The notes under the pieces were generated by a model. That model was given only the letters and a program-made list of their open reading frames with translations, did not search any database and had not been told where the DNA came from. A stretch of 64,000 bases of DNA from a virus, in IMG/VR virus record IMGVR_UViG_3300025096_000006, positions 44,231 to 108,230 of that record; one strand, given 5' to 3'. Positions 1 to 64,000 of this stretch are shown piece after piece. How positions within the stretch are numbered: the stretch's first letter is position 1; each line of letters starts with the position of its first letter. The position numbers and the translations under genes were made by a program.

Positions 1-327
1 TTTTAGCAGATGCAGAGCTGGCAAGTTTAGCGCATCTACAATCGGCGTAAGCGCATCTTGGCGGCTGCTGTTTTTTAGATTGCCGTCATGGTTGCCCAAG
101 ATAATATATGTGGGCGCAATCGTCGCTAAGTTACGGAAGAAGTCAGAACACATCTCCACAAACTCTGGTGAGATTTGTGTTTTGGTGTGCGCGATGTCGC
201 CGCAGTGAACAATGTAGTCGACTTCTTGTTCTCGTAATGTTTCGTATAATTGCTCAAAAACAATTCTATACTCGTAATGATACTTCAAATTTTTGATATG
301 AGTATCGCTTATGTGTGCAAACTTCAA
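1..327 (-). CDS. gp47: SbcD/Mre11-type nuclease, gp47-like (partial)
   Basis: The N-terminal 109 residues of a calcineurin-like metallophosphoesterase; the rest runs off the left edge. Visible family motifs are FAHISDTHI near residue 3, HCGDIAHT near residue 44 and ILGNHDG near residue 79. These are the Asp-x-His, Gly-Asp and Gly-Asn-His-Asp metal-binding blocks of SbcD, Mre11 and T4 gp47. In T4 this protein works with the gp46 ATPase to resect DNA ends in recombination-dependent replication. The start is a TTG at 325-327, chosen because a strong GGAGGG ribosome binding site precedes it and no ATG fits. A near-consensus promoter lies about 35 bases upstream, so this gene and whatever follows it appear to be an independent transcription unit. 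The family is confident; the gp46 partner is outside the window. Confidence 0.88.
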   Translation of the reverse strand, partial: MKFAHISDTHIKNLKYHYEYRIVFEQLYETLREQEVDYIVHCGDIAHTKTQISPEFVEMCSDFFRNLATIAPTYIILGNHDGNLKNSSRQDALTPIVDALNLPALHLLK

Positions 328-360
328 GTTCCCTCCAGACGTAGTTATGCCGTTAGTATT

Positions 361-389
361 ATAATACCCTATGCGGGATCTGTTGTCAA
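361..389 (-). promoter_or_regulatory. sigma-70 promoter for the SbcD-like gene
   Basis: On the minus strand, TTGACA (384-389) and TATTAT (361-366) are separated by exactly 17 bases. The gene start lies about 35 bases beyond the -10 box. The surrounding CTTGACAAC is shared with the promoters at 57838-57866 and 62461-62489. Confidence 0.8.
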
Positions 390-396
390 GACTTTT

Positions 397-537
397 TTAT
401 AGAAAGAGTGCCCCGATCGCTCCATAAAGCATCATTCCCATAACAAACGCGCCCATTCCAAGAATCCCCAATATCTTTAAAAGCTCTAAATCGCTTATGC
501 CTTTCTTAAAAAGATATCGTGAGAGTTTTCTTAACAT
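397..537 (-). CDS. Small membrane protein, 46 aa
   Basis: An ATG-initiated 46-residue frame starting MLRKLSRYLFKKG. It has a basic N-terminus, then a hydrophobic stretch from about residue 21 to the end rich in Gly, Met, Leu and Ile (ILGILGMGAFVMGMM), consistent with one transmembrane helix. The ATG lies two bases after the stop of the upstream gene, so translation is probably coupled. The ribosome binding site is weak. No family is recognised. A holin or other membrane-perturbing role is possible from size and shape alone, but nothing shows it. It is the last gene before the promoter at 361-389. Confidence 0.6.
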   Translation of the reverse strand: MLRKLSRYLFKKGISDLELLKILGILGMGAFVMGMMLYGAIGALFL

Positions 538-539
538 TA

Positions 540-1055
540 TTATCTTCTTGACATACTCTTGCTATAGCCGCTACGGGCTGGTGCGCCTTCATATCCGCCG
601 GCGCGTTGACCAGATGGGGCAAGATTCCCTATTGCGTCAATCACCAGGGCGACTTTCTTGTCTATCCATTTGGGAGCGGTGACCATTAGATTTCCAATAG
701 TTTGAGTAATTGTGTTGGTGACTCCTTCAGCTTCGAGTGCATCACCTTTACTATCCCAGTAATCCTCAATATCTCCCATATTCATAGCTTGTTTCAGAGC
801 ATGTCCCATATTAGAATCCAGAAGCTCCGCAAAATCCGTTCCTTCTAAAGATGATGGTGTATAATTACCGTCTCTTATATCTGCCATATAGTGCTGAAGA
901 AATTTCATACCATCTCCACCCATCTCAAAATTGGTCCGATCGTCTCCTCTTGGTTTTCCCACCATGGTGCGCATCGTATCCATAAAACCTTCGTCTAGGC
1001 TTTTTTCAATCTCTTCTTTGATGATCTGCTTAAGTTGTTTCTTTGTGATTTTCAC
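540..1055 (-). CDS. KITK-tagged protein A, 171 aa
   Basis: The start is placed at GTG 1053-1055, preceded by AAGGA. A longer upstream reading has no support and would overlap the neighbouring gene. The first 15 residues read (M)KITKKQLKQIIKEE and match the N-terminus of the next gene upstream (1090-1371) except for one position. After this amphipathic, strongly basic helix the body is mixed: Gly-rich around residues 35-50 and a C-terminal tail rich in Gly, Ser and Arg. The function is unknown. The shared peptide followed by unrelated bodies suggests a targeting tag, perhaps for packaging into the head. That role is inference; the coding call is secure. Confidence 0.75.
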   Translation of the reverse strand: MKITKKQLKQIIKEEIEKSLDEGFMDTMRTMVGKPRGDDRTNFEMGGDGMKFLQHYMADIRDGNYTPSSLEGTDFAELLDSNMGHALKQAMNMGDIEDYWDSKGDALEAEGVTNTITQTIGNLMVTAPKWIDKKVALVIDAIGNLAPSGQRAGGYEGAPARSGYSKSMSRR

Positions 1056-1089
1056 TTCATTATTCCTTATGTCGCTAATCCATTCATAC

Positions 1090-1371
1090 TTAGTACTCTT
1101 CTTCTTCTCGATACAGAAGGGGTCCCTGCGGACTAAGCATCGTATCCCAGAATTGAGCCACATCACCGCGGTCTCCCTTGGTGTTAATAGCGTCCACTAT
1201 CATGTCATAAGCTTCTTTGCCTGAGAGCGCACCGGGGCCCATTGAATTCATGATCTCGCTGACTTCCTGCGCCATTTCCATAGCATCGCCACGTTCGCGG
1301 ATGCTTTCAATGCTGTAGGCATCATACTCTTCCTTGATAATCTGTTTAAGTTGTGATTTTGTGATTTTCAT
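1090..1371 (-). CDS. KITK-tagged protein B, 93 aa
   Basis: An ATG start, and an N-terminus MKITKSQLKQIIKEE almost identical to protein A (540-1055). Four of the 15 tag codons differ synonymously between the two genes and only one differs in amino acid (Lys/Ser), leaving aside the GTG/ATG start, so selection appears to hold the peptide. The remaining 78 residues are acidic and helical (AMEMAQEVSEIMNSMG) and end in a cluster of Glu before a C-terminal Tyr. There is no recognisable enzymatic motif. It lies between a hypothetical gene and protein A in the same operon. Confidence 0.75.
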   Translation of the reverse strand: MKITKSQLKQIIKEEYDAYSIESIRERGDAMEMAQEVSEIMNSMGPGALSGKEAYDMIVDAINTKGDRGDVAQFWDTMLSPQGPLLYREEEEY

Positions 1372-1390
1372 TCAGTTACTCCTGGGTCGA

Positions 1391-1801
1391 TTACCTGCGC
1401 TGAGTTTGTCGCACTTGTTTAACTGTGCCGCGTTCATCTTTAGGAACTCTCGGATTAACGAGCGCCACGAGGACTTTTCCCAAGGCGCGCATGTCTACTC
1501 CCATCGAAGTATCCATACCGGCTTTTTTTAAAATCTCGGATGTAACCTGCACGAAGGTGCCACCTTCCAGTTGAGCATTTTGACCAGATGCGTGCTGTAG
1601 AAAAACTTGAAATGGCTTTTGTGCTATGATTAGCTTCTGTACATTTTTAGGAACCATGAGGTTCGCCCGCTCCCCGTCAATAAACCAGACATTATTGGTA
1701 AATTTGGTGTATGCGTCCGCTCGGACCTCATCTAATCTTTCCTGTTTCTCGTCCATAAAATAACGAGGATCAATAAATTTTGTGTTTTTTCTTCTAGCCA
1801 T
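1391..1801 (-). CDS. Conserved-looking phage protein, 136 aa
   Basis: The ATG start is preceded by AAGGAGAACACC, a strong ribosome binding site. The protein begins MARRKNTKFIDPRYFMDEK and has a basic, Gln/Arg-rich tail (VKQVRQTQRR). The middle (LEGGTFVQVTSEILKKAG) is predicted mixed alpha/beta. No family is recognised. It begins 11 bases after the end of the primase and probably belongs to the same transcript. The coding assignment rests on start signal, length and operon position. Confidence 0.7.
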   Translation of the reverse strand: MARRKNTKFIDPRYFMDEKQERLDEVRADAYTKFTNNVWFIDGERANLMVPKNVQKLIIAQKPFQVFLQHASGQNAQLEGGTFVQVTSEILKKAGMDTSMGVDMRALGKVLVALVNPRVPKDERGTVKQVRQTQRR

Positions 1802-1811
1802 GGTGTTCTCC

Positions 1812-2750
1812 TTAGATAGCCGATAGCAAATCTAACAATAAATAGTTGTCTCTGTCGATAAAGGTTGCTTTTTGCTTTCTTTCCTCAAACACATCTTTTG
1901 GCATAGAGCCTACGTCTTCATAACCGCTTACATCTATCTTGTATAATTCCACATCATACTTTAACAAAGTCTTGATTATTTTCCGTTCTTTTTCTGCTGC
2001 ATCAGGATCCAAGGCGACATAGACTGGCGTGTCGTTGAAAACAATTTTTTTGATGAGCGAAGAATCAGTGCGTAACGTCGAACCCAATATTGGGACAGAA
2101 TTTCCTGCGTTGATTGCATCGAATACCCCCTCTACAAGAATCAGGTCTTCGTTCCAATTAACATACAATTCGTTAAACACGATGTTTTTGGAGGCACGTG
2201 GATTCTTGTATTTGTAAGTATCACCATTGTAACTTCTTGCCACAAAATAACTAACATTTCCGTCATCATTGAAAGAAGGCACAACAATTCTGTTACGGTA
2301 TTCTCCGCTAAAGCAGTATCCTATCTTCCATTTTAGAATCTCAGAATTAGTAATTCCGCGTGATTTCAAATAGTTGCGAGCATATATACCGGTCTTCGGT
2401 ATGTTGTCGTGGCAGAGACTTACGAATTCTTCCGGTAAATCAACTGTCTGTTCGTCTCTCTCCACGCTTCTCTCAGCAAAGAGATCATCAAATCTTTCCA
2501 GATCTTCCCTACCGAATATCGCGTCCCATTTCTGTAATTGAGTATAGGAACCAAAAGACCTAATAACACGCCTAACAGAGCGGCCCCGATAATCACAAAT
2601 CCAACACTTAAATACATTTTTATCAATGTTAACAGAAAGCTTAGATTTGTGGTGATTGCACTTCGGGCATTTGAAAAGAATTTCCGAACCATGATCATAG
2701 CCGCGCCCAAGCGCTTCATTCAGTATCTTCTTCGCTGCTACTTTGTTCAA
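1812..2750 (-). CDS. gp61: DNA primase, gp61/DnaG-like
   Basis: A 312-residue primase. The N-terminal zinc ribbon is visible as CPKC (C28, C31) and CWIC (C49, C52), as in CHC2/gp61 zinc-binding domains. A TOPRIM-type core follows: LILVEGVFDAI with E207, then VALDPDA with D248 and D250, the acidic pair expected for metal-dependent primer synthesis. The length is close to T4 gp61 (342 residues) and well below bacterial DnaG, so the helicase-binding domain of DnaG is absent. The best start is TTG at 2750, which overlaps the end of the resolvase gene by 35 bases. No ATG lies before the zinc ribbon. The partner helicase is not in the window. Confidence 0.9.
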   Translation of the reverse strand: MNKVAAKKILNEALGRGYDHGSEILFKCPKCNHHKSKLSVNIDKNVFKCWICDYRGRSVRRVIRSFGSYTQLQKWDAIFGREDLERFDDLFAERSVERDEQTVDLPEEFVSLCHDNIPKTGIYARNYLKSRGITNSEILKWKIGYCFSGEYRNRIVVPSFNDDGNVSYFVARSYNGDTYKYKNPRASKNIVFNELYVNWNEDLILVEGVFDAINAGNSVPILGSTLRTDSSLIKKIVFNDTPVYVALDPDAAEKERKIIKTLLKYDVELYKIDVSGYEDVGSMPKDVFEERKQKATFIDRDNYLLLDLLSAI

Positions 2751-3300
2751 TCGCCCACCCGGCTTTTGCTACCACAATTGCGTCAGCGCGGTCATACGAT
2801 TCAGGTTTCGGATTTCCATGCTTTGTATATTCTATCTTGAAAGCAGGTTCGTTGTCAAGTAAATATTGTAAAACAACCTGTTTTGCTTTTTGCCCTCTCG
2901 GAACTTTAATGCCGGCGTGCTTGCGTGCGGATGTGGCGGCGATATATTTCGGCTCCATCTCAAACATCTCATAGATTAGCCACGAAACAATACCGTTAAA
3001 GCGAGTAAGAGTTGAAAGTGTTTTGGCTGACGATTTACCGCCCATAAACATATGAAGAGATTGTTCAATATAAATATGGTTTATCTTGTTTTCTCTATCT
3101 TGATCTACTTCCATCCAGTGATCTTCTCTATCAAACTGATAGTTATCAAAGATTTTAAAAATTGCTTCTTTTATTCTTTCTGCTTTTTCAAATAAGTTTT
3201 TGTACTTGCGAAGATCTACTGAGTCGTAAAATACGATTTCGTCTTCGGCCACAACAGCAAAACCAGTTATACTGGTTGAAATATCTATTCCAAGAATCAT
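2716..3300 (-). CDS. RuvC-like Holliday junction resolvase
   Basis: A 194-residue RNase H-fold nuclease. Motifs in order are MILGIDISTSITGFA (D6), HIYIEQSLHMF (E79) and YDRADAIVVAKAG (D170, D173), matching the four carboxylates of RuvC-type resolvases. Its likely job is to cut branched replication and recombination intermediates before packaging, the role T4 gives to the unrelated gp49. It precedes and overlaps the primase, linking it to replication. The ATG start at 3300 sits just beyond a TATAAT-like sequence, but no convincing -35 was found. The nuclease fold is confident; strict junction specificity is inferred from the family. Confidence 0.87.
   Translation of the reverse strand: MILGIDISTSITGFAVVAEDEIVFYDSVDLRKYKNLFEKAERIKEAIFKIFDNYQFDREDHWMEVDQDRENKINHIYIEQSLHMFMGGKSSAKTLSTLTRFNGIVSWLIYEMFEMEPKYIAATSARKHAGIKVPRGQKAKQVVLQYLLDNEPAFKIEYTKHGNPKPESYDRADAIVVAKAGWAIEQSSSEEDTE
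2829..2858 (-). promoter_or_regulatory. Possible internal promoter before primase
   Basis: TTGACA (2853-2858) and TAGAAT (2829-2834) are separated by 18 bases inside the resolvase coding sequence. The flanking CTTGACAAC matches the other promoters in the window. The site encodes LLDNEP, so chance is possible. Confidence 0.35.
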
Positions 3301-3312
3301 ATTGTTATTATA

Positions 3313-5646
3313 CTATATGTCTAGTTTTAACTTAAATGTTAAATCTTGATCTTCTTTCTTGAGAATTGGGTTGGATAATGACGCAACACCAATTAAGTTC
3401 TTATTTTCATCATATATTCCAATTTTAGAAATATATACTTGCCTGTTAAAAGAAGCCGAATGCCCCTCAAAGCTAGAGCTAACAATATTTTTTATTCTTA
3501 ATTTAGGATTTTCCTGATATATGACTGACGAAGTTAGCTGCAAGCGATCTTGACCATATTCTATAGAAGTAACATTATTAGAATAATTGGTTTCGCCGCG
3601 ACGAGCATGCGCATGCATGGTCATAACCTGTGTCTCAGTTGTCCCTTCAAAAGATAAATCAAAGGACATAGATATGAATCTAGTGCCAGTGTTAGAGGTG
3701 CCTCCTCCTACTGTGCTTTGGGTTAGACCATCTTCTGCGCCGGCTCCAAAATATTTCCACTTTGGATAATCCCACTCTTCAGTATCTTTAATTAATGGCA
3801 TTGAACCGGTTGCTCCTAGCTGCCAATTGCCAGTCAATAGCAATATTCCTTCTTCATACAAAGCAACACCAGCCACACTACCGGAGCCCGTTTGAGCATC
3901 TGGTCCATCCATGGCTCCAGATACCTGAATAAGCTCTCCATTTTGTTTAAGATCTCTAAGTTCACCTATTAAAGTTCCAGTCACAAACATTTTTAATGAA
4001 AGCGATCCTGGTTTGATTTCCGAACCATAAAAGATAGACGGAATCATTATTGCATTAATTTGTTGGCGATCCTTGTCCCAACCAACATCTGTCCCTCCAT
4101 CTGCATATGCTGCTAAACTTGAACTAACTGCGTAATGCTCACTTCTTGTTCTATAAAGCTCCAATGAGTTTCGAAGCGCATGGTAGTGAGGGTGCACTGC
4201 GGTGCCTTTTGCGCACTCTACAGAAGTATCATCGCGGTATACCGTTTTGGCATCGTGAGCATCGCCATCGTCTTCATCGTGCGTTGGCAAGCGCTGTGCC
4301 GCATAATGTCCGCATTTTCCATCGGTAAAGGTAGAGCTTCCAGTCCAATATTCTCTGCTAATAGAAGCAGACATAGGATAGTTTCCATAAAATATGGTAC
4401 CATCTTCTATGGCGCGCCAGTTATCTAGTTGGCTACCAGTAAAAGCGCTTCTGAATATAGCTCTATCGCTGCTTTTTACTAGAAAAGGATAAATAAATTC
4501 ATTTGTAGTTTCGGCGTTAGCATCGGTAGTAGTAGCACCGGCAAAGGCAGTAGCAGTAATCCCTCCATTAACTCTTATATCCGATAAATTTCCATTTGTG
4601 ATAGCTGCGATCGTAGTATTGCCTGCAATGCCAGGAGTGACTTGAGTAACAGTCAATGTATCATTTGTAGCGGTATGTGTGCTAAGTACGGCAGTCAATT
4701 TTCCGCTGTGCCCGGCAGAACCCTCAATGGCTTCCTTAAACTTAGTCGCAATCTCTCCTTGATCACTGCATGCAGCAATATTAACGCGGATTGTTGTGCC
4801 GCTAACCACGGCACCATTTGCATAAGAGCCGCCATTTTGGAACGCATAAGTTCTTTCCGTTCCATCGCTAGAAGTTAGCGTAATTGAAGGAGGCGAGCCG
4901 TCATCAATACCACCAGAGCCGCCAACTGCATGATTTACAACTCTGATAGTGGCTGTGGAGCCTCCACCGGCGCCTTCAGCGGCTCCTCCAGTAAAAGCAG
5001 TAGCAGTAATGCCGGCATTTACCGTTATATCCGACGTATCACCGTTTGTCACAGCCGCAATTTCGGTGTTGCCAGCAATACCATCTGTTGCCTGAGTTAA
5101 GGTCATTGTATCATTTGTGGCAGTGACCGTACTTAAAACAACAGTAATCTTTCCATTATGCCCAGCGCTGCCTTCAATAGCTTCTTTAAATTTAGCTGCA
5201 ATTTCTCCTTGATCGCTGCATGCAGCAATATTGACACGAATTGTTGTACCGCTAACCACGGCGCCATTTGCATAAGAACCACCATTCTGAAATGCATAGG
5301 TTCTCTCTGTTCCGTCACTAGAAGTTAGTACGATAGAGGGCGGCGAACCATCATCAATACCGCCGGATCCTCCGACTGCATGATTTACAATTTTAATTGT
5401 AGCTGTTGCGCCCCCTGCATCAATATTGGCAGCATGTCGAACATAGCCAGTTCCTTTATCTATATTGTATTCATATAGACTAATATGTCCTGGACCTACA
5501 TTTCTAACATTGTGACTAAAGGCGCCAGACTGTTCAGCTCTCTGGTTGTAGTAAACAGTTCCGTCATAAATGAAAAACTCACTTTTTGGGTGAGCTTTCA
5601 TTGTGTTAATCAGAAGATCGTTTTCTCCAAACTTTTTAATAGACAT
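3313..5646 (-). CDS. Virion structural protein with tandem 150-aa repeats
   Basis: A 777-residue protein starting MSIKKFGENDLL. Residues 1-75 form a short N-terminal part. Two near-identical beta-rich modules follow with an exact 150-residue period (about 81-222 and 231-372), each containing SSDGTERTYAFQNGGSY and TATNDT, then TATAF. The C-terminal half shares the block IKPGSLSLKMF and the following Gly-rich ALYEEGILLLTG pattern with the next upstream gene (5662-6756), so the two are paralogues over that region. It is probably a tail-associated fibre or decoration protein, judged from its position at the end of the baseplate/tail block and its beta-rich repeats. No receptor-binding specificity can be read. 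It is the last structural gene before the replication genes. Confidence 0.7.
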   Translation of the reverse strand: MSIKKFGENDLLINTMKAHPKSEFFIYDGTVYYNQRAEQSGAFSHNVRNVGPGHISLYEYNIDKGTGYVRHAANIDAGGATATIKIVNHAVGGSGGIDDGSPPSIVLTSSDGTERTYAFQNGGSYANGAVVSGTTIRVNIAACSDQGEIAAKFKEAIEGSAGHNGKITVVLSTVTATNDTMTLTQATDGIAGNTEIAAVTNGDTSDITVNAGITATAFTGGAAEGAGGGSTATIRVVNHAVGGSGGIDDGSPPSITLTSSDGTERTYAFQNGGSYANGAVVSGTTIRVNIAACSDQGEIATKFKEAIEGSAGHSGKLTAVLSTHTATNDTLTVTQVTPGIAGNTTIAAITNGNLSDIRVNGGITATAFAGATTTDANAETTNEFIYPFLVKSSDRAIFRSAFTGSQLDNWRAIEDGTIFYGNYPMSASISREYWTGSSTFTDGKCGHYAAQRLPTHDEDDGDAHDAKTVYRDDTSVECAKGTAVHPHYHALRNSLELYRTRSEHYAVSSSLAAYADGGTDVGWDKDRQQINAIMIPSIFYGSEIKPGSLSLKMFVTGTLIGELRDLKQNGELIQVSGAMDGPDAQTGSGSVAGVALYEEGILLLTGNWQLGATGSMPLIKDTEEWDYPKWKYFGAGAEDGLTQSTVGGGTSNTGTRFISMSFDLSFEGTTETQVMTMHAHARRGETNYSNNVTSIEYGQDRLQLTSSVIYQENPKLRIKNIVSSSFEGHSASFNRQVYISKIGIYDENKNLIGVASLSNPILKKEDQDLTFKLKLDI
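4531..5406 (-). repeat. Two tandem copies of a 450-base module
   Basis: Copy 1 is about 4981-5406 and copy 2 about 4531-4956. The protein period is exactly 150 residues, with most differences conservative. The DNA copies differ at many synonymous sites, so the duplication is not very recent. Confidence 0.9.
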
Positions 5647-5661
5647 AGTTAGTGCATTTTT

Positions 5662-6756
5662 TTAGTAGTCTAATCTAACGCGAATTGTCATATCAACTTC
5701 AGGAGTTTTCTTGAGAGGTTCTGACAATTTCGCAACCGCTAGCAATTCGTTAGCAGCGCTATACAAGCCGACTGTTGTGATATACGATATCGGCGGATCA
5801 GAAGCCACACTTTTAACTCTCATTTTGCTGGCGGACACATATGTTGGATTAGTGCTGTAATTAAATTTATTGTGCGGAACTCTACAGAAATAAATTGTTG
5901 AGTTAATCTCAGTAGTATTCTGAAAAGAAACATTTACAAATCTAGCTCTGATGGCATCGCAGTTACCGGAAATAGAAGAGCCGGTAAATGAAGCGGATAC
6001 GCCATCAAGCTGTTTTCCATTGGTGGCGAGACTGCCACTAACAAACCTGGGGTTTCCATCCCATATTGACGAAGTAAGCGCCACCACACCAGCTTCATAA
6101 AAGATCACGCCATAACCTGTGCCATCTTTTGCAACATCGTTATATAAGACAGCCATCTTGCCGCCTTGAGTAGCAAGTGTTCCTTCTCCAGAAACAGTTC
6201 CGGACGGATCTGATAAGACAATCTTGCTTCCATTGGGGTATGCTGCGCCGGCATCACTATCAGAATTAGAGATCGGCCAAGAACCAGAGAACATCGTAAG
6301 ACTAAACGATCCAGGTTTGATCTGGTCTTTGTAAAGCAGACGACTAAAATTCAAGAAAACGCACGAATCCATAGATCCGGTGCCATCTAGTTTAAGATCG
6401 CTTTCAAATTTTCTAATTACACCAGAGCCGGTAACTCCAAGAAGCACCAAAGCTTCTTGATCGTACATATTTCGTTTCTTTGCATTTTGTGTGCTACTAG
6501 AAGCCGAAAAAGCTGAATCAACAGAATACCCAATAGATATATCAAGGATATGGTTTGCAGATGAGCTTAGATACGGATAGTCGTACACTGACTGAAACAT
6601 TCCGTGTGAATAATCCTTAATATTGAAGGACGTACCATCTGGACTATCATATGTTCCAGACACAATCGTACCGCTTAGAGGCAGAGACTCATGAAGTAAA
6701 GTTTTTGTAGTTGTAACATCCGTGCTAGGATTTAAAGGTTCATAATTTCGTGGCAT
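5662..6756 (-). CDS. Virion structural protein, 364 aa
   Basis: It begins MPRNYEPLNPSTDVTTTKTL. The N-terminal third is Ser/Thr-rich. The C-terminal two thirds carry YKDQIKPGSFSLTMFSG and GVIFYEAGVVALTSS, parallel to the C-terminal half of 3313-5646. Both proteins also end with a similar hydrophobic/basic pattern (EVDMTIRVRLDY here, DLTFKLKLDI there). They therefore look like paralogous tail-appendage subunits sharing an assembly domain, with the repeat modules only in the larger one. There are 22 bases between it and the preceding gene, with a GGAG-type ribosome binding site. The precise role is unknown. Confidence 0.68.
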   Translation of the reverse strand: MPRNYEPLNPSTDVTTTKTLLHESLPLSGTIVSGTYDSPDGTSFNIKDYSHGMFQSVYDYPYLSSSANHILDISIGYSVDSAFSASSSTQNAKKRNMYDQEALVLLGVTGSGVIRKFESDLKLDGTGSMDSCVFLNFSRLLYKDQIKPGSFSLTMFSGSWPISNSDSDAGAAYPNGSKIVLSDPSGTVSGEGTLATQGGKMAVLYNDVAKDGTGYGVIFYEAGVVALTSSIWDGNPRFVSGSLATNGKQLDGVSASFTGSSISGNCDAIRARFVNVSFQNTTEINSTIYFCRVPHNKFNYSTNPTYVSASKMRVKSVASDPPISYITTVGLYSAANELLAVAKLSEPLKKTPEVDMTIRVRLDY

Positions 6757-6778
6757 TTATTTTCTCCATGTCCATAAT

Positions 6779-7765
6779 TTAAGTACCGGCATATCTAATA
6801 ATTCTTACTGGTATTTGAATGCGTGCGGAAGTTGTAGTTCCCTCGCAATAAACCGTTGAATCGATATAATCATATTTTTTGCTTCCACCAAATAACGCTT
6901 CAGACTGAACTCCATAAAGCGCATATTTAGTGTCAGAAACTCCGGTTGAGGTTGATGTTAGTTCTTGTGGAATGTTAAGGTTTAGTGCAGTGGCTGAAGA
7001 TTTGCATCCTCGAATAGCCGTATACGAAGAAACATCAACTGACGCATGTTCTGTTATGTTATTTGGCACACAGTTAATTACGTGGGCACTATAATTTTTA
7101 ACTGCGAACGAAACAGATGTTGTTGATGACTGCATGAGGCTTCCAAAATTTACTTTAACTTTACCGGCATTAGTATTTGTAAATATTGCAGTCTTAGGTG
7201 GACCCATAACAGTATTTATAAAACGATGATCAGTAAAAACATACATACTCTTATCAAGCAAATTTGTATTAGCAAGATAAGTTCTTGAGTTTTCTAAAGT
7301 CTGTGCAATATCTGGACTGTCAATACCCATTTCAAGAATAACTTTTGTCGAGGTGGGTGAGCCAGCATTTAAGAAATAGTTGTCCGAACCAAAAGTCGAT
7401 TTAAGCTCATCAGCTGTTTCTTGATTAGCAGCAAGATAGTGAACGCTACCAGTCACTAGACTAGATTCATTTAGGTGCGGGTTTACTTTAACCTCTGGCA
7501 TATATAATAAATCGGTTCGTGCGTATGATGAAAGCCCATACGCGATACCAAGATCTGATGCCTCTTTGATTGGCGTCTGCAGAATCTCTAAGTCAAAGTA
7601 GGGACTGCCTGAAACGTGTGTTAGGTTGTATAGCTCATAATTTATCTCATCGTCTCCAAGTGCAAACTTAGTAACTCTAAATCTGCCTTGAGCCATCCTT
7701 TTTCTACCAGCGCTAGTTAGGATAGCATCTAAAATTATGTCGCCTGAATTGTCTAAAAAAGCCAT
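6779..7765 (-). CDS. Virion structural protein, 328 aa
   Basis: It starts MAFLDNSGDIILDAILTSAG and continues with GRFRVTKFALGDDEINYELY, a type of N-terminus I associate with structural proteins of marine T4-like phages (recollection, not a search). A related opening pattern, T..GR..M..G, occurs in 15635-17164 (LTTYGRYLMSIGK). The rest is beta-rich with Ser/Thr and ends ARIQIPVRIIRYAGT. It is preceded by GAGGAG. The intergenic segment before it contains a CTATTTAT element (7784-7791). It is probably a baseplate-proximal or fibre-attachment protein. Confidence 0.68.
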   Translation of the reverse strand: MAFLDNSGDIILDAILTSAGRKRMAQGRFRVTKFALGDDEINYELYNLTHVSGSPYFDLEILQTPIKEASDLGIAYGLSSYARTDLLYMPEVKVNPHLNESSLVTGSVHYLAANQETADELKSTFGSDNYFLNAGSPTSTKVILEMGIDSPDIAQTLENSRTYLANTNLLDKSMYVFTDHRFINTVMGPPKTAIFTNTNAGKVKVNFGSLMQSSTTSVSFAVKNYSAHVINCVPNNITEHASVDVSSYTAIRGCKSSATALNLNIPQELTSTSTGVSDTKYALYGVQSEALFGGSKKYDYIDSTVYCEGTTTSARIQIPVRIIRYAGT

Positions 7766-7783
7766 TTATTAACTCCTCTCTTG

Positions 7784-7791
7784 ATAAATAG
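7784..7791 (-). promoter_or_regulatory. CTATTTAT element, candidate late-promoter motif
   Basis: CTATTTAT on the coding strand lies 19-26 bases before the start of the 328-residue structural gene, in a 46-base intergenic gap. The same element occurs at 12798-12805, and ATATTTAT at 31112-31119, also in gaps between structural genes. The function is unproven. Confidence 0.25.
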
Positions 7792-7811
7792 TTGTATTTT
7801 TTTATCTTTCA

Positions 7812-10712
7812 CTATTGATTTACATTTTTATAAGTAATATTAATATCCATTTTTTTACCGGTTTTCTTTGATGTCAATCTTAGTTTAAAAGTATTTCCCC
7901 AAATTGTCTCCTCAAGATTGTCTGCTCCAATCGTCACATTTTGCATTTCTTCATGTGATTCGTTTGAAATATCAGCATCTGTATCATCTATTATTGTTTG
8001 GTTTATGTTGGGTTTTATCATAAATAGTTTTTTAAATGATTTTGAGGGTTCTGTGTAATGAGTGAGAGTCGGATCTAAATCTTCCTCACAATAAGCTTCA
8101 AAGATAGAATATTTGAAAGCTCCATCATCAACTAATTCAGCTTCGTATATTTCAGATTCAAAGCCGGGTATTCCGGCCTCATTTACGGCTCTAAATAAAT
8201 AATAATATTTTCTATTAGTTGCAATCTTATCATAAAATATTGTTTGCGATAAGGTATTTTTTGAATTTTCTATTTTTAAGTCTATTCTTGAGATAATTTG
8301 ATTATCAAAATCCGCAATAGATCGTGGTTTTTCGGACACTCTATACACTTCAATAGCAGCTTGTCTAGACACGGATATTCGATTGACCTGATCTTCAACA
8401 GCATTATCTATATCAATCATATCAAGAGAATGAATATAAGAACCTCTAATATCATAATCATCATCCATAATGGGAGAAGGGGGCAAATAATGCGTAGTAA
8501 AGTCATCATATTTAATATCAAATCCAATTATTTGCGAATTATCCATCAGTTGGAACGGCGAAACATCAACTATGTTTGGGGGGTTATCTAACGCTTTTAA
8601 AACTTTAGTAGCAATTGGTATTTCTATTATTTTAGCAGAGGCTTCAAAATTTAAATAAAAATCTGCTAGGTATTGGTAGTTTTTAGATATACTCTGAGTG
8701 CTATCGATAAAAGTATTAATTCCTAGCAAGGCGTTATCTTCGTCTGTTTCATATAATTGCGTTTCTGGTCCTGCAGTTAAAGGGTCATACCACTGAATAC
8801 AATACCACCCTTCGTAATCAGCAGCTTCTTCCCCAACTATTCCGGAAGGTCTGCCTAAACGAACAGTATCTACTGAATATTTGCTGCCACACACAAGGAC
8901 ATAAGCATAAACATTATACGTATAATCTTGATCATATTTTATTTGGCTATCATATAATAAAATATCATCTCCCTCTTTGCCTTCAGCGATCCAAAAATCT
9001 TGTAATACGCCCAATGATCCACCGGTAGCAACATTGCCACCTATTTTTTCAACCCTGTAGGCTATTGTTTCTAAATATTTATGCTGATCACCTCCTACAG
9101 ATACGGGACCGGCATAATAAGAAGTTGGATTAACTATAGCATCTAAAATTAATTCTTCAGAGGCGCCTGTGCCGGCGCGGCTGTATGTTGAAAGAGCAGC
9201 TTTATCTAAAGAATAAGCTAGTGTAGTATTAGATAATTCTTCAAAATCTTTTACAAAATGAGCTATATTAATTGAATTATAGTGAGCGTATAAAAGAGTT
9301 GATTCCTTTGCAGACAGTCGATCAATATTTGGAGCACCTATAAAATAACAATCAGACGATGGGTTCACTGCTGCTTCGCTAGCCTGCTGAGAAGAGATAT
9401 TATTAATTGCAGAATAGTTAATGAATTCCGCAAAATCCAGCGTTCTGTACGTTTCACTGTTTGTTTCAGTTAGATCCTCTGAGCCCTCTAGCGAAGCGGA
9501 TGTATACATTTTTTCGACCATGAAGGTCATATCCTCCAGCCGACTAGGTTCTGCAGAAATTTGTCCAAATAAATCTTTTAAATCTTTCATAAACTTGCTA
9601 CTAAGATTGTGCTCAGTTATTAAATCTCTTACATAGCTCAAGCCTGCAAAAGATTCACTTCCAAAATTAGACAGATATGCTGAATTTAATGATTGGAAAT
9701 CAATTTTAATATAAAAAGGTATTTTACTAATGTTGTCAACAATAGATTTACATTCTTCAGATACTGCATTTTGATCAAATATCACATTGCGCATAGCCGA
9801 ATCAATACTGTTTATTGTACTTTGCGAGAGAGGATACCTTAATAAAGATGCAGAATAATAATTTCTCAAGTTTAAATCAATATCTTCAAATTGAGGAGTA
9901 GGAAATCCAGCGCCGGCGCCGGCATCCGCAGTTTCATCCCACGAATCTGCAGAATAAAATGGCGGCAAATAAGTGCTAATTAAGACAGGATCTAACAAGC
10001 TATCTGGCTCTACTGATGTTAAGTCTGGATATGCATTTTCTAATGTTATAAATCTAAGTATTGCGTCTGCGTATCCGTATGTCGGCTCTGGAGTATCTTC
10101 AATTGTCTGAAATAAATATGCATTTGGAAGAACGCGCTCTGACGCAACCCCATTAGTATAGTCTAAATACTCCGAATAATGTCTGTTATAGCTAGGGGTT
10201 ATCGATATTGTATTGTTTCCCTGAGCGGCGGCGGCATTATGATCTATTATATTAGAGTCATATTTGTGATATGGCAATTGCAAATACCTAATGGAGTGGT
10301 CTCCGAATACCGTATTGTGTTGAGACAGCGGTCCTACATATGATTTATCTGAATATTCTCCACCCATTATATAGGCTTCCCACCATAGATAATTGTCAAA
10401 CCCAAAACTAGTATCTTCATAAATTCGACAAGGCACTCTATAGCTATTAAAAAAAGATAAATTATTTATTTCTTCCATAAGATCAAAATTTGGAATAATC
10501 GCATGCATTCCTTCTTGCTCTGGAACATATTGAACTCCTAATTCATCAAATGTATACTCAGTTCCAAACAAGGAGTAAGAGAAGTACTCTTCATCATCCG
10601 AAATTTCTTCAACTGATATAAAGGCGCCCATGGCTGTTCTGAAAGGATCAGAACCGCTTATAATATCTAAATTTGCTAAGCTTAATGCAATGGCGGGGTA
10701 TTCAGTACTCAT
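7812..10712 (-). CDS. Large virion structural protein, 966 aa
   Basis: A 966-residue, acidic, Tyr- and Asn-rich protein with no enzymatic motif. Towards the C-terminus two stretches look like fibronectin-type III strands: YDQDYTYNVYAYVLVCG, and TNRKYYYLFRAVNEAGIPG followed by FESEIYEAELVDD. The very end (TFKLRLTSKKTGKKMDINIT) is basic and beta-rich. Such a layout suits an extended tail appendage or baseplate-periphery protein. It lies in a run of six long structural genes with 9-bp overlaps or gaps of at most 53 bases. No homologue with known function is recognised. It is unlikely to be a tape measure, because long heptad-repeat helices are absent. Confidence 0.65.
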   Translation of the reverse strand: MSTEYPAIALSLANLDIISGSDPFRTAMGAFISVEEISDDEEYFSYSLFGTEYTFDELGVQYVPEQEGMHAIIPNFDLMEEINNLSFFNSYRVPCRIYEDTSFGFDNYLWWEAYIMGGEYSDKSYVGPLSQHNTVFGDHSIRYLQLPYHKYDSNIIDHNAAAAQGNNTISITPSYNRHYSEYLDYTNGVASERVLPNAYLFQTIEDTPEPTYGYADAILRFITLENAYPDLTSVEPDSLLDPVLISTYLPPFYSADSWDETADAGAGAGFPTPQFEDIDLNLRNYYSASLLRYPLSQSTINSIDSAMRNVIFDQNAVSEECKSIVDNISKIPFYIKIDFQSLNSAYLSNFGSESFAGLSYVRDLITEHNLSSKFMKDLKDLFGQISAEPSRLEDMTFMVEKMYTSASLEGSEDLTETNSETYRTLDFAEFINYSAINNISSQQASEAAVNPSSDCYFIGAPNIDRLSAKESTLLYAHYNSINIAHFVKDFEELSNTTLAYSLDKAALSTYSRAGTGASEELILDAIVNPTSYYAGPVSVGGDQHKYLETIAYRVEKIGGNVATGGSLGVLQDFWIAEGKEGDDILLYDSQIKYDQDYTYNVYAYVLVCGSKYSVDTVRLGRPSGIVGEEAADYEGWYCIQWYDPLTAGPETQLYETDEDNALLGINTFIDSTQSISKNYQYLADFYLNFEASAKIIEIPIATKVLKALDNPPNIVDVSPFQLMDNSQIIGFDIKYDDFTTHYLPPSPIMDDDYDIRGSYIHSLDMIDIDNAVEDQVNRISVSRQAAIEVYRVSEKPRSIADFDNQIISRIDLKIENSKNTLSQTIFYDKIATNRKYYYLFRAVNEAGIPGFESEIYEAELVDDGAFKYSIFEAYCEEDLDPTLTHYTEPSKSFKKLFMIKPNINQTIIDDTDADISNESHEEMQNVTIGADNLEETIWGNTFKLRLTSKKTGKKMDINITYKNVNQ

Positions 10713-10724
10713 ATTGCGCTCTCT

Positions 10725-12032
10725 TTAGTAAGTAGTAGAAGTGCCGGATGGGTTTCCTGCAAATATCATTAGATCAGATTCTTCGGTTGCTATTTCGGCG
10801 CCGAGGGCTAAAGAAGTAAAATTACCAAACTTAAATATATCATATTTTCGACTTCTAAACTCGTCACTAGTTTCATAGCTGCGTGCTATTAATTCATCAT
10901 ATAGCGATGAAATGGTATTGTCTAATATTTCTGACCATGTATTATCTGAGCCAAATCTTTCCTTGAGAGCCGCTAGTTCACCCGAATAATATTCAACATA
11001 CGTGGCACCTTCAGCATATTGTTCTTCATCAGTTGGCTCTTCTTCTCCATCATAATACGTATGAGAAAACATCGGCGCATAATCACTACTATTCATAAAA
11101 TCCCAATATATTTGTCGTTCTTCTCCCCACAAATCTTCAAAAGATGTATATGCTATCTCCATAACTTGGCCGGCTTCAAATCTATCAGTATAATTAACGC
11201 TGTCAAAATCAAAATCAGATTCAAATTCAGCAGCAATTGAGCCTAGGGCGGCGCGCATAAGTATGCTTCCTTCTACTTCATTTTCCCAGTCGTCTGTATT
11301 GGGAGCAATGATGTCTATAAGTCCTATTCTGTTCTCACGTTCTTCAAAATCTGATCCCAAAGCCAATTCCGGGAGTCCGTTTTCGCACGGTTTATCTCCG
11401 CTAGTTGAATATTCAGTTTCTTGTTCAGGCGCAGCGTCCTCACCAGTATCGGGATCTGCTGAGTCAGCGGCTTGGCTAGCAACTTGACCGAATGGATCCT
11501 GATCTGCTGCCAGCTCGCCAGCTCCTCCTTGCGGATCTTGTTTAGTGTCAGATACATAGGCTCCACCGCCGCGGGTTCTAGATTGCCATAGGGATCCAAC
11601 TTCTTTTGGTCCACGGGTTCGATCTCCTGCTTCTCCACCGCCGCGGGTTCTAGATTGCCATAGGGATCCAACTTCTTTTGGTCCACGGGTTCGATCTCCT
11701 GCTTCTTCTTCTTCAGGGGTGGGTATGCCGAATTTTGGATCCGAAACTTCTTTTTCAAGCGGAGATCCGTATAAGGTAGCCCAGCTAGACTGGGCGCCGC
11801 CGGCGGATTGAATCATATAGCCTATGCTCATTGTTCCAAGAGATTCGTGAATAATAACATCTTCATCTGGATCGCCATATACTCTGGAACCACCTCCAGA
11901 AAACCAATCATCCTCTTCGTCTGGTGGCTCTTCGATAACGCATTGCCCCAGGTCCCAAGACCACACATAAGGTTCGCCATATAAATCTTTACATTCTTGA
12001 TCTAAGCGTTCAGTTTCTTCATCAGTGGGCAT
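10725..12032 (-). CDS. Acidic virion-region protein with perfect tandem repeat
   Basis: 435 residues, starting MPTDEETERLDQECKDLYG. It is very acidic, with a disordered, Gly/Glu/Asp-rich first half. Around residues 110-158 two identical 24-residue units (each containing GPKEVGSLWQSRTRGGG) stand in tandem. They are encoded by a perfect 72-base DNA repeat, so the duplication is recent. The C-terminal half is better folded (WGEERQIYWDFMNSSDYAP, SEILDNTISSLYDELIARSY). It lies inside the structural block and is probably a virion or assembly protein. An overlapping frame across the repeat also stays open but looks like a shadow. Confidence 0.65.
   Translation of the reverse strand: MPTDEETERLDQECKDLYGEPYVWSWDLGQCVIEEPPDEEDDWFSGGGSRVYGDPDEDVIIHESLGTMSIGYMIQSAGGAQSSWATLYGSPLEKEVSDPKFGIPTPEEEEAGDRTRGPKEVGSLWQSRTRGGGEAGDRTRGPKEVGSLWQSRTRGGGAYVSDTKQDPQGGAGELAADQDPFGQVASQAADSADPDTGEDAAPEQETEYSTSGDKPCENGLPELALGSDFEERENRIGLIDIIAPNTDDWENEVEGSILMRAALGSIAAEFESDFDFDSVNYTDRFEAGQVMEIAYTSFEDLWGEERQIYWDFMNSSDYAPMFSHTYYDGEEEPTDEEQYAEGATYVEYYSGELAALKERFGSDNTWSEILDNTISSLYDELIARSYETSDEFRSRKYDIFKFGNFTSLALGAEIATEESDLMIFAGNPSGTSTTY
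11561..11704 (-). repeat. Perfect 72-bp tandem duplication
   Basis: Positions 11561-11632 and 11633-11704 appear identical base for base. The period is 72, so the reading frame is kept and 24 residues are added. The absence of synonymous differences points to a recent slippage or recombination event. Confidence 0.93.
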
Positions 12033-12054
12033 AAAAATATATTTCCTTAATTAT

Positions 12055-12765
12055 TTAAGTAAGTTGTTTTAATGGAGTGCTAGGCATTTCGCGTAAAATT
12101 TGAGCTGATTTATTAGCGTCAACGGCGCCAGCATCCATGCTAAACACTACCTGATCGCCATTGGGGCTATTCGTATTGTTGCCGCGATTATTGTTTTTAT
12201 TAACGGCTCTATTAGTATTATTATTAGAGCTGCCAATATCACTCATCAGGACGCTAATATTTTTATTCTGTTGTATTTGTTTTGAGCTATTGCGTTTTCG
12301 CTTGTCATTTTCGTTTCGTTTATTTTGAGGAATATCATCATCCAAACAGTAAAATGGATCATTTGGATTAGCAAAATTCTTTTTTGCATCTCTTTGTTTG
12401 TTTTTCATATTTTTTGTCGATTGTTCATCAATTATATTTGGGTTATCTACAGTTTCTTTATCGGTTTGCTGTAGTAATAGCGAATAATCATATTTTTCAT
12501 CACTAATGTCACAGCCCAGTGAAAATAACAATTTAGTAGAGATTTCTGCGGTGTTGCCGTTCGACTCATAGGCGCCTGCAATTCTTTTTGCTTTCATGAT
12601 GGCTAAAGATTTTTGAATATTGGCTACTCTTGTTCTTCTTTTGTCAGTAACTTTGCCGTTTATTAAAAACTTATTTTTTGTTGCAATAATTCGGTTTAAA
12701 GCTCTATCTTCGACTATTTCTCTAGTTAGCATTCGACTGCTTGCGCCGCGTTTACGTTTTGCCAA
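12055..12765 (-). CDS. Basic, Asn-rich disordered protein, 236 aa
   Basis: It begins MAKRKRGASSRMLTREIVED with a strongly basic helical N-terminal 60-70 residues (NKFLINGKVTDKRRTRVANI). A low-complexity Asn/Lys/Arg region follows (NRAVNKNNNRGNNTNSPNG near residue 185), then a short C-terminal segment (AQILREMPSTPLKQLT). No family is recognised. Charge and disorder suggest nucleic-acid binding or a flexible assembly factor, but it lies among structural genes and could equally be a virion linker. The 53-base gap before it carries a CTATTTAT element and an AT-rich stretch. Confidence 0.62.
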   Translation of the reverse strand: MAKRKRGASSRMLTREIVEDRALNRIIATKNKFLINGKVTDKRRTRVANIQKSLAIMKAKRIAGAYESNGNTAEISTKLLFSLGCDISDEKYDYSLLLQQTDKETVDNPNIIDEQSTKNMKNKQRDAKKNFANPNDPFYCLDDDIPQNKRNENDKRKRNSSKQIQQNKNISVLMSDIGSSNNNTNRAVNKNNNRGNNTNSPNGDQVVFSMDAGAVDANKSAQILREMPSTPLKQLT

Positions 12766-12797
12766 AATAATTCTCCATTTTTTAATATAATCTCATG

Positions 12798-12805
12798 ATA
12801 AATAG
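12798..12805 (-). promoter_or_regulatory. CTATTTAT element, candidate late-promoter motif
   Basis: CTATTTAT on the coding strand, 33-40 bases before the 236-residue gene, in one of the few intergenic gaps of the structural block. See 7784-7791. Confidence 0.25.
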
Positions 12806-12818
12806 TGCACATATGATT

Positions 12819-15644
12819 TTAAAACCCGCCGGGAAGTTCGGAGGGGTCGCCGCCCTCGTCATCGGTTTCGAGTTCTGGATCCTCGCGTCCATAGTCTCGC
12901 TCGAATTTATCCATAATCTCCACTATATCAAAAAGCTCATCGTCTCCAAGTTTATCCGTACCGCCAAAGCCTCCGCGCCTCCAGCCGCCACCGGATCCTT
13001 CTTCAGCTGGCGGGTCTTCTTCAACAGTCGGCTCACCGCCCAATGTTGTAACAATGTCTGCTGTATAAACAATAGGAGGAAAACATTCTAAAACGCCTTC
13101 GAACTGCATATCTATTGGATCTGTGCCCCATTCATTTATAAAAGCGGCGAAAGGCTTCAGGTCCCGGTGAACGGTGTCTCGAGCGTGGACGTAGACCGCA
13201 GCTTCATCTAGTGAATCAACGCCGGCATAAAGTTCAGCGATTGCTTGAATTCCTTCCAATAAAAACACAACAGAATCTAGCGTTCCGGTTTCAGGATGCA
13301 CCATTGTCATTAGTGAGTTTGTATTAAGAACAAGATCTACCCTGCTTCCTTGAAATGTAAAATATAGCATTTCTCTATGAATATTAAAAATTAATGGCGC
13401 CAAAATCCATGGCTCAGAGCCGGGTGTATAACGCTCAACCATAGCTTGTGCAAAAAAAGAATTAAACTTATCATCAATAGCGTTATATGAGCAAGCTTCT
13501 TTAGCATATTCGCCGTATTCTACAAAATCGTCAACGATTTTTAAAAAGGATTCTATTAGTTTAACAACGGCAGCTAACGAATGATCTTCAATATGAAAAA
13601 CGGTATGATAATATTCAGTAGAAATTTCTTCATCTATTTGAAAATATCCTCCTTCTTTTTCTCGACCAACGTCGGTTGCCCACTCCCACGAATAATAATC
13701 TTCAAACGACATGCACAGTAATCTATAATTATCGTAAGCATTATAAAAAGTTGATGTATTTAAGACGTCAAAATTTCTTGGTATTACGTAAGAATATACC
13801 ATATTGTCATCTTCTGATAGTTCTTCAATGTAATATCCATCACTTTCTGAGTCTATTGAAAATCTATAATCGGTTTCCAGCACAGCATGTCCAGAAGGAG
13901 ATTCATAATCTGTGTAAGCTAAATTTTGATGAGTCATATACTTTACTTTTGGATACGAGTAATCTTCATCAAAGGCGATCCAAAACTCTTTGATTGGCTT
14001 ATCAAAGATTGGGGCGCCGTCCAGCTGGACTTCTTCTAATTCTATTTTTGAATTATATCTGGTTAACGAAAGTGTTTTTTCCTTAATCAAAGAGTTGGTA
14101 AATTCTTTTCCGAAAACAGCTTCAACACCTTTCACATGATAAACCCTAGACATTAGCAAATAATCATTAACTATTCTTTCATAATCGATAAAATAATATC
14201 CTTTGTTTAAGATATCCTCAAATCCAGACTCAATTACATCAGATACATCATCAACTTCAATTGGATTAAGATTTACACCAACTCGATGCATAAAATAGTT
14301 GTTATAAATTACATAATGTTCGTACTCTGTATCCACATAGAAGCCTGTGTAAGGATACTCAGCACCATCTCCAGTGTAAAATGCGCGCTCCTCGGCTGTT
14401 GGTACGTTAGCAGAACCAAAAAAGCTTGAGTTTACTTCTGACCAAGTTGCCGCGTCCATGGAAGCATTTGATCTTCTATCTAAAATTTTATTATTATATA
14501 TTAGTCTTTTATGAAGAAGATGTTCGTCGATTAATGAATTATTAAACTTGTGAATCATATTTCTATATCCACGATAAAAACGACCCATAGATGTTCCTGG
14601 AGTTTTTATTGGCCAAGTCCTTCTTAATTGATTAAGTTGAACAAGTAACTCTGGTTTTCTACCATAAACCGATTGAATGTATTTAATACTATTTATAATT
14701 TCTAATAATTCTTCTGATATCCTACCTGTGTCTATAGAATCTTGATACTGTTCATAAAAAACTTCTAATGCAATATGAATTTCATCATGAGTTACAGCCT
14801 CTTGTGTATAATATCTGCCATTGATACCTTGTATGGGGACATCATTATATGTTGATTCTGTAGTTTTTGATCCGCCTACAAACTGCTCTTGCGGTTCGTC
14901 ATTTAAAATTCCATCTTTAAAAACATGCTCATATGAGGCGTCTGATACTGTAATCTCTGATATTGTTTGATCAAAGTATATTCTATTATATCGGTCTTCT
15001 GGGCTATCTACATATTCCGCCGTGTCCTTATCGACCGTAGTGCTAAACGCATATAAAAATAAGTTGCTATAGTCGTCAGACATCATAGTAAAAATATGAA
15101 ACGGGTCTTCAAATGGGTCGTTTTCGCTAAAGCTCCATATATGAACACCCACGGACTCTTCGGCGCCGTAGAAGTCTTCAACACCATAATTATACCACGA
15201 CAAGTCTATATCAACTTCAGTAGTCAGCTTATAGTGTAAAGTTGTAGTATCATACCAGTCCTCTACTGGTTCCGAGTCGCTAAAATCTGCATACCAAAAA
15301 TTTCCATGATGACCGCCTAAAGTAGACATTACATTAGCGCCGAAGAAATCAATCGTGCTATTTTCACGCAATTCTGCAGAGCTTGACATCATAGTCAACA
15401 CATTAATATCATTATTTAGAAATCTTTCATGGTATTTTTGTGAAAGCCCACACATCACATAAAAGTTTAAGTTATCCACCATATATTCAATAAGTTCAGT
15501 GGGCGCATTATAATCGTAATCGCCGCCTACCTTAATAGACACTTGAGCTGTAATTTTTTCATCATATACTGTAATTTTTTCTATGAATGGTGTTGGAAGC
15601 CATCTGCCATAGCGATTTAATTTATCTAGGTTTGCTATTGACAT
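12819..15644 (-). CDS. Large virion structural protein, 941 aa
   Basis: It starts MSIANLDKLNRYGRWLPTPF. A long, Tyr/Asp/Glu-rich body has alternating beta and helical parts. The central basic patch (RRTWPIKTPGTSMGRFYRGY near residue 340) is the most distinctive block. The last 80 residues are an acidic, Gly-rich disordered tail (GGGWRRGGFGGTDKLGDDEL and on). No enzymatic motif is visible. Its start overlaps the end of 15635-17164 by 10 bases, so the two are translated together. By position it is probably a baseplate or tail-fibre-network component. Confidence 0.65.
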   Translation of the reverse strand: MSIANLDKLNRYGRWLPTPFIEKITVYDEKITAQVSIKVGGDYDYNAPTELIEYMVDNLNFYVMCGLSQKYHERFLNNDINVLTMMSSSAELRENSTIDFFGANVMSTLGGHHGNFWYADFSDSEPVEDWYDTTTLHYKLTTEVDIDLSWYNYGVEDFYGAEESVGVHIWSFSENDPFEDPFHIFTMMSDDYSNLFLYAFSTTVDKDTAEYVDSPEDRYNRIYFDQTISEITVSDASYEHVFKDGILNDEPQEQFVGGSKTTESTYNDVPIQGINGRYYTQEAVTHDEIHIALEVFYEQYQDSIDTGRISEELLEIINSIKYIQSVYGRKPELLVQLNQLRRTWPIKTPGTSMGRFYRGYRNMIHKFNNSLIDEHLLHKRLIYNNKILDRRSNASMDAATWSEVNSSFFGSANVPTAEERAFYTGDGAEYPYTGFYVDTEYEHYVIYNNYFMHRVGVNLNPIEVDDVSDVIESGFEDILNKGYYFIDYERIVNDYLLMSRVYHVKGVEAVFGKEFTNSLIKEKTLSLTRYNSKIELEEVQLDGAPIFDKPIKEFWIAFDEDYSYPKVKYMTHQNLAYTDYESPSGHAVLETDYRFSIDSESDGYYIEELSEDDNMVYSYVIPRNFDVLNTSTFYNAYDNYRLLCMSFEDYYSWEWATDVGREKEGGYFQIDEEISTEYYHTVFHIEDHSLAAVVKLIESFLKIVDDFVEYGEYAKEACSYNAIDDKFNSFFAQAMVERYTPGSEPWILAPLIFNIHREMLYFTFQGSRVDLVLNTNSLMTMVHPETGTLDSVVFLLEGIQAIAELYAGVDSLDEAAVYVHARDTVHRDLKPFAAFINEWGTDPIDMQFEGVLECFPPIVYTADIVTTLGGEPTVEEDPPAEEGSGGGWRRGGFGGTDKLGDDELFDIVEIMDKFERDYGREDPELETDDEGGDPSELPGGF

Positions 15645-17164
15645 ATTTCAGGCTCCGTTGCTCTTCCATAAATATCAAAGTAAATAGCCTCTTCTGATTG
15701 AGTTTTGCAATCGAAATCTAAATCAACATAATAGGATTGCTTATTGAATGTTTCTGCGCCTTTACATGCCAATTCATTATCAATTTCATGATCCACCAAT
15801 ATATCAAAATAATATTCGACGCTGGCAGTAGTATAATTTGTCGATGGAATTGTTACTGGCTGATTAGCAACCATATATCCATCTTGAACATTGTTATATT
15901 CTTTTTTGAAATATTTTCTCTTATAGCGAACGTACTCATCCTTACCGCCTGCCCAAGAATCAAGTATCCACGCCGATTCATCATCAACAGTTAAACTAAT
16001 TTCGCCATCATTAGAGCGCTCGCCACAAGTAGCTGAAACCAACACTATACTAAGATCAGATGTTAAGTCATATAAATTTCCTTCCTGCACACCTTCGATA
16101 TCTAATTCAGTTCCAAAGTTATCTATTGCTTCAAGTAAATAAAGCAACAGTTCGGCGCCTCTTGATTGTTCGGTAACTCCAGCAAGCGATTCCTCTTCGG
16201 TATAACTATCCAATAATACCGTTGCGGTTCCGGTGCCGGCACCTCCGTCTGCTATAGTATCTTCTTTTGTGTTTATTACAAAGCCAGATGCAGGACCGCC
16301 AGATGCAGAGTCTTTAATTGTAATAGTTACAGTATAATTATTATGATTAATAGTGAGGATATCGCCGCTTGTGACCCCAGTCCAGCCATGGTTGCCGCCA
16401 AAGTCCTCATAAAGACCAATCCGACCATTGGCCGCAGTGCACGAAGTAACCGTTTCTTTTTGAAACACTTCAATGTCGAAATTTTCTACCAGGAGCGCGG
16501 TATTTACCTCCTCCATGTATATCAAAGCATCGTCAGCCTTTAATCCGACCGTGTGCAAATCGGCAAAAACCCTACTGGAGCCTATTATATCGTTTACAGA
16601 ATCAGGTAGCAGATCCTGATCAAGACGAGCAATTTGTTTTTCATATTCCAAAGTTATATTAATTTGAGGTATGTCCGAAAGGGTTACAGAATCTCTATTC
16701 GCTGATGATGATATTTTATTTTGTAAAGCAACAACCTTCCATGCTGGTGCGTAATTATTTGAATCTGAATCTAAAACCGCATCGCCAATTGACTTTTCAA
16801 ATCTGAACATTTCTGCGCGAGCTATTTGCTGCTGCGGGGTGGCATCAACATATTGAGTTTCGCCAGGATTTTGAATTTGTTCGTCATGGCGCTCAATATC
16901 CGTGAACAAAATTGGGGACTCAAGATATGCAGTGCTCTGCTTAATTCTTTTGTGAATATCATTTTGTGGCTCAGGAAGCGCAGTGGTCTCAACTGTGGTT
17001 CCATGGAGCACATCACCTGTACAGTATCTTTTATCATATAAAATATTATCATCAAAAAATGCATAATAAACAGGCTGCAGCTTTCCAATAGACATTAAAT
17101 ATCTACCATATGTTGTTAACTGGATATCAAAAACTTGCTCTTTTTTGTTTAAAAACTTAGCCAT
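15635..17164 (-). CDS. Virion structural protein, 509 aa
   Basis: The N-terminus MAKFLNKKEQVFDIQLTTYG, followed by IGKLQPVYYAFFDDNILYDK, is a pattern I associate with marine T4-like phage structural proteins (memory, not a search). A middle segment around residues 240-390, Gly-rich with ITIKDSASGG and LLLYLLEAIDNFG, resembles in layout the beta-modules in 3313-5646 and 26792-28915, though more distantly. The C-terminal third (YYVDLDFDCKTQSEEAIYFD) closes the fold. It overlaps the giant protein gene upstream at one base, so it is translationally coupled to it. Confidence 0.68.
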   Translation of the reverse strand: MAKFLNKKEQVFDIQLTTYGRYLMSIGKLQPVYYAFFDDNILYDKRYCTGDVLHGTTVETTALPEPQNDIHKRIKQSTAYLESPILFTDIERHDEQIQNPGETQYVDATPQQQIARAEMFRFEKSIGDAVLDSDSNNYAPAWKVVALQNKISSSANRDSVTLSDIPQINITLEYEKQIARLDQDLLPDSVNDIIGSSRVFADLHTVGLKADDALIYMEEVNTALLVENFDIEVFQKETVTSCTAANGRIGLYEDFGGNHGWTGVTSGDILTINHNNYTVTITIKDSASGGPASGFVINTKEDTIADGGAGTGTATVLLDSYTEEESLAGVTEQSRGAELLLYLLEAIDNFGTELDIEGVQEGNLYDLTSDLSIVLVSATCGERSNDGEISLTVDDESAWILDSWAGGKDEYVRYKRKYFKKEYNNVQDGYMVANQPVTIPSTNYTTASVEYYFDILVDHEIDNELACKGAETFNKQSYYVDLDFDCKTQSEEAIYFDIYGRATEPEICQ

Positions 17165-20100
17165 TAATAACCTTTTCCCTTTCTTTTAGGGCTTCGTTTA
17201 ATTTTGGAGTCCAGGTCTGGAGGGTCACCTGCCAGCCCTTCTACGCGGGAGGCAAAATCATTTTTCTTTTCTTGCCATTCGGTATTGCGCTTAGAACCAA
17301 AACTACTTGGCATCCCATTCGTCAGTTCTTCTACGCGGGAGGCAAAATCTAGATCTGTGATTTCTGCTCTAATGGGACCTGACCCCATTATTGGATTTTT
17401 TTCATCAGCGCCAGAAAAAGTTGGACCTATAAGTTCAACAAGCTCAGGATCTCTATATAAAACTTCTGCATCTACTTTAATCAATTCAACAAAAGACAAG
17501 TAATCATAAGGCCAATTATACATTATCTTATATCCTTCAGAATCCTCGTTAAAAGTAAATAGATCTTTTGTTGATTCCCCAAGCTGTGCGGTGATTAAAT
17601 CAGAATAGTCAACTTGAGATTTCTGCTTGACTTTGAACACCATCCATCGCAGATTTTCACTTTCGCAAAGATCATCTGCAGACAATAACTCGTTAATGTC
17701 CAAAGTGTGGGCAATTGATTGATGCTGGCTTGTTATTTTTTTATAATCTCTAGGTGCTAAATTTTGCCACATGTAAGATAAATCGTCTTTATCAAATTCA
17801 TATTCAAATTCAAAAATATACATAACTAAAGGATCAGTATCTGGATTATTTATAAAATCAAATTGTGGCGGTAAAACATAGCGCTGCATTTTTTGAATCA
17901 TTTTTCTTATAGAAACTCCAGCAGCTGATAATGAGTCACCTAAAGCCGTTCCTGATTGTGCCAGCGCTGCCTCAACTCTTATCTGAGGGATTTCAAAAAA
18001 TCTTTTTCTTGTGGTAGCAAATTCGCCGCACTTGTCTTTCTTTGATACATCTACACTTTCTATAGTATATGGAACTGCCACTATCGCCTCTCTAATAATT
18101 AAACTTTCACGCAATTCTCCCAATCTTTTTGTTGTCTCTTTAGTCTCGAATCCCATTAAATCAGTTAAAGATTGCATTGTTCGGTGAAGTTTTAAGCCAG
18201 TATCGGCTGCATCAGAATTATTATAAACAGTATTATTATTGACAACATCATAATGAAACTTTAATGTTTCAATAGGAATATCTCCAATTTCCATAAAAAT
18301 TCCTGTAGAAGAATCTGTTGGCAGCAATCCAAATTGGTGCCACATTCCGCGCGGGACAGACCCTGACGCAAATATTGGTAGTGTTGGGTCGACAGCTCGA
18401 ACTGTATTGTCCGCAAAATTCATCATTGGAGTTTCAAATTTAGGTTGAATGACCCAGCGCTGTCCTGCGGTTGTATTTTCAATCATTTCTGGGTTGCCTA
18501 GCTCGTCTTTTCTTTGTGTCAATATTCTTTCAACGCCTAATAAGTTTAAGCTAGCGCTAATTTGCATTGCATTGCTGTTAATATTATAGCCAGAATAAGG
18601 ACGTGTTTTACTCTGGGCGTCTGCCGCATATGGAAGCGCGGAAATTAATATTGGTCCGTGAGAGTTTGGAGCTGTTGATGCTGTTATAAATCCGGGATCA
18701 GCTCTCCAATAAACCATATTTATTTCTGATAATATGGTTTCTAGATCGTAGCTTCTTGTGTGAGATGGTCTGAAAACAATATCGCACCATGCCTCACCAT
18801 TGGTATATGGAGGAGTATATGCCCAATTAAATCCATTTATACTGTCCATGGGCGCCGTATTTAACGCATAACTAGTAGCTGCAACGCCTTCTGCAGGTCT
18901 TCCTGAAAACGGAGGACCAAATGCGGTTGGTCTTGAATACATTGTAAAGGTTTCTCTAAATCCGTCTTCATTCTGTCTAGGATCTTGTGGTATTGGAAAC
19001 TCTGCTTTTTGAAAAGCCGAAGCACTATAGAGCTGGGCTCCAAATACCCCATACCCAGTATTATCACCCATACTGCTTGATTCATCTTGATAAGTTCGGG
19101 GTCCGGTGTGACTTCTTCTCAATTTAATTCTCGCGCCGTATACACTTCCCGCTTTAAAATTCAAGTCATCGGTAATTATACCTGATTTTAGTTGCGTATA
19201 ATTTGACTCTTTTAAGAAAAAATTACCAACTTCGCCTAAAAAGTTACTAACCATTAGAGAATATGTCTCATCAGCTGGAGCACCACAAGAAGAAGAGGCA
19301 TATAAAGAAGCTGATAAATGTGGCTCCATGTCAATTGGTCGCACCTTGCTAAGATATTTATCAGGCTTAAGGATTGCCTCAAATGGCACTCTTAAATCAA
19401 AAAGTTCGCCACCTTGATAACCAGTAGCAGCCTTGCGATCAACTTGAAAAGTGCCACTAACTGCTGTTAGCATCCAGTTTCCTGGGGTAGCTCCAGGGTT
19501 ATCTACTCCATAAAAAGAAGCACTTAGTTTAAGAGGATCTGTTATTATAGGATAATCAACGGCTAGTCCCGACTTAATAGAGTTAAAAAGAATTCCTGGC
19601 GAGTATAGCGTCTGCATTAAAGGTCTTAATAGTCCACCATGGCTTTCTACAAGAGTTTTTCCATAATATGGGAAAACATTTGCCCCTATAGCCGAAGCGC
19701 CAACCAAGCCATTGCCGTAAGATTTAGAAAATTGACTTACTATATCTATTGTTCGCTGAGCTGGATAGAAACCTTTGTACGGATTAAATCTTATAGCTGC
19801 ACTAACTGTCAATCTTATTTCATGAGGCTGTAGTAAAGTGTCTTCTTTAATGTTCATAAAGTCGCGTAAGAATTCTGAATTTGAATAATCTTTATAGAAA
19901 GATTGAGTGACGCTAGATATGTTAGTACCGGGAATTTCAAATGTATTTTGCTTTCCTCTATTGTTTAATCCAACTTCAATATAGTCTTGAACATGCTCAC
20001 TTATTCTAAATTCTGGCACAATTACATGATCTTTGAATATTTTATTTAGCTCAAATTTAAAATCGTTGTACTCATCAAACCATGGCTCGGATGACTTAGA

Positions 20101-23100
20101 TACGAAAACAATTGTTGAACCAGATTTTTCTAAAATACCGGCTTCAGATCCCGCTTCCCATAAAGCCTCGCCGCCAAATATATCAATTTGAGTTTTTGGA
20201 TGAAATGGCGATACGGGACCATACGGCTTAAGACTTCCAGTAGCCGATATAAGCGGACCAGTTGGCGCCACAACAGAATAAGGCGAACTTAATCCGTGCT
20301 TACGTGAATATAAGCCAGCTGGCACTAGGTTTCGTGGAGCTGCAGCATTTCCTTGCGATACACCATTGTGAAAGTGAAAATAGTTATTTTGAAGCTCGCC
20401 GGCACCACCGGACGCTATTAGATCGTCTAAAGATGTGGCATGAGCTGCTGGTGCTTTCGTTCTTGTTAGAAAATCACATTGTGGATCAAGCACCCAACAA
20501 CTTTGAGAAATTGATCTATTAACATTAAATGAAGTTTTTAGTGCATTTCCTACCGTGCATCTTTCGTCTCTAGAGTCTCTCCAGAACAAATTGTCATAAT
20601 CCGTTCTCGATCGAGATGAAGAAATCATTTCTCTTCGGGCTGACGGGAATATATTTTCCGAGTACACAACCCAGTTTAAGTTATACATGCTATTGTTTTT
20701 AGCTATTGTGGTAATATAATCTAGCGGTGTCGAAATTATAGACAAGTCCATCATAATTTTATTATTTAAAGCGGTTTCATTAAAATAGATTTTTTCATTA
20801 TTATGAGTAACTTGAAGCGTTGTATCGTCCCTATCAACATTAAAATTGATTTTAGCTGGTCGACCTCGAAACGATACTGGGGGTAAATCATATTTTGTAA
20901 TAGTTCTATTACTGTTTACTATAGAAAGCTGATTTTTTTGATGTTCATCGGCTATAATTGGGTGATAAGTTGGATGTAGTCTTCTCCAGTTCCATCCAAA
21001 AACATCTTTTCTTCTTGTTAGCAGCAGATTAAAATAATCTGTACTGCCCGAAATAAATCCACCCATCTGCATTTCACTAAGAATATCATTATTTATGTAA
21101 GAAGTATTCGGTGCATCGAAACTAAATCCAAGAACATTATCCTCACCAGAGCCAGTTAAAGAATCCAACGTTAATGTGTTGAGTCTTTCAGTAGGCTGAT
21201 AAAAACTCCGAGTTAATTCCGGAACAACCGAACTTGCGCTAACCCAAGCGCCATCATAATATGACACGTAGCCGCTAGAGCTTGAAAAAAGACCAACATT
21301 ATGACCATACATGGGGGCGTGTCCATAATATCTAAATTGACTTGATGAAATTAAACTGTTTCCTATCCAGGAATATTGCTTATCTGATCTTGGTATAGGG
21401 TTTCCTATAAAATAATTGTCATGTAGCGATTTAGTAACAACAGCCAGAGTTGAAGGGTCGAATATATCCCCATCGTTAGATATATCTAAAACATATTTTA
21501 CATTTCTTTGATTCTTAAACATGCTCGGAAATTGATCTGTTGAAGCTCCCGGTCCGCCTGCAGTGGTTGCTGGTCCATCAATTTTGGATGTTGTTCCTGT
21601 AATGAATGCAGAATTGCGACCAAATCTAGCAGAATGGCGTGCAAGATGCGATCGCAATCCATAATCTTTACCAACACCAGTAGCCGGATCAATACACACA
21701 TCGGAAACTCTAATTCCTGTTGTGGTTGAGCCAGTAGCTTCCGAAGTGGTACCAGAAGAGCCTTGAGAAGGCTTGATTACTGTAAGGTTTCTATAATTTA
21801 AACTGTTATAGACAGAGTATTCTGAAGCTCTAAAGTCTTGATAGCCATAAGTTTGAGTTTCGATGCCTCCTGGAGCACTAAATCTATTCACAAAAACTGT
21901 TTTGTTTGTAGAGCCGCTTAGAAGATATCCAACACTATACTCTGATACAAGCTGAGTATGACTATCGTCGTCTCTTCGAATATCAAGAATAGAACGGACA
22001 TGTGTTCCTATGGAGCTAGTGGCTGCATCCCAAATTATCTCACTCGGCAAAGAAGGTTGATAATTCATAAATTGTCTTGGGGTCGCAAATGCTCCAAACG
22101 TATTTACCACCTGATAATTTCGTTGATAATTGCCCAGCACAACAAGTCCATCGCCAGTTGAACCGGTATTACATTCTATATTTCTAATATTTACTGGTCG
22201 TTTTGCAACAAAATCTCTATATAGCCAAGCTTTATGCGAGGCTGTCATGGGATATGGAACCACATCCGGCTCATTTGCCTCAGGCCAAGGGTAATCAGCA
22301 GAAGCCATGGCTAAAGCACCGCTATATGCCGGATCTATTACTGGATAATCAGTATAATCGCCCAAAAGAAGTTTCCAAGCCTCTGGACGGTTTGTGTAAT
22401 CGTCACCTCCCGTAAGATTAAATTTAACGTGTCTCGACTGGTGTCCTCCAACCGTCTGATTAGTAAATGGACCCTGCATTGGCTTCTCCATTAGAGAGCC
22501 GTAAGTATCATTATGTAAATTAGTTATCTCAAGGCCATCGCCAATCTGTTGTGTCACGTATCTATTATAGCCAGATTTAACAGAAGAACTCATTAAATTA
22601 AACGGAAAAGCAAAACTTGTTTCTGTGTTGGCATACGTGCCCTCGGCCCAGTTTCGACCTCTGTCGACTCTAAAATATCTTTTTGTTTTTTGCTCTGGCT
22701 TGCTTAAATCATCTAAATGCGTTTCTGCAAGGGCTTCCATTTCAGAAGACCAGCCCACCAAAACATTTTCAGGTATAAATAAACCATCAGATACATCAAC
22801 TGGACCTGCTGGTCTCAAGGCATTATAGGTAAAATCAATATTTTTATTTTGATTAAAGTTAACGCCGCCCTTGACAGAATGAAAACTAGAAGAAAAAACA
22901 GGCTTACTTATACTGACGCTTGCTAACTTTGAAAAATTTCTACGAGCATAAGTTTTAAGTTGATAAGATGCTCCTTCTGATGTATATAATACTGGCAAGC
23001 TTTGACTTAGAGTCGGCGTAGACCATATAATATCTTTAAGCTTTTGCCTCTGTGAATCTAGCGTTGCGTCATCAGATGTTAATTCTGTTGAATTGGCTTT

Positions 23101-26100
23101 CGCTCGCCGACGCCAGAAAAATGAATTAATATTTGTAGCTCTTGGAGAAGATGGCGTTGGAGAATGACCCTTTGGCCAAGGATAGCTGCTTAGCTCTGCG
23201 CCAGCCATGGCTTGGTTTAAGTCAGTTTCCATAAACTCTATAGTTGGAAACTGAGATTGATATTTGTTTCTTTCTAATACATGAGATTCTACAACATTTA
23301 AAATATCCTCAGAAAATCTTGATGAGCCGGGTATTAATTGGGAGATTATTGTTGCTAAAGATTCATCAAACCACTTATAATAATCTAAGAATTTTTCAAC
23401 TTCTTGAACATCAGTAACCTTTCTAAAAAATGTTTCCCTTAGTTTCTCAAGGTCTTTATACCTTGAACGATACCTATGAACTGGGTGCCCTATTGCATTA
23501 TGAAAATCTATAGCACCAGCAAAAAAGTCCAACATTTGCTTGGTGACTGCCCCATAAAAGCTTTTTTCTAAAGACATGTGATAGCTTGGTGCTTCTTCAA
23601 CAATTCCATATACTTTATCGTCGTCTGATAAAATCTTAATCATATCAGAAGAAACCACCTGTTCGGGATGAATAAATTCAAATGTATTAGAATCTTGCTT
23701 AACCTTAACGTTATCAGAGGAAGCTGCAAACCCATAGCCATACCCTGTATGCTGATATCCTCCAATTTTTCCAAGCCAGCCGTAGTTATTTCTTATTTCT
23801 ACAGAGCCGGTGCTGGCATCATTGATATGAAATTGCCCGTCAGCTGCGGAGGCAGTTATGTTTTCAAAATTCCAATTTAAAAATAAATAATTTTGATTAG
23901 TAACATCATATTGAGTATTTGCCTCATCTCTATGTGATGCATTTTCATACGCACCAGATACTCCAATATTATTATAGTCTTTTGCATGAAATAAAATTTC
24001 ACTATCAGTTAAAGATTTACCCCAATATCGCAATCCATTTATTCGAACATCTGAGGAATTTATAAGGGTGCCAGTAATATTTGTTCTTTCTGCTCCAGCA
24101 TATAGTCTTTTAGAGCCTGTTGCAAAATTAATACCAAGACCGGATCCGGTAATTGAAGCAGTCAAAGTAAAAGAATTTAAAACTTCATTAAGCTGTGTAT
24201 TGATTCCCTTAAAAATTAATTTATAATCCAAATCAGGCCCAAAAGAAGAACCTGAAACAAATCCAGTATATGGGTACCCCTTTGGTTCTAATCGAACAGA
24301 AATATTCCACCTATTATTGCCATAAACGTTCTTAAATACACTTGAAGTAAGTTCTGGAAAGGGATAAGGGTGATTTGAAGAAGAGATTCTAAAATATACG
24401 TTTTTGGAATTACTTGACTCCCTTATGGCATGTACTTGGAAATTTGAAGTATCTGGTCCAACTTCTGAATCTCCAAAATTTGTAACCCAAGTAGTTTCAG
24501 TACCAACAAGATGAGCAGAGCTGGCTGTGCCGGCTGTATACATTCCAAAAAGAGAGCAGCTCAAAAAAGAACGATCAATATTACCTATGTTGCGATAAAA
24601 TCTTGGAAACACAATATCTGCTTCAGCGGTAAACCCATATCGATCTTCATATCCGTAGCCATCAAAGCCGGGCTGGACTGAATTAGCAGTCTCTGTCTTT
24701 CCTTCGCCATGGCTTCCAGATATATATCCACGCTGCTCATTGGGACTTGTAGAAACAGCACCATCGACCGCTTGGTATATAACAGCGGAAGTATTATCTT
24801 CATTGTTGAAATTGATTTCTGTTGTTTTTACAAGAGATTGTTTGAGTTTATTAGAAAGAGTATACTCAGTATTTTTTGCATTTGTTCTTAATGAAACTAT
24901 ATCATCGTTCATATAAAAACATCGAAAAACGTTTTTGACCGCTCTTTCTGTGCCCTTCGTTTTGTATATATTTGTTAAGTTATTATATAGATTTACGTAA
25001 ATTAAGTTTTTAATCTCGGTCAAATCTCCTTCAAAAGAGCTTGTTAGTGTTTTATTTAAAAATCTTTCAGTTATTTCAGAATCAACAAGTATTTCAGGAG
25101 TGTATAATCCTAGCGATTGAGGAAGATGTTGCGCAAATGGCATTGGCTTATATGAAGAACTTACATAATTGGCATTTTTAATATTTGACAATTCTGTAAT
25201 TTGTATATGCATTTTGTCAAAATAAGTTCCTACTATGTGCGTCATTTTTCTTAAGTCTGAAAACCACGGATCGGTTTCAGAATTGTTTTCATCCTCTTCG
25301 ATAATCCAAGAGGGCAGCATGCTTAAAATATTTGAATTATTCTGCCTATCGTGATAAGAGCCACTGTTTCGCAAATTGGTTTGTAAAGTGGACACGTCAG
25401 GATGACTAGAATAAATAATTGGATCTAAGTACTCACTTTTAGCATGTCCAGATTCAACCATTGCCGAACCAGTATTCCGAGAAGAGGCGTCATATCCAAC
25501 CCATACGCCATTACAAAGTCTGCCGCCATAGTCTAAAACAGTGTCATCAACAGCCGTATCGCCAGTTATACCCTCATTAAATTTATAATACATGCCAAGG
25601 GTTGTATTAGAAATATCTGTGTTTACACCGCCTCGTATCTGTGTAAACCAATTTAGTCCAATCTCGCGACCAGTTCGGGCGACTTTCCAAAAACGAAATT
25701 CATCAATAGAGGCGCTAAGTTTACCACCACCGGCAATATTGCCTTCTTGTGGCCAAATTTCAGAACTTGGGTTTGGTTGAGACGCAGTTATGAGCGATCC
25801 AAGGCGCCCCATTAAGTCTTTTTGATCTAGCTCATTAAAGTTTTTTGATGATACTTTCTCAATATCATCTAAATGCCCATTAAGGTATAGTTTAATATCA
25901 AAGTCGCTTCCGCTATTCTGTAGAGTAATTGCATAATGATTCCAATCTTGAATACTGGTGAGAGTTGTATTAGTTCCCACTGCTTGCTCATAAACATTAG
26001 TTGAGCCACTCTGAACGGTAACATAAAATGGTGTGGCAGATGAACCCACTGTTCCATCTAAAAATATAGTTATTCTTCCATAATCGTGATCTCCAACTGC

Positions 26101-26802
26101 ACTGTTATTCCATAAGTCAAAAATTACTTCTTTTTCGGTCTGAGTGCTTGTGTTGGCAAAAGCAGCCTTTTTGAGCCAAAACTCAGCTGTAACACCTCTT
26201 TCAAAGTCAGATTTTAAATTTGACTCTCTAGAACCAGATGCCCAATCTGATGGCAAGCCGGCATTGCGATATATATCAGTGTCATAAATATTTGAATATT
26301 GAAACTTGCTACTCATCGGATCAGGGTTTAACGCTGTAAGCGTATCGCCTGATCCAGTTCCAGGTCCGCCTTTAAACTCGATATATTCTTGGCTAGCTGC
26401 ATAGCCATAACCATTGGTTATAGCGCCTGTTTTTGAGCCCCATCCATCAGCGCTAAGCAAGCCGTAGCCATTAGTGCGAGGATAAAGATTATCTAAAATA
26501 TAACGGTCTATGTCTAGTGACTTATTATAGAACTCGTTTATTTCCGCATCAGAACCATCATAAGGATAATAATCGAGAATTCTCTGGACAGCTGAATCAT
26601 AGTACAAATATGCAGAACCAAACTTTGCAAATGTGTTTGGTTTTTTATAATCTATCACTTGAGGAACATGTGTAGATTGCTTTTGTTTTATTGCTCTGAG
26701 ATTTTTAGAAGATTCTATATCCTCAAAAGCATCTTTATTGTTTTTTGGAGACAGGACTTTAGTAGAAGGATCCCGGTTTCCGAAAAGTTTTTTAATACTC
26801 AT
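17164..26802 (-). CDS. Giant virion protein with LamG-like domains, 3212 aa
   Basis: A single 3212-residue frame, the longest gene in the window. It starts MSIKKLFGNRDP. Residues about 200-390 form a LamG/concanavalin-like sandwich: GVTAEFWLKKAAF, WNHYAITLQNSGSDFDIKLY, KLSASIDEFRFWKVARTGRE. A second sandwich-like region lies around residues 740-970 (NRWNISVRLEPKGYPYTGF, RINGLRYWGKSLTDSEILF). The remainder is Ser/Tyr/Pro-rich structural sequence without catalytic motifs. A 30-residue imperfect duplication and a basic tail (KRSPKRKGKGY) end the protein. Lectin-like domains suggest contact with host surface polysaccharide or with other virion parts. It is probably a very large baseplate-associated or fibre protein, not a tape measure, because long uninterrupted coiled coils are missing. 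Confidence 0.75.
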   Translation of the reverse strand: MSIKKLFGNRDPSTKVLSPKNNKDAFEDIESSKNLRAIKQKQSTHVPQVIDYKKPNTFAKFGSAYLYYDSAVQRILDYYPYDGSDAEINEFYNKSLDIDRYILDNLYPRTNGYGLLSADGWGSKTGAITNGYGYAASQEYIEFKGGPGTGSGDTLTALNPDPMSSKFQYSNIYDTDIYRNAGLPSDWASGSRESNLKSDFERGVTAEFWLKKAAFANTSTQTEKEVIFDLWNNSAVGDHDYGRITIFLDGTVGSSATPFYVTVQSGSTNVYEQAVGTNTTLTSIQDWNHYAITLQNSGSDFDIKLYLNGHLDDIEKVSSKNFNELDQKDLMGRLGSLITASQPNPSSEIWPQEGNIAGGGKLSASIDEFRFWKVARTGREIGLNWFTQIRGGVNTDISNTTLGMYYKFNEGITGDTAVDDTVLDYGGRLCNGVWVGYDASSRNTGSAMVESGHAKSEYLDPIIYSSHPDVSTLQTNLRNSGSYHDRQNNSNILSMLPSWIIEEDENNSETDPWFSDLRKMTHIVGTYFDKMHIQITELSNIKNANYVSSSYKPMPFAQHLPQSLGLYTPEILVDSEITERFLNKTLTSSFEGDLTEIKNLIYVNLYNNLTNIYKTKGTERAVKNVFRCFYMNDDIVSLRTNAKNTEYTLSNKLKQSLVKTTEINFNNEDNTSAVIYQAVDGAVSTSPNEQRGYISGSHGEGKTETANSVQPGFDGYGYEDRYGFTAEADIVFPRFYRNIGNIDRSFLSCSLFGMYTAGTASSAHLVGTETTWVTNFGDSEVGPDTSNFQVHAIRESSNSKNVYFRISSSNHPYPFPELTSSVFKNVYGNNRWNISVRLEPKGYPYTGFVSGSSFGPDLDYKLIFKGINTQLNEVLNSFTLTASITGSGLGINFATGSKRLYAGAERTNITGTLINSSDVRINGLRYWGKSLTDSEILFHAKDYNNIGVSGAYENASHRDEANTQYDVTNQNYLFLNWNFENITASAADGQFHINDASTGSVEIRNNYGWLGKIGGYQHTGYGYGFAASSDNVKVKQDSNTFEFIHPEQVVSSDMIKILSDDDKVYGIVEEAPSYHMSLEKSFYGAVTKQMLDFFAGAIDFHNAIGHPVHRYRSRYKDLEKLRETFFRKVTDVQEVEKFLDYYKWFDESLATIISQLIPGSSRFSEDILNVVESHVLERNKYQSQFPTIEFMETDLNQAMAGAELSSYPWPKGHSPTPSSPRATNINSFFWRRRAKANSTELTSDDATLDSQRQKLKDIIWSTPTLSQSLPVLYTSEGASYQLKTYARRNFSKLASVSISKPVFSSSFHSVKGGVNFNQNKNIDFTYNALRPAGPVDVSDGLFIPENVLVGWSSEMEALAETHLDDLSKPEQKTKRYFRVDRGRNWAEGTYANTETSFAFPFNLMSSSVKSGYNRYVTQQIGDGLEITNLHNDTYGSLMEKPMQGPFTNQTVGGHQSRHVKFNLTGGDDYTNRPEAWKLLLGDYTDYPVIDPAYSGALAMASADYPWPEANEPDVVPYPMTASHKAWLYRDFVAKRPVNIRNIECNTGSTGDGLVVLGNYQRNYQVVNTFGAFATPRQFMNYQPSLPSEIIWDAATSSIGTHVRSILDIRRDDDSHTQLVSEYSVGYLLSGSTNKTVFVNRFSAPGGIETQTYGYQDFRASEYSVYNSLNYRNLTVIKPSQGSSGTTSEATGSTTTGIRVSDVCIDPATGVGKDYGLRSHLARHSARFGRNSAFITGTTSKIDGPATTAGGPGASTDQFPSMFKNQRNVKYVLDISNDGDIFDPSTLAVVTKSLHDNYFIGNPIPRSDKQYSWIGNSLISSSQFRYYGHAPMYGHNVGLFSSSSGYVSYYDGAWVSASSVVPELTRSFYQPTERLNTLTLDSLTGSGEDNVLGFSFDAPNTSYINNDILSEMQMGGFISGSTDYFNLLLTRRKDVFGWNWRRLHPTYHPIIADEHQKNQLSIVNSNRTITKYDLPPVSFRGRPAKINFNVDRDDTTLQVTHNNEKIYFNETALNNKIMMDLSIISTPLDYITTIAKNNSMYNLNWVVYSENIFPSARREMISSSRSRTDYDNLFWRDSRDERCTVGNALKTSFNVNRSISQSCWVLDPQCDFLTRTKAPAAHATSLDDLIASGGAGELQNNYFHFHNGVSQGNAAAPRNLVPAGLYSRKHGLSSPYSVVAPTGPLISATGSLKPYGPVSPFHPKTQIDIFGGEALWEAGSEAGILEKSGSTIVFVSKSSEPWFDEYNDFKFELNKIFKDHVIVPEFRISEHVQDYIEVGLNNRGKQNTFEIPGTNISSVTQSFYKDYSNSEFLRDFMNIKEDTLLQPHEIRLTVSAAIRFNPYKGFYPAQRTIDIVSQFSKSYGNGLVGASAIGANVFPYYGKTLVESHGGLLRPLMQTLYSPGILFNSIKSGLAVDYPIITDPLKLSASFYGVDNPGATPGNWMLTAVSGTFQVDRKAATGYQGGELFDLRVPFEAILKPDKYLSKVRPIDMEPHLSASLYASSSCGAPADETYSLMVSNFLGEVGNFFLKESNYTQLKSGIITDDLNFKAGSVYGARIKLRRSHTGPRTYQDESSSMGDNTGYGVFGAQLYSASAFQKAEFPIPQDPRQNEDGFRETFTMYSRPTAFGPPFSGRPAEGVAATSYALNTAPMDSINGFNWAYTPPYTNGEAWCDIVFRPSHTRSYDLETILSEINMVYWRADPGFITASTAPNSHGPILISALPYAADAQSKTRPYSGYNINSNAMQISASLNLLGVERILTQRKDELGNPEMIENTTAGQRWVIQPKFETPMMNFADNTVRAVDPTLPIFASGSVPRGMWHQFGLLPTDSSTGIFMEIGDIPIETLKFHYDVVNNNTVYNNSDAADTGLKLHRTMQSLTDLMGFETKETTKRLGELRESLIIREAIVAVPYTIESVDVSKKDKCGEFATTRKRFFEIPQIRVEAALAQSGTALGDSLSAAGVSIRKMIQKMQRYVLPPQFDFINNPDTDPLVMYIFEFEYEFDKDDLSYMWQNLAPRDYKKITSQHQSIAHTLDINELLSADDLCESENLRWMVFKVKQKSQVDYSDLITAQLGESTKDLFTFNEDSEGYKIMYNWPYDYLSFVELIKVDAEVLYRDPELVELIGPTFSGADEKNPIMGSGPIRAEITDLDFASRVEELTNGMPSSFGSKRNTEWQEKKNDFASRVEGLAGDPPDLDSKIKRSPKRKGKGY
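17238..17349 (-). repeat. Imperfect 90-base C-terminal duplication
   Basis: Identical 22-base segments at 17238-17259 and 17328-17349 encode DFASRVE twice with a 30-residue period at the C-terminus of the giant protein. Sequence between and after them is only loosely similar. Confidence 0.75.
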
Positions 26803-28915
26803 AATCCTCTACTCTAAATTTAAAGACATACGGCTGCTCTTTCCAGCTGCTTAATGTATTATCGTAAAAGGCAAACTTAAAACCATATTCATATCCAGCT
26901 TCTAACAGACTCATATCAAAATCAAAATAATTGCCAGAAACATCATACGAAAGAGCCGTATACATATCACTACCGGTGCCATATGGTACACACTCATATC
27001 CATCAAGTACTCTAAAAACACGATAAGATGCACTTTGTATGCTTGTAGTTTCAACCTCTTTGGTTGCTTTACTATAAATAGTTGGCGACCAGCCTTTTTC
27101 TCTAACATATAGTTCGAATCGAGACGTCTCATCATTTCTATATTTGTCTTGTAAGTTTGTAATATTCATATAATATGTTGGTCTTGATTTAATTTGACTA
27201 GCAACTAAAGTTTCTGGAATTATTGAGCCAGTGTGAAACCTAGTTGCGCTATCAGAAAACGAAGCTAAAGTTTGTAATGAGCCTGTAAACCAAACATCAT
27301 ACAACCTTGTAAGATCAGCAGAGCCCGTAAAGGCAAAGGAACAAGAATAAACACCTGTGGAGACAATTCCGCCAGTTGCAACTAGTCTATTAGCAGAATT
27401 AACATATGGTCCCTGACCGTCGACGGACAGCGTTTGACACGCGCCCGAAGCGTATCCAAGACCAGCATCTCCAGATGCAGAAATAGCATTATTATCTAAG
27501 TTTCCGGAAAATATACTAACATAAATTTCTTTTTTATATCCAGCAGAAGGTCCAAAGTTCGGAAGATCTTTTAATTCGCCACGAACATAATTGTAAAAAT
27601 AAATTGTATTCATATTGTCATATCGATCAGCAAGAGAGCTACTATAGAAGAAATTACCTCTATTGTCTCTTTTTGAATCATCCCAGCGCGCTTCGATAGT
27701 TGGTCTTTTAAAGAAATATTGACTTCCTCTTCCGAAAAATCTCTTAATATAATATGACACAGTAGATCCGCTAGGATTATAGATTACACCACCATCGCCC
27801 TCAGTATCTGATGAAACAGGATACACTTCCCCTGGAGATCTTGGGTGAGAGCCATCTGCTGAAGCTGAGGAATATGCTTCATAGCTAGCGCTTAACATAA
27901 CCCCAACACCATAATTTGAATATGTTCCCGCCATCCATTGCTCAACAAGTGGCGTAATATCAACTTCTAAGTCTTCTAATCCAGTTGAAAAATCTTTAGT
28001 AAAAATATGCTGTTCTTGATCAAAACTGTTAGGATCTGCTGCTTTGATGCTTGATGTATGATAAGAGCCACCAGCCAAAACAGTTCCATGAATATCTGAC
28101 CAATAACCAACAGTTGGAGTCGATGCCGACCATTGAGAGGTGGCTGTAATTATACTATCTGTAATTGCGGTACCCGCTATATCTGTAACACGATTTCCTG
28201 CAATGCTAGTAGAAGTCATAGTAAGAGCAACAGTTGCAGAGGAGGCTGTAGCTGTAATATTTAACGTTCCAGCGGTGCTGGCAGCGTTAACTGCAGCCGC
28301 AATGTTAGTAGCAAACTGTGCTGCATTACTGCTTGCATTTCCAAAAGCTATTTTTGTAGCAGTTGAGGTAGTAAGGATATTATCAATAGTAAATGTAACT
28401 GCATTGCCTTCCACATCAGTAATAATAAGAGTTCTTGTATTCGCTTGTCCTGCTGTTTTGCTGAGAGCAGTTAACGTTGCGGTGGCGCCGACATTCTCAG
28501 TATTAGAAGCAGACATCCAATGAGAGCCAACGTTTCCATATGTCTCATCCTTATATCCCTCTAAATCTATTCCATATCCTTCTTGCCAAGATTGTGAAAC
28601 AGCCATAATTGTCATTGTATAATCGCCCGGTACAGTTTTAGAGTGTGGTGCGTTATACATTTTTAGATAAAAACTAACACTGCCGCTAGCGGGAACAGTT
28701 CCGTTAGTTCGATCGGTAGATATATCAGTTATTGGAAACTTTATTAATGTACGAGCTAATTCAGCCGAACTTGTACTTTGGCGGCCATAGATAGAGAAAA
28801 CATCCAATATGTCTGCAGAGCCGGCATTTGATCCAGTAGCCCGAGTTTCTAAGTCGCTTTGATACACATTAGTTATTGTGTTATCTGCGTCTGCTATATA
28901 TTTTTTAATAGCCAT
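26792..28915 (-). CDS. Virion structural protein, DNRLRE-like with inserted module
   Basis: 707 residues, starting MAIKKYIADADNTITNVYQS. The first 140 residues (LARTLIKFPITDIS, SVSFYLKMYNAPHS, MTIMAVSQSWQEG) resemble the DNRLRE/disaggregatase-related elongated beta domain. That domain appears interrupted: SHWMSAS at 131-137 resumes as QWSASTPTVGYWSDIHG after about residue 260. The insert (141-258) is an Ala/Thr-rich module related to the repeats of 3313-5646. The C-terminal half ends YEYGFKFAFYDNTLSSWKEQ with strands like a fibronectin domain. The gene overlaps its neighbours by 1 base (upstream gp6) and 11 bases (downstream), so it is part of the baseplate transcript. Confidence 0.68.
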   Translation of the reverse strand: MAIKKYIADADNTITNVYQSDLETRATGSNAGSADILDVFSIYGRQSTSSAELARTLIKFPITDISTDRTNGTVPASGSVSFYLKMYNAPHSKTVPGDYTMTIMAVSQSWQEGYGIDLEGYKDETYGNVGSHWMSASNTENVGATATLTALSKTAGQANTRTLIITDVEGNAVTFTIDNILTTSTATKIAFGNASSNAAQFATNIAAAVNAASTAGTLNITATASSATVALTMTSTSIAGNRVTDIAGTAITDSIITATSQWSASTPTVGYWSDIHGTVLAGGSYHTSSIKAADPNSFDQEQHIFTKDFSTGLEDLEVDITPLVEQWMAGTYSNYGVGVMLSASYEAYSSASADGSHPRSPGEVYPVSSDTEGDGGVIYNPSGSTVSYYIKRFFGRGSQYFFKRPTIEARWDDSKRDNRGNFFYSSSLADRYDNMNTIYFYNYVRGELKDLPNFGPSAGYKKEIYVSIFSGNLDNNAISASGDAGLGYASGACQTLSVDGQGPYVNSANRLVATGGIVSTGVYSCSFAFTGSADLTRLYDVWFTGSLQTLASFSDSATRFHTGSIIPETLVASQIKSRPTYYMNITNLQDKYRNDETSRFELYVREKGWSPTIYSKATKEVETTSIQSASYRVFRVLDGYECVPYGTGSDMYTALSYDVSGNYFDFDMSLLEAGYEYGFKFAFYDNTLSSWKEQPYVFKFRVEDYEY
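28142..28495 (-). other. Inserted beta-module within a structural gene
   Basis: Residues 141-258 of the 707-residue protein. Pattern: RTLIITDVEGNAVTFTI, AAQFATNIAAAVNAAS, LTMTSTSIAGN. The same order (strand with Asp-Gly, Phe-x-x-Ala-Ile helix, Leu-Thr-x-x-x-x-Gly-x-x-Gly-Asn) occurs twice in 3313-5646. By eye it is more GC-rich than its flanks. Confidence 0.6.
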
Positions 28916-30711
28916 TATACAATTTTACCTGATATATCGCCGGCTGGAAATTTAAGTTCAAATATTGCATTCTTTGGGCAAACAACATAAGCGCCGTCCG
29001 GAGAAAGATTTTTGTTTATATCAAACGTAACGCTGGAGTAATCGCTCCCACTTTTATTGGTTATTTTAACCTTTAGAACATCTAGCACTCCAGTAACTTC
29101 TTTTAGTGACTGATAAATATTGCTTATAATAAGGTGTTCTCCTATAAAAAACTTTTCTGAGTATAAATCAGATAATTCTGTTATACATGAATCTAATACA
29201 TCGTATGGATCTGCTGCAGCCTTTTTCTTTACAACAAACTCAATTCCTACATTGATGATATAAGGATCCAATATATCAATTGTATCATTTATCATTTTAT
29301 AATGAGTTAACCAAGTTTTTAAATTATTTTTAATTGTAGAGTTTGTAGCTATAAGATATCCAACATCATCTTCAGACATTACGTATAAATTAAGATTTCT
29401 TTTAATTGAGCTAGGATCTCTTTGTACGCTGCAGCGCAAAATTTGTCCAAACTTCTTAGGCATCCTATAAACTAAATTTTCATAATCAGCCTGCGTAACA
29501 GCGCGGTCCTGTGTTGGAAAAGTGTCATAAATTCTTCGTTTAACTTCTGCAGCACTTAAAGAAGAAACACTTCCCATAATCGGCGCCTCGTTCATAACTT
29601 CTATTGATGAATTGATATCAACTATCGTACTGCCAGCCAGCAAGGTTTCATCTTTAAATTCTAAAGCTGCCGAATTAACGCTGCTTAAGGCTCCTGCTCT
29701 TACATTAGAATTAGTAGGATCTGTCGATCTATAAACAATTGTCAGTGTAGTATTTACCGGCACAATACCCAAAGTTTGTGCTCGCGATAATCTAGTTGGA
29801 TCAAATGTAGTATCTGTAATATATGCCTTGCCGAAAGAATTTAACGCTACGTTTTGCGGATTTGCAACAGTGTCTGACGATGCAGATTCACCACTTCCAA
29901 ATTGAAGAGTTGTAGATGTTAGGGTTTGTTCCGCAACAAACTTTCTGGATACCAGCATAGGCTTTAAGATTGAAGCAACATTGTCATCTCTAAAGTCTCT
30001 GTTGGCGACCTCTCTATAAATCATGTCTTGAGAAAGATGTTCGACTTGGTAGTATTCATTTCCTTCGGAGTCAATAACAGAAATAATTTCTGAAACATTT
30101 TGTTTGGACATTTGTACTCTTAAAAATCTTTGGTACGATCCTATCTCGATTGCTTCTGAATTGAATTGTCCAGATACAACATTACCGTATGCTTTGACTG
30201 CATAATGAGTTGGGGCGCCCGTAGATTCATCTACTCGCGAAACTACTATGCGATTTGTTGGAACTGAGAAGTCAACATTTTCAGTTAACATGAAAATCGT
30301 ACCATTTTGGGTAGAGAATTGAGAACCTCTTTTTAAAACAGGAAGATATGCTTTGTCGGGTCCGACAGCAGTGCTGGATGCCGGTATCTGAAGGTATAAA
30401 GCTACCTCACCATATAACGATGGCCTTCCGGTATACTTGTAGCCCATAATTCTACCGTGCCTAATAATGTTTGAAAATTGATATGCAGTATCTAAAAACA
30501 TTTCATTTACATTATAGTCTAAATAAAATGAAAGTTGATCGCCCACATAAGCAATTGTGTCAACCATTAAGGCACCAAAAGAGCCTTCACTAAAGTCTCT
30601 AAAAGTGTCAGGATAGTATCTTTCTGCTATTCCAACTAGCTCATCGCGAATAGTCTCATAGTCTCTGGCAGTGTAGTCAATTGAAACTGATTTATTATCT
30701 TTTTTGGGCAT
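28915..30711 (-). CDS. gp6: Baseplate wedge protein, gp6/J-like
   Basis: 598 residues. The N-terminus contains SIDYTARDYETIRDELVGIA, then FRDFSEGSFGALMVDTIAYV and DQLSFYLDYNVNEMFLDTA, characteristic of T4 gp6 and baseplate J proteins. The C-terminal part has DRAVTQADYENLVYRMPKKF and LRCSVQRDPSSIKRNLNLY, matching the conserved core of this family. In contractile tails this protein forms the inner ring of the baseplate wedge and transmits the trigger for sheath contraction. It follows the gp25-like gene by 14 bases with an AAGAGG ribosome binding site, the usual neighbourhood. Length is close to T4 gp6 (660). Confidence 0.88.
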   Translation of the reverse strand: MPKKDNKSVSIDYTARDYETIRDELVGIAERYYPDTFRDFSEGSFGALMVDTIAYVGDQLSFYLDYNVNEMFLDTAYQFSNIIRHGRIMGYKYTGRPSLYGEVALYLQIPASSTAVGPDKAYLPVLKRGSQFSTQNGTIFMLTENVDFSVPTNRIVVSRVDESTGAPTHYAVKAYGNVVSGQFNSEAIEIGSYQRFLRVQMSKQNVSEIISVIDSEGNEYYQVEHLSQDMIYREVANRDFRDDNVASILKPMLVSRKFVAEQTLTSTTLQFGSGESASSDTVANPQNVALNSFGKAYITDTTFDPTRLSRAQTLGIVPVNTTLTIVYRSTDPTNSNVRAGALSSVNSAALEFKDETLLAGSTIVDINSSIEVMNEAPIMGSVSSLSAAEVKRRIYDTFPTQDRAVTQADYENLVYRMPKKFGQILRCSVQRDPSSIKRNLNLYVMSEDDVGYLIATNSTIKNNLKTWLTHYKMINDTIDILDPYIINVGIEFVVKKKAAADPYDVLDSCITELSDLYSEKFFIGEHLIISNIYQSLKEVTGVLDVLKVKITNKSGSDYSSVTFDINKNLSPDGAYVVCPKNAIFELKFPAGDISGKIV

Positions 30712-30725
30712 CTAAAAAACCTCTT

Positions 30726-31094
30726 TTATATATCTAATGCTAATCGTTCTGTGATACCCACGCCAGGTATTGAATATGTTAACACTACTCCTAAATAATT
30801 ATGATCTGGATCTGCATATGGAAATTCTATGTTAAGTATTTGAATTCCTGGCATCCATTTACCAACTTGAGTACGAATTCGATCTTGAATGGCAGCATAA
30901 CTAGTTTGATTAAAATTAGAAAAGAAAAATTGTTTTAAACCAACGCCGTAATCCGGCACCATGACTCGTTCGCCGGGAGTTGTTAACATTAACATCTTTA
31001 AATTTTGTTTTGTTTGCGTTACAAAATCTTTTATCATTGTAAAGCCGTCCACTGAATCTGTGGATAATGGTAATAATACTGCTATGGAAGACAC
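30726..31094 (-). CDS. gp25: Baseplate wedge protein, gp25-like
   Basis: 122 residues. Characteristic features are the central TTPGERVMVPDYGVGLKQFF and the segment IQDRIRTQVGKWMPGIQILN, as in T4 gp25 and the GPW/gp25 family, the most conserved sheath-initiating baseplate protein. It sits in the wedge core next to gp6. The start is GTG at 31092-31094, preceded by AAAGGA. An ATATTTAT element lies 18-25 bases upstream in a 27-base gap. Length matches the family (T4 gp25 is 132 residues). Confidence 0.92.
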   Translation of the reverse strand: MSSIAVLLPLSTDSVDGFTMIKDFVTQTKQNLKMLMLTTPGERVMVPDYGVGLKQFFFSNFNQTSYAAIQDRIRTQVGKWMPGIQILNIEFPYADPDHNYLGVVLTYSIPGVGITERLALDI

Positions 31095-31111
31095 GTTATA
31101 TTTCCTTTACT

Positions 31112-31119
31112 ATAAATAT
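31112..31119 (-). promoter_or_regulatory. ATATTTAT element, candidate late-promoter motif
   Basis: It lies in the 27-base gap before the gp25-like gene. On the opposite strand it reads TATAAATA (31111-31118), the T4 late-promoter sequence, but no plus-strand gene follows. Confidence 0.22.
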
Positions 31120-31121
31120 GC

Positions 31122-34100
31122 CTATTCATCACTTTTTTCACATAATTGACCGTTCAAATCATAAGGATTATCTCTTAATCTCCTTTTCTTCCATCTCGGC
31201 AAAAGTCTTTCGCCCGGTTTTGGTCGCATTGCATCTCTCAAATTTTTCATTACAATCTCTCCAGGACGGGGCTTTGACCAGCCATCAAAACTCCAATCTC
31301 TAAAATGATAATACTTTTTAAATCTTCTTTTTAGTTTAAGTTTTGTTCTTTTTAATAAGACCTTATCCCAATCATCCCACTCTCTAACATACAAAGTACC
31401 AATACTAGCAGCCTGTCTCTCCGCGGCGCTTGCCCAGCCGGCATTTCCACTAGTTTCTATGGATGCTATTTTACCGGCGCCATCTTTTGTTATCTCAGCA
31501 AAAACTCCCGGCTTTGTATCTTGGCTAGCATCGATTCCTATGGTATCGCCGGTGCTAACCGTCCATTCTCCAATTGAAGGAAGAAAAGCCATATCGCAAT
31601 ATATTGCTATTGTAGACAATATTTTATTTAACGGAAAAATATATTTGGTAAATAATTTAAAATTATCATCTTCTTTTAACATATTAACCAGACATAAAAG
31701 CAGTTTACTATTATCTTCTAAGGGTGCTACATTGTTTATTTTATAGTCCAAAGCATCAACCTCTACGGTTGTTAATGTAATTTTCTGATCGTTAATCATT
31801 ATAGAAAATTCTAAACCATGCCTAATTCCCAACTCACCAGTTAATCCGATAACCTGACCACTACCATAAGGATCTAAAACCTGCTCAAGCGATCCTGGAT
31901 ATAAATCAGATATATTAGGCATAGTTTCAGTACTGTAGGTTGAAGCTATTGTAGACAATTCATCCATAGCTGTGCTAACAGAATACTTGATACCATCAAT
32001 ACTCATGTATTTTTCTACCATAAATATTTTTGTAATATCGTAAGTTGTAGCTGTACCATAGTCACTTATGCTCCCAATTGGCACTATTACCTTACTAGCT
32101 GTAGGCTGTAAAATGTCGTGTGCTTCCTCTGTGTGAAACTCGCCAGCCATATAGATCATTGCTCCATCAGTGTCTTCGTGAATGTGATAATATCCTACAT
32201 AATCTTCTCCAGAAGACGAAGCTAGTTCTCCGCCAGATGAATAATATGGACCTGGATATTCATAACCTTGCTCACCTGGATCGGGCTCATCTTTGGTTGG
32301 TAATCCTACAATTTCTTCTTTAATTTTCTTATTTAATTCTAAGTTCGATCCGTGTGTTAATTTCATAAGAACATAATCTGCTAAATCAGAATAATATTCT
32401 CCCTCTTCAGGACCCATTTCGACTAATGACAAGTTATTTGTTAGTTTTTCCCCCATCTTATTTAATTCTTCAACAATTAAATGTCTTAATACCACTTTAG
32501 CGTCATCTGAAGAAGCCTGAACAGCTTCAAGATTTTCATTATATCGGTATGTTTTTATTGAACGTACCCGAGGCTCTTGTTTTAAATCTTTAGCAACTTG
32601 TAAACTATTGGCGTTGGGTCCCTCTGGGGATTTAGCGTTTGGAGATAGAGAAGGCTCTTTCATAGGATACATGCTTTTGTATGTTTCTTGAAAATTATTT
32701 AGGTTTGACATTGCAGTCAAAACGTTTTGAGGAGGTTCTAAAGTTGTTCCCTCGTCAAGCTTTCTACCATACATTTGAACCACTTGTTCTAAAAATGAAA
32801 ACCAAAATTCGTCATCTTTAAAAGGATTAAGCGCTTCGGATCCGGGGCCCTGTGCATCTCTAAAAGACTGTTCCATTTCTTCAACAATATATGCTGCATA
32901 TGCAGAACTAAACACCTCTGAAACTAATGGTTTAAATTTAGAAATTACGGGAATTATTTTTATTAAATGAGTGCATGCATAAATTCTACATGCTGCGGTG
33001 ATAAGCCCTTCTATTCCAGAAGCCGAAGCTCTTTCTAAAATTCTATTGTAAGGCAGCTCATAAACACAATCTGGATCTGCTTTTAATCTTTGGTCCTCGG
33101 GAATTGATGGATAAGACTCCTTCACCTGATCTTCAATTTCTTCAAAATCTACAAGATCTGTTCTGTTTGGTTTACACGGACTTAAATCGGGAAACAACAC
33201 ATCAATAAGACCAAGCCAGCCTTTATTAGGCATTGGCTTTATATAAAGAGGCGGATTCTTATAGCTACCTCCAAATTCCATAGGATCTAAATAAAATACT
33301 CTAGTTTTTTCAGGAGTTCCGGCCTCGATATTATCCCACATATCTCGACTTATTCCTAAAATTGCATCACTGTTTCTAATTTTACGCTGTCCGCCTGATG
33401 CATCTTCATCTTCAATTTCGCCTTTAGAATATAGCTCACCTTCATTAATGTATCCTTGCGGAACAAGGTAATCTATACCTGCCCTTGTTAAATCATCATA
33501 TTTGGCGCCATATTGAAAGGCTATATTGGGATTATCAGAATCTCCAGCAATATCAGAGACCAACATCTTAAATAAAGTTTGCATTTTCTCGTTATAAAAA
33601 CTTTTTGCTGTTGTTGTATCTACGCCTGTAATTTCAGACAACAGCACCACTTGAGGAGCATATTCAGAAATAGGTTCATCGGCATCTTCAGATCCTTCAA
33701 ATAGCACATTATAATTAGGATATTGTGTAAAGTTTAAATCAAGCCCCGAATACCATCCGTCATCAGATACAAATTCATATAATAATTCTTCACCAACTGA
33801 ATCAGAATCTCCGGATCCGTCCGGTTCAGCGCCGCCCTCTTCAATATCTAAATGTGCAGCTATAGATGGAACCATCGCATCAGGATTTTTTAGTTCAGTA
33901 ATCATAATTCTCATATTATCACTGCGGCGATTTGTTATTGTACCAGTTACTCCATTTTTCTCTAGATCGGACAAAAACATCTCTATTCTAAACCCTTCAG
34001 AAAAACTAGTTCCATACAGGGCTCTAAATCCTCTACCGTTATCTCTAAAGTCCAACGCAATATCGGGAGTGGCTTTCCTGCCCACTCTTCTAAAAACAAT

Positions 34101-37100
34101 TTTTTCATTTTGATAGTCAGTAAACATAGAAGTATTGTATTCAACGTTAGGTACTCTAATAAGTTTAACTTTTGTTACACCAAAAATATTTTCACTAAAT
34201 TTAAAATTCTCAAATGGCATTGAATAATATTCTGTATCTATCCAATCATTATTTGAATTAAACCCTGCATCTAAACTATTTGCCAAGTCTGTTGCATTGC
34301 CTCCAATTGGATCGTCTCCTTGAAGCTGATACTGCAGCCATTCAGCCATATATAGCGGGAAGGCACCTCTTTGAATTTGCATTGGCACATTTAAAAGCGC
34401 GCTACCATCGCTTCCAAAAAGAGGTTCTGCCTTGGTATAAAAATCAACATAAGAGGGATCATTGTAAGATTTTCTATAATGAGCGGTTAATGGCTTCCCC
34501 ATTGTGTCCGACATGATCATATTAATCATCCCCCATCTAGATTCGCCAGGGCCGTTTCCTAGCATATCAATTGAAAATGCTGTTTTTAAATCCTCCATAT
34601 CTCCTGCAAGAATTGCTACGGTGGCAGCAGCAACTGCAGGAGAATCATGAGGCAGCAGTCCATTGTCGCACCCAGGATCGGAAATTACAGGAGGTAGGTT
34701 CTTCTGTATGTATTCTGGCAAGCCTTGCAATACATCGGATAAATCTCCTAAATCATTTAGAAAGTCAGAATTATCACACAAAGCTAAAGCCTGAGCTGGA
34801 GTGGCTCTACCGCTATCTACCAGAAGTGCGGTTCTTAATTCGCAAAAATCTTCTATTTCTTCTGGAGATGCACAAATTGATGGGTTTGACGGAAGACCAT
34901 CATCTGGTAGATTTTTTAAAAAGTTTTCCAAATCATTTTTAAAGTTTGCTGGAAAAACATTTCCACAATTTTTAAAGAATGCGCCAACATCATTCTTGTT
35001 TGATATGCCATCTCTAAAGTCTGGATATTTATTCTCAAGCAAATTATCTACAACTAATAAAAATTCGCTTGAAGGACCGCCTAAAAATGCATTAATCAAT
35101 TCTGTAGCCGTAGTTGCCGATGAAACATCTGCAGCAAAATTAGAAACCTGTTGCTGATCTGATAGCGCAGCCGTTCCTACTCCCAGAGCAGCCAGCATTT
35201 CAGCAATAGTATCTTCAACTTGTTCGTCGTCTGCGTCACTGCCGCAGATAGCCTCTTTAACTATATCATTAAAAGTAGTTCTTCCGGTGACGAGATCTGG
35301 CAACCCAGCTGCTAAAGCACCAACAGTTTCTAGTGCTTTACAAACTGCTTTTCCTAGCAATTCGCATAATTTTGCCATTATCTTAAACAATATAGAGACA
35401 ATAATATCTTTTAATGCTTCAATTGCAGCATCAATAAGTGCTTTTGTAAGATCCTTCAGTTCTGGAATCCAAGCAAATGGATTGTCTAATCTTGGAATTA
35501 CCAGATCGCCAGTGGAGCGACAAAATGGAAGCTCTATACTTTTAATAAAATCCATTATTGTAGGATCAAACTGGGGAGGCCCTGGACAGTCAGCAGCTAC
35601 AATAATTTTTGTTATAAGGGCTACTCCGGGAAATTTATTTAAATGGTCCACAAGGCTTAGTAAATCTCCTTTGTATACTTCGATCATTGCAAGAATATAA
35701 GCTTGAAGTACAATATCAGGACTTAATTGATTTGAGGCTTTTCGATTGTCGTATGTCTGCGCTAAAGTTCTTTCTACTCGTTGACCATCAATTTCCTCTG
35801 GCTCATCATCATCAGCGCCGTAAACGTCCTCAGCTAATCTTCTATTTTTCCAGGGAGCAGCCCATTTTACTTTTCCTTGTGCTTCTTCTTTCAAGCGCAC
35901 ATTAAAGCTTTCCAAGTCTCCGTTTATAGCATCTGACATTTGCTGGGGATTTGAGTCGGAAGCAAAGAGATTTCCACTTTCAATCTTTTGCGCAACAAGA
36001 TTCGAAATCTTTTCTTGTTTTTCTGGTGGTAGTCCGACAAATAACTTTTCAAAATTATCTATTTCTAATGCGCGCATAGCCGACATTAAAATTTTAGACA
36101 AGCCAGCTTCTAAAGTCAGCCCTCCAAATAAACACTTTATTCCGTCCATGAGCATATCGGTTAAACCACAAATTTTAATTTGCTCAAAAGAGTCGCGCCA
36201 GACAGATCTTAAATCCTTACCGCCGTGCTCACCCTTGCCTTTTGGCGCCAGCGCCATGCACATCATACCAAAAGGATCGCCTTCCTCTTCTAATTGTTTA
36301 TATGCCTGTACTGCTGCTATTTTGGTTATGTGTTCCGACTGTCTGTAATTTGCATCATAATCAAATCCAAGTCTTCGATCAAACTCAACATTTTCATCCG
36401 GCTCCATGCACAATCGTTTATTAAATTCCCAAGCTAAAATATCAGCTAACCCAAAAACATCGTCCATGATATCTTGACCTAGTTGCTTAGCCTCTTGTTC
36501 TAATCGTCCAGCGATACAAGAGCCGACTGTAGCAGCTGGATCAGATTGATTTGCGGGATATCCAAATGTCTCCGTAATCAAAGGGTAGGTATGTTCTACC
36601 AAAAATTCTATCCACGGCTTTGGTTCTCTAGCTGTTAGATCGGTTACCATGTCATCTAATTTGGTTAAGTAAGCCATGGCTGTTTTGTCTTTAAAACTGT
36701 CACTATTATTGAGAGACTCTATCTGATCTTTTTTGAAGACAGTTGGATTTTCACCACAAGCAATAGTCCAAATTTTAAGTTTTTTTAACGTATATTCAGA
36801 GTCAAATCTTAATAGAAATTTAGTTATTCTATCTTTAAGAAAAGCCGGTCGAGAGCCGATGCCGGCTATATTATATCCTTTAGTGTTTAAAAACCTATCT
36901 AAATCTCTTATGGTATCACCTAAAGTAGAATTTCGACCACCATAATTCTCTAAATTAAAGATATTTCCGCCTTCTTCAAAAACTAAATTTCCATTTTCAA
37001 GACCTCTAAAAACTTTTAAATATCTGTTGTAGAGCTTTAGTCCTTTTCGTACTTGTATAAGCTTTTCTGTGAAGTCTTCAGGCTCATAAACTACAGTTAT

Positions 37101-37613
37101 ATCGGAAGATTCTTCATCTTCGTTATCATCAGGCTCAGGCGGTGCTGGATCTAATTCGTCTATAACACTATAATCTATAGAAAATAATAACTTTAATCTA
37201 CTAGTAGGTCTTACGTCAAGGTAGTAGCTTGTTTTTTCAAGAGCCGATCGAACTGCTTGCACAGAATCAGCTGAGCCGTCTTTAGAAAATCCTTTTATTA
37301 AGCTTTCAGCAGCTGTTTGCATATATTCAGAAAAAACACTTTGAAGAGCCTCTTCAGCTTCTTCTTCTGTTGCATTTTCAGGCGCATTTGTACTTTCGTA
37401 TGAGGTAACAACTGTTATTTGATATTTGCAAAGCTTTCCATTAAAATAAGGATCATCTTGTGTAAGTTCTTTCCAAGAAGGAACCATAGCAAACGGATTT
37501 GGTCTGCATTCCGGACAATATTTGGTTTCTTCAACATCAATTATTTCTTCACAAACATCAATTAATGAATCACCATTTTTGTCCTGATACTGTAAAAATT
37601 TAGATTCTGCCAT
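31122..37613 (-). CDS. Very large baseplate-region protein, 2163 aa
   Basis: A single 2163-residue frame between the gp25-like and spike genes. It starts MAESKFLQYQDKNGDSLIDV with a small Cys group (C21, C33, C36: YCPECRPNPF). The first third is acidic and helical. Around 35300-35500 the coding sequence gives a hydrophobic helical stretch (IVSILFKIMAKLCELLGKAV) with amphipathic repeats. Later parts have low-complexity acidic loops (GGAEPDGSGDSDSVGEELLY) and a basic C-terminal region (RTKLKLKRRFKKYYHF). No known domain is recognised. Position suggests a baseplate wedge or hub component, or a fusion replacing several smaller baseplate proteins. A tape-measure role is not favoured, because the protein is not dominated by coiled coil. 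Confidence 0.68.
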   Translation of the reverse strand: MAESKFLQYQDKNGDSLIDVCEEIIDVEETKYCPECRPNPFAMVPSWKELTQDDPYFNGKLCKYQITVVTSYESTNAPENATEEEAEEALQSVFSEYMQTAAESLIKGFSKDGSADSVQAVRSALEKTSYYLDVRPTSRLKLLFSIDYSVIDELDPAPPEPDDNEDEESSDITVVYEPEDFTEKLIQVRKGLKLYNRYLKVFRGLENGNLVFEEGGNIFNLENYGGRNSTLGDTIRDLDRFLNTKGYNIAGIGSRPAFLKDRITKFLLRFDSEYTLKKLKIWTIACGENPTVFKKDQIESLNNSDSFKDKTAMAYLTKLDDMVTDLTAREPKPWIEFLVEHTYPLITETFGYPANQSDPAATVGSCIAGRLEQEAKQLGQDIMDDVFGLADILAWEFNKRLCMEPDENVEFDRRLGFDYDANYRQSEHITKIAAVQAYKQLEEEGDPFGMMCMALAPKGKGEHGGKDLRSVWRDSFEQIKICGLTDMLMDGIKCLFGGLTLEAGLSKILMSAMRALEIDNFEKLFVGLPPEKQEKISNLVAQKIESGNLFASDSNPQQMSDAINGDLESFNVRLKEEAQGKVKWAAPWKNRRLAEDVYGADDDEPEEIDGQRVERTLAQTYDNRKASNQLSPDIVLQAYILAMIEVYKGDLLSLVDHLNKFPGVALITKIIVAADCPGPPQFDPTIMDFIKSIELPFCRSTGDLVIPRLDNPFAWIPELKDLTKALIDAAIEALKDIIVSILFKIMAKLCELLGKAVCKALETVGALAAGLPDLVTGRTTFNDIVKEAICGSDADDEQVEDTIAEMLAALGVGTAALSDQQQVSNFAADVSSATTATELINAFLGGPSSEFLLVVDNLLENKYPDFRDGISNKNDVGAFFKNCGNVFPANFKNDLENFLKNLPDDGLPSNPSICASPEEIEDFCELRTALLVDSGRATPAQALALCDNSDFLNDLGDLSDVLQGLPEYIQKNLPPVISDPGCDNGLLPHDSPAVAAATVAILAGDMEDLKTAFSIDMLGNGPGESRWGMINMIMSDTMGKPLTAHYRKSYNDPSYVDFYTKAEPLFGSDGSALLNVPMQIQRGAFPLYMAEWLQYQLQGDDPIGGNATDLANSLDAGFNSNNDWIDTEYYSMPFENFKFSENIFGVTKVKLIRVPNVEYNTSMFTDYQNEKIVFRRVGRKATPDIALDFRDNGRGFRALYGTSFSEGFRIEMFLSDLEKNGVTGTITNRRSDNMRIMITELKNPDAMVPSIAAHLDIEEGGAEPDGSGDSDSVGEELLYEFVSDDGWYSGLDLNFTQYPNYNVLFEGSEDADEPISEYAPQVVLLSEITGVDTTTAKSFYNEKMQTLFKMLVSDIAGDSDNPNIAFQYGAKYDDLTRAGIDYLVPQGYINEGELYSKGEIEDEDASGGQRKIRNSDAILGISRDMWDNIEAGTPEKTRVFYLDPMEFGGSYKNPPLYIKPMPNKGWLGLIDVLFPDLSPCKPNRTDLVDFEEIEDQVKESYPSIPEDQRLKADPDCVYELPYNRILERASASGIEGLITAACRIYACTHLIKIIPVISKFKPLVSEVFSSAYAAYIVEEMEQSFRDAQGPGSEALNPFKDDEFWFSFLEQVVQMYGRKLDEGTTLEPPQNVLTAMSNLNNFQETYKSMYPMKEPSLSPNAKSPEGPNANSLQVAKDLKQEPRVRSIKTYRYNENLEAVQASSDDAKVVLRHLIVEELNKMGEKLTNNLSLVEMGPEEGEYYSDLADYVLMKLTHGSNLELNKKIKEEIVGLPTKDEPDPGEQGYEYPGPYYSSGGELASSSGEDYVGYYHIHEDTDGAMIYMAGEFHTEEAHDILQPTASKVIVPIGSISDYGTATTYDITKIFMVEKYMSIDGIKYSVSTAMDELSTIASTYSTETMPNISDLYPGSLEQVLDPYGSGQVIGLTGELGIRHGLEFSIMINDQKITLTTVEVDALDYKINNVAPLEDNSKLLLCLVNMLKEDDNFKLFTKYIFPLNKILSTIAIYCDMAFLPSIGEWTVSTGDTIGIDASQDTKPGVFAEITKDGAGKIASIETSGNAGWASAAERQAASIGTLYVREWDDWDKVLLKRTKLKLKRRFKKYYHFRDWSFDGWSKPRPGEIVMKNLRDAMRPKPGERLLPRWKKRRLRDNPYDLNGQLCEKSDE

Positions 37614-37622
37614 TTATAAGTC

Positions 37623-38669
37623 CTATGTTATGCTAACATTTGAGCTGCATATTCTCTTGTGTGAAAATGGTTGCTGATAGTTCATTTGCCACATAAATAA
37701 ATTAATTTTTGTCTGCCATACATTATTAATTACCTTATCCACTAATTGTGGGCACGTTTGAGAGGTGGCAGCTGCCACCCATGGACGCAACGGGTCTATC
37801 CCAATAATTACATTATGAATTGTTTGTATAGCCGACATCATCAGCAGGGCGCCGGCGATAGCATCTACTGAGGCTACTAATTCTTGAAGCGCATCTAAAA
37901 GATTGTCTCCCAGCACTGCTGGTTGTAGTGTTTCAATCTTCATTGTTTGTGTTTTCCTTTTGCCGGACTTGGCATCGGTGTAGCTGTAGCTTATAACCTT
38001 GGGCTCTGTATTGTTGCCGGCAATCAGTTCAATTTTTCCAGCTACTGGAAGCTTTCCGCCGCGAGAATTTAGCTCGCCATCTTTTCCAAAGCCTCTAAAT
38101 TGTCCTTTTCCGGTGACTATTTTAATGCCCTCTCTTCCAATAACGCGAACGTGATCCGCTTTTATTCCTATTCCTGAACGCGCCATACTGGCGTTTTTTA
38201 AATCTCTATCGGCTCTTCCTTTGGCTATGGAAAAGTTTTTATCTATATTTGTTAATTGGCTAATGTGTATTCTGGCGGCGTCTGCTCCAAAATGATTATG
38301 AATCATTTTTCTGGGTTTTGGTCCCTTTCCTTTTCTTGCAGAAGCCATGCGACCCACAACTAAATCAATTGATGCCGCTTTTTGTGCACCAATGCCACCA
38401 TAACCTGAAAGGCAGTGGGTCGGGCGGTCTCTTCCCAATACAATAGAGGCGCCACCGATTGTTATTGGCGGCTTCTCACCTTTGCATTCTTTAAATCGTG
38501 GAAGAGACTCTTCAACATGAGTTCCAAAAAGACCACTGTGTCCCGGCGTAAAATTAATATTATAGCCCTGATCTAAAATGGTTTTAGTAGATTTTATACG
38601 ACTTTTAAGTTGTGGGTCAAACTGACTGTTTTCGCCGCCTTCAAATATATATCCTTTTTTTATGGACAT
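37623..38669 (-). CDS. Probable baseplate spike or hub protein, 348 aa
   Basis: It starts MSIKKGYIFEGGENSQFD. The middle (ITIGGASIVLGRDRPTHCLS, then IDLVVGRMAS) is Gly-rich beta. Residues about 165-215 show short regular strands (IGIKADHVRVIGREGIKIVT, KIELIAGNN) such as build the triple-stranded beta-helix of gp5/VgrG-type spikes. The C-terminal 100 residues are helical (LLDALQELVASVDAIAGALL). It is flanked by the M23 spike protein upstream and the 2163-residue baseplate protein downstream. It may be the needle that pairs with the M23 protein, but the beta-helix reading is by eye only. Confidence 0.6.
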   Translation of the reverse strand: MSIKKGYIFEGGENSQFDPQLKSRIKSTKTILDQGYNINFTPGHSGLFGTHVEESLPRFKECKGEKPPITIGGASIVLGRDRPTHCLSGYGGIGAQKAASIDLVVGRMASARKGKGPKPRKMIHNHFGADAARIHISQLTNIDKNFSIAKGRADRDLKNASMARSGIGIKADHVRVIGREGIKIVTGKGQFRGFGKDGELNSRGGKLPVAGKIELIAGNNTEPKVISYSYTDAKSGKRKTQTMKIETLQPAVLGDNLLDALQELVASVDAIAGALLMMSAIQTIHNVIIGIDPLRPWVAAATSQTCPQLVDKVINNVWQTKINLFMWQMNYQQPFSHKRICSSNVSIT

Positions 38670-38697
38670 AGTTTTACCTTATTTCCTTGTTATTAAA

Positions 38698-40059
38698 TTA
38701 TCGCGCCCACTCAAGATATTTTTTGTACTTAGCTAAACTTTTTGATGGAAGTTTGCAGATGGGCGCACTATCTGTACCGGCGCTAGCTCGTCGACCAAGC
38801 CAATGCAGACTGCCATATACATTGCACATGCCAAATTTATTTCCTTCATTTTGAATGCCTAATGACTGAATTGGATCGCAGTTTGATCCATATTGATTGT
38901 AAACTTCAAAATGCAAATGATTACCGGTAGAACATCCGGTGGTTCCCATAATAGCAATATTTTGACCCATTTTTACTGAGTCTCCTTTTTTAAGATCAGG
39001 GTGTACTTTGTGTATGTGCATATACTTTGTGCGTTTAATATTTTTGAGACCTGGGTGACTTATTGATATAATAGTGCCGCCTCCGCCGGGTTTTGGTTTA
39101 CAGCCTCCGTTTGGATTTAAATTGATGGACTCAACCACGCCATCTGCGATTGCATAGATGCCTGTTCCCTTAGTACTATTGGCCATATCTATGCCGGCAT
39201 GCTTGCTGATTGTTCCCTTTTTTGGGTGTACACGGGCAGGGCTCCATGCGGAGGTAAACCTTCCCTCGCAAGGTACAACGATAGATTCGCCGGGCCCCAG
39301 GAGGAGTGGAAAATAAGGAGTCGGCGCGGAGCCGGCTGGGGCTGGGGAGCCAGAACCATAATGTATATTGATACTATCTCCTTCAAAAATCATATTGTCT
39401 AAGCAGTCTTTATAATCATCTTTGCATTTTTTCTCTTGAACATCAAAAAGATTACTTAAAACAACACACTCGCTTCGAGAGCGATCTTCTACATGAACAA
39501 CGTTTCCGCTGGAGTCGGTAGTTCGCTTACCGGAGATTGTAGAGTCAGATACAACTTCTAAAAAAGTCCCTACTTGTAAATTGTACGAAAATACATTTCC
39601 TTGCAATTCAACACGTACCTTGTCACCTACTTTTGGCTTTGTATACTCTCCACCTGAAGTAAGTTCTTGCTGAGTAGATGATACAAATGTTGTATGAAGC
39701 GCAATAATTTCCATGGCTGCAGTTATTTGCTCATCGTCATTCGTATTAATTTCCAAATCACAAGGATCTGGTATAAATTCATGTGGAGTGGGCATGCCGG
39801 GTTCGTCTAATATTCGACCCTTAAACATAAATCTTGAGATTCTATCTGCGCCGGTCTTGGCAACTGGACCTTTATAGTTTAAATCTAACTCAGACAACAC
39901 CACAGGCGTGGTCAACACCACGGCATTAAAAATAGTTTTACCCTCATATGCGTTGTAAATAAGGCTTTGACGAACAGCATTAGATAACAAATCGAAAGCA
40001 TTCTTAGATGTTGAATAGACTGTAGGATCAATATATTGTCGATGTTTGTTAGAACCCAT
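38698..40059 (-). CDS. gp5-like spike/hub protein with M23 endopeptidase
   Basis: 453 residues. The N-terminal region includes PKVGDKVRVELQGNVFSYN near residue 142, consistent with an OB-like fold as in gp5. The C-terminal third is an M23 (LytM-like) zinc peptidase: KHAGIDM gives H287 and D291, YMHIHK gives H348/H350, and HLHFEV gives H381 and H383. M23 enzymes cut peptide cross-links in peptidoglycan, so the domain should open the cell wall under the baseplate during injection. T4 gp5 carries a glycosidase lysozyme at the equivalent function, so this is a replacement of the lytic activity. All metal ligands are present. There is no signal peptide, as expected for a virion protein. It lies one base from the small gene upstream. 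Confidence 0.87.
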   Translation of the reverse strand: MGSNKHRQYIDPTVYSTSKNAFDLLSNAVRQSLIYNAYEGKTIFNAVVLTTPVVLSELDLNYKGPVAKTGADRISRFMFKGRILDEPGMPTPHEFIPDPCDLEINTNDDEQITAAMEIIALHTTFVSSTQQELTSGGEYTKPKVGDKVRVELQGNVFSYNLQVGTFLEVVSDSTISGKRTTDSSGNVVHVEDRSRSECVVLSNLFDVQEKKCKDDYKDCLDNMIFEGDSINIHYGSGSPAPAGSAPTPYFPLLLGPGESIVVPCEGRFTSAWSPARVHPKKGTISKHAGIDMANSTKGTGIYAIADGVVESINLNPNGGCKPKPGGGGTIISISHPGLKNIKRTKYMHIHKVHPDLKKGDSVKMGQNIAIMGTTGCSTGNHLHFEVYNQYGSNCDPIQSLGIQNEGNKFGMCNVYGSLHWLGRRASAGTDSAPICKLPSKSLAKYKKYLEWAR

Positions 40060-40060
40060 T

Positions 40061-40348
40061 TTATTTCTCCTGAATTAAATCAAATAAATTATTTTTATCT
40101 TCTTCGGAAAGCTCAACTGAATTTGATTGACCTTTTTGGCGAAGTCCTATTAATTTAACTAGTTGTTCATTAGATCTTTGAAGAGTCTCTATATGTTTGG
40201 CAGCAACTGGACTTAGGTACTTATTTTGTTCAGCATCTGTGGCTATTTGGTTGGCGATTTCATTTAAAAATTCACGAGCTACTTTTCTATCGCTACGTAT
40301 ATTGCCGAGCGCCTCTTCAATTAAAGATTCTAAGTCTTTTTTGCTCAT
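40061..40348 (-). CDS. Small helical phage protein, 95 aa
   Basis: The start is taken at ATG 40346-40348 in an ATGA overlap with the stop of the sigma gene; a longer TTG reading has no better signal. The protein begins MSKKDLESLIEEALGNIRSD and is helical throughout (VAAKHIETLQRSNEQLVKLI), with an acidic C-terminus. Size and helical content would fit a small terminase subunit or a late-transcription accessory protein, but no diagnostic motif is seen. It is coupled to the late sigma factor and precedes the spike gene. Confidence 0.6.
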   Translation of the reverse strand: MSKKDLESLIEEALGNIRSDRKVAREFLNEIANQIATDAEQNKYLSPVAAKHIETLQRSNEQLVKLIGLRQKGQSNSVELSEEDKNNLFDLIQEK

Positions 40349-41061
40349 AAATCGCCACTTTCCCAATCTTGTTTAAATAAATAATATTTCTTGCGAAATT
40401 TCTTTAGTGAGTTGACAATCTGTTTTGTATTCAATCCGGTAATTTCGCGAAGATATAAGTAAATAGCTTTTTTATTAAAAATATCTATGTCTTCTTTTGA
40501 CTCAAAAAGTATTATAATTGCTTTATAAACCCGAAGATCGTTGTCTTTCATTGGCGACGTGTCCCAAGATTTTAATTCAGTATAAAATGAACTCCAAAAT
40601 TCATCTTGTTCTCGTTGTGTCAAATATGATTCATTGGTTGATAAATATTCTTCTTCGAATTTTTTAGATATATTATCGTAATCAATTTCGCGCTTATTCT
40701 TCTTTTGTTGTCTTTTGACTTTGTGAATAAACCAGTTTTTTGTAATCACTGAAAAATAAGAAAAGGCTTTGGAGCCTTTTGTGGGATCATATTTGTCTAA
40801 GATAGTCATTAGCCAAATCTTACATTCATCTCGCAGAACATCACAATTTGGCAAATTTGTAAATTTATAAGTAAAAACAATTTTATCAACCATTTCATCA
40901 AATGCTGGTTGAATCCATTTTACATAAAGTTCTGTTCGTTCTCTTATACAGTTTGTATTGCTGTATCGTATAATCGCGTCTTCATGTTCGTGTGTAAAAT
41001 AATGATTTTTTTTACGGGCTCGTCGTCTCTTCTTCGGCTTCGGGATATTCTCCGTCGTCAT
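40345..41061 (-). CDS. gp55: Late-transcription sigma factor, gp55-like
   Basis: 238 residues. The conserved sigma region 2 segment is KYDPTKGSKAFSYFSVITKN followed by WFIHKVKRQQKKNKR, typical of T4-type late sigma factors. A C-terminal helical segment (LREITGLNTKQIVNSLKKFR) looks like a small helix-turn-helix. In T4, gp55 directs host RNA polymerase to TATAAATA late promoters together with gp33 and the gp45 clamp. It is longer than T4 gp55 (185). A basic N-terminus (KPKKRRRARKKNHYF) is extra. The ATG start is preceded by GGAGACC. It overlaps the small membrane protein gene upstream by 50 bases. Confidence 0.85.
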   Translation of the reverse strand: MTTENIPKPKKRRRARKKNHYFTHEHEDAIIRYSNTNCIRERTELYVKWIQPAFDEMVDKIVFTYKFTNLPNCDVLRDECKIWLMTILDKYDPTKGSKAFSYFSVITKNWFIHKVKRQQKKNKREIDYDNISKKFEEEYLSTNESYLTQREQDEFWSSFYTELKSWDTSPMKDNDLRVYKAIIILFESKEDIDIFNKKAIYLYLREITGLNTKQIVNSLKKFRKKYYLFKQDWESGDL

Positions 41062-41359
41062 CTATGCGGTCTCCTTCTTCAGTTAGTGAATATATAAATT
41101 CAAATGTGTCCAATTGTTCATTAAAGGATATCGCATGTTGCAATAATGCATTTAAAGTTTCATCGCCATAAAAAGATTCTAATTCATATACAGTCTTTAG
41201 GTGACCAGCAAAAGAATTTATCATATTTTGCAAATCTCCTAACTCCTCTGATACAAATAAAAGACGAGATACTACAGCACGAGCATAAATAAACACTCCA
41301 ATATTGAACAAGATTGAAACAAACAAAATTGCAAACAATATTATTTCAAGTCGATTCAT
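41012..41359 (-). CDS. Small membrane-anchored protein, 115 aa
   Basis: Residues 5-27 (EIILFAILFVSILFNIGVFI) form one clear transmembrane helix. An amphipathic helical domain follows (VVSRLLFVSEELGDLQNMIN), then an acidic tail (EGDRIDDDGEYPEAEEETTS). No family is recognised. It overlaps the zinc-ribbon gene by 14 bases and the sigma gene by 50, so the cluster is coupled. Bitopic small proteins like this are common in phages, with varied or unknown roles. Confidence 0.65.
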   Translation of the reverse strand: MNRLEIILFAILFVSILFNIGVFIYARAVVSRLLFVSEELGDLQNMINSFAGHLKTVYELESFYGDETLNALLQHAISFNEQLDTFEFIYSLTEEGDRIDDDGEYPEAEEETTSP

Positions 41360-41606
41360 CTTCTTTTAAATCCTTTTTAAATTGTTTTAAAATCTCGCGG
41401 TTTTCTTCTATATATTCTTTTGTTAATTCACCTATTTTGTCTTGCTTAATTTCGATGTCGTCTTTTATTATTATAGGCGTTGACAACAACTTTCGCATGC
41501 TCTGAGATGCTCCGCACTCCTGACAATCTACTAGCACCTCATTGATGCTGTGAATTGTTGTAAAGGTGAGAGTGCACTCTTCGCACATATATCTATATCT
41601 AGGCAT
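41346..41606 (-). CDS. FmdB-type zinc-ribbon protein, 86 aa
   Basis: It begins MPRYRYMCEECTLTFTTIHS with CEEC (C8, C11), then DCQECG (C28, C31), the two CxxC knuckles of the FmdB/CxxC_CxxC_SSSS putative regulatory family. The second half is a charged helix (IGELTKEYIEENREILKQFK). Such proteins are frequent in marine T4-like phages near gp55. A role in regulation or protein binding is assumed, not shown. It overlaps both neighbours slightly. Confidence 0.78.
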   Translation of the reverse strand: MPRYRYMCEECTLTFTTIHSINEVLVDCQECGASQSMRKLLSTPIIIKDDIEIKQDKIGELTKEYIEENREILKQFKKDLKEDEST

Positions 41607-41814
41607 CCTGTGATTTAGCCATGTTTCCTAAATCATCGTCTGTAATTTCACTATTGTCGGTAAATCTTACAGTGGGAGGATTGAGAACGACTAGACCGTC
41701 CGCGGAGTTTTCTAACTTCCATCCTTGAATTACTGGCACTATGTCTGTTTGGTGCAGCAACGATTCTTGAAGGGCCATCATAATAGCTCCGATTGCTTGG
41801 TTTGATAATTGCAT
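41599..41814 (-). CDS. Small phage protein, 71 aa
   Basis: MQLSNQAIGAIMMALQESLL forms an N-terminal helix. VIQGWKLENSADGLVVLNPP follows, then an acidic segment. No family is recognised. It starts 9 bases after the end of the RmlB-like gene, with an AAGGAG-type site, so it is the first non-glycan gene downstream of the cassette. Confidence 0.62.
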   Translation of the reverse strand: MQLSNQAIGAIMMALQESLLHQTDIVPVIQGWKLENSADGLVVLNPPTVRFTDNSEITDDDLGNMAKSQDA

Positions 41815-41823
41815 TTTTTCTCC

Positions 41824-42774
41824 TTACCATTTAAAATTATGCTTATAGTATTGAACTATTGATCCGATCTCTACATCGAATTCCTTTTCTGGCTTCCATC
41901 CTAAAGATCGCAATTTATCGTCATTCAGAGCATAACGAATATCTTGCCCCTCTCTTACGTGAGTAAGATCGAGAAAACGACTCCAGTCTCTTTGTTCACC
42001 AAAATATTTTCTTAAAATTTTGTTTACTGTTACGATATTCTTTTGTTCAAAGCCGCCGGCAACATTATAAATTTCATTATAGGTTCCGGACTCAACTAAT
42101 GCAATAACTGCAGAAGCTGTATCGTCTGCATGTAGCCAATTTCTAATCGGCTCTCCTTTGTTGTGAAGTTTAATTTTTTTATTTCGTTTTAAAAGCTTAA
42201 CAGTAACTGGAATTAGCTTTTCTGGGTACTGTCCAATTCCATAATTGTTGGTCGGACGTAAAATCAAATATTTAATTCCATAAGTCCTAGCCCACGCAAG
42301 AACCAACATATCGGCTGCTGCCTTAGATGCAGAATATGGATTGCTTGGCTTTAAGATATCAGTCTCAATATGTTCGCCTTCGGTAATATCTCCATATACT
42401 TCATCCGTACTAAAGTGAAAAAAGATTGGGCGATCGCTAACATTTTCCTGTTTGTTGCGAATAAGATCTAAAAGATTTTTGACGCCAACAATGTTAGATT
42501 CAATAAAATCTGTACTGTCAACAATACTATTCCCAACATGAGACTCTGCCGCTATATTAATAACATAATCGCAGTCTGGTAAGTACTTTAGCGTTGCTAT
42601 ATTTTCTTTTACAAAGGTAAAATTTTTATAGCGACCAAACTCATCTAAAAATTGCATGTTTGCTGCATAAGTGCAACAATCAATTCCGTATACTTTCCAG
42701 CCTAGTGTCAAGCATTGTCGAGTTACATGAGAACCAATTAGCCCCAGGCACCCAGTTATTGTTACTAGTTTCAT
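41824..42774 (-). CDS. rmlB: dTDP-glucose 4,6-dehydratase-like (RmlB)
   Basis: 316 residues from ATG 42774, which overlaps the stop of the epimerase gene (ATGA). It is an extended short-chain dehydrogenase: nucleotide-binding TGCLGLIGSHV near residue 7, then FHFSTDEVYGD giving the T123-D124-E125 triad specific for 4,6-dehydratases, and YSASKAAAD with Y147 and K151. RmlB turns dTDP-glucose into the 4-keto-6-deoxy sugar from which rhamnose and many deoxyamino sugars are made. No RmlA, RmlC or RmlD is in the window, so the substrate is presumably supplied by the host. The aminotransferase and acyl-transfer enzymes of the same operon could use its product. The exact nucleotide (dTDP or UDP) is not certain. 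Confidence 0.85.
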   Translation of the reverse strand: MKLVTITGCLGLIGSHVTRQCLTLGWKVYGIDCCTYAANMQFLDEFGRYKNFTFVKENIATLKYLPDCDYVINIAAESHVGNSIVDSTDFIESNIVGVKNLLDLIRNKQENVSDRPIFFHFSTDEVYGDITEGEHIETDILKPSNPYSASKAAADMLVLAWARTYGIKYLILRPTNNYGIGQYPEKLIPVTVKLLKRNKKIKLHNKGEPIRNWLHADDTASAVIALVESGTYNEIYNVAGGFEQKNIVTVNKILRKYFGEQRDWSRFLDLTHVREGQDIRYALNDDKLRSLGWKPEKEFDVEIGSIVQYYKHNFKW

Positions 42775-43826
42775 AGCGTGCCCCACTTAACACTGGGCAA
42801 GCCAATACTGTCTTCCTCGCCTGCTTCTTTTCTTTTTACTCTTTCAGCAATCCACGAATATGTTTTTTGCATGCCATCTATAAGAGGCTGCGAGACTGAC
42901 CATCCAATTTCTTCCTTATATAAAGTATTGTCAGAATTTCTTCCGTTTACTCCAACAGGGCAACGATGTCCATATTTGGCTTTAAACTCTTCTCCATCAA
43001 TATTGTGGATTTTTAAATCTTTTTCTGAAATGCCTATTACCATTTGCGCAAAATCATTCATTGAAATCATCTCTTCAGATCCAATATTAACAGGACCAGC
43101 AAAATCTGATTGCATTAGACGATAGGTAGCCTCAACACATTCATCTACATATAAAAATGATCTAGTCTGGGTACCTGGACCCCAAATTTCAACAGTGCCG
43201 CCTTCAGGTGCCTCCGCTACCTTGCGACAAAACGCAGCAGGAGCTTTTTCTCTGCCGCCGGTCCATGTGCCATATGGTCCAAAAATATTATGATAGCGCC
43301 CAATACAGACTTCTAAACCCTTATTTCTCATAAAAGATAAAAACATGCGTTCAGAAAAAAGCTTTTCCCAGCCATATTCTGAGTCTGGATTTGCAGGATA
43401 CGCAGAATCTTCTACGCAATTAGGGTTGTTAGGATCCAGTTGGTTGTGCTCAGGATACATGCACGCCGACGATGAGTAGAAAACTTTTCCTACATTTTTT
43501 TTAACTGCTTCATGTGCAATATTTAAATTAATTAACGCAGAATTATGCATAATATCAGCATCATTCTCACCCGTAAATACAAACCCGGCGCCGCCCATAT
43601 CAGCAGCTAGTTGATAAATCTCATCCATTTCATCATCGATAACGGACGCAACCACTAAAGGATCGCGAAGATCGCCAATTACAAAATTATCTGCCGCTTT
43701 GTGGACGGCATGAAACTCGTTATACTTTAAATCAACGCCGCGGACCCAATATCCGCGAGCCTTCAAAAACTTTACAAGGTGGCCACCAATAAACCCACCC
43801 GCACCACAAACCAGCGCTTTTTTCAT
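42771..43826 (-). CDS. GDP-mannose 3,5-epimerase-like (GME)
   Basis: 351 residues. Signature blocks match plant GDP-mannose 3,5-epimerase closely: AADMGGAGFV near 75, SSSACMYPEHNQLDP with C122, SEYGWEKLF with Y151 and K155, HNIFGPYGTWTGGREKAPAA with K194, and the GRNSDN block. These residues sit at a constant offset of 23 from the Arabidopsis catalytic Cys145, Tyr174, Lys178 and Lys217, as I recall that numbering. The enzyme converts GDP-D-mannose to GDP-L-galactose, with GDP-L-gulose as a side product. It is 23 residues shorter at the N-terminus than the plant protein. It overlaps the dehydrogenase and RmlB genes, so all three are co-translated. Assignment to GME rather than a general epimerase is well supported. 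Confidence 0.88.
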   Translation of the reverse strand: MKKALVCGAGGFIGGHLVKFLKARGYWVRGVDLKYNEFHAVHKAADNFVIGDLRDPLVVASVIDDEMDEIYQLAADMGGAGFVFTGENDADIMHNSALINLNIAHEAVKKNVGKVFYSSSACMYPEHNQLDPNNPNCVEDSAYPANPDSEYGWEKLFSERMFLSFMRNKGLEVCIGRYHNIFGPYGTWTGGREKAPAAFCRKVAEAPEGGTVEIWGPGTQTRSFLYVDECVEATYRLMQSDFAGPVNIGSEEMISMNDFAQMVIGISEKDLKIHNIDGEEFKAKYGHRCPVGVNGRNSDNTLYKEEIGWSVSQPLIDGMQKTYSWIAERVKRKEAGEEDSIGLPSVKWGTL

Positions 43827-44938
43827 TATTCTCTACTCCTATATTCAAAAATATCACCATACATTTCTTTTACCTGCTCAATTACCGAATCTCTTTCTTT
43901 TATAATAACTCTGTATCCTGCGTCTGCTAAACTTTTAGCAAATAAAAGCTGTTGGGATTCAACAAGCATAGTAGATTGTGGCTTGTATGAGATATAATCA
44001 AATTCTACTGCATCGGCAACAGAATTGTTTAGTTTAAATAATTGTACCTGATATTCGAGATGTTGTTCATTACTTTTATCTGAAGCCTTGCTTATGAGCG
44101 CATTTACACCAATATCATTTGCGTAAATAGCCAAAGCCCTGTTATCTCTTGGAAAACATGGTCCGCCATATCCATAACCATAGCCTAAATATTTTGAACC
44201 AATTCTAGAATCAGAACCAATCGCAGACAGTACCTTGTGCGGATCTCCACCAACAAAAGAAACTATATCGCCAATCATATTTGCAAAAGAAATCTTTGTG
44301 GTTAAAAAACAATTTAAACTTATTTTTGCTATTTCTGCTTCTATTCTAGACATCCTGTGAATTTTTGGCTCGTTAGAGGTCATCTTTTCATACATCTGCT
44401 GCAAAATATCTCCACACGCAGTAGAGCCTTCACCAATGAGCACTAAATTTGGATTAGCTTGGTCTTTTAATATTGTTCCTTGAGCTATAAATTCTGGGTT
44501 ATAGCTGACTGTAAAGTTGTACTTATATTCTTCAAGAACTTGTTGTAGGTGATCACAATATCCCGGCATTGTTGTAGAGCAGATAACAAGATCTTTATTT
44601 TCCTCCATGCCAAGGTTATAACTAATCATAGTATTGATAACAAAATCAATTTGCGAATGATCGTATCTACCATTTTGCAGCGATGGAGTTGCTACGACTA
44701 TAAATAATATATCAGAAAACTCAACTGCTTTACGCAAATCAGTAGTTGCTCTAAAATTTTTAGATTGCTGTAAGTAATTTTCTACGTTTTCTTCGTCGCT
44801 CTTAAAAGTTTTATTGTTAATTTGTTCAACGTAATCTGGAAACAGATCTACTCCTAGTACATCATAGCCGGCCCTTTCTAAAGTTAATGCAAAACAAAGT
44901 CCAAGTTTTCCAATGCCAATAACAGATACTTTTTTCAT
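43826..44938 (-). CDS. UDP-glucose/GDP-mannose dehydrogenase family
   Basis: 370 residues. The N-terminal Rossmann fold is MKKVSVIGIGKLGLCFALTL. The central domain contains EIAKISLNCFLTTKISFANM with K214. The catalytic motif YGYGGPCFPRDNRALA carries C261. The family oxidises the C6 hydroxyl of a nucleotide sugar twice to a uronate using NAD. The C-terminal domain is short compared with the usual 390-450 residue enzymes. The substrate cannot be read; with the GDP-mannose epimerase next door, GDP-mannose or GDP-L-galactose are as likely as UDP-glucose. It is preceded by a 34-base gap and AGGGAG. Confidence 0.84.
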   Translation of the reverse strand: MKKVSVIGIGKLGLCFALTLERAGYDVLGVDLFPDYVEQINNKTFKSDEENVENYLQQSKNFRATTDLRKAVEFSDILFIVVATPSLQNGRYDHSQIDFVINTMISYNLGMEENKDLVICSTTMPGYCDHLQQVLEEYKYNFTVSYNPEFIAQGTILKDQANPNLVLIGEGSTACGDILQQMYEKMTSNEPKIHRMSRIEAEIAKISLNCFLTTKISFANMIGDIVSFVGGDPHKVLSAIGSDSRIGSKYLGYGYGYGGPCFPRDNRALAIYANDIGVNALISKASDKSNEQHLEYQVQLFKLNNSVADAVEFDYISYKPQSTMLVESQQLLFAKSLADAGYRVIIKERDSVIEQVKEMYGDIFEYRSRE

Positions 44939-44972
44939 TTTTTACTCCCTAATATAATATTTCTAAACTCTT

Positions 44973-45848
44973 TCATACTATCTTCCAGTCATTTGGATAA
45001 AATCCATATTTAACTCTTCCATCATCAGGTACTGTATAATTTTTAGGAGCGATGACAATCTTATTTGGATTTTCATTAAGAAACGCAGCCCACCATCCAA
45101 AAGAAGTCATATGTGTTGTAAGGTTGTGATCGCAATTTTTCATTATAGCAAAGTCTTGTATATCTGAATTTCCTTCGCAAAATACAAATCTATCGCCATC
45201 TAAATTATTTTTACACCAATCAATATCTGATTGATTATGGCTCATTCCTTTTCTAGTTCCGCCAGAAAAAACCAAAAATTTATATTTTTTATCATTAAAA
45301 TTCTCCATGGCTTTAAAAAAATACTGACCAAAGATGCTGTCTCTAGACAATGTATCTTCTCTACCATAGTAATTGCTATATTCAGATGATGTTCCATCGG
45401 TATTATCGCCTCTTCTAAAATGTAAGCTTACTATTTCTTCATTTCCTGATTTAATATCGCTAATATATTTTTCTGCATATTCTTTTAAAGAATCATTAAG
45501 TCTAAAATCAGCACGTATTTCTTTCTCGTATTTAGAAAAATATTGATAATTCTGAAAAAAGCCGTACAAATCAGTATTATCTGATACTTCAAATACATTC
45601 TTGTGAAAAAGCGTATGGTCAGATTCAATATATCTGTTTGCTATTTTATAGTAATCTTTATGATCTAAAAAATCACACTCAATACTAAATTTATTTAACA
45701 AACATTGTTGGTTGTGCCAGACAACCCCATCAAAATTTGGTATTTTTAGCTCATATCCCGTTTCAAGAGATACCGCGCGAACAACTGCATATTGAAACAA
45801 TTGATTTCCCAATCTTCCTAGTTTTCCCAGCTGGGTGAACGTAATCAT
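44973..45848 (-). CDS. GT11 family alpha-1,2-fucosyltransferase-like
   Basis: 291 residues. GT11 motifs are GRLGNQLFQYAVVRA at 11-25, IVSLHFRRGDN (H143, R145, R146, D148), the donor-binding peptide of GDP-fucose transferases, and THMTSFGWWAAFLNENPNKI near the end. Known members transfer L-fucose from GDP-L-fucose. No GDP-fucose pathway gene is in the window, but the adjacent GME should make GDP-L-galactose, which differs from GDP-L-fucose only by a C6 hydroxyl. This enzyme may therefore transfer L-galactose; that is inference. It overlaps the aminotransferase gene by ATGA. Confidence 0.85.
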   Translation of the reverse strand: MITFTQLGKLGRLGNQLFQYAVVRAVSLETGYELKIPNFDGVVWHNQQCLLNKFSIECDFLDHKDYYKIANRYIESDHTLFHKNVFEVSDNTDLYGFFQNYQYFSKYEKEIRADFRLNDSLKEYAEKYISDIKSGNEEIVSLHFRRGDNTDGTSSEYSNYYGREDTLSRDSIFGQYFFKAMENFNDKKYKFLVFSGGTRKGMSHNQSDIDWCKNNLDGDRFVFCEGNSDIQDFAIMKNCDHNLTTHMTSFGWWAAFLNENPNKIVIAPKNYTVPDDGRVKYGFYPNDWKIV

Positions 45849-46459
45849 TTTGCCATCTCCACATCTTTAAACAAATCAAATTCTCTCAAATCTCTATAAA
45901 ACGGCTCTTCTGGAATATCTTCCATATAATCTGGATAATTCTGCATAAGCATTAATCCTCTGGCTGCTTGCTCAGGGCTCATATATGCATTCCAGCCATT
46001 AATGCTAATATTATCTTCGTGATACATTACTTCGCCGCGGCCTTCATAGCGACCTTTTCTAAACCACTTAGCAGCCTCTTCATTGTCAGTTAAAATCATA
46101 CCCCCCTTACCTATCTTCAAATGTTTTTTGATGTGGAAGGAAAGGCACATAAAGCTTCCTGGGATATACATATTGCTTGTTAGGCGCTTGGCTGCGTCAT
46201 AAATCGGATAAGGCTCAAGTTGATAGACGCCTTTCCATCTATAATCGCGAAACTTAAGTGTTCCGCCGGCATGCAAAATTGATTGTGGAACCGACAAGTA
46301 TGTGCGTGCTGGAATTATAACTTCATCAACATTTAGATATTGACAACACAACAATAATGCATCTGTGCAATTATCAGTCGACACAGCATACTTTGAGCCG
46401 CAATAATCGGCTACAGTCTCTTCGAACATTTTTACGATTTTATATGGGTTATGTCTCAT
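45845..46459 (-). CDS. Half-length DegT-family aminotransferase-like protein
   Basis: 204 residues against about 360-400 for the DegT/DnrJ/EryC1 family. The N-terminal large-domain motifs survive: FEETVADYCGSKYAVST, IIPARTYLSVPQSILHAGG, YDAAKR with D88, and LSFHIKKHLKIGKGGMILTD, where S107, H109 and K112 fit the pyridoxal-phosphate lysine motif SFHxxK. The whole C-terminal small domain is missing, and the frame ends cleanly, coupled to the next gene, with no sign of a frameshift remnant. It may be a minimal sugar aminotransferase, or a non-catalytic relic retained for another role. DegT active sites are completed across a dimer. Confidence 0.75.
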   Translation of the reverse strand: MRHNPYKIVKMFEETVADYCGSKYAVSTDNCTDALLLCCQYLNVDEVIIPARTYLSVPQSILHAGGTLKFRDYRWKGVYQLEPYPIYDAAKRLTSNMYIPGSFMCLSFHIKKHLKIGKGGMILTDNEEAAKWFRKGRYEGRGEVMYHEDNISINGWNAYMSPEQAARGLMLMQNYPDYMEDIPEEPFYRDLREFDLFKDVEMAK

Positions 46460-47408
46460 TAATATTCTCTTTAAAATAATCCATTGTAAAAGGATTCATA
46501 ATTCTTTCAAAATTATCATAATAATATGCGTATGTAAGCATTTCGGGCTCTGCGGGAAGCTCCTGCATATGAATTACCTCATTATGTTCAAAAGCTATTA
46601 TTCTTTTTTTTGAAATTATTGTAACGCATGCGTTGGGAATTGAAAATACAGCATTTATTGGGGACCGACCGGTCATTGCTCTAAGATATGGCAGCAATTT
46701 CCATGCATCTCCATTGTATCCAATCATATCTGTTTCAGGTAATCTGGAATCATGATGATTCCATGAGATTTCATGCCAGTGGAGGCGTTTTTTTTCAGCT
46801 GGCGATATCACTGTATTTAAGATTTTTTTGTACTCTTCTTCTAAAACTAATTGTGACGGCTCCCAACGTGGACAAGTATCATGTAAAATTATAAACCCAT
46901 CATCATTTAAAATTTTCAAACTTTCAATAACCTCATTCCATATAAACTCAGATAAATGCATGCCATCAATAAAAATAATATCATATTTTTGGTTAAAAAA
47001 TCTTTTATTCATTACAAAAAATAATTGCGATGTCATTTTATGTGTAATATTTTTACAAGCGCCATATGGGTCAACGCCATGTTTTAAACTAACATTTTCA
47101 ACATTATTAAATGTATTTCCTTGATCCACTCCAATTTCCAAATAATGTATATTTTTTTTACCACTGGTTAAAATATTTATAACATCGACTGGTTCGTAAT
47201 CATAATGACATCCATGAGAAATAAAAGCCGGACCAGTTAATAAAGCTTCATCTAGGTGAGCTGGTATGGGAATCTCAGGGTCTGGAGTTCCCTGGTTTTT
47301 ACTAAAAACAAACCCCGGAAGGTGTGGCGGTAAATTAGGATTTTTAAATGGCGTTGGGTAAAACGCATATTTAAGTTTAAATTCTAAGTTTGGTTCATTT
47401 TCATTCAT
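46449..47408 (-). CDS. Class I SAM-dependent methyltransferase-like, 319 aa
   Basis: The core Rossmann motif is IHYLEIGVDQGNTFNNV near residue 89. It is followed by DIIFIDGMHLSEFIWNEVIE and LNDDGFIILHDTCPRW, the motif IV-V pattern of Methyltransf_24-type enzymes. An N-terminal Pro-rich extension (FYPTPFKNPNLPPHLPGF) and a long C-terminal part are specific. By context it probably methylates a sugar of the glycan. It abuts the FkbM methyltransferase gene (1 base) and overlaps the aminotransferase by 11. Confidence 0.72.
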   Translation of the reverse strand: MNENEPNLEFKLKYAFYPTPFKNPNLPPHLPGFVFSKNQGTPDPEIPIPAHLDEALLTGPAFISHGCHYDYEPVDVINILTSGKKNIHYLEIGVDQGNTFNNVENVSLKHGVDPYGACKNITHKMTSQLFFVMNKRFFNQKYDIIFIDGMHLSEFIWNEVIESLKILNDDGFIILHDTCPRWEPSQLVLEEEYKKILNTVISPAEKKRLHWHEISWNHHDSRLPETDMIGYNGDAWKLLPYLRAMTGRSPINAVFSIPNACVTIISKKRIIAFEHNEVIHMQELPAEPEMLTYAYYYDNFERIMNPFTMDYFKENINET

Positions 47409-48155
47409 TTAATAAATTTTCTCCAGATCTGAATGTATGCCGGTACTTGGATCAAAATGCTTAATTGTATTTTCAGATACAAGCTTATAACTTTTATTAA
47501 CACAAACCATACTGGATTCGCTTAATGGATATCGCCATACGTGCATATATTGACCAATATGTTTTTGTAAATTTTTTATTGCGTTTGAATCGCTAGGATG
47601 ATTATGAATTTCCATCGCAATTATTCCAATATTAGACAAATCTTTTCCATTCATAAATGAATATTCCGAGCCTTCTATATCCATCTTCATATAATCAATA
47701 TAATCATAGTCAATAAGTTTAAAAATATCTTCTAATGAGATGGTTAAACAATTATCATATTCTAAAAGATTCATATCATTTGTTTCAAGCAAAGAGTTGT
47801 CTCCGGGATGCCCACTTTTTGATTTATAAATTTTTGTTATTTGCCCAGTTTTATCTGAGGCTGCTAACCTATTAATGATTACATTTTCAAGCCCAAGCGC
47901 GCTTATTTTATGACTAGCAATTGAAGATAAAAAGGGTACCGGCTCAAAAGCATGCACATGTTTAAAAGATTTGGCTACTTTTATAGAAAACAATCCTATA
48001 TTTGCACCAAGATCTACGGCTACATTTCTTTTAAAGTCAGGAATCAAGTTTTCTATATTGTCAATAGGATATGAATCATTAACCTCTATAGAAAGTTTGT
48101 CTATCCATTTTTTAATAGATTCTTGAGTGTTATATAGATCTTTATAAGATATCAC
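47409..48155 (-). CDS. FkbM-family methyltransferase
   Basis: 248 residues. FkbM motifs are VAVDLGANIGLFSIKVAKSF near residue 50, VHAFEPVPFLSSIASH, and YIDYMKMDIEGSEYSFMNG. These give the SAM-binding loop, the acidic ribose-binding residue and the DIEG block typical of the family. Members O-methylate sugars and natural products. It overlaps the glycosyltransferase gene upstream by 14 bases. The acceptor is unknown. Confidence 0.85.
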   Translation of the reverse strand: MISYKDLYNTQESIKKWIDKLSIEVNDSYPIDNIENLIPDFKRNVAVDLGANIGLFSIKVAKSFKHVHAFEPVPFLSSIASHKISALGLENVIINRLAASDKTGQITKIYKSKSGHPGDNSLLETNDMNLLEYDNCLTISLEDIFKLIDYDYIDYMKMDIEGSEYSFMNGKDLSNIGIIAMEIHNHPSDSNAIKNLQKHIGQYMHVWRYPLSESSMVCVNKSYKLVSENTIKHFDPSTGIHSDLEKIY

Positions 48156-49500
48156 TTTGGATAACCTTTTTTATGTTTAAATCGTAATCTTGAATAAGTT
48201 CACTGATAACAGTGTCCCACTTCTTAGTAATTCTATCAAAGTTGTGGTGTTTTTCAACACCAGCAGGGCATTTTTTTGAAATTTCTTCAAGATTGGAACT
48301 TCTTAATAGTTCTAAGGCGCGGTCTGCCATCTCTACAGTATTGATTCCATTTATAATGTATCCATTTTCTCCATTAGTAATAATATCTAATGCTACCGAT
48401 CTATCAAATGCAACTACTGGACACTCATTGCGCATGCTTTCAGATACCATCATTGGACCAGCATCGGATATTGTTGTACATAAAGCAATATCAGACATTT
48501 TGTAAATCTGGGCCATACCCTGACGACTTTGTACATAGTCTGTTCTTATTGTATTAAAGCGCTGGGTGTTCTGTAGTGGGATTGGTGGACGAGGGCCTAC
48601 ATTTAAAACAGCTATATTCTTTTTTTCTTCTGTGGTGCACCGGTGCCAGATATGATTTAACGCTTCATTGGCAAGATACAATCCCTTTCTAAGGTTATGG
48701 GGTTGCGTGGTTCCCCATAAAATTATTTTTAAATCAGTAGGGAACCCGTACTGCTCTCTTAATTCTTGTTTTGAAGAAGAACAATATGGAATATCGTTTG
48801 GAATTGGAAGTAATTTTGTTTTTTTATCTTTAAATAATGAACTATTTTTTACAATAGATAAACTAAAATTAGAAACTCCAGCAACTATTATTGGCAAGTC
48901 AGACAAATACTTTTTCTTTGCTTCAAAAATTTGTCTTGATTTATCATTTTCAATGTTGCTATTTAACTGTGGGCAATTACCGCAATTTTTAATATATCCA
49001 TCGCATGCAATATTTCTAGGATCTAAATACATTTCTTTTGGTAACTTAATGCTTCCATCTAAAAACCAAGAATTTCCACTATATGTACCGTCTGGATGAC
49101 GCGGATCATATTTAACCTTAACCAAGTCTGGAGCAGCTGGGTAAGCACACCCGCCAGATAGAAAATCATGAGTCATTAATACTCTAATAATGTTGCATTT
49201 GTGTTTGTTATAAATTGCTTTTATTTGTTCTGGAGTGTAGTCTTCTCCATACATAATTAATACTTTATGATTTGGCAACTCGTTAGCAATCTGTTCTGGA
49301 CTTTTATTTCTTATATCAAGTATAAAAGTCTTATCATCTTTAAATGATTTACCCTGATGAATAACCATGTGCGAATCATGATTTAGATTTCTCAAAGCAT
49401 TAAAAACAATATAATTTCCACTTTCATGCGTGCGATCGTATGCATCGTAACCTGCAACATGCAGCACATCTGTTTTTTCTGGTATATTATTAATTGTCAT
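48142..49500 (-). CDS. GT4-like glycosyltransferase, 452 aa
   Basis: The N-terminal domain contains VLMTHDFLSGGCAYP and later CDGYIKNCGNCPQL, the Cys-rich block found in a subset of GT4 (GT-B) enzymes. The C-terminal donor domain has LKIILWGTTQPHNLRKGLYL, then YKMSDIALCTTISDAGPMMV followed by SESMRNECPVVAFD, corresponding to the E-x7-E nucleotide-sugar binding region. It is retaining by family. Donor and acceptor are unknown. The start overlaps the stop of the formyltransferase-like gene (TGATG). Confidence 0.82.
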   Translation of the reverse strand: MTINNIPEKTDVLHVAGYDAYDRTHESGNYIVFNALRNLNHDSHMVIHQGKSFKDDKTFILDIRNKSPEQIANELPNHKVLIMYGEDYTPEQIKAIYNKHKCNIIRVLMTHDFLSGGCAYPAAPDLVKVKYDPRHPDGTYSGNSWFLDGSIKLPKEMYLDPRNIACDGYIKNCGNCPQLNSNIENDKSRQIFEAKKKYLSDLPIIVAGVSNFSLSIVKNSSLFKDKKTKLLPIPNDIPYCSSSKQELREQYGFPTDLKIILWGTTQPHNLRKGLYLANEALNHIWHRCTTEEKKNIAVLNVGPRPPIPLQNTQRFNTIRTDYVQSRQGMAQIYKMSDIALCTTISDAGPMMVSESMRNECPVVAFDRSVALDIITNGENGYIINGINTVEMADRALELLRSSNLEEISKKCPAGVEKHHNFDRITKKWDTVISELIQDYDLNIKKVIQSDIL

Positions 49501-50378
49501 CAGGCAAATCTTGTTCTGAATTTTCTAAGCGGCAACAGTTCTTCTTTAGTTTCATTATCAAGTAAAGAAGTGACTTTTATCAATCCAGTTCCGCAAATTA
49601 CAATAGGAAAAATTCCTTCTTTATATAAAACTTTTCCGGGAGTTCTATTTTCAATTTTTTGATCTTTTACAATTTCAACTTCTGGCAGTCTTGCAAGCCG
49701 ATTATTTACTAATGAACTTGCATTATTATAAGGAAATCCTAAAGAATCTACAAATCTTTTTATATAACTTGAGCTTTTGGACCAATCAATTCTGTAATCT
49801 TCGCCATCTCTCCAAACACTATAAGTGGCATCCTCATCATTTTGAGGGATGCCTTTTATAGGTTTATTGTTTTGAATATTGTTTACAATATTACTTACTA
49901 ATTGTACATAACATTGTGCTATTTTGTCAATAGCTTTTTGTAATTTTATTGGATATTTTATCTCGATGGGCTTTTGATCAATAATATCTCCGCAATCAAA
50001 TTTTTCAGAAGCAAATAAAGCAGTAACTCCTATAATTTTTTCTTCATTAAGTAAACAAGAGACCAAGGGATTAAAGCCTCTATATTTTGGCAACAGCGAA
50101 TCATGAAAAATTATAACCTTCACGTCTTCTAAGAACAGTAGCCATCTCCAAGCAATAGCAAAAGCATATTTCGTCTGTATAGAGTACTCTTGTTTTCTGT
50201 TAAAAAACGGTATTTCATTGTCAATACATAGTTGTTTTATCTCGTCATAATAGTCTTCTTGAATACTTTTGTCTTCTGCAGATACAACTGTTCCAATTAG
50301 ATTCTTATGTTTTTGAATCATAAATTTTAATACTTCGCAGCCCTTTTGTCCCATGATAAGAAAAGAAATTTTATTCAT
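49500..50378 (-). CDS. Formyltransferase-like protein with altered active site
   Basis: 292 residues of the Fmt/sugar N-formyltransferase fold. FHDSLLPKYRGFNPL gives H92, and SEKFDCGDIID gives D128. The catalytic Asn that normally stands two residues before the His is Ile (I90) here. The C-terminal part (TPGKVLYKEGIFPIVICGTG) resembles the Fmt C-terminal beta domain. N-formylation uses N10-formyl-tetrahydrofolate and an amino sugar. The lost Asn suggests altered chemistry, weak activity or a non-formyl acyl donor. It overlaps the GNAT gene by 8 bases. Confidence 0.8.
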   Translation of the reverse strand: MNKISFLIMGQKGCEVLKFMIQKHKNLIGTVVSAEDKSIQEDYYDEIKQLCIDNEIPFFNRKQEYSIQTKYAFAIAWRWLLFLEDVKVIIFHDSLLPKYRGFNPLVSCLLNEEKIIGVTALFASEKFDCGDIIDQKPIEIKYPIKLQKAIDKIAQCYVQLVSNIVNNIQNNKPIKGIPQNDEDATYSVWRDGEDYRIDWSKSSSYIKRFVDSLGFPYNNASSLVNNRLARLPEVEIVKDQKIENRTPGKVLYKEGIFPIVICGTGLIKVTSLLDNETKEELLPLRKFRTRFA

Positions 50379-50769
50379 ACTGTTTCTCTAGCAAATAAAA
50401 CTTTTTCTTAAATCCACATTTTTCAAATAGTTTTAGGCTAGCCTCGTTATCTATCTTAACTTTGGCGTGTGCAAAAGGATTTATCTTAGTTATTTCAGTA
50501 ATCATAAAAGCTCCAACACCTTTACCTTGGAAATCGGGATGTGTGGCCACACGAATATCGTTATCTATAACTCCTACATAACCGACAGGTGTTTCATCTA
50601 TAAGACAAACCCAATAATCATTATTATGCTTAAGCATGTATCTTGCTTGTTCTATTGGATCTATTTCTTGTTGATTTACAAATCCTTGACGAACTCCATC
50701 CATATTTCTTAATTTTCTAATAAATTCCCAGTATTGAGGATCATTTTTTACGAGAGTTGGCTTTACCAT
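50371..50769 (-). CDS. GNAT-family N-acetyltransferase
   Basis: 132 residues. Motif A is VATHPDFQGKGVGAFMITEI, with the QGKGVG pyrophosphate-binding loop for acetyl-CoA. It is preceded by WVCLIDETPVGYVGVIDN (motif D) and followed by IDNEASLKLFEKCGFKKKF (motif B). It probably acetylates an amino sugar made in this operon, but protein or small-molecule targets cannot be excluded. Confidence 0.87.
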   Translation of the reverse strand: MVKPTLVKNDPQYWEFIRKLRNMDGVRQGFVNQQEIDPIEQARYMLKHNNDYWVCLIDETPVGYVGVIDNDIRVATHPDFQGKGVGAFMITEITKINPFAHAKVKIDNEASLKLFEKCGFKKKFYLLEKQYE

Positions 50770-51557
50770 TCGTCCACCTGAGAACCAAAATGATTACCAC
50801 TGTTAAGCCAATAATGTGTAAGATAGCCTCTGGTATATTTCCATCCTTCTAGATTAAGGAGAGGATTAAGGCAGCTGCCAATATCCATATAAGTATTGCT
50901 TGGTGCCTCTTTATAATTTTCATAAATTACAAAGTTACTTAATGACGCTGCAGAACACAAAATCAAATGATCATTAACGTTATTTTTTGCAATATATTCT
51001 TTTACTTCTTCAACAATGTGATAATCATTCACCATGCAATCAGAGCCTATTTCAAAGGCTTTTTTTACTTTAAACGGAAGGCGAGATATATCGGCTAATT
51101 TATTAACAACATATATTATTTCTCTATCAACGAACAGAGGAACCATTTCTTCTATGAATCTACGATAATTTGCATTAATTAAAAGATTTGAAAAAGTAAG
51201 ATTTTCCTCTTCTTCTCCCAACAAGTTAATCTGCCAATCAAAGTTCTGTCTTCCTAAGTGTGGATCTGTTCCAGTACAAATACCTTTAAAATAATTGTGT
51301 TGCTTGTGTTTAAAGCACTCTATTACTTTCTGTCTGTAAAATTGATGCTTTTCGGGTATGAATTGCTTCTGCTCTTCTTCAGTATAAATATTAGGACCTT
51401 TTATATCGCCCGTTACATAGTGATTATCTGCAAGTATAATAGTTTTATTCTGCATGATGAAAAGTTCACCATCAGAAAATCGAGAAAATGCAAAATTTTC
51501 TTTTCTTTTTAGCATTGCTAATATTTTATCAAATTCTTCTTTGAAATTTTTAGACAT
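50763..51557 (-). CDS. DUF1792/GT-D type glycosyltransferase-like
   Basis: 264 residues. The N-terminal FAFSRFSDGELFIMQN fits the (F)SRFGDGE motif of the DUF1792 (GT-D) glycosyltransferases, with Ser in place of the usual Gly. Later blocks are ISRLPFKVKKAFEIG and HLILCSAASLSNFVIYENY, then MDIGSCLNPLL. The GT-D fold is known from streptococcal adhesin glycosylation. Its use here points to another sugar-transfer step. It overlaps neighbours by 1 and 7 bases. Confidence 0.68.
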   Translation of the reverse strand: MSKNFKEEFDKILAMLKRKENFAFSRFSDGELFIMQNKTIILADNHYVTGDIKGPNIYTEEEQKQFIPEKHQFYRQKVIECFKHKQHNYFKGICTGTDPHLGRQNFDWQINLLGEEEENLTFSNLLINANYRRFIEEMVPLFVDREIIYVVNKLADISRLPFKVKKAFEIGSDCMVNDYHIVEEVKEYIAKNNVNDHLILCSAASLSNFVIYENYKEAPSNTYMDIGSCLNPLLNLEGWKYTRGYLTHYWLNSGNHFGSQVDEW

Positions 51558-52333
51558 TATTCACTCCATTTTGGATAAGGGCTATCATTTGCTATTTTAA
51601 ACGCTTTTATAAATTTATCAGGCCAATGTTCTTTTACAATGCCATCAATAGGAGTACGAGGAGGAAGATAGACGCATAGATCATTTGCCAAACAATATCT
51701 TAAAATTTCAATCGTCTTATAAGAATCTGTATGCTTAGAGATTCTAATATCCCATTTGGTATTTTCTTTAGCTTCGTAGTCTCCGTTTAAAACTTCCATA
51801 AGCAATTCAACGGTTAAGCTATCTGCTTTGGTGGTAAATTCTTCTTCAGTGGTATTGCTATCGTATGTGAAAATTTCAGTTTTCAAAATATCCCCACCAT
51901 CAACTCGCTCGCCGATGCGCATCATTGAAACGCCCCATACTCCAGAATTTAAAATTCTACCCCACACTAAAGAAGCGCCTCCCTGCACATATGGCAGTAT
52001 AGCACCATGGTTTCCTATTACTTCGAAAGAATTTATTACTTTTTTCGGAATTATCCTAGAGTCTCCTAATGTTACAATTAAGTCAATATTGTTCTTTTTA
52101 CAAAAATTATAACAATTATCCCAATTTTCAGACTTATCTAAAGTAATTTTGTTATCATTACAAAACTCGTCTAGTGAGATAGAGTTGACTTTTGAAGGTA
52201 AATTTTCATCTTTTAGACCAAATACATAGGAAATCTTTTTGTTGTCCAATTCTAAGATACCTTTCATGCCTTCTAGTGTGAGTTTTGTGTTTCCTACTAC
52301 AGCTAGCTTAGTGATAGAATCGATTTTGTCCAT
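51557..52333 (-). CDS. Second formyltransferase-like protein, 258 aa
   Basis: The core is VIGNHGAILPYVQGGASLVW (N108, H109), followed by MMRIGERVDGGDILKTE (D145). His and Asp of the formyltransferase triad are present. Asn is directly next to His rather than two residues before it. The N-terminal Rossmann half (KLAVVGNTKLTLEGMKGILE) is recognisable. It is shorter than, and only distantly related to, 49500-50378, so this is probably not a simple duplication. A sugar N-formyltransferase role is likely by context. Confidence 0.75.
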   Translation of the reverse strand: MDKIDSITKLAVVGNTKLTLEGMKGILELDNKKISYVFGLKDENLPSKVNSISLDEFCNDNKITLDKSENWDNCYNFCKKNNIDLIVTLGDSRIIPKKVINSFEVIGNHGAILPYVQGGASLVWGRILNSGVWGVSMMRIGERVDGGDILKTEIFTYDSNTTEEEFTTKADSLTVELLMEVLNGDYEAKENTKWDIRISKHTDSYKTIEILRYCLANDLCVYLPPRTPIDGIVKEHWPDKFIKAFKIANDSPYPKWSE

Positions 52334-52857
52334 CTTTTTGCAACCTCATTATATCCTTCGTGTGTGAAATGTACCCCATCGATCAAATGCTCTCCAAGAC
52401 CGCCCATGGAACAAATCATAAAATTTATTTTTTTAGACAAATCGATGATGCATTGATTATATTTATCAATATATTCTCTGTTGAACATGTAATAGGGACT
52501 AAACTTCAGTGCCGGCAAAGTAGCAACAATTGGCACTTTTCCATTAGCCTTAATTGAATTAATTATTTGTCGTAGATTATCTTCATAAATATCAATCGGA
52601 GTAGGTATTTTAGTATCATTAGTTCCGATCATTAACAAACATATGCGAGCGCTGGCGTTTGATTTTAAAATATGCCAGCTTCTTCTTAGTAAATCAGAAC
52701 TAGTTTCTCCATTAATGCCATAATTGTGACAAATATAAAACTCTCCTGTTTTTTCGCTCAAAATTTTACCTAGCTCAGCTGGATAGGATCTTCCATATCT
52801 GTCACGAGCGCCGTATGTTAGTGAATCTCCCAAGCATACAATTTCATTCCAAATCAT
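52303..52857 (-). CDS. SGNH/GDSL-family hydrolase
   Basis: 184 residues. The four family blocks are present: VCLGDSLTYG (S12), NYGINGETSSD, LMIGTNDTK and DGVHFTHEGY with the Asp-x-x-His pair. There is no signal peptide, so it acts in the cytoplasm, probably removing or transferring O-acyl groups on sugars, as many polysaccharide-locus SGNH enzymes do. It overlaps the downstream gene by 31 bases. Confidence 0.87.
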   Translation of the reverse strand: MIWNEIVCLGDSLTYGARDRYGRSYPAELGKILSEKTGEFYICHNYGINGETSSDLLRRSWHILKSNASARICLLMIGTNDTKIPTPIDIYEDNLRQIINSIKANGKVPIVATLPALKFSPYYMFNREYIDKYNQCIIDLSKKINFMICSMGGLGEHLIDGVHFTHEGYNEVAKRWTKSILSLS

Positions 52858-52869
52858 TATAAATTTCCT

Positions 52870-54495
52870 TTAAATTTTTATCTTATTAACAGTATCCCAG
52901 CTGCCATCTAAGCAATTTTTAATACACATGTCTCGTTCTGTAAAAAACTGCGCGTGAGATACTGCTTGATTATTAGATGTGGCTTTAGAATCTACGCCCA
53001 ACTCATATCCGAGCAGAGAGCTGTGTAATTCTTTTTCATCAGGAGGATGTGGCGGGCAATAAGTCTGTATGTTGCCAAATTTTTGCGCAGTATAAGAAAA
53101 ATGCATATCCTCTCCATTATCCCAAGTAGGCGGCATCTCTTGCCATAAATACGGCAACCACTCGCGTTTAAAAAACCATGCATGACCAACATAGTCTACT
53201 CTTTCTATTTCAATATTTTGAGATGGCCATCCATGACGATAATATTGCATTGCTTTATGACCAGTCTGCACATATCCGGCGCCTCCCATAATTCCTTCTT
53301 TGATTTGCATTGAATTTAAACAATTTTGATGCCATTGAGTACCTGGAATGGTATCGTCATCGTAAACGGAAATATACTCGGTATCCGCCAATAAACCAGC
53401 CGCAAACCTTCCGTAAAATTTCCAGTTAAAGTCATTGTGAAATATTCTATCTACACCGAGAGATTCAAAGTCAAAATCCTTATTATCTTCGTGCGCGTTA
53501 ACCCAAAGCCAAATTTGTTTTGGGGGAGCTGTTTGATTTCTTAACGCATCTACTTGCATTTTAAGATTATAGGGTCTACGATATGCATTTAAGATAACAG
53601 TAATATCTGCATTAGAAGTATTTTGAGTTACTTTGTGTTCTTCAAAAACAGCAGATTTAATATCTTCATACACTCTTTGTCTTTGAGAGCGAACAAATTC
53701 AATAAGTTCTTTTCCTTTATATTGTTTAAACCAATCTTCTGAGATGCAACCATTTTTAACTGTGGTTATTAAAAGACAGTCTACCATTCGTGCTTCGATT
53801 AATACTCTATTGAATGTTTCTAATACTTTTGGAAAATACACATAAGTTTTATGAGAAGATAGCTGTTTAATAAATTCTTCATAATCGGGAGAGCCAATTA
53901 GAGTAAATTTTAATGAATTTTCTTTACAATATCGAATACACTCTTGAGTATTTTTTGTGGGATTTGAGCTATTGACAATGGAGTAATCTTCTTGCTTGGT
54001 ATTGTTAATATTTTTTTCTATTATCGCAAGCTGTTTATCCGTCCACAGACTCATACCAAGATTAATTACGTTATTAATATTTAAATTCTTTTCTATTACT
54101 TCTTTGTGTATTTTTGATTGCGCAAAAATAGCTTTTGCATTAGCATAAAAAGCTCTATTAATGATATATTGAGAAGGAGCTAAATAGTCCTCAAACACAG
54201 ACGGATCTCGCGTGCTTAGATACTTATGATCGTGCTCCATTATACAGTAAGAGCCTGGGTGCTTTATTAGTTCTTGTTTTGTTTGTTCACTAAGATTACA
54301 AAAATTTGATATTATAAATTTAAATCCGCAATTTCGATAAAGCTTAATATGCTTGTCAATTATTAAATTAGAATTAAACTTAACAATTTTTATATCATCT
54401 TGTTTGAGAAGAGATATAAGAATATCGTCACAAATTTCTCCACCGCCGGCGACTTGATTGACAAAAAAGTCCGATATAAAAACTATTTTCTTCAT
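52870..54495 (-). CDS. Two-domain glycosyltransferase, GT4-like plus GT2-like
   Basis: 541 residues. Residues 1-270 are a GT-B-like domain (KIVFISDFFVNQVAGGGEIC, SSNPTKNTQECIRYC, VYFPKVLETFNRVLIEARMV). From about residue 295 a GT-A domain begins: ADITVILNAYRRPYNLKMQV, then YISVYDDDTIPGTQWHQNC with the metal-binding Asp cluster, and WDNGEDMHFSYTAQKFGN with the expected acidic residues. Fusion of the two folds in one chain suggests consecutive transfer of two sugars. The gene is complete, with no internal frameshift. Confidence 0.78.
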   Translation of the reverse strand: MKKIVFISDFFVNQVAGGGEICDDILISLLKQDDIKIVKFNSNLIIDKHIKLYRNCGFKFIISNFCNLSEQTKQELIKHPGSYCIMEHDHKYLSTRDPSVFEDYLAPSQYIINRAFYANAKAIFAQSKIHKEVIEKNLNINNVINLGMSLWTDKQLAIIEKNINNTKQEDYSIVNSSNPTKNTQECIRYCKENSLKFTLIGSPDYEEFIKQLSSHKTYVYFPKVLETFNRVLIEARMVDCLLITTVKNGCISEDWFKQYKGKELIEFVRSQRQRVYEDIKSAVFEEHKVTQNTSNADITVILNAYRRPYNLKMQVDALRNQTAPPKQIWLWVNAHEDNKDFDFESLGVDRIFHNDFNWKFYGRFAAGLLADTEYISVYDDDTIPGTQWHQNCLNSMQIKEGIMGGAGYVQTGHKAMQYYRHGWPSQNIEIERVDYVGHAWFFKREWLPYLWQEMPPTWDNGEDMHFSYTAQKFGNIQTYCPPHPPDEKELHSSLLGYELGVDSKATSNNQAVSHAQFFTERDMCIKNCLDGSWDTVNKIKI

Positions 54496-54500
54496 ATTGC

Positions 54501-55760
54501 TTAAAACGATAAAACTGCATCTTTTGAAGATAAAGAGTGTTCTGAATTAATTCCCAGCCCACGACACACAGATTCAACCATTTCGCTATATTGCTTTTCA
54601 GTTGAAAAGTTTTTCTTAACTTTTTCAGAATATTCAACACATCTTTTAGTCGTGTTTTCAGCACTTTTTCCAGTTAAAGATTCGTAACATCTTCTCATTT
54701 GATACCGAACAGATTTTTCTCTTGGAAATGCCCACATAGACTCTTTAATCAAAACTCCATTCCAGACAGCTTCTTGTTGAATAGGCTGTATATCATACGC
54801 AACATTAAAAAACATATCTTCGCCAGTTTCACTATCAACCAAAAAATCTAACTGGCCAGACCAGCCGGTTGTAACAACAGGAAGTCCACTATATATTGCT
54901 TCAAAGGTTGGAAGACCAAATCCTTCTCCGTGAGTTAAAAGCAAAAATGATTTAATTTTAGGATGTACGTATAGAGAGTGCATCTCTTCGTCAGACATGT
55001 CTCCGTGAAGAAGATAAATTTTACACTTATGATCTCCAAGGCTAGAAAGATATGCTTTAAAATGTGCTATTTGCATTTCTCTGTCTGAAATACAATTTCT
55101 AGCAAAGTTAGACTTCAATACTAACCCAACCTCTTCGTCTCTAAACTCTTCGATAAACCATTTAATTGTATTTAAAATGTTTTTTCGAGGACCCATTTGT
55201 GCAACAGTCAAAAAATTAAAATCATATTCTAAGTTTAATGACAATTCTGTATAATTTTCGTATGTTTTTACAGGATAGTTGACAACATCAATTGGCGTCT
55301 CTATGGCTATATCCATCGTTTGTCCGGTAGTATTATTTGTGGCCGCGTACTGAGTCTCTGTAAATCCTCGCTTTGCGTGTTCTGATATGACTATAACTCT
55401 GTCCATATCATTTGCCTTTATCAGCCATTCATGAGCCACTCTTGTGCTTTCAATACCTGCTGTATATCCAATGTTAATAGGAGCAATTGGTTGCCATTCA
55501 TTTGGAATGGTCACTTGTATCGATGCATCAAATTGAAGATTTTGTTGAGCATGTGCGATTGCTTTTTCAACCATTGAATCAATCCATTGACGCTCCTCGT
55601 TATTTTCGCACATCCATGATGTTTTGCCCCATTCTAGAGGGTGTATATAAATGTCAAACAGATCCGATCTAGAGCGCAAAGCTCTAGCCAAAAATCTAGT
55701 TTGCTCTCCATATCCAGAACGAGTCAAAATAGGACCCTTAATTAAAACTTTCTTTTTCAT
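54501..55760 (-). CDS. GT4-family glycosyltransferase, 419 aa
   Basis: The start is placed at ATG 55758-55760 (MKKKVLIKGPILTRSGYGEQ), preceded by GGAGG and overlapping the stop of the gene upstream by ATGA. A start seven codons earlier lacks such a signal. The N-terminal Gly-rich loop is RSGYGEQTRFLARAL. The C-terminal donor site is LLTHGEGFGLPTFEAIYSGL, the E-x7-E motif of retaining GT4 enzymes. The donor sugar is unknown. Confidence 0.87.
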   Translation of the reverse strand: MKKKVLIKGPILTRSGYGEQTRFLARALRSRSDLFDIYIHPLEWGKTSWMCENNEERQWIDSMVEKAIAHAQQNLQFDASIQVTIPNEWQPIAPINIGYTAGIESTRVAHEWLIKANDMDRVIVISEHAKRGFTETQYAATNNTTGQTMDIAIETPIDVVNYPVKTYENYTELSLNLEYDFNFLTVAQMGPRKNILNTIKWFIEEFRDEEVGLVLKSNFARNCISDREMQIAHFKAYLSSLGDHKCKIYLLHGDMSDEEMHSLYVHPKIKSFLLLTHGEGFGLPTFEAIYSGLPVVTTGWSGQLDFLVDSETGEDMFFNVAYDIQPIQQEAVWNGVLIKESMWAFPREKSVRYQMRRCYESLTGKSAENTTKRCVEYSEKVKKNFSTEKQYSEMVESVCRGLGINSEHSLSSKDAVLSF

Positions 55761-57043
55761 GCTACCTCCAACAAGTGCCAACGTTTATAGCCTTTTCTCG
55801 TTTCCCAAGAACCGTGCTTTTCAATAATATTATCTATTGTTTCTATCCAGCTCTTATTGAATTTTTCAAAACTATAATTATTTGCAACATGGTTTAAGCC
55901 CTGTGTCGACATTTTTTTATAAGACTTGTTAGAAACATTTAATGCTTTTTGTAAAGTATTGTGAAAATCTTCACGACTTATTCTATCTTCATAAATATAA
56001 GGCACCTGCAAAGAACCAATGACTGCTTTTGATGCCGGCTGGATTCCCCACCCAAACCAATTAGTACCATCGGTTACTTGCTCTTGCAAGCCTCCGGTCA
56101 TATTAACGATAATAGGAGTTCCACAAGCTAAGGACTCAAGAGTTGCCAGCCCAAATCCTTCAGCATCTGAAATATTTATAGTAAAATCAGCTGCATTATA
56201 CATGTGGGCTAGCTCTGGCGGCGGAATCTTTTTTGTGGACAGCATTACCTGTCCATCATCAACTCCCAAATGTTGAATAAGGTGTGGAAGATCTTGCCCG
56301 TGGGGATCTCGGGCATCTGTGTGCATCAACAACATTGCTTTGTCGTGACCAACCTTATCTAAAAATTCTTTAAACCACCAAACTAATGTGCCGCTCTGCT
56401 TACGGCGAGCATTTCTATTATTCCAGAAAAAGATTTTTTTATTAGCATTCTTAAGATTAATTGATGATTCGTTTACAAGTTTATTTCTAATAATATTAAT
56501 TTTATTTTTGTCTTCTTGGGTCTTGTATTTATAAAAATGTTCTGAATTAACTGCATGTGAAATATGATGAGTGCTAACTTCGGGCACTACATCGTTTAAT
56601 ATATTATAAGTAACTTTAGAAATTGCTACTACCTCGTCTGTTGAACGATAGTATACTCCATTAAATACAGGAGCCGGATAGTTATCCCATACGTGATAAT
56701 AGACCATAGGAACATTTGCTCTAACTTCATTTTCCATTTCCCACAGCCAACCATAAAATCGCGGGTCGGTCATGAACCATAAAAGATCTGGTCTTTCTTT
56801 TTGAAGAATAGAGCGAATCATTTCAGGAGTTCCGTATCCATCAACAGGATAAATAATCCAATCGTTTTCCCATCCTTCAACTTGTTTTGGAGTATAGTCT
56901 TCGTGTTTCATTGCCCCGCCTAAACAGATAAACTTGTATCTTCCTGTTTTCAGTAGGGCTTCAATAAAATATCTTGTTTGTGTGCCAACGCCTGATGGTG
57001 ATAATGGATGGTCAGATAAGACCAAAATTTTCTTTTTTGTCAT
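55757..57043 (-). CDS. GT4-family glycosyltransferase, 428 aa
   Basis: The first gene of the glycan cassette in transcription order. N-terminal SDHPLSPSGVGTQTRYFIEA is the loop of GT-B enzymes. KKIFFWNNRNARRKQSGTLV begins the donor domain, and ISDAEGFGLATLESLACGTP is the E-x7-E motif. It is similar in plan to 54501-55760, so the two may be paralogues acting in sequence. It begins 7 bases after the nuclease gene, with GAGGAATAA as ribosome binding site. Confidence 0.87.
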   Translation of the reverse strand: MTKKKILVLSDHPLSPSGVGTQTRYFIEALLKTGRYKFICLGGAMKHEDYTPKQVEGWENDWIIYPVDGYGTPEMIRSILQKERPDLLWFMTDPRFYGWLWEMENEVRANVPMVYYHVWDNYPAPVFNGVYYRSTDEVVAISKVTYNILNDVVPEVSTHHISHAVNSEHFYKYKTQEDKNKINIIRNKLVNESSINLKNANKKIFFWNNRNARRKQSGTLVWWFKEFLDKVGHDKAMLLMHTDARDPHGQDLPHLIQHLGVDDGQVMLSTKKIPPPELAHMYNAADFTINISDAEGFGLATLESLACGTPIIVNMTGGLQEQVTDGTNWFGWGIQPASKAVIGSLQVPYIYEDRISREDFHNTLQKALNVSNKSYKKMSTQGLNHVANNYSFEKFNKSWIETIDNIIEKHGSWETRKGYKRWHLLEVA

Positions 57044-57050
57044 TTATTCC

Positions 57051-57815
57051 TCATGGACATTCTTTTGTGTGTCTAAACGTACACCGCTCACACGAGAGCC
57101 TATTCTTAATGTACCGTTTATTTTTAATATTGTATAATGCTTTGTGCAATAATTTAAGAGCGTTTTCAGTTTTTCTTGGACCGCTCGTCACCCTAAATAG
57201 TTCAACTCTATTTTTCTTTGCGGTTCTCTTAAGAAGTGCAAAGTGTGTTTCTACATTAGCGGGATCAATTTCCATCTTTTGTGCAAAGAAGTGCTTATAA
57301 AGCGTAAGCTGATAAGTGGTCATCTTCTCACTACGGCGGCGAGAGTCCCAGCCCCAAGAGCAAGTCTTCCAATCAAAAATATGAACCTTTCCATCTGGTG
57401 TAGAGACAATCGCATCAATATATCCCTTGAACATATAATCGTCTTCGCCAGAAATAGGCTCGTAAAGCTTTAGCTCTACTGCTTCGACGTTGTATTCTCC
57501 GAAGTAGTCTGAGACTGCTTCTTCGATCTCTGGAAGTAAAGCTTTCCCTTGTCCCACCATTTGATCAACCAATCCGCTATCCACAGGCACATCGTCTCCG
57601 AGGTCAGTAATATGATCATTAAAGCTACGAACAAAAAATCCTTCATCGTCGATCTCTTCCTTTAATAGTTTTTTCTCGCATACAGCGTGGATAGCTGATC
57701 CGAATGCGGTGAACTCATTCCCCTTGAATCCTTTGAGCTTATCAATACGTGTAAGTTTATGATAAAACGCGCAAGTTACCCAATCTTTGAGTTCAGAATA
57801 TGAAATATGTGGCAA
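57051..57815 (-). CDS. Cas4/RecB-like PD-(D/E)XK nuclease
   Basis: 254 residues. The nuclease core shows H43 (FGSAIHAV), GYIDAIVS with D134, and IFDWKT with D148 and K150. Four cysteines, C15 (WVTCAFYH) and C242, C245 and C253 at the C-terminus (CERCTFRHTKEC), form the pattern that holds an iron-sulphur cluster in Cas4 and AddB-type exonucleases. It probably trims DNA ends in replication or recombination, or degrades host DNA. No cas genes or CRISPR repeats are nearby. A consensus promoter lies directly upstream, and the glycan cassette directly downstream. Confidence 0.87.
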   Translation of the reverse strand: MPHISYSELKDWVTCAFYHKLTRIDKLKGFKGNEFTAFGSAIHAVCEKKLLKEEIDDEGFFVRSFNDHITDLGDDVPVDSGLVDQMVGQGKALLPEIEEAVSDYFGEYNVEAVELKLYEPISGEDDYMFKGYIDAIVSTPDGKVHIFDWKTCSWGWDSRRRSEKMTTYQLTLYKHFFAQKMEIDPANVETHFALLKRTAKKNRVELFRVTSGPRKTENALKLLHKALYNIKNKRYIKNRLSCERCTFRHTKECP

Positions 57816-57837
57816 AATCCCTCCAGATTTATATTAT

Positions 57838-57866
57838 ATTATAACCACTTATTTACTAGTTGTCAA
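57838..57866 (-). promoter_or_regulatory. Consensus sigma-70 promoter
   Basis: TTGACA (57861-57866), 17-base spacer, TATAAT (57838-57843) on the minus strand, a full consensus match. It overlaps the last codons of the metallopeptidase and precedes the nuclease gene by about 20 bases. With no later terminator seen, it could drive the whole glycan cassette. Confidence 0.88.
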
Positions 57867-58554
57867 GCTTTTCTGGGCTTTGTAATAGAATTAATTTTTT
57901 ATAGAGTTCTGGACTAACTTTTTGTAAAAATCCATGTCCATCTGGATTAATATAAAATTCAGTAAACCCTGTTGCGTAATACTCTCTTAAAGATGTTGCA
58001 GCGTATGGTGATATAAAGATTCCTTCTACTAATGTGGATAGTTTGTTATATCCCACTTTTTCATATAAAAACATATCAAACTCTTTATTATATTCAAGCT
58101 CCATAAAAACCGATATTGGAGCCTTAAAGCCTTTCTCCCATAAAATATCATGAAGAAACTTTCTTTTTCTTAAAAACTCAAGTTCAATTTTTTTATCGCC
58201 ATATAAAAAATAGCCGTGAGGCTCTTCTAAAGAGTGTGATATTTCATGTATGATGTCATCGTACATATCCATAAAATCATTTTGAATATTAGATACATAT
58301 ATTGTTCCCCCATCATAGAATGCATTTATACTGCGCTCTTCAAACTCGTCAAACCATCCAACAATTATCATTTCTACTTCTGATAATAGATGATCGGGAA
58401 CTACAGATTCAATATCGCCTACAACTGTCTCAACATTGATGTCTTCGTTTTCAACAGGATCTTTAAAATATACATGAATCCCTGTTGGGGTATAAAAGTC
58501 AGTCTGTTGTTCTATTAGTCGCTTCTGTTTCTGTTGTATATAATCCTTTAGCAT
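57856..58554 (-). CDS. HExxH metallopeptidase-like protein, 232 aa
   Basis: The zinc motif is DIIHEISHSLE (H103, E104, H107). A second block, LREYYATGFTEFYIN, resembles the YxxxE/Tyr-rich third-ligand region of anthrax lethal factor-like peptidases (ATLF), where Glu completes the zinc site. There is no signal peptide or membrane helix, so the target would be cytoplasmic. The N-terminal 60 residues are charged. It might inactivate a host factor or process a phage protein; neither is shown. The gene starts within the end of 58499-58792. Confidence 0.72.
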   Translation of the reverse strand: MLKDYIQQKQKRLIEQQTDFYTPTGIHVYFKDPVENEDINVETVVGDIESVVPDHLLSEVEMIIVGWFDEFEERSINAFYDGGTIYVSNIQNDFMDMYDDIIHEISHSLEEPHGYFLYGDKKIELEFLRKRKFLHDILWEKGFKAPISVFMELEYNKEFDMFLYEKVGYNKLSTLVEGIFISPYAATSLREYYATGFTEFYINPDGHGFLQKVSPELYKKLILLQSPEKLDN

Positions 58555-58792
58555 CTTCTAATCCCAATTTATATCCGCGAAGAAAATTTTCTTCAGCATA
58601 CGCAAACGCAAATTCAGGAAAATCAGTTGCAAGAACTTCTGCTATCATATTAACGGTTACTTCTTCGTTATTAAGCTTTGTTCCAACATATTCAACAAGA
58701 TATTGTTGTAATTCTGAATTTGGCGTAACGGCCAAGCCCAGCAGAGGGTTTGTGTGTGCTTCTTCTTCTGTAATAACTTTTTCTTCTGACAT
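58499..58792 (-). CDS. Small acidic protein, 97 aa
   Basis: It begins MSEEKVITEEEAHTNPLLGL. Helical centre (VTVNMIAEVLATDFPEFAFA) and a Thr-rich C-terminus. No family is recognised. The ATG is preceded by AAGGAG. It overlaps the metallopeptidase by 56 bases in another frame; both have good starts, so the overlap seems real. Confidence 0.68.
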   Translation of the reverse strand: MSEEKVITEEEAHTNPLLGLAVTPNSELQQYLVEYVGTKLNNEEVTVNMIAEVLATDFPEFAFAYAEENFLRGYKLGLEDAKGLYTTETEATNRTTD

Positions 58793-58808
58793 TTATAACT
58801 CCTTAATC

Positions 58809-58836
58809 AGTATATCATAATCATAAGACTTTTGAA
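58809..58836 (-). promoter_or_regulatory. Possible promoter before the 97-aa gene
   Basis: TTCAAA (58831-58836), 16 bases, TATACT (58809-58814) with an extended TGN before the -10 box. It overlaps the end of phoH. Confidence 0.4.
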
Positions 58837-60149
58837 GCGAGTGTGGCTAATTCGCTTCTTTCGCCTTTTTTAAACGTCACATGTCCAGCAATTGGATATT
58901 GTTTAAAACTTTCAATTGCATGCGCTAAACCATTAGACGTTTCATTAACATAAATATTATCAATTTGTTCAATATCGCCTGTTAATATAATTTTAGTACC
59001 ATCACCAATGCGGGTAATAATAGTTTTAATCTCATGTTTTGTTAAATTTTGTGCTTCATCAATAATAACATATGCATTTGCTATTGAGCGACCACGAATG
59101 TATGTTAATGCTTCGATCTCTATTTTACCTTTCTCGACATACATTTGTAAGGCATTTCTATCTCCAATAAGATATTGTAAATTATCTTGAATCGGCATTA
59201 GCCATGGTAACATTTTTTCGTGCATTGTTCCCGGCAAGAATCCAATATCTTTCCCTAGCGGTTGGACTGGTCTTGACACTATTAGTCTATCATAATGATT
59301 GTCGCCGGTACCGAGTGTTTGTTGAAGACCGGATGCTATAGCACATAGAGTTTTTCCAGAGCCGGCGCGCCCAATTAAAGAAACTATTTTAATATCTGGA
59401 TCCATTAAAAGATCCATAGCAAACGCCTGTTCCTTGTTTCTAGCAGAAATATTCCAATCAGGCAGCTTATCGTGAATAATCTTTTTTAAAGGAGCGTGGT
59501 GACTTTTAAAGCGCGCTAATGCTGTCTTTTTTTCATTAGCGTTAGAGACCATCATAACAAATTGATTTGGATACCATGAATCTCCTACTTCATCCGATTC
59601 GATAAGAATATCTTCTCCATCGTAAAATCTATCAATAACCTGATCGTCAACAAGATGCTCAATAAATCCATTATAAAGCTGATCAGATGATTCGGCCGCT
59701 TTTTCAGTAACATAATCTTCAGCTATCATCCCAATAGAATCACATATCACTCGCATATTAATATCGCGTGATACTACAATCATCTTTCTATTTGGCTGCT
59801 TCTGCTGTACAGCTTTTGCTGTAGCGAGAATGACATGATCTGGTATTCCAATATCTAAATCTGGCGGGAATACAGAATCTGCCAAGCAGGAATATGACAT
59901 TACTTTAACAAGACCCTTGCCCTTGCCAAGGCGGACGCCTTTTTGTAAATCGCCGGTGATCCTTAGCTCATCAAGAGTTCTGATTATTTTTCTAGCGTTT
60001 GCTCCTGCGGAGTCCTGGCGCTTTTTGTGTTTATCGACTTCTTCAAGTACTTTAAGAGGAATAAAGATATCATTATTGCCAAACTCAAATATTGAATTAG
60101 CATCTGTTAAATAAACGCTGGTGTCCAGCACATAATTCTTTTTAGCCAT
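58821..60149 (-). CDS. phoH: PIN-PhoH ATPase
   Basis: 442 residues. An N-terminal PIN nuclease domain (VLDTSVYLTD with D9; VVSRDINMRV with D129) is fused to a PhoH ATPase with Walker A GRAGSGKT at 260-267 and Walker B YVIIDEAQNL. This PhoH2-type architecture acts on RNA: PhoH is a helicase-like ATPase and PIN a ribonuclease. phoH genes are widespread in marine phages as auxiliary genes of unclear role. The length is full for the family and all key motifs are present. A promoter inside the upstream gene (60239-60267) could serve it. Confidence 0.93.
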   Translation of the reverse strand: MAKKNYVLDTSVYLTDANSIFEFGNNDIFIPLKVLEEVDKHKKRQDSAGANARKIIRTLDELRITGDLQKGVRLGKGKGLVKVMSYSCLADSVFPPDLDIGIPDHVILATAKAVQQKQPNRKMIVVSRDINMRVICDSIGMIAEDYVTEKAAESSDQLYNGFIEHLVDDQVIDRFYDGEDILIESDEVGDSWYPNQFVMMVSNANEKKTALARFKSHHAPLKKIIHDKLPDWNISARNKEQAFAMDLLMDPDIKIVSLIGRAGSGKTLCAIASGLQQTLGTGDNHYDRLIVSRPVQPLGKDIGFLPGTMHEKMLPWLMPIQDNLQYLIGDRNALQMYVEKGKIEIEALTYIRGRSIANAYVIIDEAQNLTKHEIKTIITRIGDGTKIILTGDIEQIDNIYVNETSNGLAHAIESFKQYPIAGHVTFKKGERSELATLASKVL

Positions 60150-60405
60150 TTGTTTTAATTAGTTCGATTATATTTGTTTGATAAACAAACGTCTCTATTT
60201 GATCTGGAAATTTAAATGGGATTTGCCATTCCTTACGTAGTATATCCGCTTCACGCTGTCGTGTCAAGTGGGCGCGCCAAATAACATAGCTAGGATCTTT
60301 AGGAGGATTGCTAACAATACGCTCAACAAGTTTAACGTGAAATTTAGGTATCACTTCACCAGCGCTGGATCTTACCAGCACTATATCACCCACTTTGTAT
60401 TTCAT
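60142..60405 (-). CDS. Small beta-barrel-like protein, 87 aa
   Basis: The start is set at ATG 60403-60405 (MKYKVGDIVLVRSSAGEVIP), inside the end of tdk. Earlier in-frame Met codons would extend far into the kinase gene. The N-terminal KVGDIVLVRS pattern looks like an SH3/KOW-type small barrel. The rest (READILRKEWQIPFKFPDQI) is mixed. No function is recognised. Its coding sequence contains a strong promoter-like sequence. Confidence 0.65.
   Translation of the reverse strand: MKYKVGDIVLVRSSAGEVIPKFHVKLVERIVSNPPKDPSYVIWRAHLTRQREADILRKEWQIPFKFPDQIETFVYQTNIIELIKTNG
60239..60267 (-). promoter_or_regulatory. Strong internal promoter before phoH
   Basis: TTGACA (60262-60267), 17 bases, TATACT (60239-60244) on the minus strand inside the 87-residue gene. 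It lies about 90 bases before the phoH start. Confidence 0.6.
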
Positions 60406-60946
60406 TAAAGTAACTATGGTGCTTCCAACAGCGAGGCTCATAAAGTTCGGCGCCTCCAACTGTTATTTCAGCAATATCTTCTACTTTTTTATGCGTGTAG
60501 TAAGCATCTTGTCCACAAACTGTACATACCGCAGGACATTTTTCAATGCGTGTTGCCCACGGAAACATAGCTTCAACCTCCTCAAATGCCTTTCCAGTCG
60601 CAGATAAATCTAAAGACGATACTACAATCGTTTTACCTTTTTTAAACAGGTCAATGAGCGCCCAGGACGTCCCAGGTATCATAAACGCTTCATCCACAGC
60701 AATAACATCGTATTCATTGTGGTGGCTTATATATTGATGTATCTCCATTCCGCTATTAACTACACGTGCCGGCATAGATGCTCCTGAATGCGTAACGATA
60801 CTGGTTTCACAATAGCGATCGTCGATACCGGGCTTAAATGCAATGATGTTACGCTTCTGGTATTTATAGCGATCTAAAGCCGCAAACAAACGGGTAGTCT
60901 TTGATCCAAACATTGGTCCAGTGAAAATGGTGAACTTTGGATTCAT
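60386..60946 (-). CDS. tdk: Thymidine kinase (type II)
   Basis: 186 residues from ATG 60946. An upstream extension would run through tRNA-Gly and is rejected. P-loop GPMFGSKT at 10-17 (the common form is GPMFSGKT), Walker B-like IAVDEAFM with D85 and E86, and zinc ligands C141, C144 (CTVC) and C173, H176 (CWKH). It phosphorylates thymidine to dTMP, feeding phage DNA synthesis. Length is normal for the family. It follows the two tRNA genes by 14 bases, with GAGGGTATT as ribosome binding site. Confidence 0.93.
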   Translation of the reverse strand: MNPKFTIFTGPMFGSKTTRLFAALDRYKYQKRNIIAFKPGIDDRYCETSIVTHSGASMPARVVNSGMEIHQYISHHNEYDVIAVDEAFMIPGTSWALIDLFKKGKTIVVSSLDLSATGKAFEEVEAMFPWATRIEKCPAVCTVCGQDAYYTHKKVEDIAEITVGGAELYEPRCWKHHSYFNEIQSG

Positions 60947-60960
60947 AATACCCTCAAATG

Positions 60961-61035
60961 TGGAGCGAGTGACTGGGTTCGAACCAGCGACAGCCACGTT
61001 GGCAACGTGGGGCTCTACCACTGAGCTACACTCGC
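60961..61035 (-). tRNA. trnG-GCC: tRNA-Gly (anticodon GCC)
   Basis: A complete cloverleaf on the minus strand: acceptor GCGAGTG/CACTCGC, D-arm GCTC/GAGC, anticodon stem CCACG/CGTGG with loop TTGCCAA, and T-loop TTCGAAC. The 3' end TCCA is encoded at 60964-60961. Anticodon GCC reads GGC and GGT. Confidence 0.96.
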
Positions 61036-61036
61036 C

Positions 61037-61112
61037 TGGAGCCACTTATAGGAGTCGAACCTACGACCTGCTGATTACAAATCAGCTGCTCTGCCAACTG
61101 AGCTAAAGTGGC
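61037..61112 (-). tRNA. trnT-UGU: tRNA-Thr (anticodon TGT)
   Basis: A complete cloverleaf: acceptor GCCACTT/AAGTGGC, D-arm GCTC/GAGC, anticodon stem GCTGA/TCAGC with loop TTTGTAA, T-arm GTAGG/CCTAT with TTCGACT, and encoded TCCA. Anticodon TGT reads ACA best. One base separates it from tRNA-Gly. Confidence 0.96.
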
Positions 61113-61113
61113 G

Positions 61114-61148
61114 AAAAAACCGGTTTTTTAGCGTCCATGGAAAACCGG
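61114..61148 (-). terminator. Intrinsic terminator-like hairpin
   Basis: On the minus strand an 8-bp stem CCGGTTTT/AAAACCGG encloses a 13-base loop and is followed by six T. It lies after the lipoprotein gene. The T run ends one base before the 5' end of tRNA-Thr, which would then lack its own promoter. Partial read-through or processing is possible. Confidence 0.7.
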
Positions 61149-61191
61149 CAAACCCCTGCCTACATAAGGATCAGGCAGCCACCTATCGTTA
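61149..61191 (-). other. Second hairpin in the only sizeable non-coding gap
   Basis: CTGCCT and AGGCAG on the minus strand form a 6-bp stem with an 11-base loop, just before the terminator-like hairpin. It has no T run. The rest of the gap shows nothing recognisable. Confidence 0.45.
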
Positions 61192-61413
61192 TTAGTCCGA
61201 CGATACAGCGGATTCGCCACTTGGGGTAGTGGTCTTGGCGGGGGCTTCAGTAGTTTCAGTACTAAAATTTTCCTCAACTCGATCGGCTACATCTTCAAAG
61301 GTTTCGCTTGTAGTCTGTTCAGTTGTCTCTGTTTCTGTGGTTGTCTCTGCTTCTTCAGTTGTCTCTGTCTCGGCACAACCAACCAACACAGCCAACGCAA
61401 TAATCGCTCTCAT
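61192..61413 (-). CDS. Short Thr/Glu-rich lipoprotein, 73 aa
   Basis: The start is taken at ATG 61411-61413, preceded by GAGGAGAAATT. The N-terminus MRAIIALAVLVGC is a very short lipoprotein signal with lipobox LVGC (Cys13). The mature part is almost entirely low-complexity Thr/Glu (ETTTETETTEQTTSE), then a short acidic segment (FEDVADRVEENFSTE). It should be a small outer- or inner-membrane lipoprotein made in the infected cell. Phage lipoproteins of this kind can exclude superinfecting phages or act as an outer spanin; neither is shown, and no i-spanin neighbour is recognised. Confidence 0.75.
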   Translation of the reverse strand: MRAIIALAVLVGCAETETTEEAETTTETETTEQTTSETFEDVADRVEENFSTETTEAPAKTTTPSGESAVSSD

Positions 61414-61423
61414 AATTTCTCCT

Positions 61424-61897
61424 CTAGTTAAGCGTAATAGTTCCATTTTCGGTAGGAACAGATACCGTCCAACCGCCTGTATAGGGCGATTCCATAATCA
61501 AATCTTCCACGGGGATCTTCACTGTCGCTGACAGTGTGCAAAATCCGCGCTTATAATCATACTTTGTAATTGAAGACTCAATAAAATCCAAATCATAAAA
61601 GTTTTCACGAATAGTCTCTCCGATGAACTCGGAAAAACTAAAGCTTCCTCGCTCGTATTCATCAAGAAATCCGCCGTCACGAAGCGAATCCATGTAATTC
61701 GTTCCATACATACTACTAACACGAATTCCACGTGTAGCAATAAGTTCAGCAAACTGCTCAACCACATCAGTGTTTGATAAAGCTGTATCAACTTCATCTT
61801 CATTCATAAGAAACACATCGGTTCCTTCGCTATATGTAAGTGTTGCCATGGCGTTTGGTGCCGTGCGCAAGCTCTTCAGCTTTTCAGTAAATGACAT
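61424..61897 (-). CDS. Hypothetical phage protein, 157 aa
   Basis: It begins MSFTEKLKSLRTAPNAMATL and has a good AGGAGG ribosome binding site. It is acidic, with helices (DVVEQFAELIATRGIRVSSM) and a beta-rich end (GWTVSVPTENGTITLN). No family is recognised. It ends 10 bases before the lipoprotein start codon. Confidence 0.68.
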   Translation of the reverse strand: MSFTEKLKSLRTAPNAMATLTYSEGTDVFLMNEDEVDTALSNTDVVEQFAELIATRGIRVSSMYGTNYMDSLRDGGFLDEYERGSFSFSEFIGETIRENFYDLDFIESSITKYDYKRGFCTLSATVKIPVEDLIMESPYTGGWTVSVPTENGTITLN

Positions 61898-61914
61898 TAA
61901 TCCTCCTTTTGTAT

Positions 61915-62136
61915 TTACTTATTTTTTTCAGTATAATGTTTTTGAATCTCTGATGCAAGACCTTGCATATCTTTAGAGACTGCATTTTTAAAAGCTGATA
62001 CCTCGCTTTTAATAATAAAGAGATCGTCTACCAATCCGCTAATTCTCATATTAAGTCTTGAAATTTCGGCGGACTGTTGGGTAACCGTCTTCTTTAGTTG
62101 TTTAGTTGTTCTATTATCCGTAGTTGTTTCTGCCAT
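61915..62136 (-). CDS. Coiled-coil protein, 73 aa
   Basis: Start chosen at ATG 62134-62136 (MAETTTDNRTTKQLKK), because AAGGAGAACACG precedes it. An alternative ATG at 62184 (MFEKIKQFF) overlaps the previous gene and lacks a site. Residues 10-65 are heptad-like (VTQQSAEISRLNMRISGLVD). A small oligomeric protein of unknown role. Confidence 0.65.
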   Translation of the reverse strand: MAETTTDNRTTKQLKKTVTQQSAEISRLNMRISGLVDDLFIIKSEVSAFKNAVSKDMQGLASEIQKHYTEKNK

Positions 62137-62176
62137 CGTGTTCTCCTTTTTAGGTAGAAAAAATTGTTTTATTTTT

Positions 62177-62437
62177 TCAAACATTATTCTCAATCCAAAC
62201 AATTATAAAATCGTTTTTGCTTGGAGGAGAAGTATTGTTTGCTGTGCTTTCTGTTATGTGCAGTGGGACGATACAAGACTTTAATATTTTCACTGCAATT
62301 TTATTACCGCCGCCAATCCAAGATAATCTTTCGGCGTTGCAACCTTGTTTTATCATAGCTTTATCAGAAGTAGGATACCAAAAATTATTATGTCCGATTT
62401 CAGATGTATAACATATAGTATTTTCTTGTATTTTCAT
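62177..62437 (-). CDS. Hypothetical protein, 86 aa
   Basis: The start is placed at ATG 62435-62437 (MKIQENTICYTSEIGHN). The promoter at 62461-62489 would put the transcript start between the promoter and this ATG, which rules out the longer reading. AGGGAA serves as ribosome binding site. The protein is mixed alpha/beta with three Cys and an aromatic core (NNFWYPTSDKAMIKQ, ERLSWIGGGNKIAV). No family is recognised. It is the first gene of the unit reading toward the terminator at 61114. Confidence 0.68.
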   Translation of the reverse strand: MKIQENTICYTSEIGHNNFWYPTSDKAMIKQGCNAERLSWIGGGNKIAVKILKSCIVPLHITESTANNTSPPSKNDFIIVWIENNV

Positions 62438-62460
62438 TTTGTATTCCCTAAGCCCTCTAT

Positions 62461-62489
62461 AATATAACAATTTTATAAGCAGTTGTCAA
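62461..62489 (-). promoter_or_regulatory. Sigma-70 promoter
   Basis: TTGACA (62484-62489), 17-base spacer, TATATT (62461-62466), with the same CTTGACAAC context as the promoters at 361 and 57838. It lies 24 bases before the start of the 86-residue gene. Confidence 0.85.
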
Positions 62490-62492
62490 GCA

Positions 62493-62993
62493 TTATCTAT
62501 CAGAGTGTTTCGCTTTAGCTCTAATTGGTGGCGATAGTGACTGATCAAAATTTCTAGAATTTTTTACTAAATCAGAAGAACTAGCTAGCTTTTTGTCTCC
62601 ACCCACTCCCCACAATAACTTAACATTTAATTCTTCACAAACTGATTGCTCAGGAGTATTCGACCTTCCGCGATCGCCACCATTCGCAAAGAAATCAGGC
62701 TTAAGTCTACGAATAGCTTCACATACAGTACCATCTGAATCATCCACAGAGTCTACCAAGATTACCCCCTTAATGGCGTTAAGAATCTCAGCACGTTGTT
62801 CAAAAGTCATAAAAACAAACCCTTTCTTGCGAAATAACCAATCATCAGAATTTGCTATAACGACAACATCTCCAAAATTAGCAGCATCTCTAATCATGCG
62901 AATATGTCCCGCATGAACAGGATCAAAACCTCCTGAAACCATTACGGTTGGCTTTTTTTCGTCTTTGCCAAACATCTTAGGGTGAACTGTCAT
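62493..62993 (-). CDS. Cytidylyltransferase-fold nucleotidyltransferase
   Basis: 166 residues. SGGFDPVHAGHIRMIRDAA contains the HxGH motif (H27-H30) of the nucleotidyltransferase superfamily, and GGDRGRSNTPEQSVCEELN corresponds to the second conserved block. It is closest in pattern to the RfaE/HldE nucleotidyl-transfer domain, which activates sugar or glycerol phosphates. The C-terminus (RAKAKHSDR) is basic. The substrate is unknown. It could supply a nucleotide sugar to the glycan genes 5 kb downstream, but it lies in a separate unit. Confidence 0.83.
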   Translation of the reverse strand: MTVHPKMFGKDEKKPTVMVSGGFDPVHAGHIRMIRDAANFGDVVVIANSDDWLFRKKGFVFMTFEQRAEILNAIKGVILVDSVDDSDGTVCEAIRRLKPDFFANGGDRGRSNTPEQSVCEELNVKLLWGVGGDKKLASSSDLVKNSRNFDQSLSPPIRAKAKHSDR

Positions 62994-63186
62994 TTTTCTT
63001 TCCTTTCTTCTGTTCCGGGAAATATTTCTTTACTTTAAATTGTGAGCCGTCCGGACCACATCGATGAATTTTTACTTCTAAAAGCCCTGTATCATCATTA
63101 TCCAGCATGGTACATCGTATTTCATTTGCATCATCGTAGCTATTAAAAATTCTGACTTTTTGCCATTTCTTTGATGTTTTTTCCAT
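62977..63186 (-). CDS. Small basic protein, 69 aa
   Basis: It begins MEKTSKKWQKVRIFNSYDDA. A small beta-rich core (LLEVKIHRCGPDGSQFKVKK) is followed by a Lys/Glu-rich tail. The ATG overlaps the stop of the 30-residue peptide gene (TAATG). It overlaps the nucleotidyltransferase by 17 bases. No family is recognised. Confidence 0.65.
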   Translation of the reverse strand: MEKTSKKWQKVRIFNSYDDANEIRCTMLDNDDTGLLEVKIHRCGPDGSQFKVKKYFPEQKKGKKNDSSP

Positions 63187-63278
63187 TACTTCTTCTTAGC
63201 CTTCTTTCTATTGGCGCGCTTTTTCGAGCCCACTTTTCGTCGGCGCCGGAACTTGCGGGCTGGTGCTTTTCTACTCAT
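63186..63278 (-). CDS. 30-residue highly basic peptide
   Basis: Starts at ATG 63276-63278 with an AAGGAG site lying in the last codons of the gene upstream. It ends in TAATG with the next gene. The 30 residues begin MSRKAPARKFRRRRKVGSKK, and 19 of them are Arg or Lys. It resembles protamine-like or ribosomal-tail peptides in composition only. The strong ribosome binding site and coupling on both sides argue that it is a real gene. Confidence 0.68.
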   Translation of the reverse strand: MSRKAPARKFRRRRKVGSKKRANRKKAKKK

Positions 63279-63626
63279 TTAGTCTCCTTTTGGTGTTGGG
63301 GGTATAACCCACGGTGATGTAAGTTCATCTTGTTTTTGTTCGCAATCGCAACCAAACACAGATACTGAATCCATGCGGTTGCCATTGGAACTACACGATG
63401 TCTCACATTGTTTAATAACCTCTTCGTCTACTTGACAAGAGTTCACAAACACAATTATAATCACCGTCGCACAGATGTAAAGTATTCCCTTAGCAATAAA
63501 TGATAAATCTAAAGATGCTAAAGGATCTGGTGGCTCTGGTGGTCTTCTTCTACTTGATCTGTCGTAGTCTGATGTATCGCCCAGTGGTCTCGTCGTAGAC
63601 GAGTCGTTGTTTGGATATCTCGTCAA
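63279..63626 (-). CDS. Single-pass membrane protein with Cys-rich tail, 115 aa
   Basis: A Pro/Arg/Ser-rich N-terminal part (RSSRRRPPEPPDPLASLDLS) precedes a transmembrane helix (GILYICATVIIIVFVNSC, about residues 47-64). A Cys-rich tail follows (CETSCSSNGNRMDS, FGCDCEQKQ). The start is a TTG at 63626 with a weak site, overlapping the upstream gene by 77 bases, so the N-terminus is uncertain. The tail is probably exported and disulphide-bonded. No family is recognised. Confidence 0.6.
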   Translation of the reverse strand: MTRYPNNDSSTTRPLGDTSDYDRSSRRRPPEPPDPLASLDLSFIAKGILYICATVIIIVFVNSCQVDEEVIKQCETSCSSNGNRMDSVSVFGCDCEQKQDELTSPWVIPPTPKGD

Positions 63627-63843
63627 TTACGTGCTCTCTAAAAACATTAGTTACAGGCTCTTCGCTCAACTCAGCTTCTCTTTCAGCCTTGTAGTCTCTT
63701 TGTGCCTGATCCAATAAACATTGTACCTTATGATTGAGTTCTTGTGTTCTATATTTTTCGTTTTTTCTAAACTGAATGAAACTATAAGTAAAATATCCGA
63801 AGATACACAAATTCATCAATAAAATAATTCCAAAAATTTCCAT
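63550..63843 (-). CDS. Membrane-anchored coiled protein, 97 aa
   Basis: It begins MEIFGIILLMNLCIFGYFTY, one transmembrane helix at the N-terminus. A charged helical region follows (KVQCLLDQAQRDYKAEREAE), then a short mixed tail. AGGAGGGCGCAGT precedes the ATG. No family is recognised; the layout is like many small phage inner-membrane proteins. Confidence 0.65.
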   Translation of the reverse strand: MEIFGIILLMNLCIFGYFTYSFIQFRKNEKYRTQELNHKVQCLLDQAQRDYKAEREAELSEEPVTNVFREHVIDEISKQRLVYDETTGRYIRLRQIK

Positions 63844-63854
63844 ACTGCGCCCTC

Positions 63855-64000
63855 CTATGCAGCGGTATCTAATCCGGTATCACCGGTGTCTCCTCCTTCG
63901 TCAGGAAAATAACGATACCCCACTTCCACTAAATCATTCCCACCCGGGATGACCGTAAAGTAAATAGTATTATCTGTAGAAGAGTAATACCAATCGTAAT
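63855..64000 (-). CDS. C-terminal end of an unidentified protein (partial)
   Basis: An open frame enters from the right edge and stops with TAG at 63855-63857. The 48 or so visible residues include NTIYFTVIPGGNDLVEVGYR and an acidic Gly/Thr-rich end (GGDTGDTGLDTAA). The beta-rich pattern could be a structural or secreted protein. It ends 12 bases before the next gene's start. Confidence 0.6.
   Translation of the reverse strand, partial: YDWYYSSTDNTIYFTVIPGGNDLVEVGYRYFPDEGGDTGDTGLDTAA

Follow-up and report, generated by a model that had tools for sequence, protein, structure and literature searches.

The window analysed here, the whole stretch of 64,000 nucleotides, covers positions 44231-108230 of the 108,230-base IMG/VR record IMGVR_UViG_3300025096_000006 (G000); the remainder of the record, outside the window, is represented by loci L006-L008. 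On the complementary strand of the window, two adjacent genes, 540-1055 and 1090-1371 (Table 1), encode proteins that open with a common peptide, (V/M)KITK(K/S)QLKQIIKEE, named tag A in this work. The earlier note had drawn attention to this sharing, and we found 13 of the 14 residues after the start codon to be identical. With the start codon excluded, the two tags differ by four synonymous codon changes (K5, K9, I11 and K13) and one non-synonymous change (K6/S6), as had been counted before. The statement that the bodies behind the tags are unrelated also held, since no homology between them was detectable by iterated HMM search; a faint likeness, GDxxxxxWD, was ruled out as homology in the same way. 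The body of 540-1055 belongs to no recognised family (no PHROG or Pfam match) and its only close homologue bearing that tag is in locus L043; its AlphaFold model was built from two sequences and was too poor for use (mean pLDDT 37). Homologues of the different body of 1090-1371 were found in L028, L029, L034, L040 and L041. The next gene upstream of the pair in the transcript, 1391-1801, belongs to the same array and begins with another tag, tag C, which is conserved in an alignment with six other tag-C proteins, the bodies being not conserved. Between the two focal genes lies a copy of a repeat, which starts where gene 1090-1371 ends in TAC TAA.

Table 1. Tagged genes, tag boundaries and tag exchanges. 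Plain coordinates refer to the window; other coordinates carry the name of their locus. Arrows mark predicted cuts or junctions after a glutamate.
Feature	Location	Strand	Basis
Tagged protein 1, 171 aa, GTG start, begins VKITKKQLKQIIKEEIEKSLDEG	540..1055	-	translation
Tag A of protein 1, residues 1-16, (V/M)KITKKQLKQIIKEEI	1008..1055	-	profile match, codon comparison
E22 codon of protein 1; predicted prohead-protease cut after it (L20-D21-E22↓G23)	990..992	-	(L/I)-x-E at residues 20-22
Repeat CTAAGTATGAATGGATTAGCGAC between the two focal genes	1071..1093	-	exact match, 0 expected by chance
Tagged protein 2, 93 aa, ATG start, begins MKITKSQLKQIIKEEYDAYS	1090..1371	-	translation
Tag A of protein 2, residues 1-16, MKITKSQLKQIIKEEY	1324..1371	-	profile match, codon comparison
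Tag-C protein, 136 aa, MARRKNTKFIDPRYFMDEKQERLDE↓VRAD...	1391..1801	-	alignment with six other tag-C proteins, class analysis
Tag C of 1391-1801, residues 1-25, ending L-D-E	1727..1801	-	class analysis, alignment
Tag-B bodies with enzyme-like domains	L169:5684-6793, L116:8194-9846, L107:2114-2833, L074:14823-15677		
Tag-D examples in immuto, MENFDLKKFLVENKLTxNSxLLxE	L214: 3180-3728, 17005-18006, 18006-18305		
Swap VLE↓ATDPHDQ (A) vs LSE↓ATDPHDQ (C)	A, gene 41199-41441 of the record; C, L158		
Swap IIE↓GDGQVSN (A) vs LNE↓GDGQVSN (B)			
Swap INE↓GSVPHSA (A) vs LSE↓AAVPHSA (B)			
Swap IVE↓ELRDYY (A) vs VKE↓ELRDYY (C)			
Swap IKE↓EIAEARLP (A) vs IKE↓EIEEARLP (C)			

Using PHROG profiles, we identified in the record a gp21-like head maturation protease (phrog_207, E 1.7e-54) as well as a portal, a terminase and a gp23-like capsid protein. 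A candidate for the scaffold lies at 16064-17194 of the record. The closest cultured portals, at about 40% identity, are those of Microcystis phage Mel-JY01 and Flavobacterium phage immuto. The phage belongs to the T4-like periphery, and the label Far-T4 (PMC4360716) may fit it. Five copies of tag A were found in the record by tblastn with a short query, and a profile built from 40 tags gave eight matches, all within 35.6-45.6 kb of the 108-kb record and sharing the strand of terminase, portal and protease. With this many copies, chance does not account for the sharing of the tag. The protease gene is adjoined by tagged ORFs in several genomes, and in this record by a large tag-like protein of 762 aa, MDKKTLRRIIEEE. 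Between two groups of tagged genes lies a gene for a 1038-aa protein starting MKFAHISDTHI (G000:C1:41441-44557), which looks like a nuclease of the Mre11/SbcD type, possibly with a second domain fused to it.

The T4-like viruses that carry tag A are uncultured, mostly marine and form a large group. Each of 24 large records gave 3-12 matches to the profile, the outcome of the search of this genome and its relatives that the earlier note had proposed. The note's statement that similar N-termini occur in other marine phage contigs was confirmed in IMG/VR loci: tag-like N-termini occur in 48 of 80 such loci gathered by terminase. At the DNA level, at least 118 stretches of viral contigs match the tag pattern, and no match was found among 84,980 bacterial and archaeal genomes. 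The profile likewise had no match at E <= 0.01 in T4, RM378, KVP40, P-SSM2 and HTVC008M. Alignment of 150 representatives gave the consensus MKITKxQLKQIIKEELxxxxxE (also MKITKxQLKQIIKEEL..vLxE) with almost nothing conserved beyond it. In the loci sampled from IMG/VR, tag A precedes about 200 body families by blastp with no detectable mutual similarity, although counts of body families come from clustering short proteins by single-linkage blastp and could be overestimates. Between tags on unrelated bodies of the same locus (358 pairs), pS was 0.64 and pN 0.15. Synonymous sites are near saturation and yet the peptide is retained; the tag peptide is thus under selection, as the note had supposed from two genes.

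Pfam matches are absent in 148 of the 150 tag-A representatives, and PHROG scans gave next to no matches for bodies with this tag. Different tagged bodies are joined to one recurring domain at the C-terminus, EVSSEKQRRWACAQKDKPASERADSLSAAEAEEMC (L084:1923-2351 and many relatives). Tag-like copies also occur inside longer proteins (L054:484-1611, L093:2687-3142 and G000:C1:37705-38805), as if cassettes had been fused into polyproteins with internal protease sites.

The same phages carry two further tags. Tag B, MKxLFENWRKFLNE, was found on 33 families, 78% of which have [LIM]xE where the tag ends; tag C, MAIRKNKKFIDPRYFMDE, was found on 23 families and ends in this motif in 96%. Several tag-B bodies match protein kinase, zeta toxin and GNAT acetyltransferase families and, weakly, 2-5A phosphodiesterase-like families (Table 1); such domains suit host-directed effectors, short of proving that role, and the proteins may be regarded as candidate injected effectors. 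A fourth tag, tag D (MENFDLKKFLVENKLTTNSKLLxE), belongs to a Flavobacterium-phage lineage, where it precedes 60 IMG/VR body families and ends in [LI]xE in 71%. In the cultured phage immuto, whose host is Flavobacterium sp. LMO8, several proteins have a tag-A-like start of the MKKSxL type, MKKSQLRQIIKEAL (among them QQO92093, QQO92094, QQO92108 and QQO92116), and others bear tag D (among them QQO92096, QQO92111 and QQO92112, with a predicted cut at LLKE↓G in QQO92111). The four tags, three from the same phages and one from a related lineage, are unrelated to one another and all tend to end in (L/I/M)-x-E. T4 was read as a control: its ipII and ipIII begin MKTYQEFIAE↓A, to which tag B bears a general likeness only.

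Where tag A ends was mapped on tags collected with residues 14-22 unconstrained. Glutamate is conserved at position 14 in 98% and at position 15 in 95%, and conservation fades out only after about residue 22-23. The earlier description of a 15-residue tag was therefore right about the shared peptide and wrong about its stop at EE. The motif [LI]xE stands at residues 20-22 in 32% of 204 tag-A families, against about 1% further on; with the strict motif at this place in only a third of families, the others rely on IKE↓E or have no site there, and the L20/E22 pattern could in part reflect a continued amphipathic helix. The cut that the note had placed at IKE↓E coincides with a swap boundary in two families, whereas the motif near residues 20-22 is favoured by most swaps and by the pattern of conservation. 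The residue following IKE is glutamate, as against S, A, N, G, T or V after the corresponding motif in capsid proteins. Both IKE↓E and the site near residue 22 act as boundaries. For 540-1055 the cut is predicted at LDE↓G, after residue 22, so that the putative mature protein would start at G23 (...SLDE↓GFMD). In 1090-1371 no such site lies at residues 20-22, and the candidate cuts fall after E14 (IKE↓E) or E26 (IRE↓R). The L/I-x-E motif of gp21 and the role of capsid-targeting sequences (CTS) are described in PMC9026906, which also mentions redundant propeptide sites in phiKZ.

Homologous bodies were found to bear different tags, with the homology beginning directly past the glutamate of the protease motif (Table 1); additional, weaker pairs are compatible with a junction after the glutamate. 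Only 1.5% of body positions are preceded by [LIV]xE. These swap junctions are the strongest evidence that the sequences offer for the tag being a module bounded by the protease site.

A putative protease for this site is encoded alongside the tags. Out of 24 large tag-A records, 18 contain the gp21-like protease; of the other six, four lack a portal and two have their portal less than 2 kb from the record end, so these records are cut at or outside the head module. The protease was also found in all 14 large tag-D records. At the position of the gp23 cut (delta), 78 related capsid proteins carry L-(R/K)-E, in one case with one residue of the motif undetermined. In record G001 (IMGVR_UViG_3300036766_002181), protease and portal are each matched in two pieces within single open frames of 579 and 2366 aa (136853-138568 and 140520-142526), which suggests in-frame insertions such as inteins.

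Many tagged genes are preceded by a 22-nt element, (C)TAAGTATGAATGGATTAGC(A/G)AC, which often starts in the stop codon of one gene and ends at the start codon of the next. It is present in 91 distinct copies in 2.6 Mb of related loci, where about 1.4 are expected. About half of the copies form the 3' end of a tubulin-like gene, most precede a gene with tag A, B or C, and in L194, L110, L124 and L068 the element divides successive single-gene cassettes. The tag occurs without the element, and the element also precedes genes with other tags. In this genome we saw just two copies, and both lie within the region of the array; a role as a general promoter is doubtful on that account. By analogy with the PeSLs of T4-type phages, the repeat is probably a recombination joint aiding the exchange of bodies and tags. 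The T4 late promoter TATAAATA was found upstream of none of 232 tagged genes, the consensus being that of T4 and perhaps not that of this group. In the cluster of tag genes of this record, outside the window, lies a gene for a Tubulin/FtsZ-like protein (G000:C1:39518-40657, L008:2018-3157; Pfam Tubulin E 2.8e-7, slightly under the gathering score), whose 3' end is the canonical 22-nt repeat.

In our view the tags are most probably propeptides that target internal head proteins to the capsid and are then cleaved off, the proteins being delivered to the next host. The N-terminal 14-25 residues would bind the internal scaffold (core) of a T4-like prohead, so that the tagged protein is built in; the gp21-like prohead protease would then cut after (L/I/M)-x-E at the tag end and free the body inside the head. 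The body would be ejected with the DNA and may act at an early stage in the new host, restriction and other defences being possible targets. Capsid targeting had been suggested by the earlier note, and the protease, the capsid motif, the tag ends and the swaps after glutamate all agree with it at the level of sequence. A further possibility, which we put forward tentatively and at less than even confidence, is that the three tags A, B and C are addresses served by the same protease, perhaps for different places or stages of the head, and that single-gene cassettes, many bounded by the 22-nt repeat, make up an integron-like array in which the protease site is the joint for new bodies.

Other explanations were weighed against capsid targeting. 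The tags might be docking peptides that are never cleaved and stay on the mature protein, binding a shared partner such as scaffold, portal, tail, a host factor or an assembly site. A peptide of this kind would likewise be conserved in amino acids and common to unrelated bodies, and a predicted helix would suit binding (the AlphaFold model being no help here), but docking leaves unexplained why four unrelated tags tend to end in the same protease motif and why swap junctions fall directly after the glutamate; we consider it unlikely. Equally improbable in our view is a structural role for the tagged proteins in the prohead core, comparable to that of T4 gp67 and gp68, in which they would be consumed in assembly and not delivered. 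The position of tagged ORFs beside the protease gene in several genomes, the 762-aa tag-like neighbour of the protease in this record and the internal tag-like copies in some longer proteins speak for such a role, whereas core proteins are expected to be conserved among relatives and the tagged bodies are highly variable, nearly all tag-A representatives lack a Pfam match, and some tag-B bodies are enzyme-like. It is highly improbable that the similarity stems from a recent duplication, or from conservation of a signal in the DNA such as a promoter, ribosome-binding site or recombination site, with a functionless peptide; for the tag peptide the codon data refute this. The 22-nt element does stand upstream of many tagged genes, but synonymous positions are near saturation with the peptide kept, and tag and element occur apart.

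The proposed capsid-targeting propeptides resemble the CTS of T4 IPI, IPII and IPIII, where, as here, a short N-terminal peptide sits on otherwise unrelated small proteins, several per genome. The targets of IPI-III are restriction enzymes. In both cases the peptide ends at the (L/I)-x-E of a gp21-type protease, the head genes are T4-like and the bodies are highly variable; internal proteins of T-even phages are diverse with only the CTS conserved (PMC3012670, PMC12373910). However, the T4 CTS and tag A share no sequence similarity (the tag-A profile had no match in T4), and here three different tags occur in one phage group on many more bodies. Packaging, cleavage and injection of the internal proteins are proven in T4, whereas here they are predicted from sequence. 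For the present the system is best classed as CTS-like and not as a homologue of the T4 CTS, the features recognisable in sequence being shared except for homology of the tag. In phage P1, an N-terminal peptide likewise sends the ejected anti-restriction protein DarB into the head, for which 30 residues suffice, but the Dar proteins have no common N-terminal consensus (PMC9024508), which is the striking feature here. Many different head proteins of the giant phages phiKZ, 201phi2-1 and SPN3US, ejection proteins included, also have propeptides removed by a gp21-like protease at a short E-ending motif, with redundant sites; in phiKZ this motif is S/A-x-E, and the accessible text of the source (PMC9026906) describes no shared tag on unrelated small cassettes. 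With the PeSL cassettes (Arbiol 2010; Comeau 2014, via PMC4503421) the array has in common a repeated element at the junctions of exchanged genes, lying between genes in regions where T4-type phages often exchange them; PeSLs are described there as an early promoter plus a stem-loop, whereas in this array the repeated unit is 22 nt long and the tubulin-like gene ends in its canonical copy.

The literature searched yielded no report of a shared tag in marine phages or of virion proteomics of immuto, and new relative to it are the tags themselves, how many and how diverse they are, the boundaries at which they are swapped and the array with its bounding repeat. Through the tags, hundreds of protein families of abundant marine phages that have no known function can be approached from sequence. 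If capsid targeting is true, the tag predicts location in the head, processing and delivery into the host, and unannotated genes would become a testable list of candidate injected anti-defence or takeover proteins, comparable with T4 IPI-III. Because the cultured Flavobacterium phage immuto has a related tag system, this reading is open to experiment already. Moreover, the tags could serve as new packaging addresses for loading proteins into phage heads.
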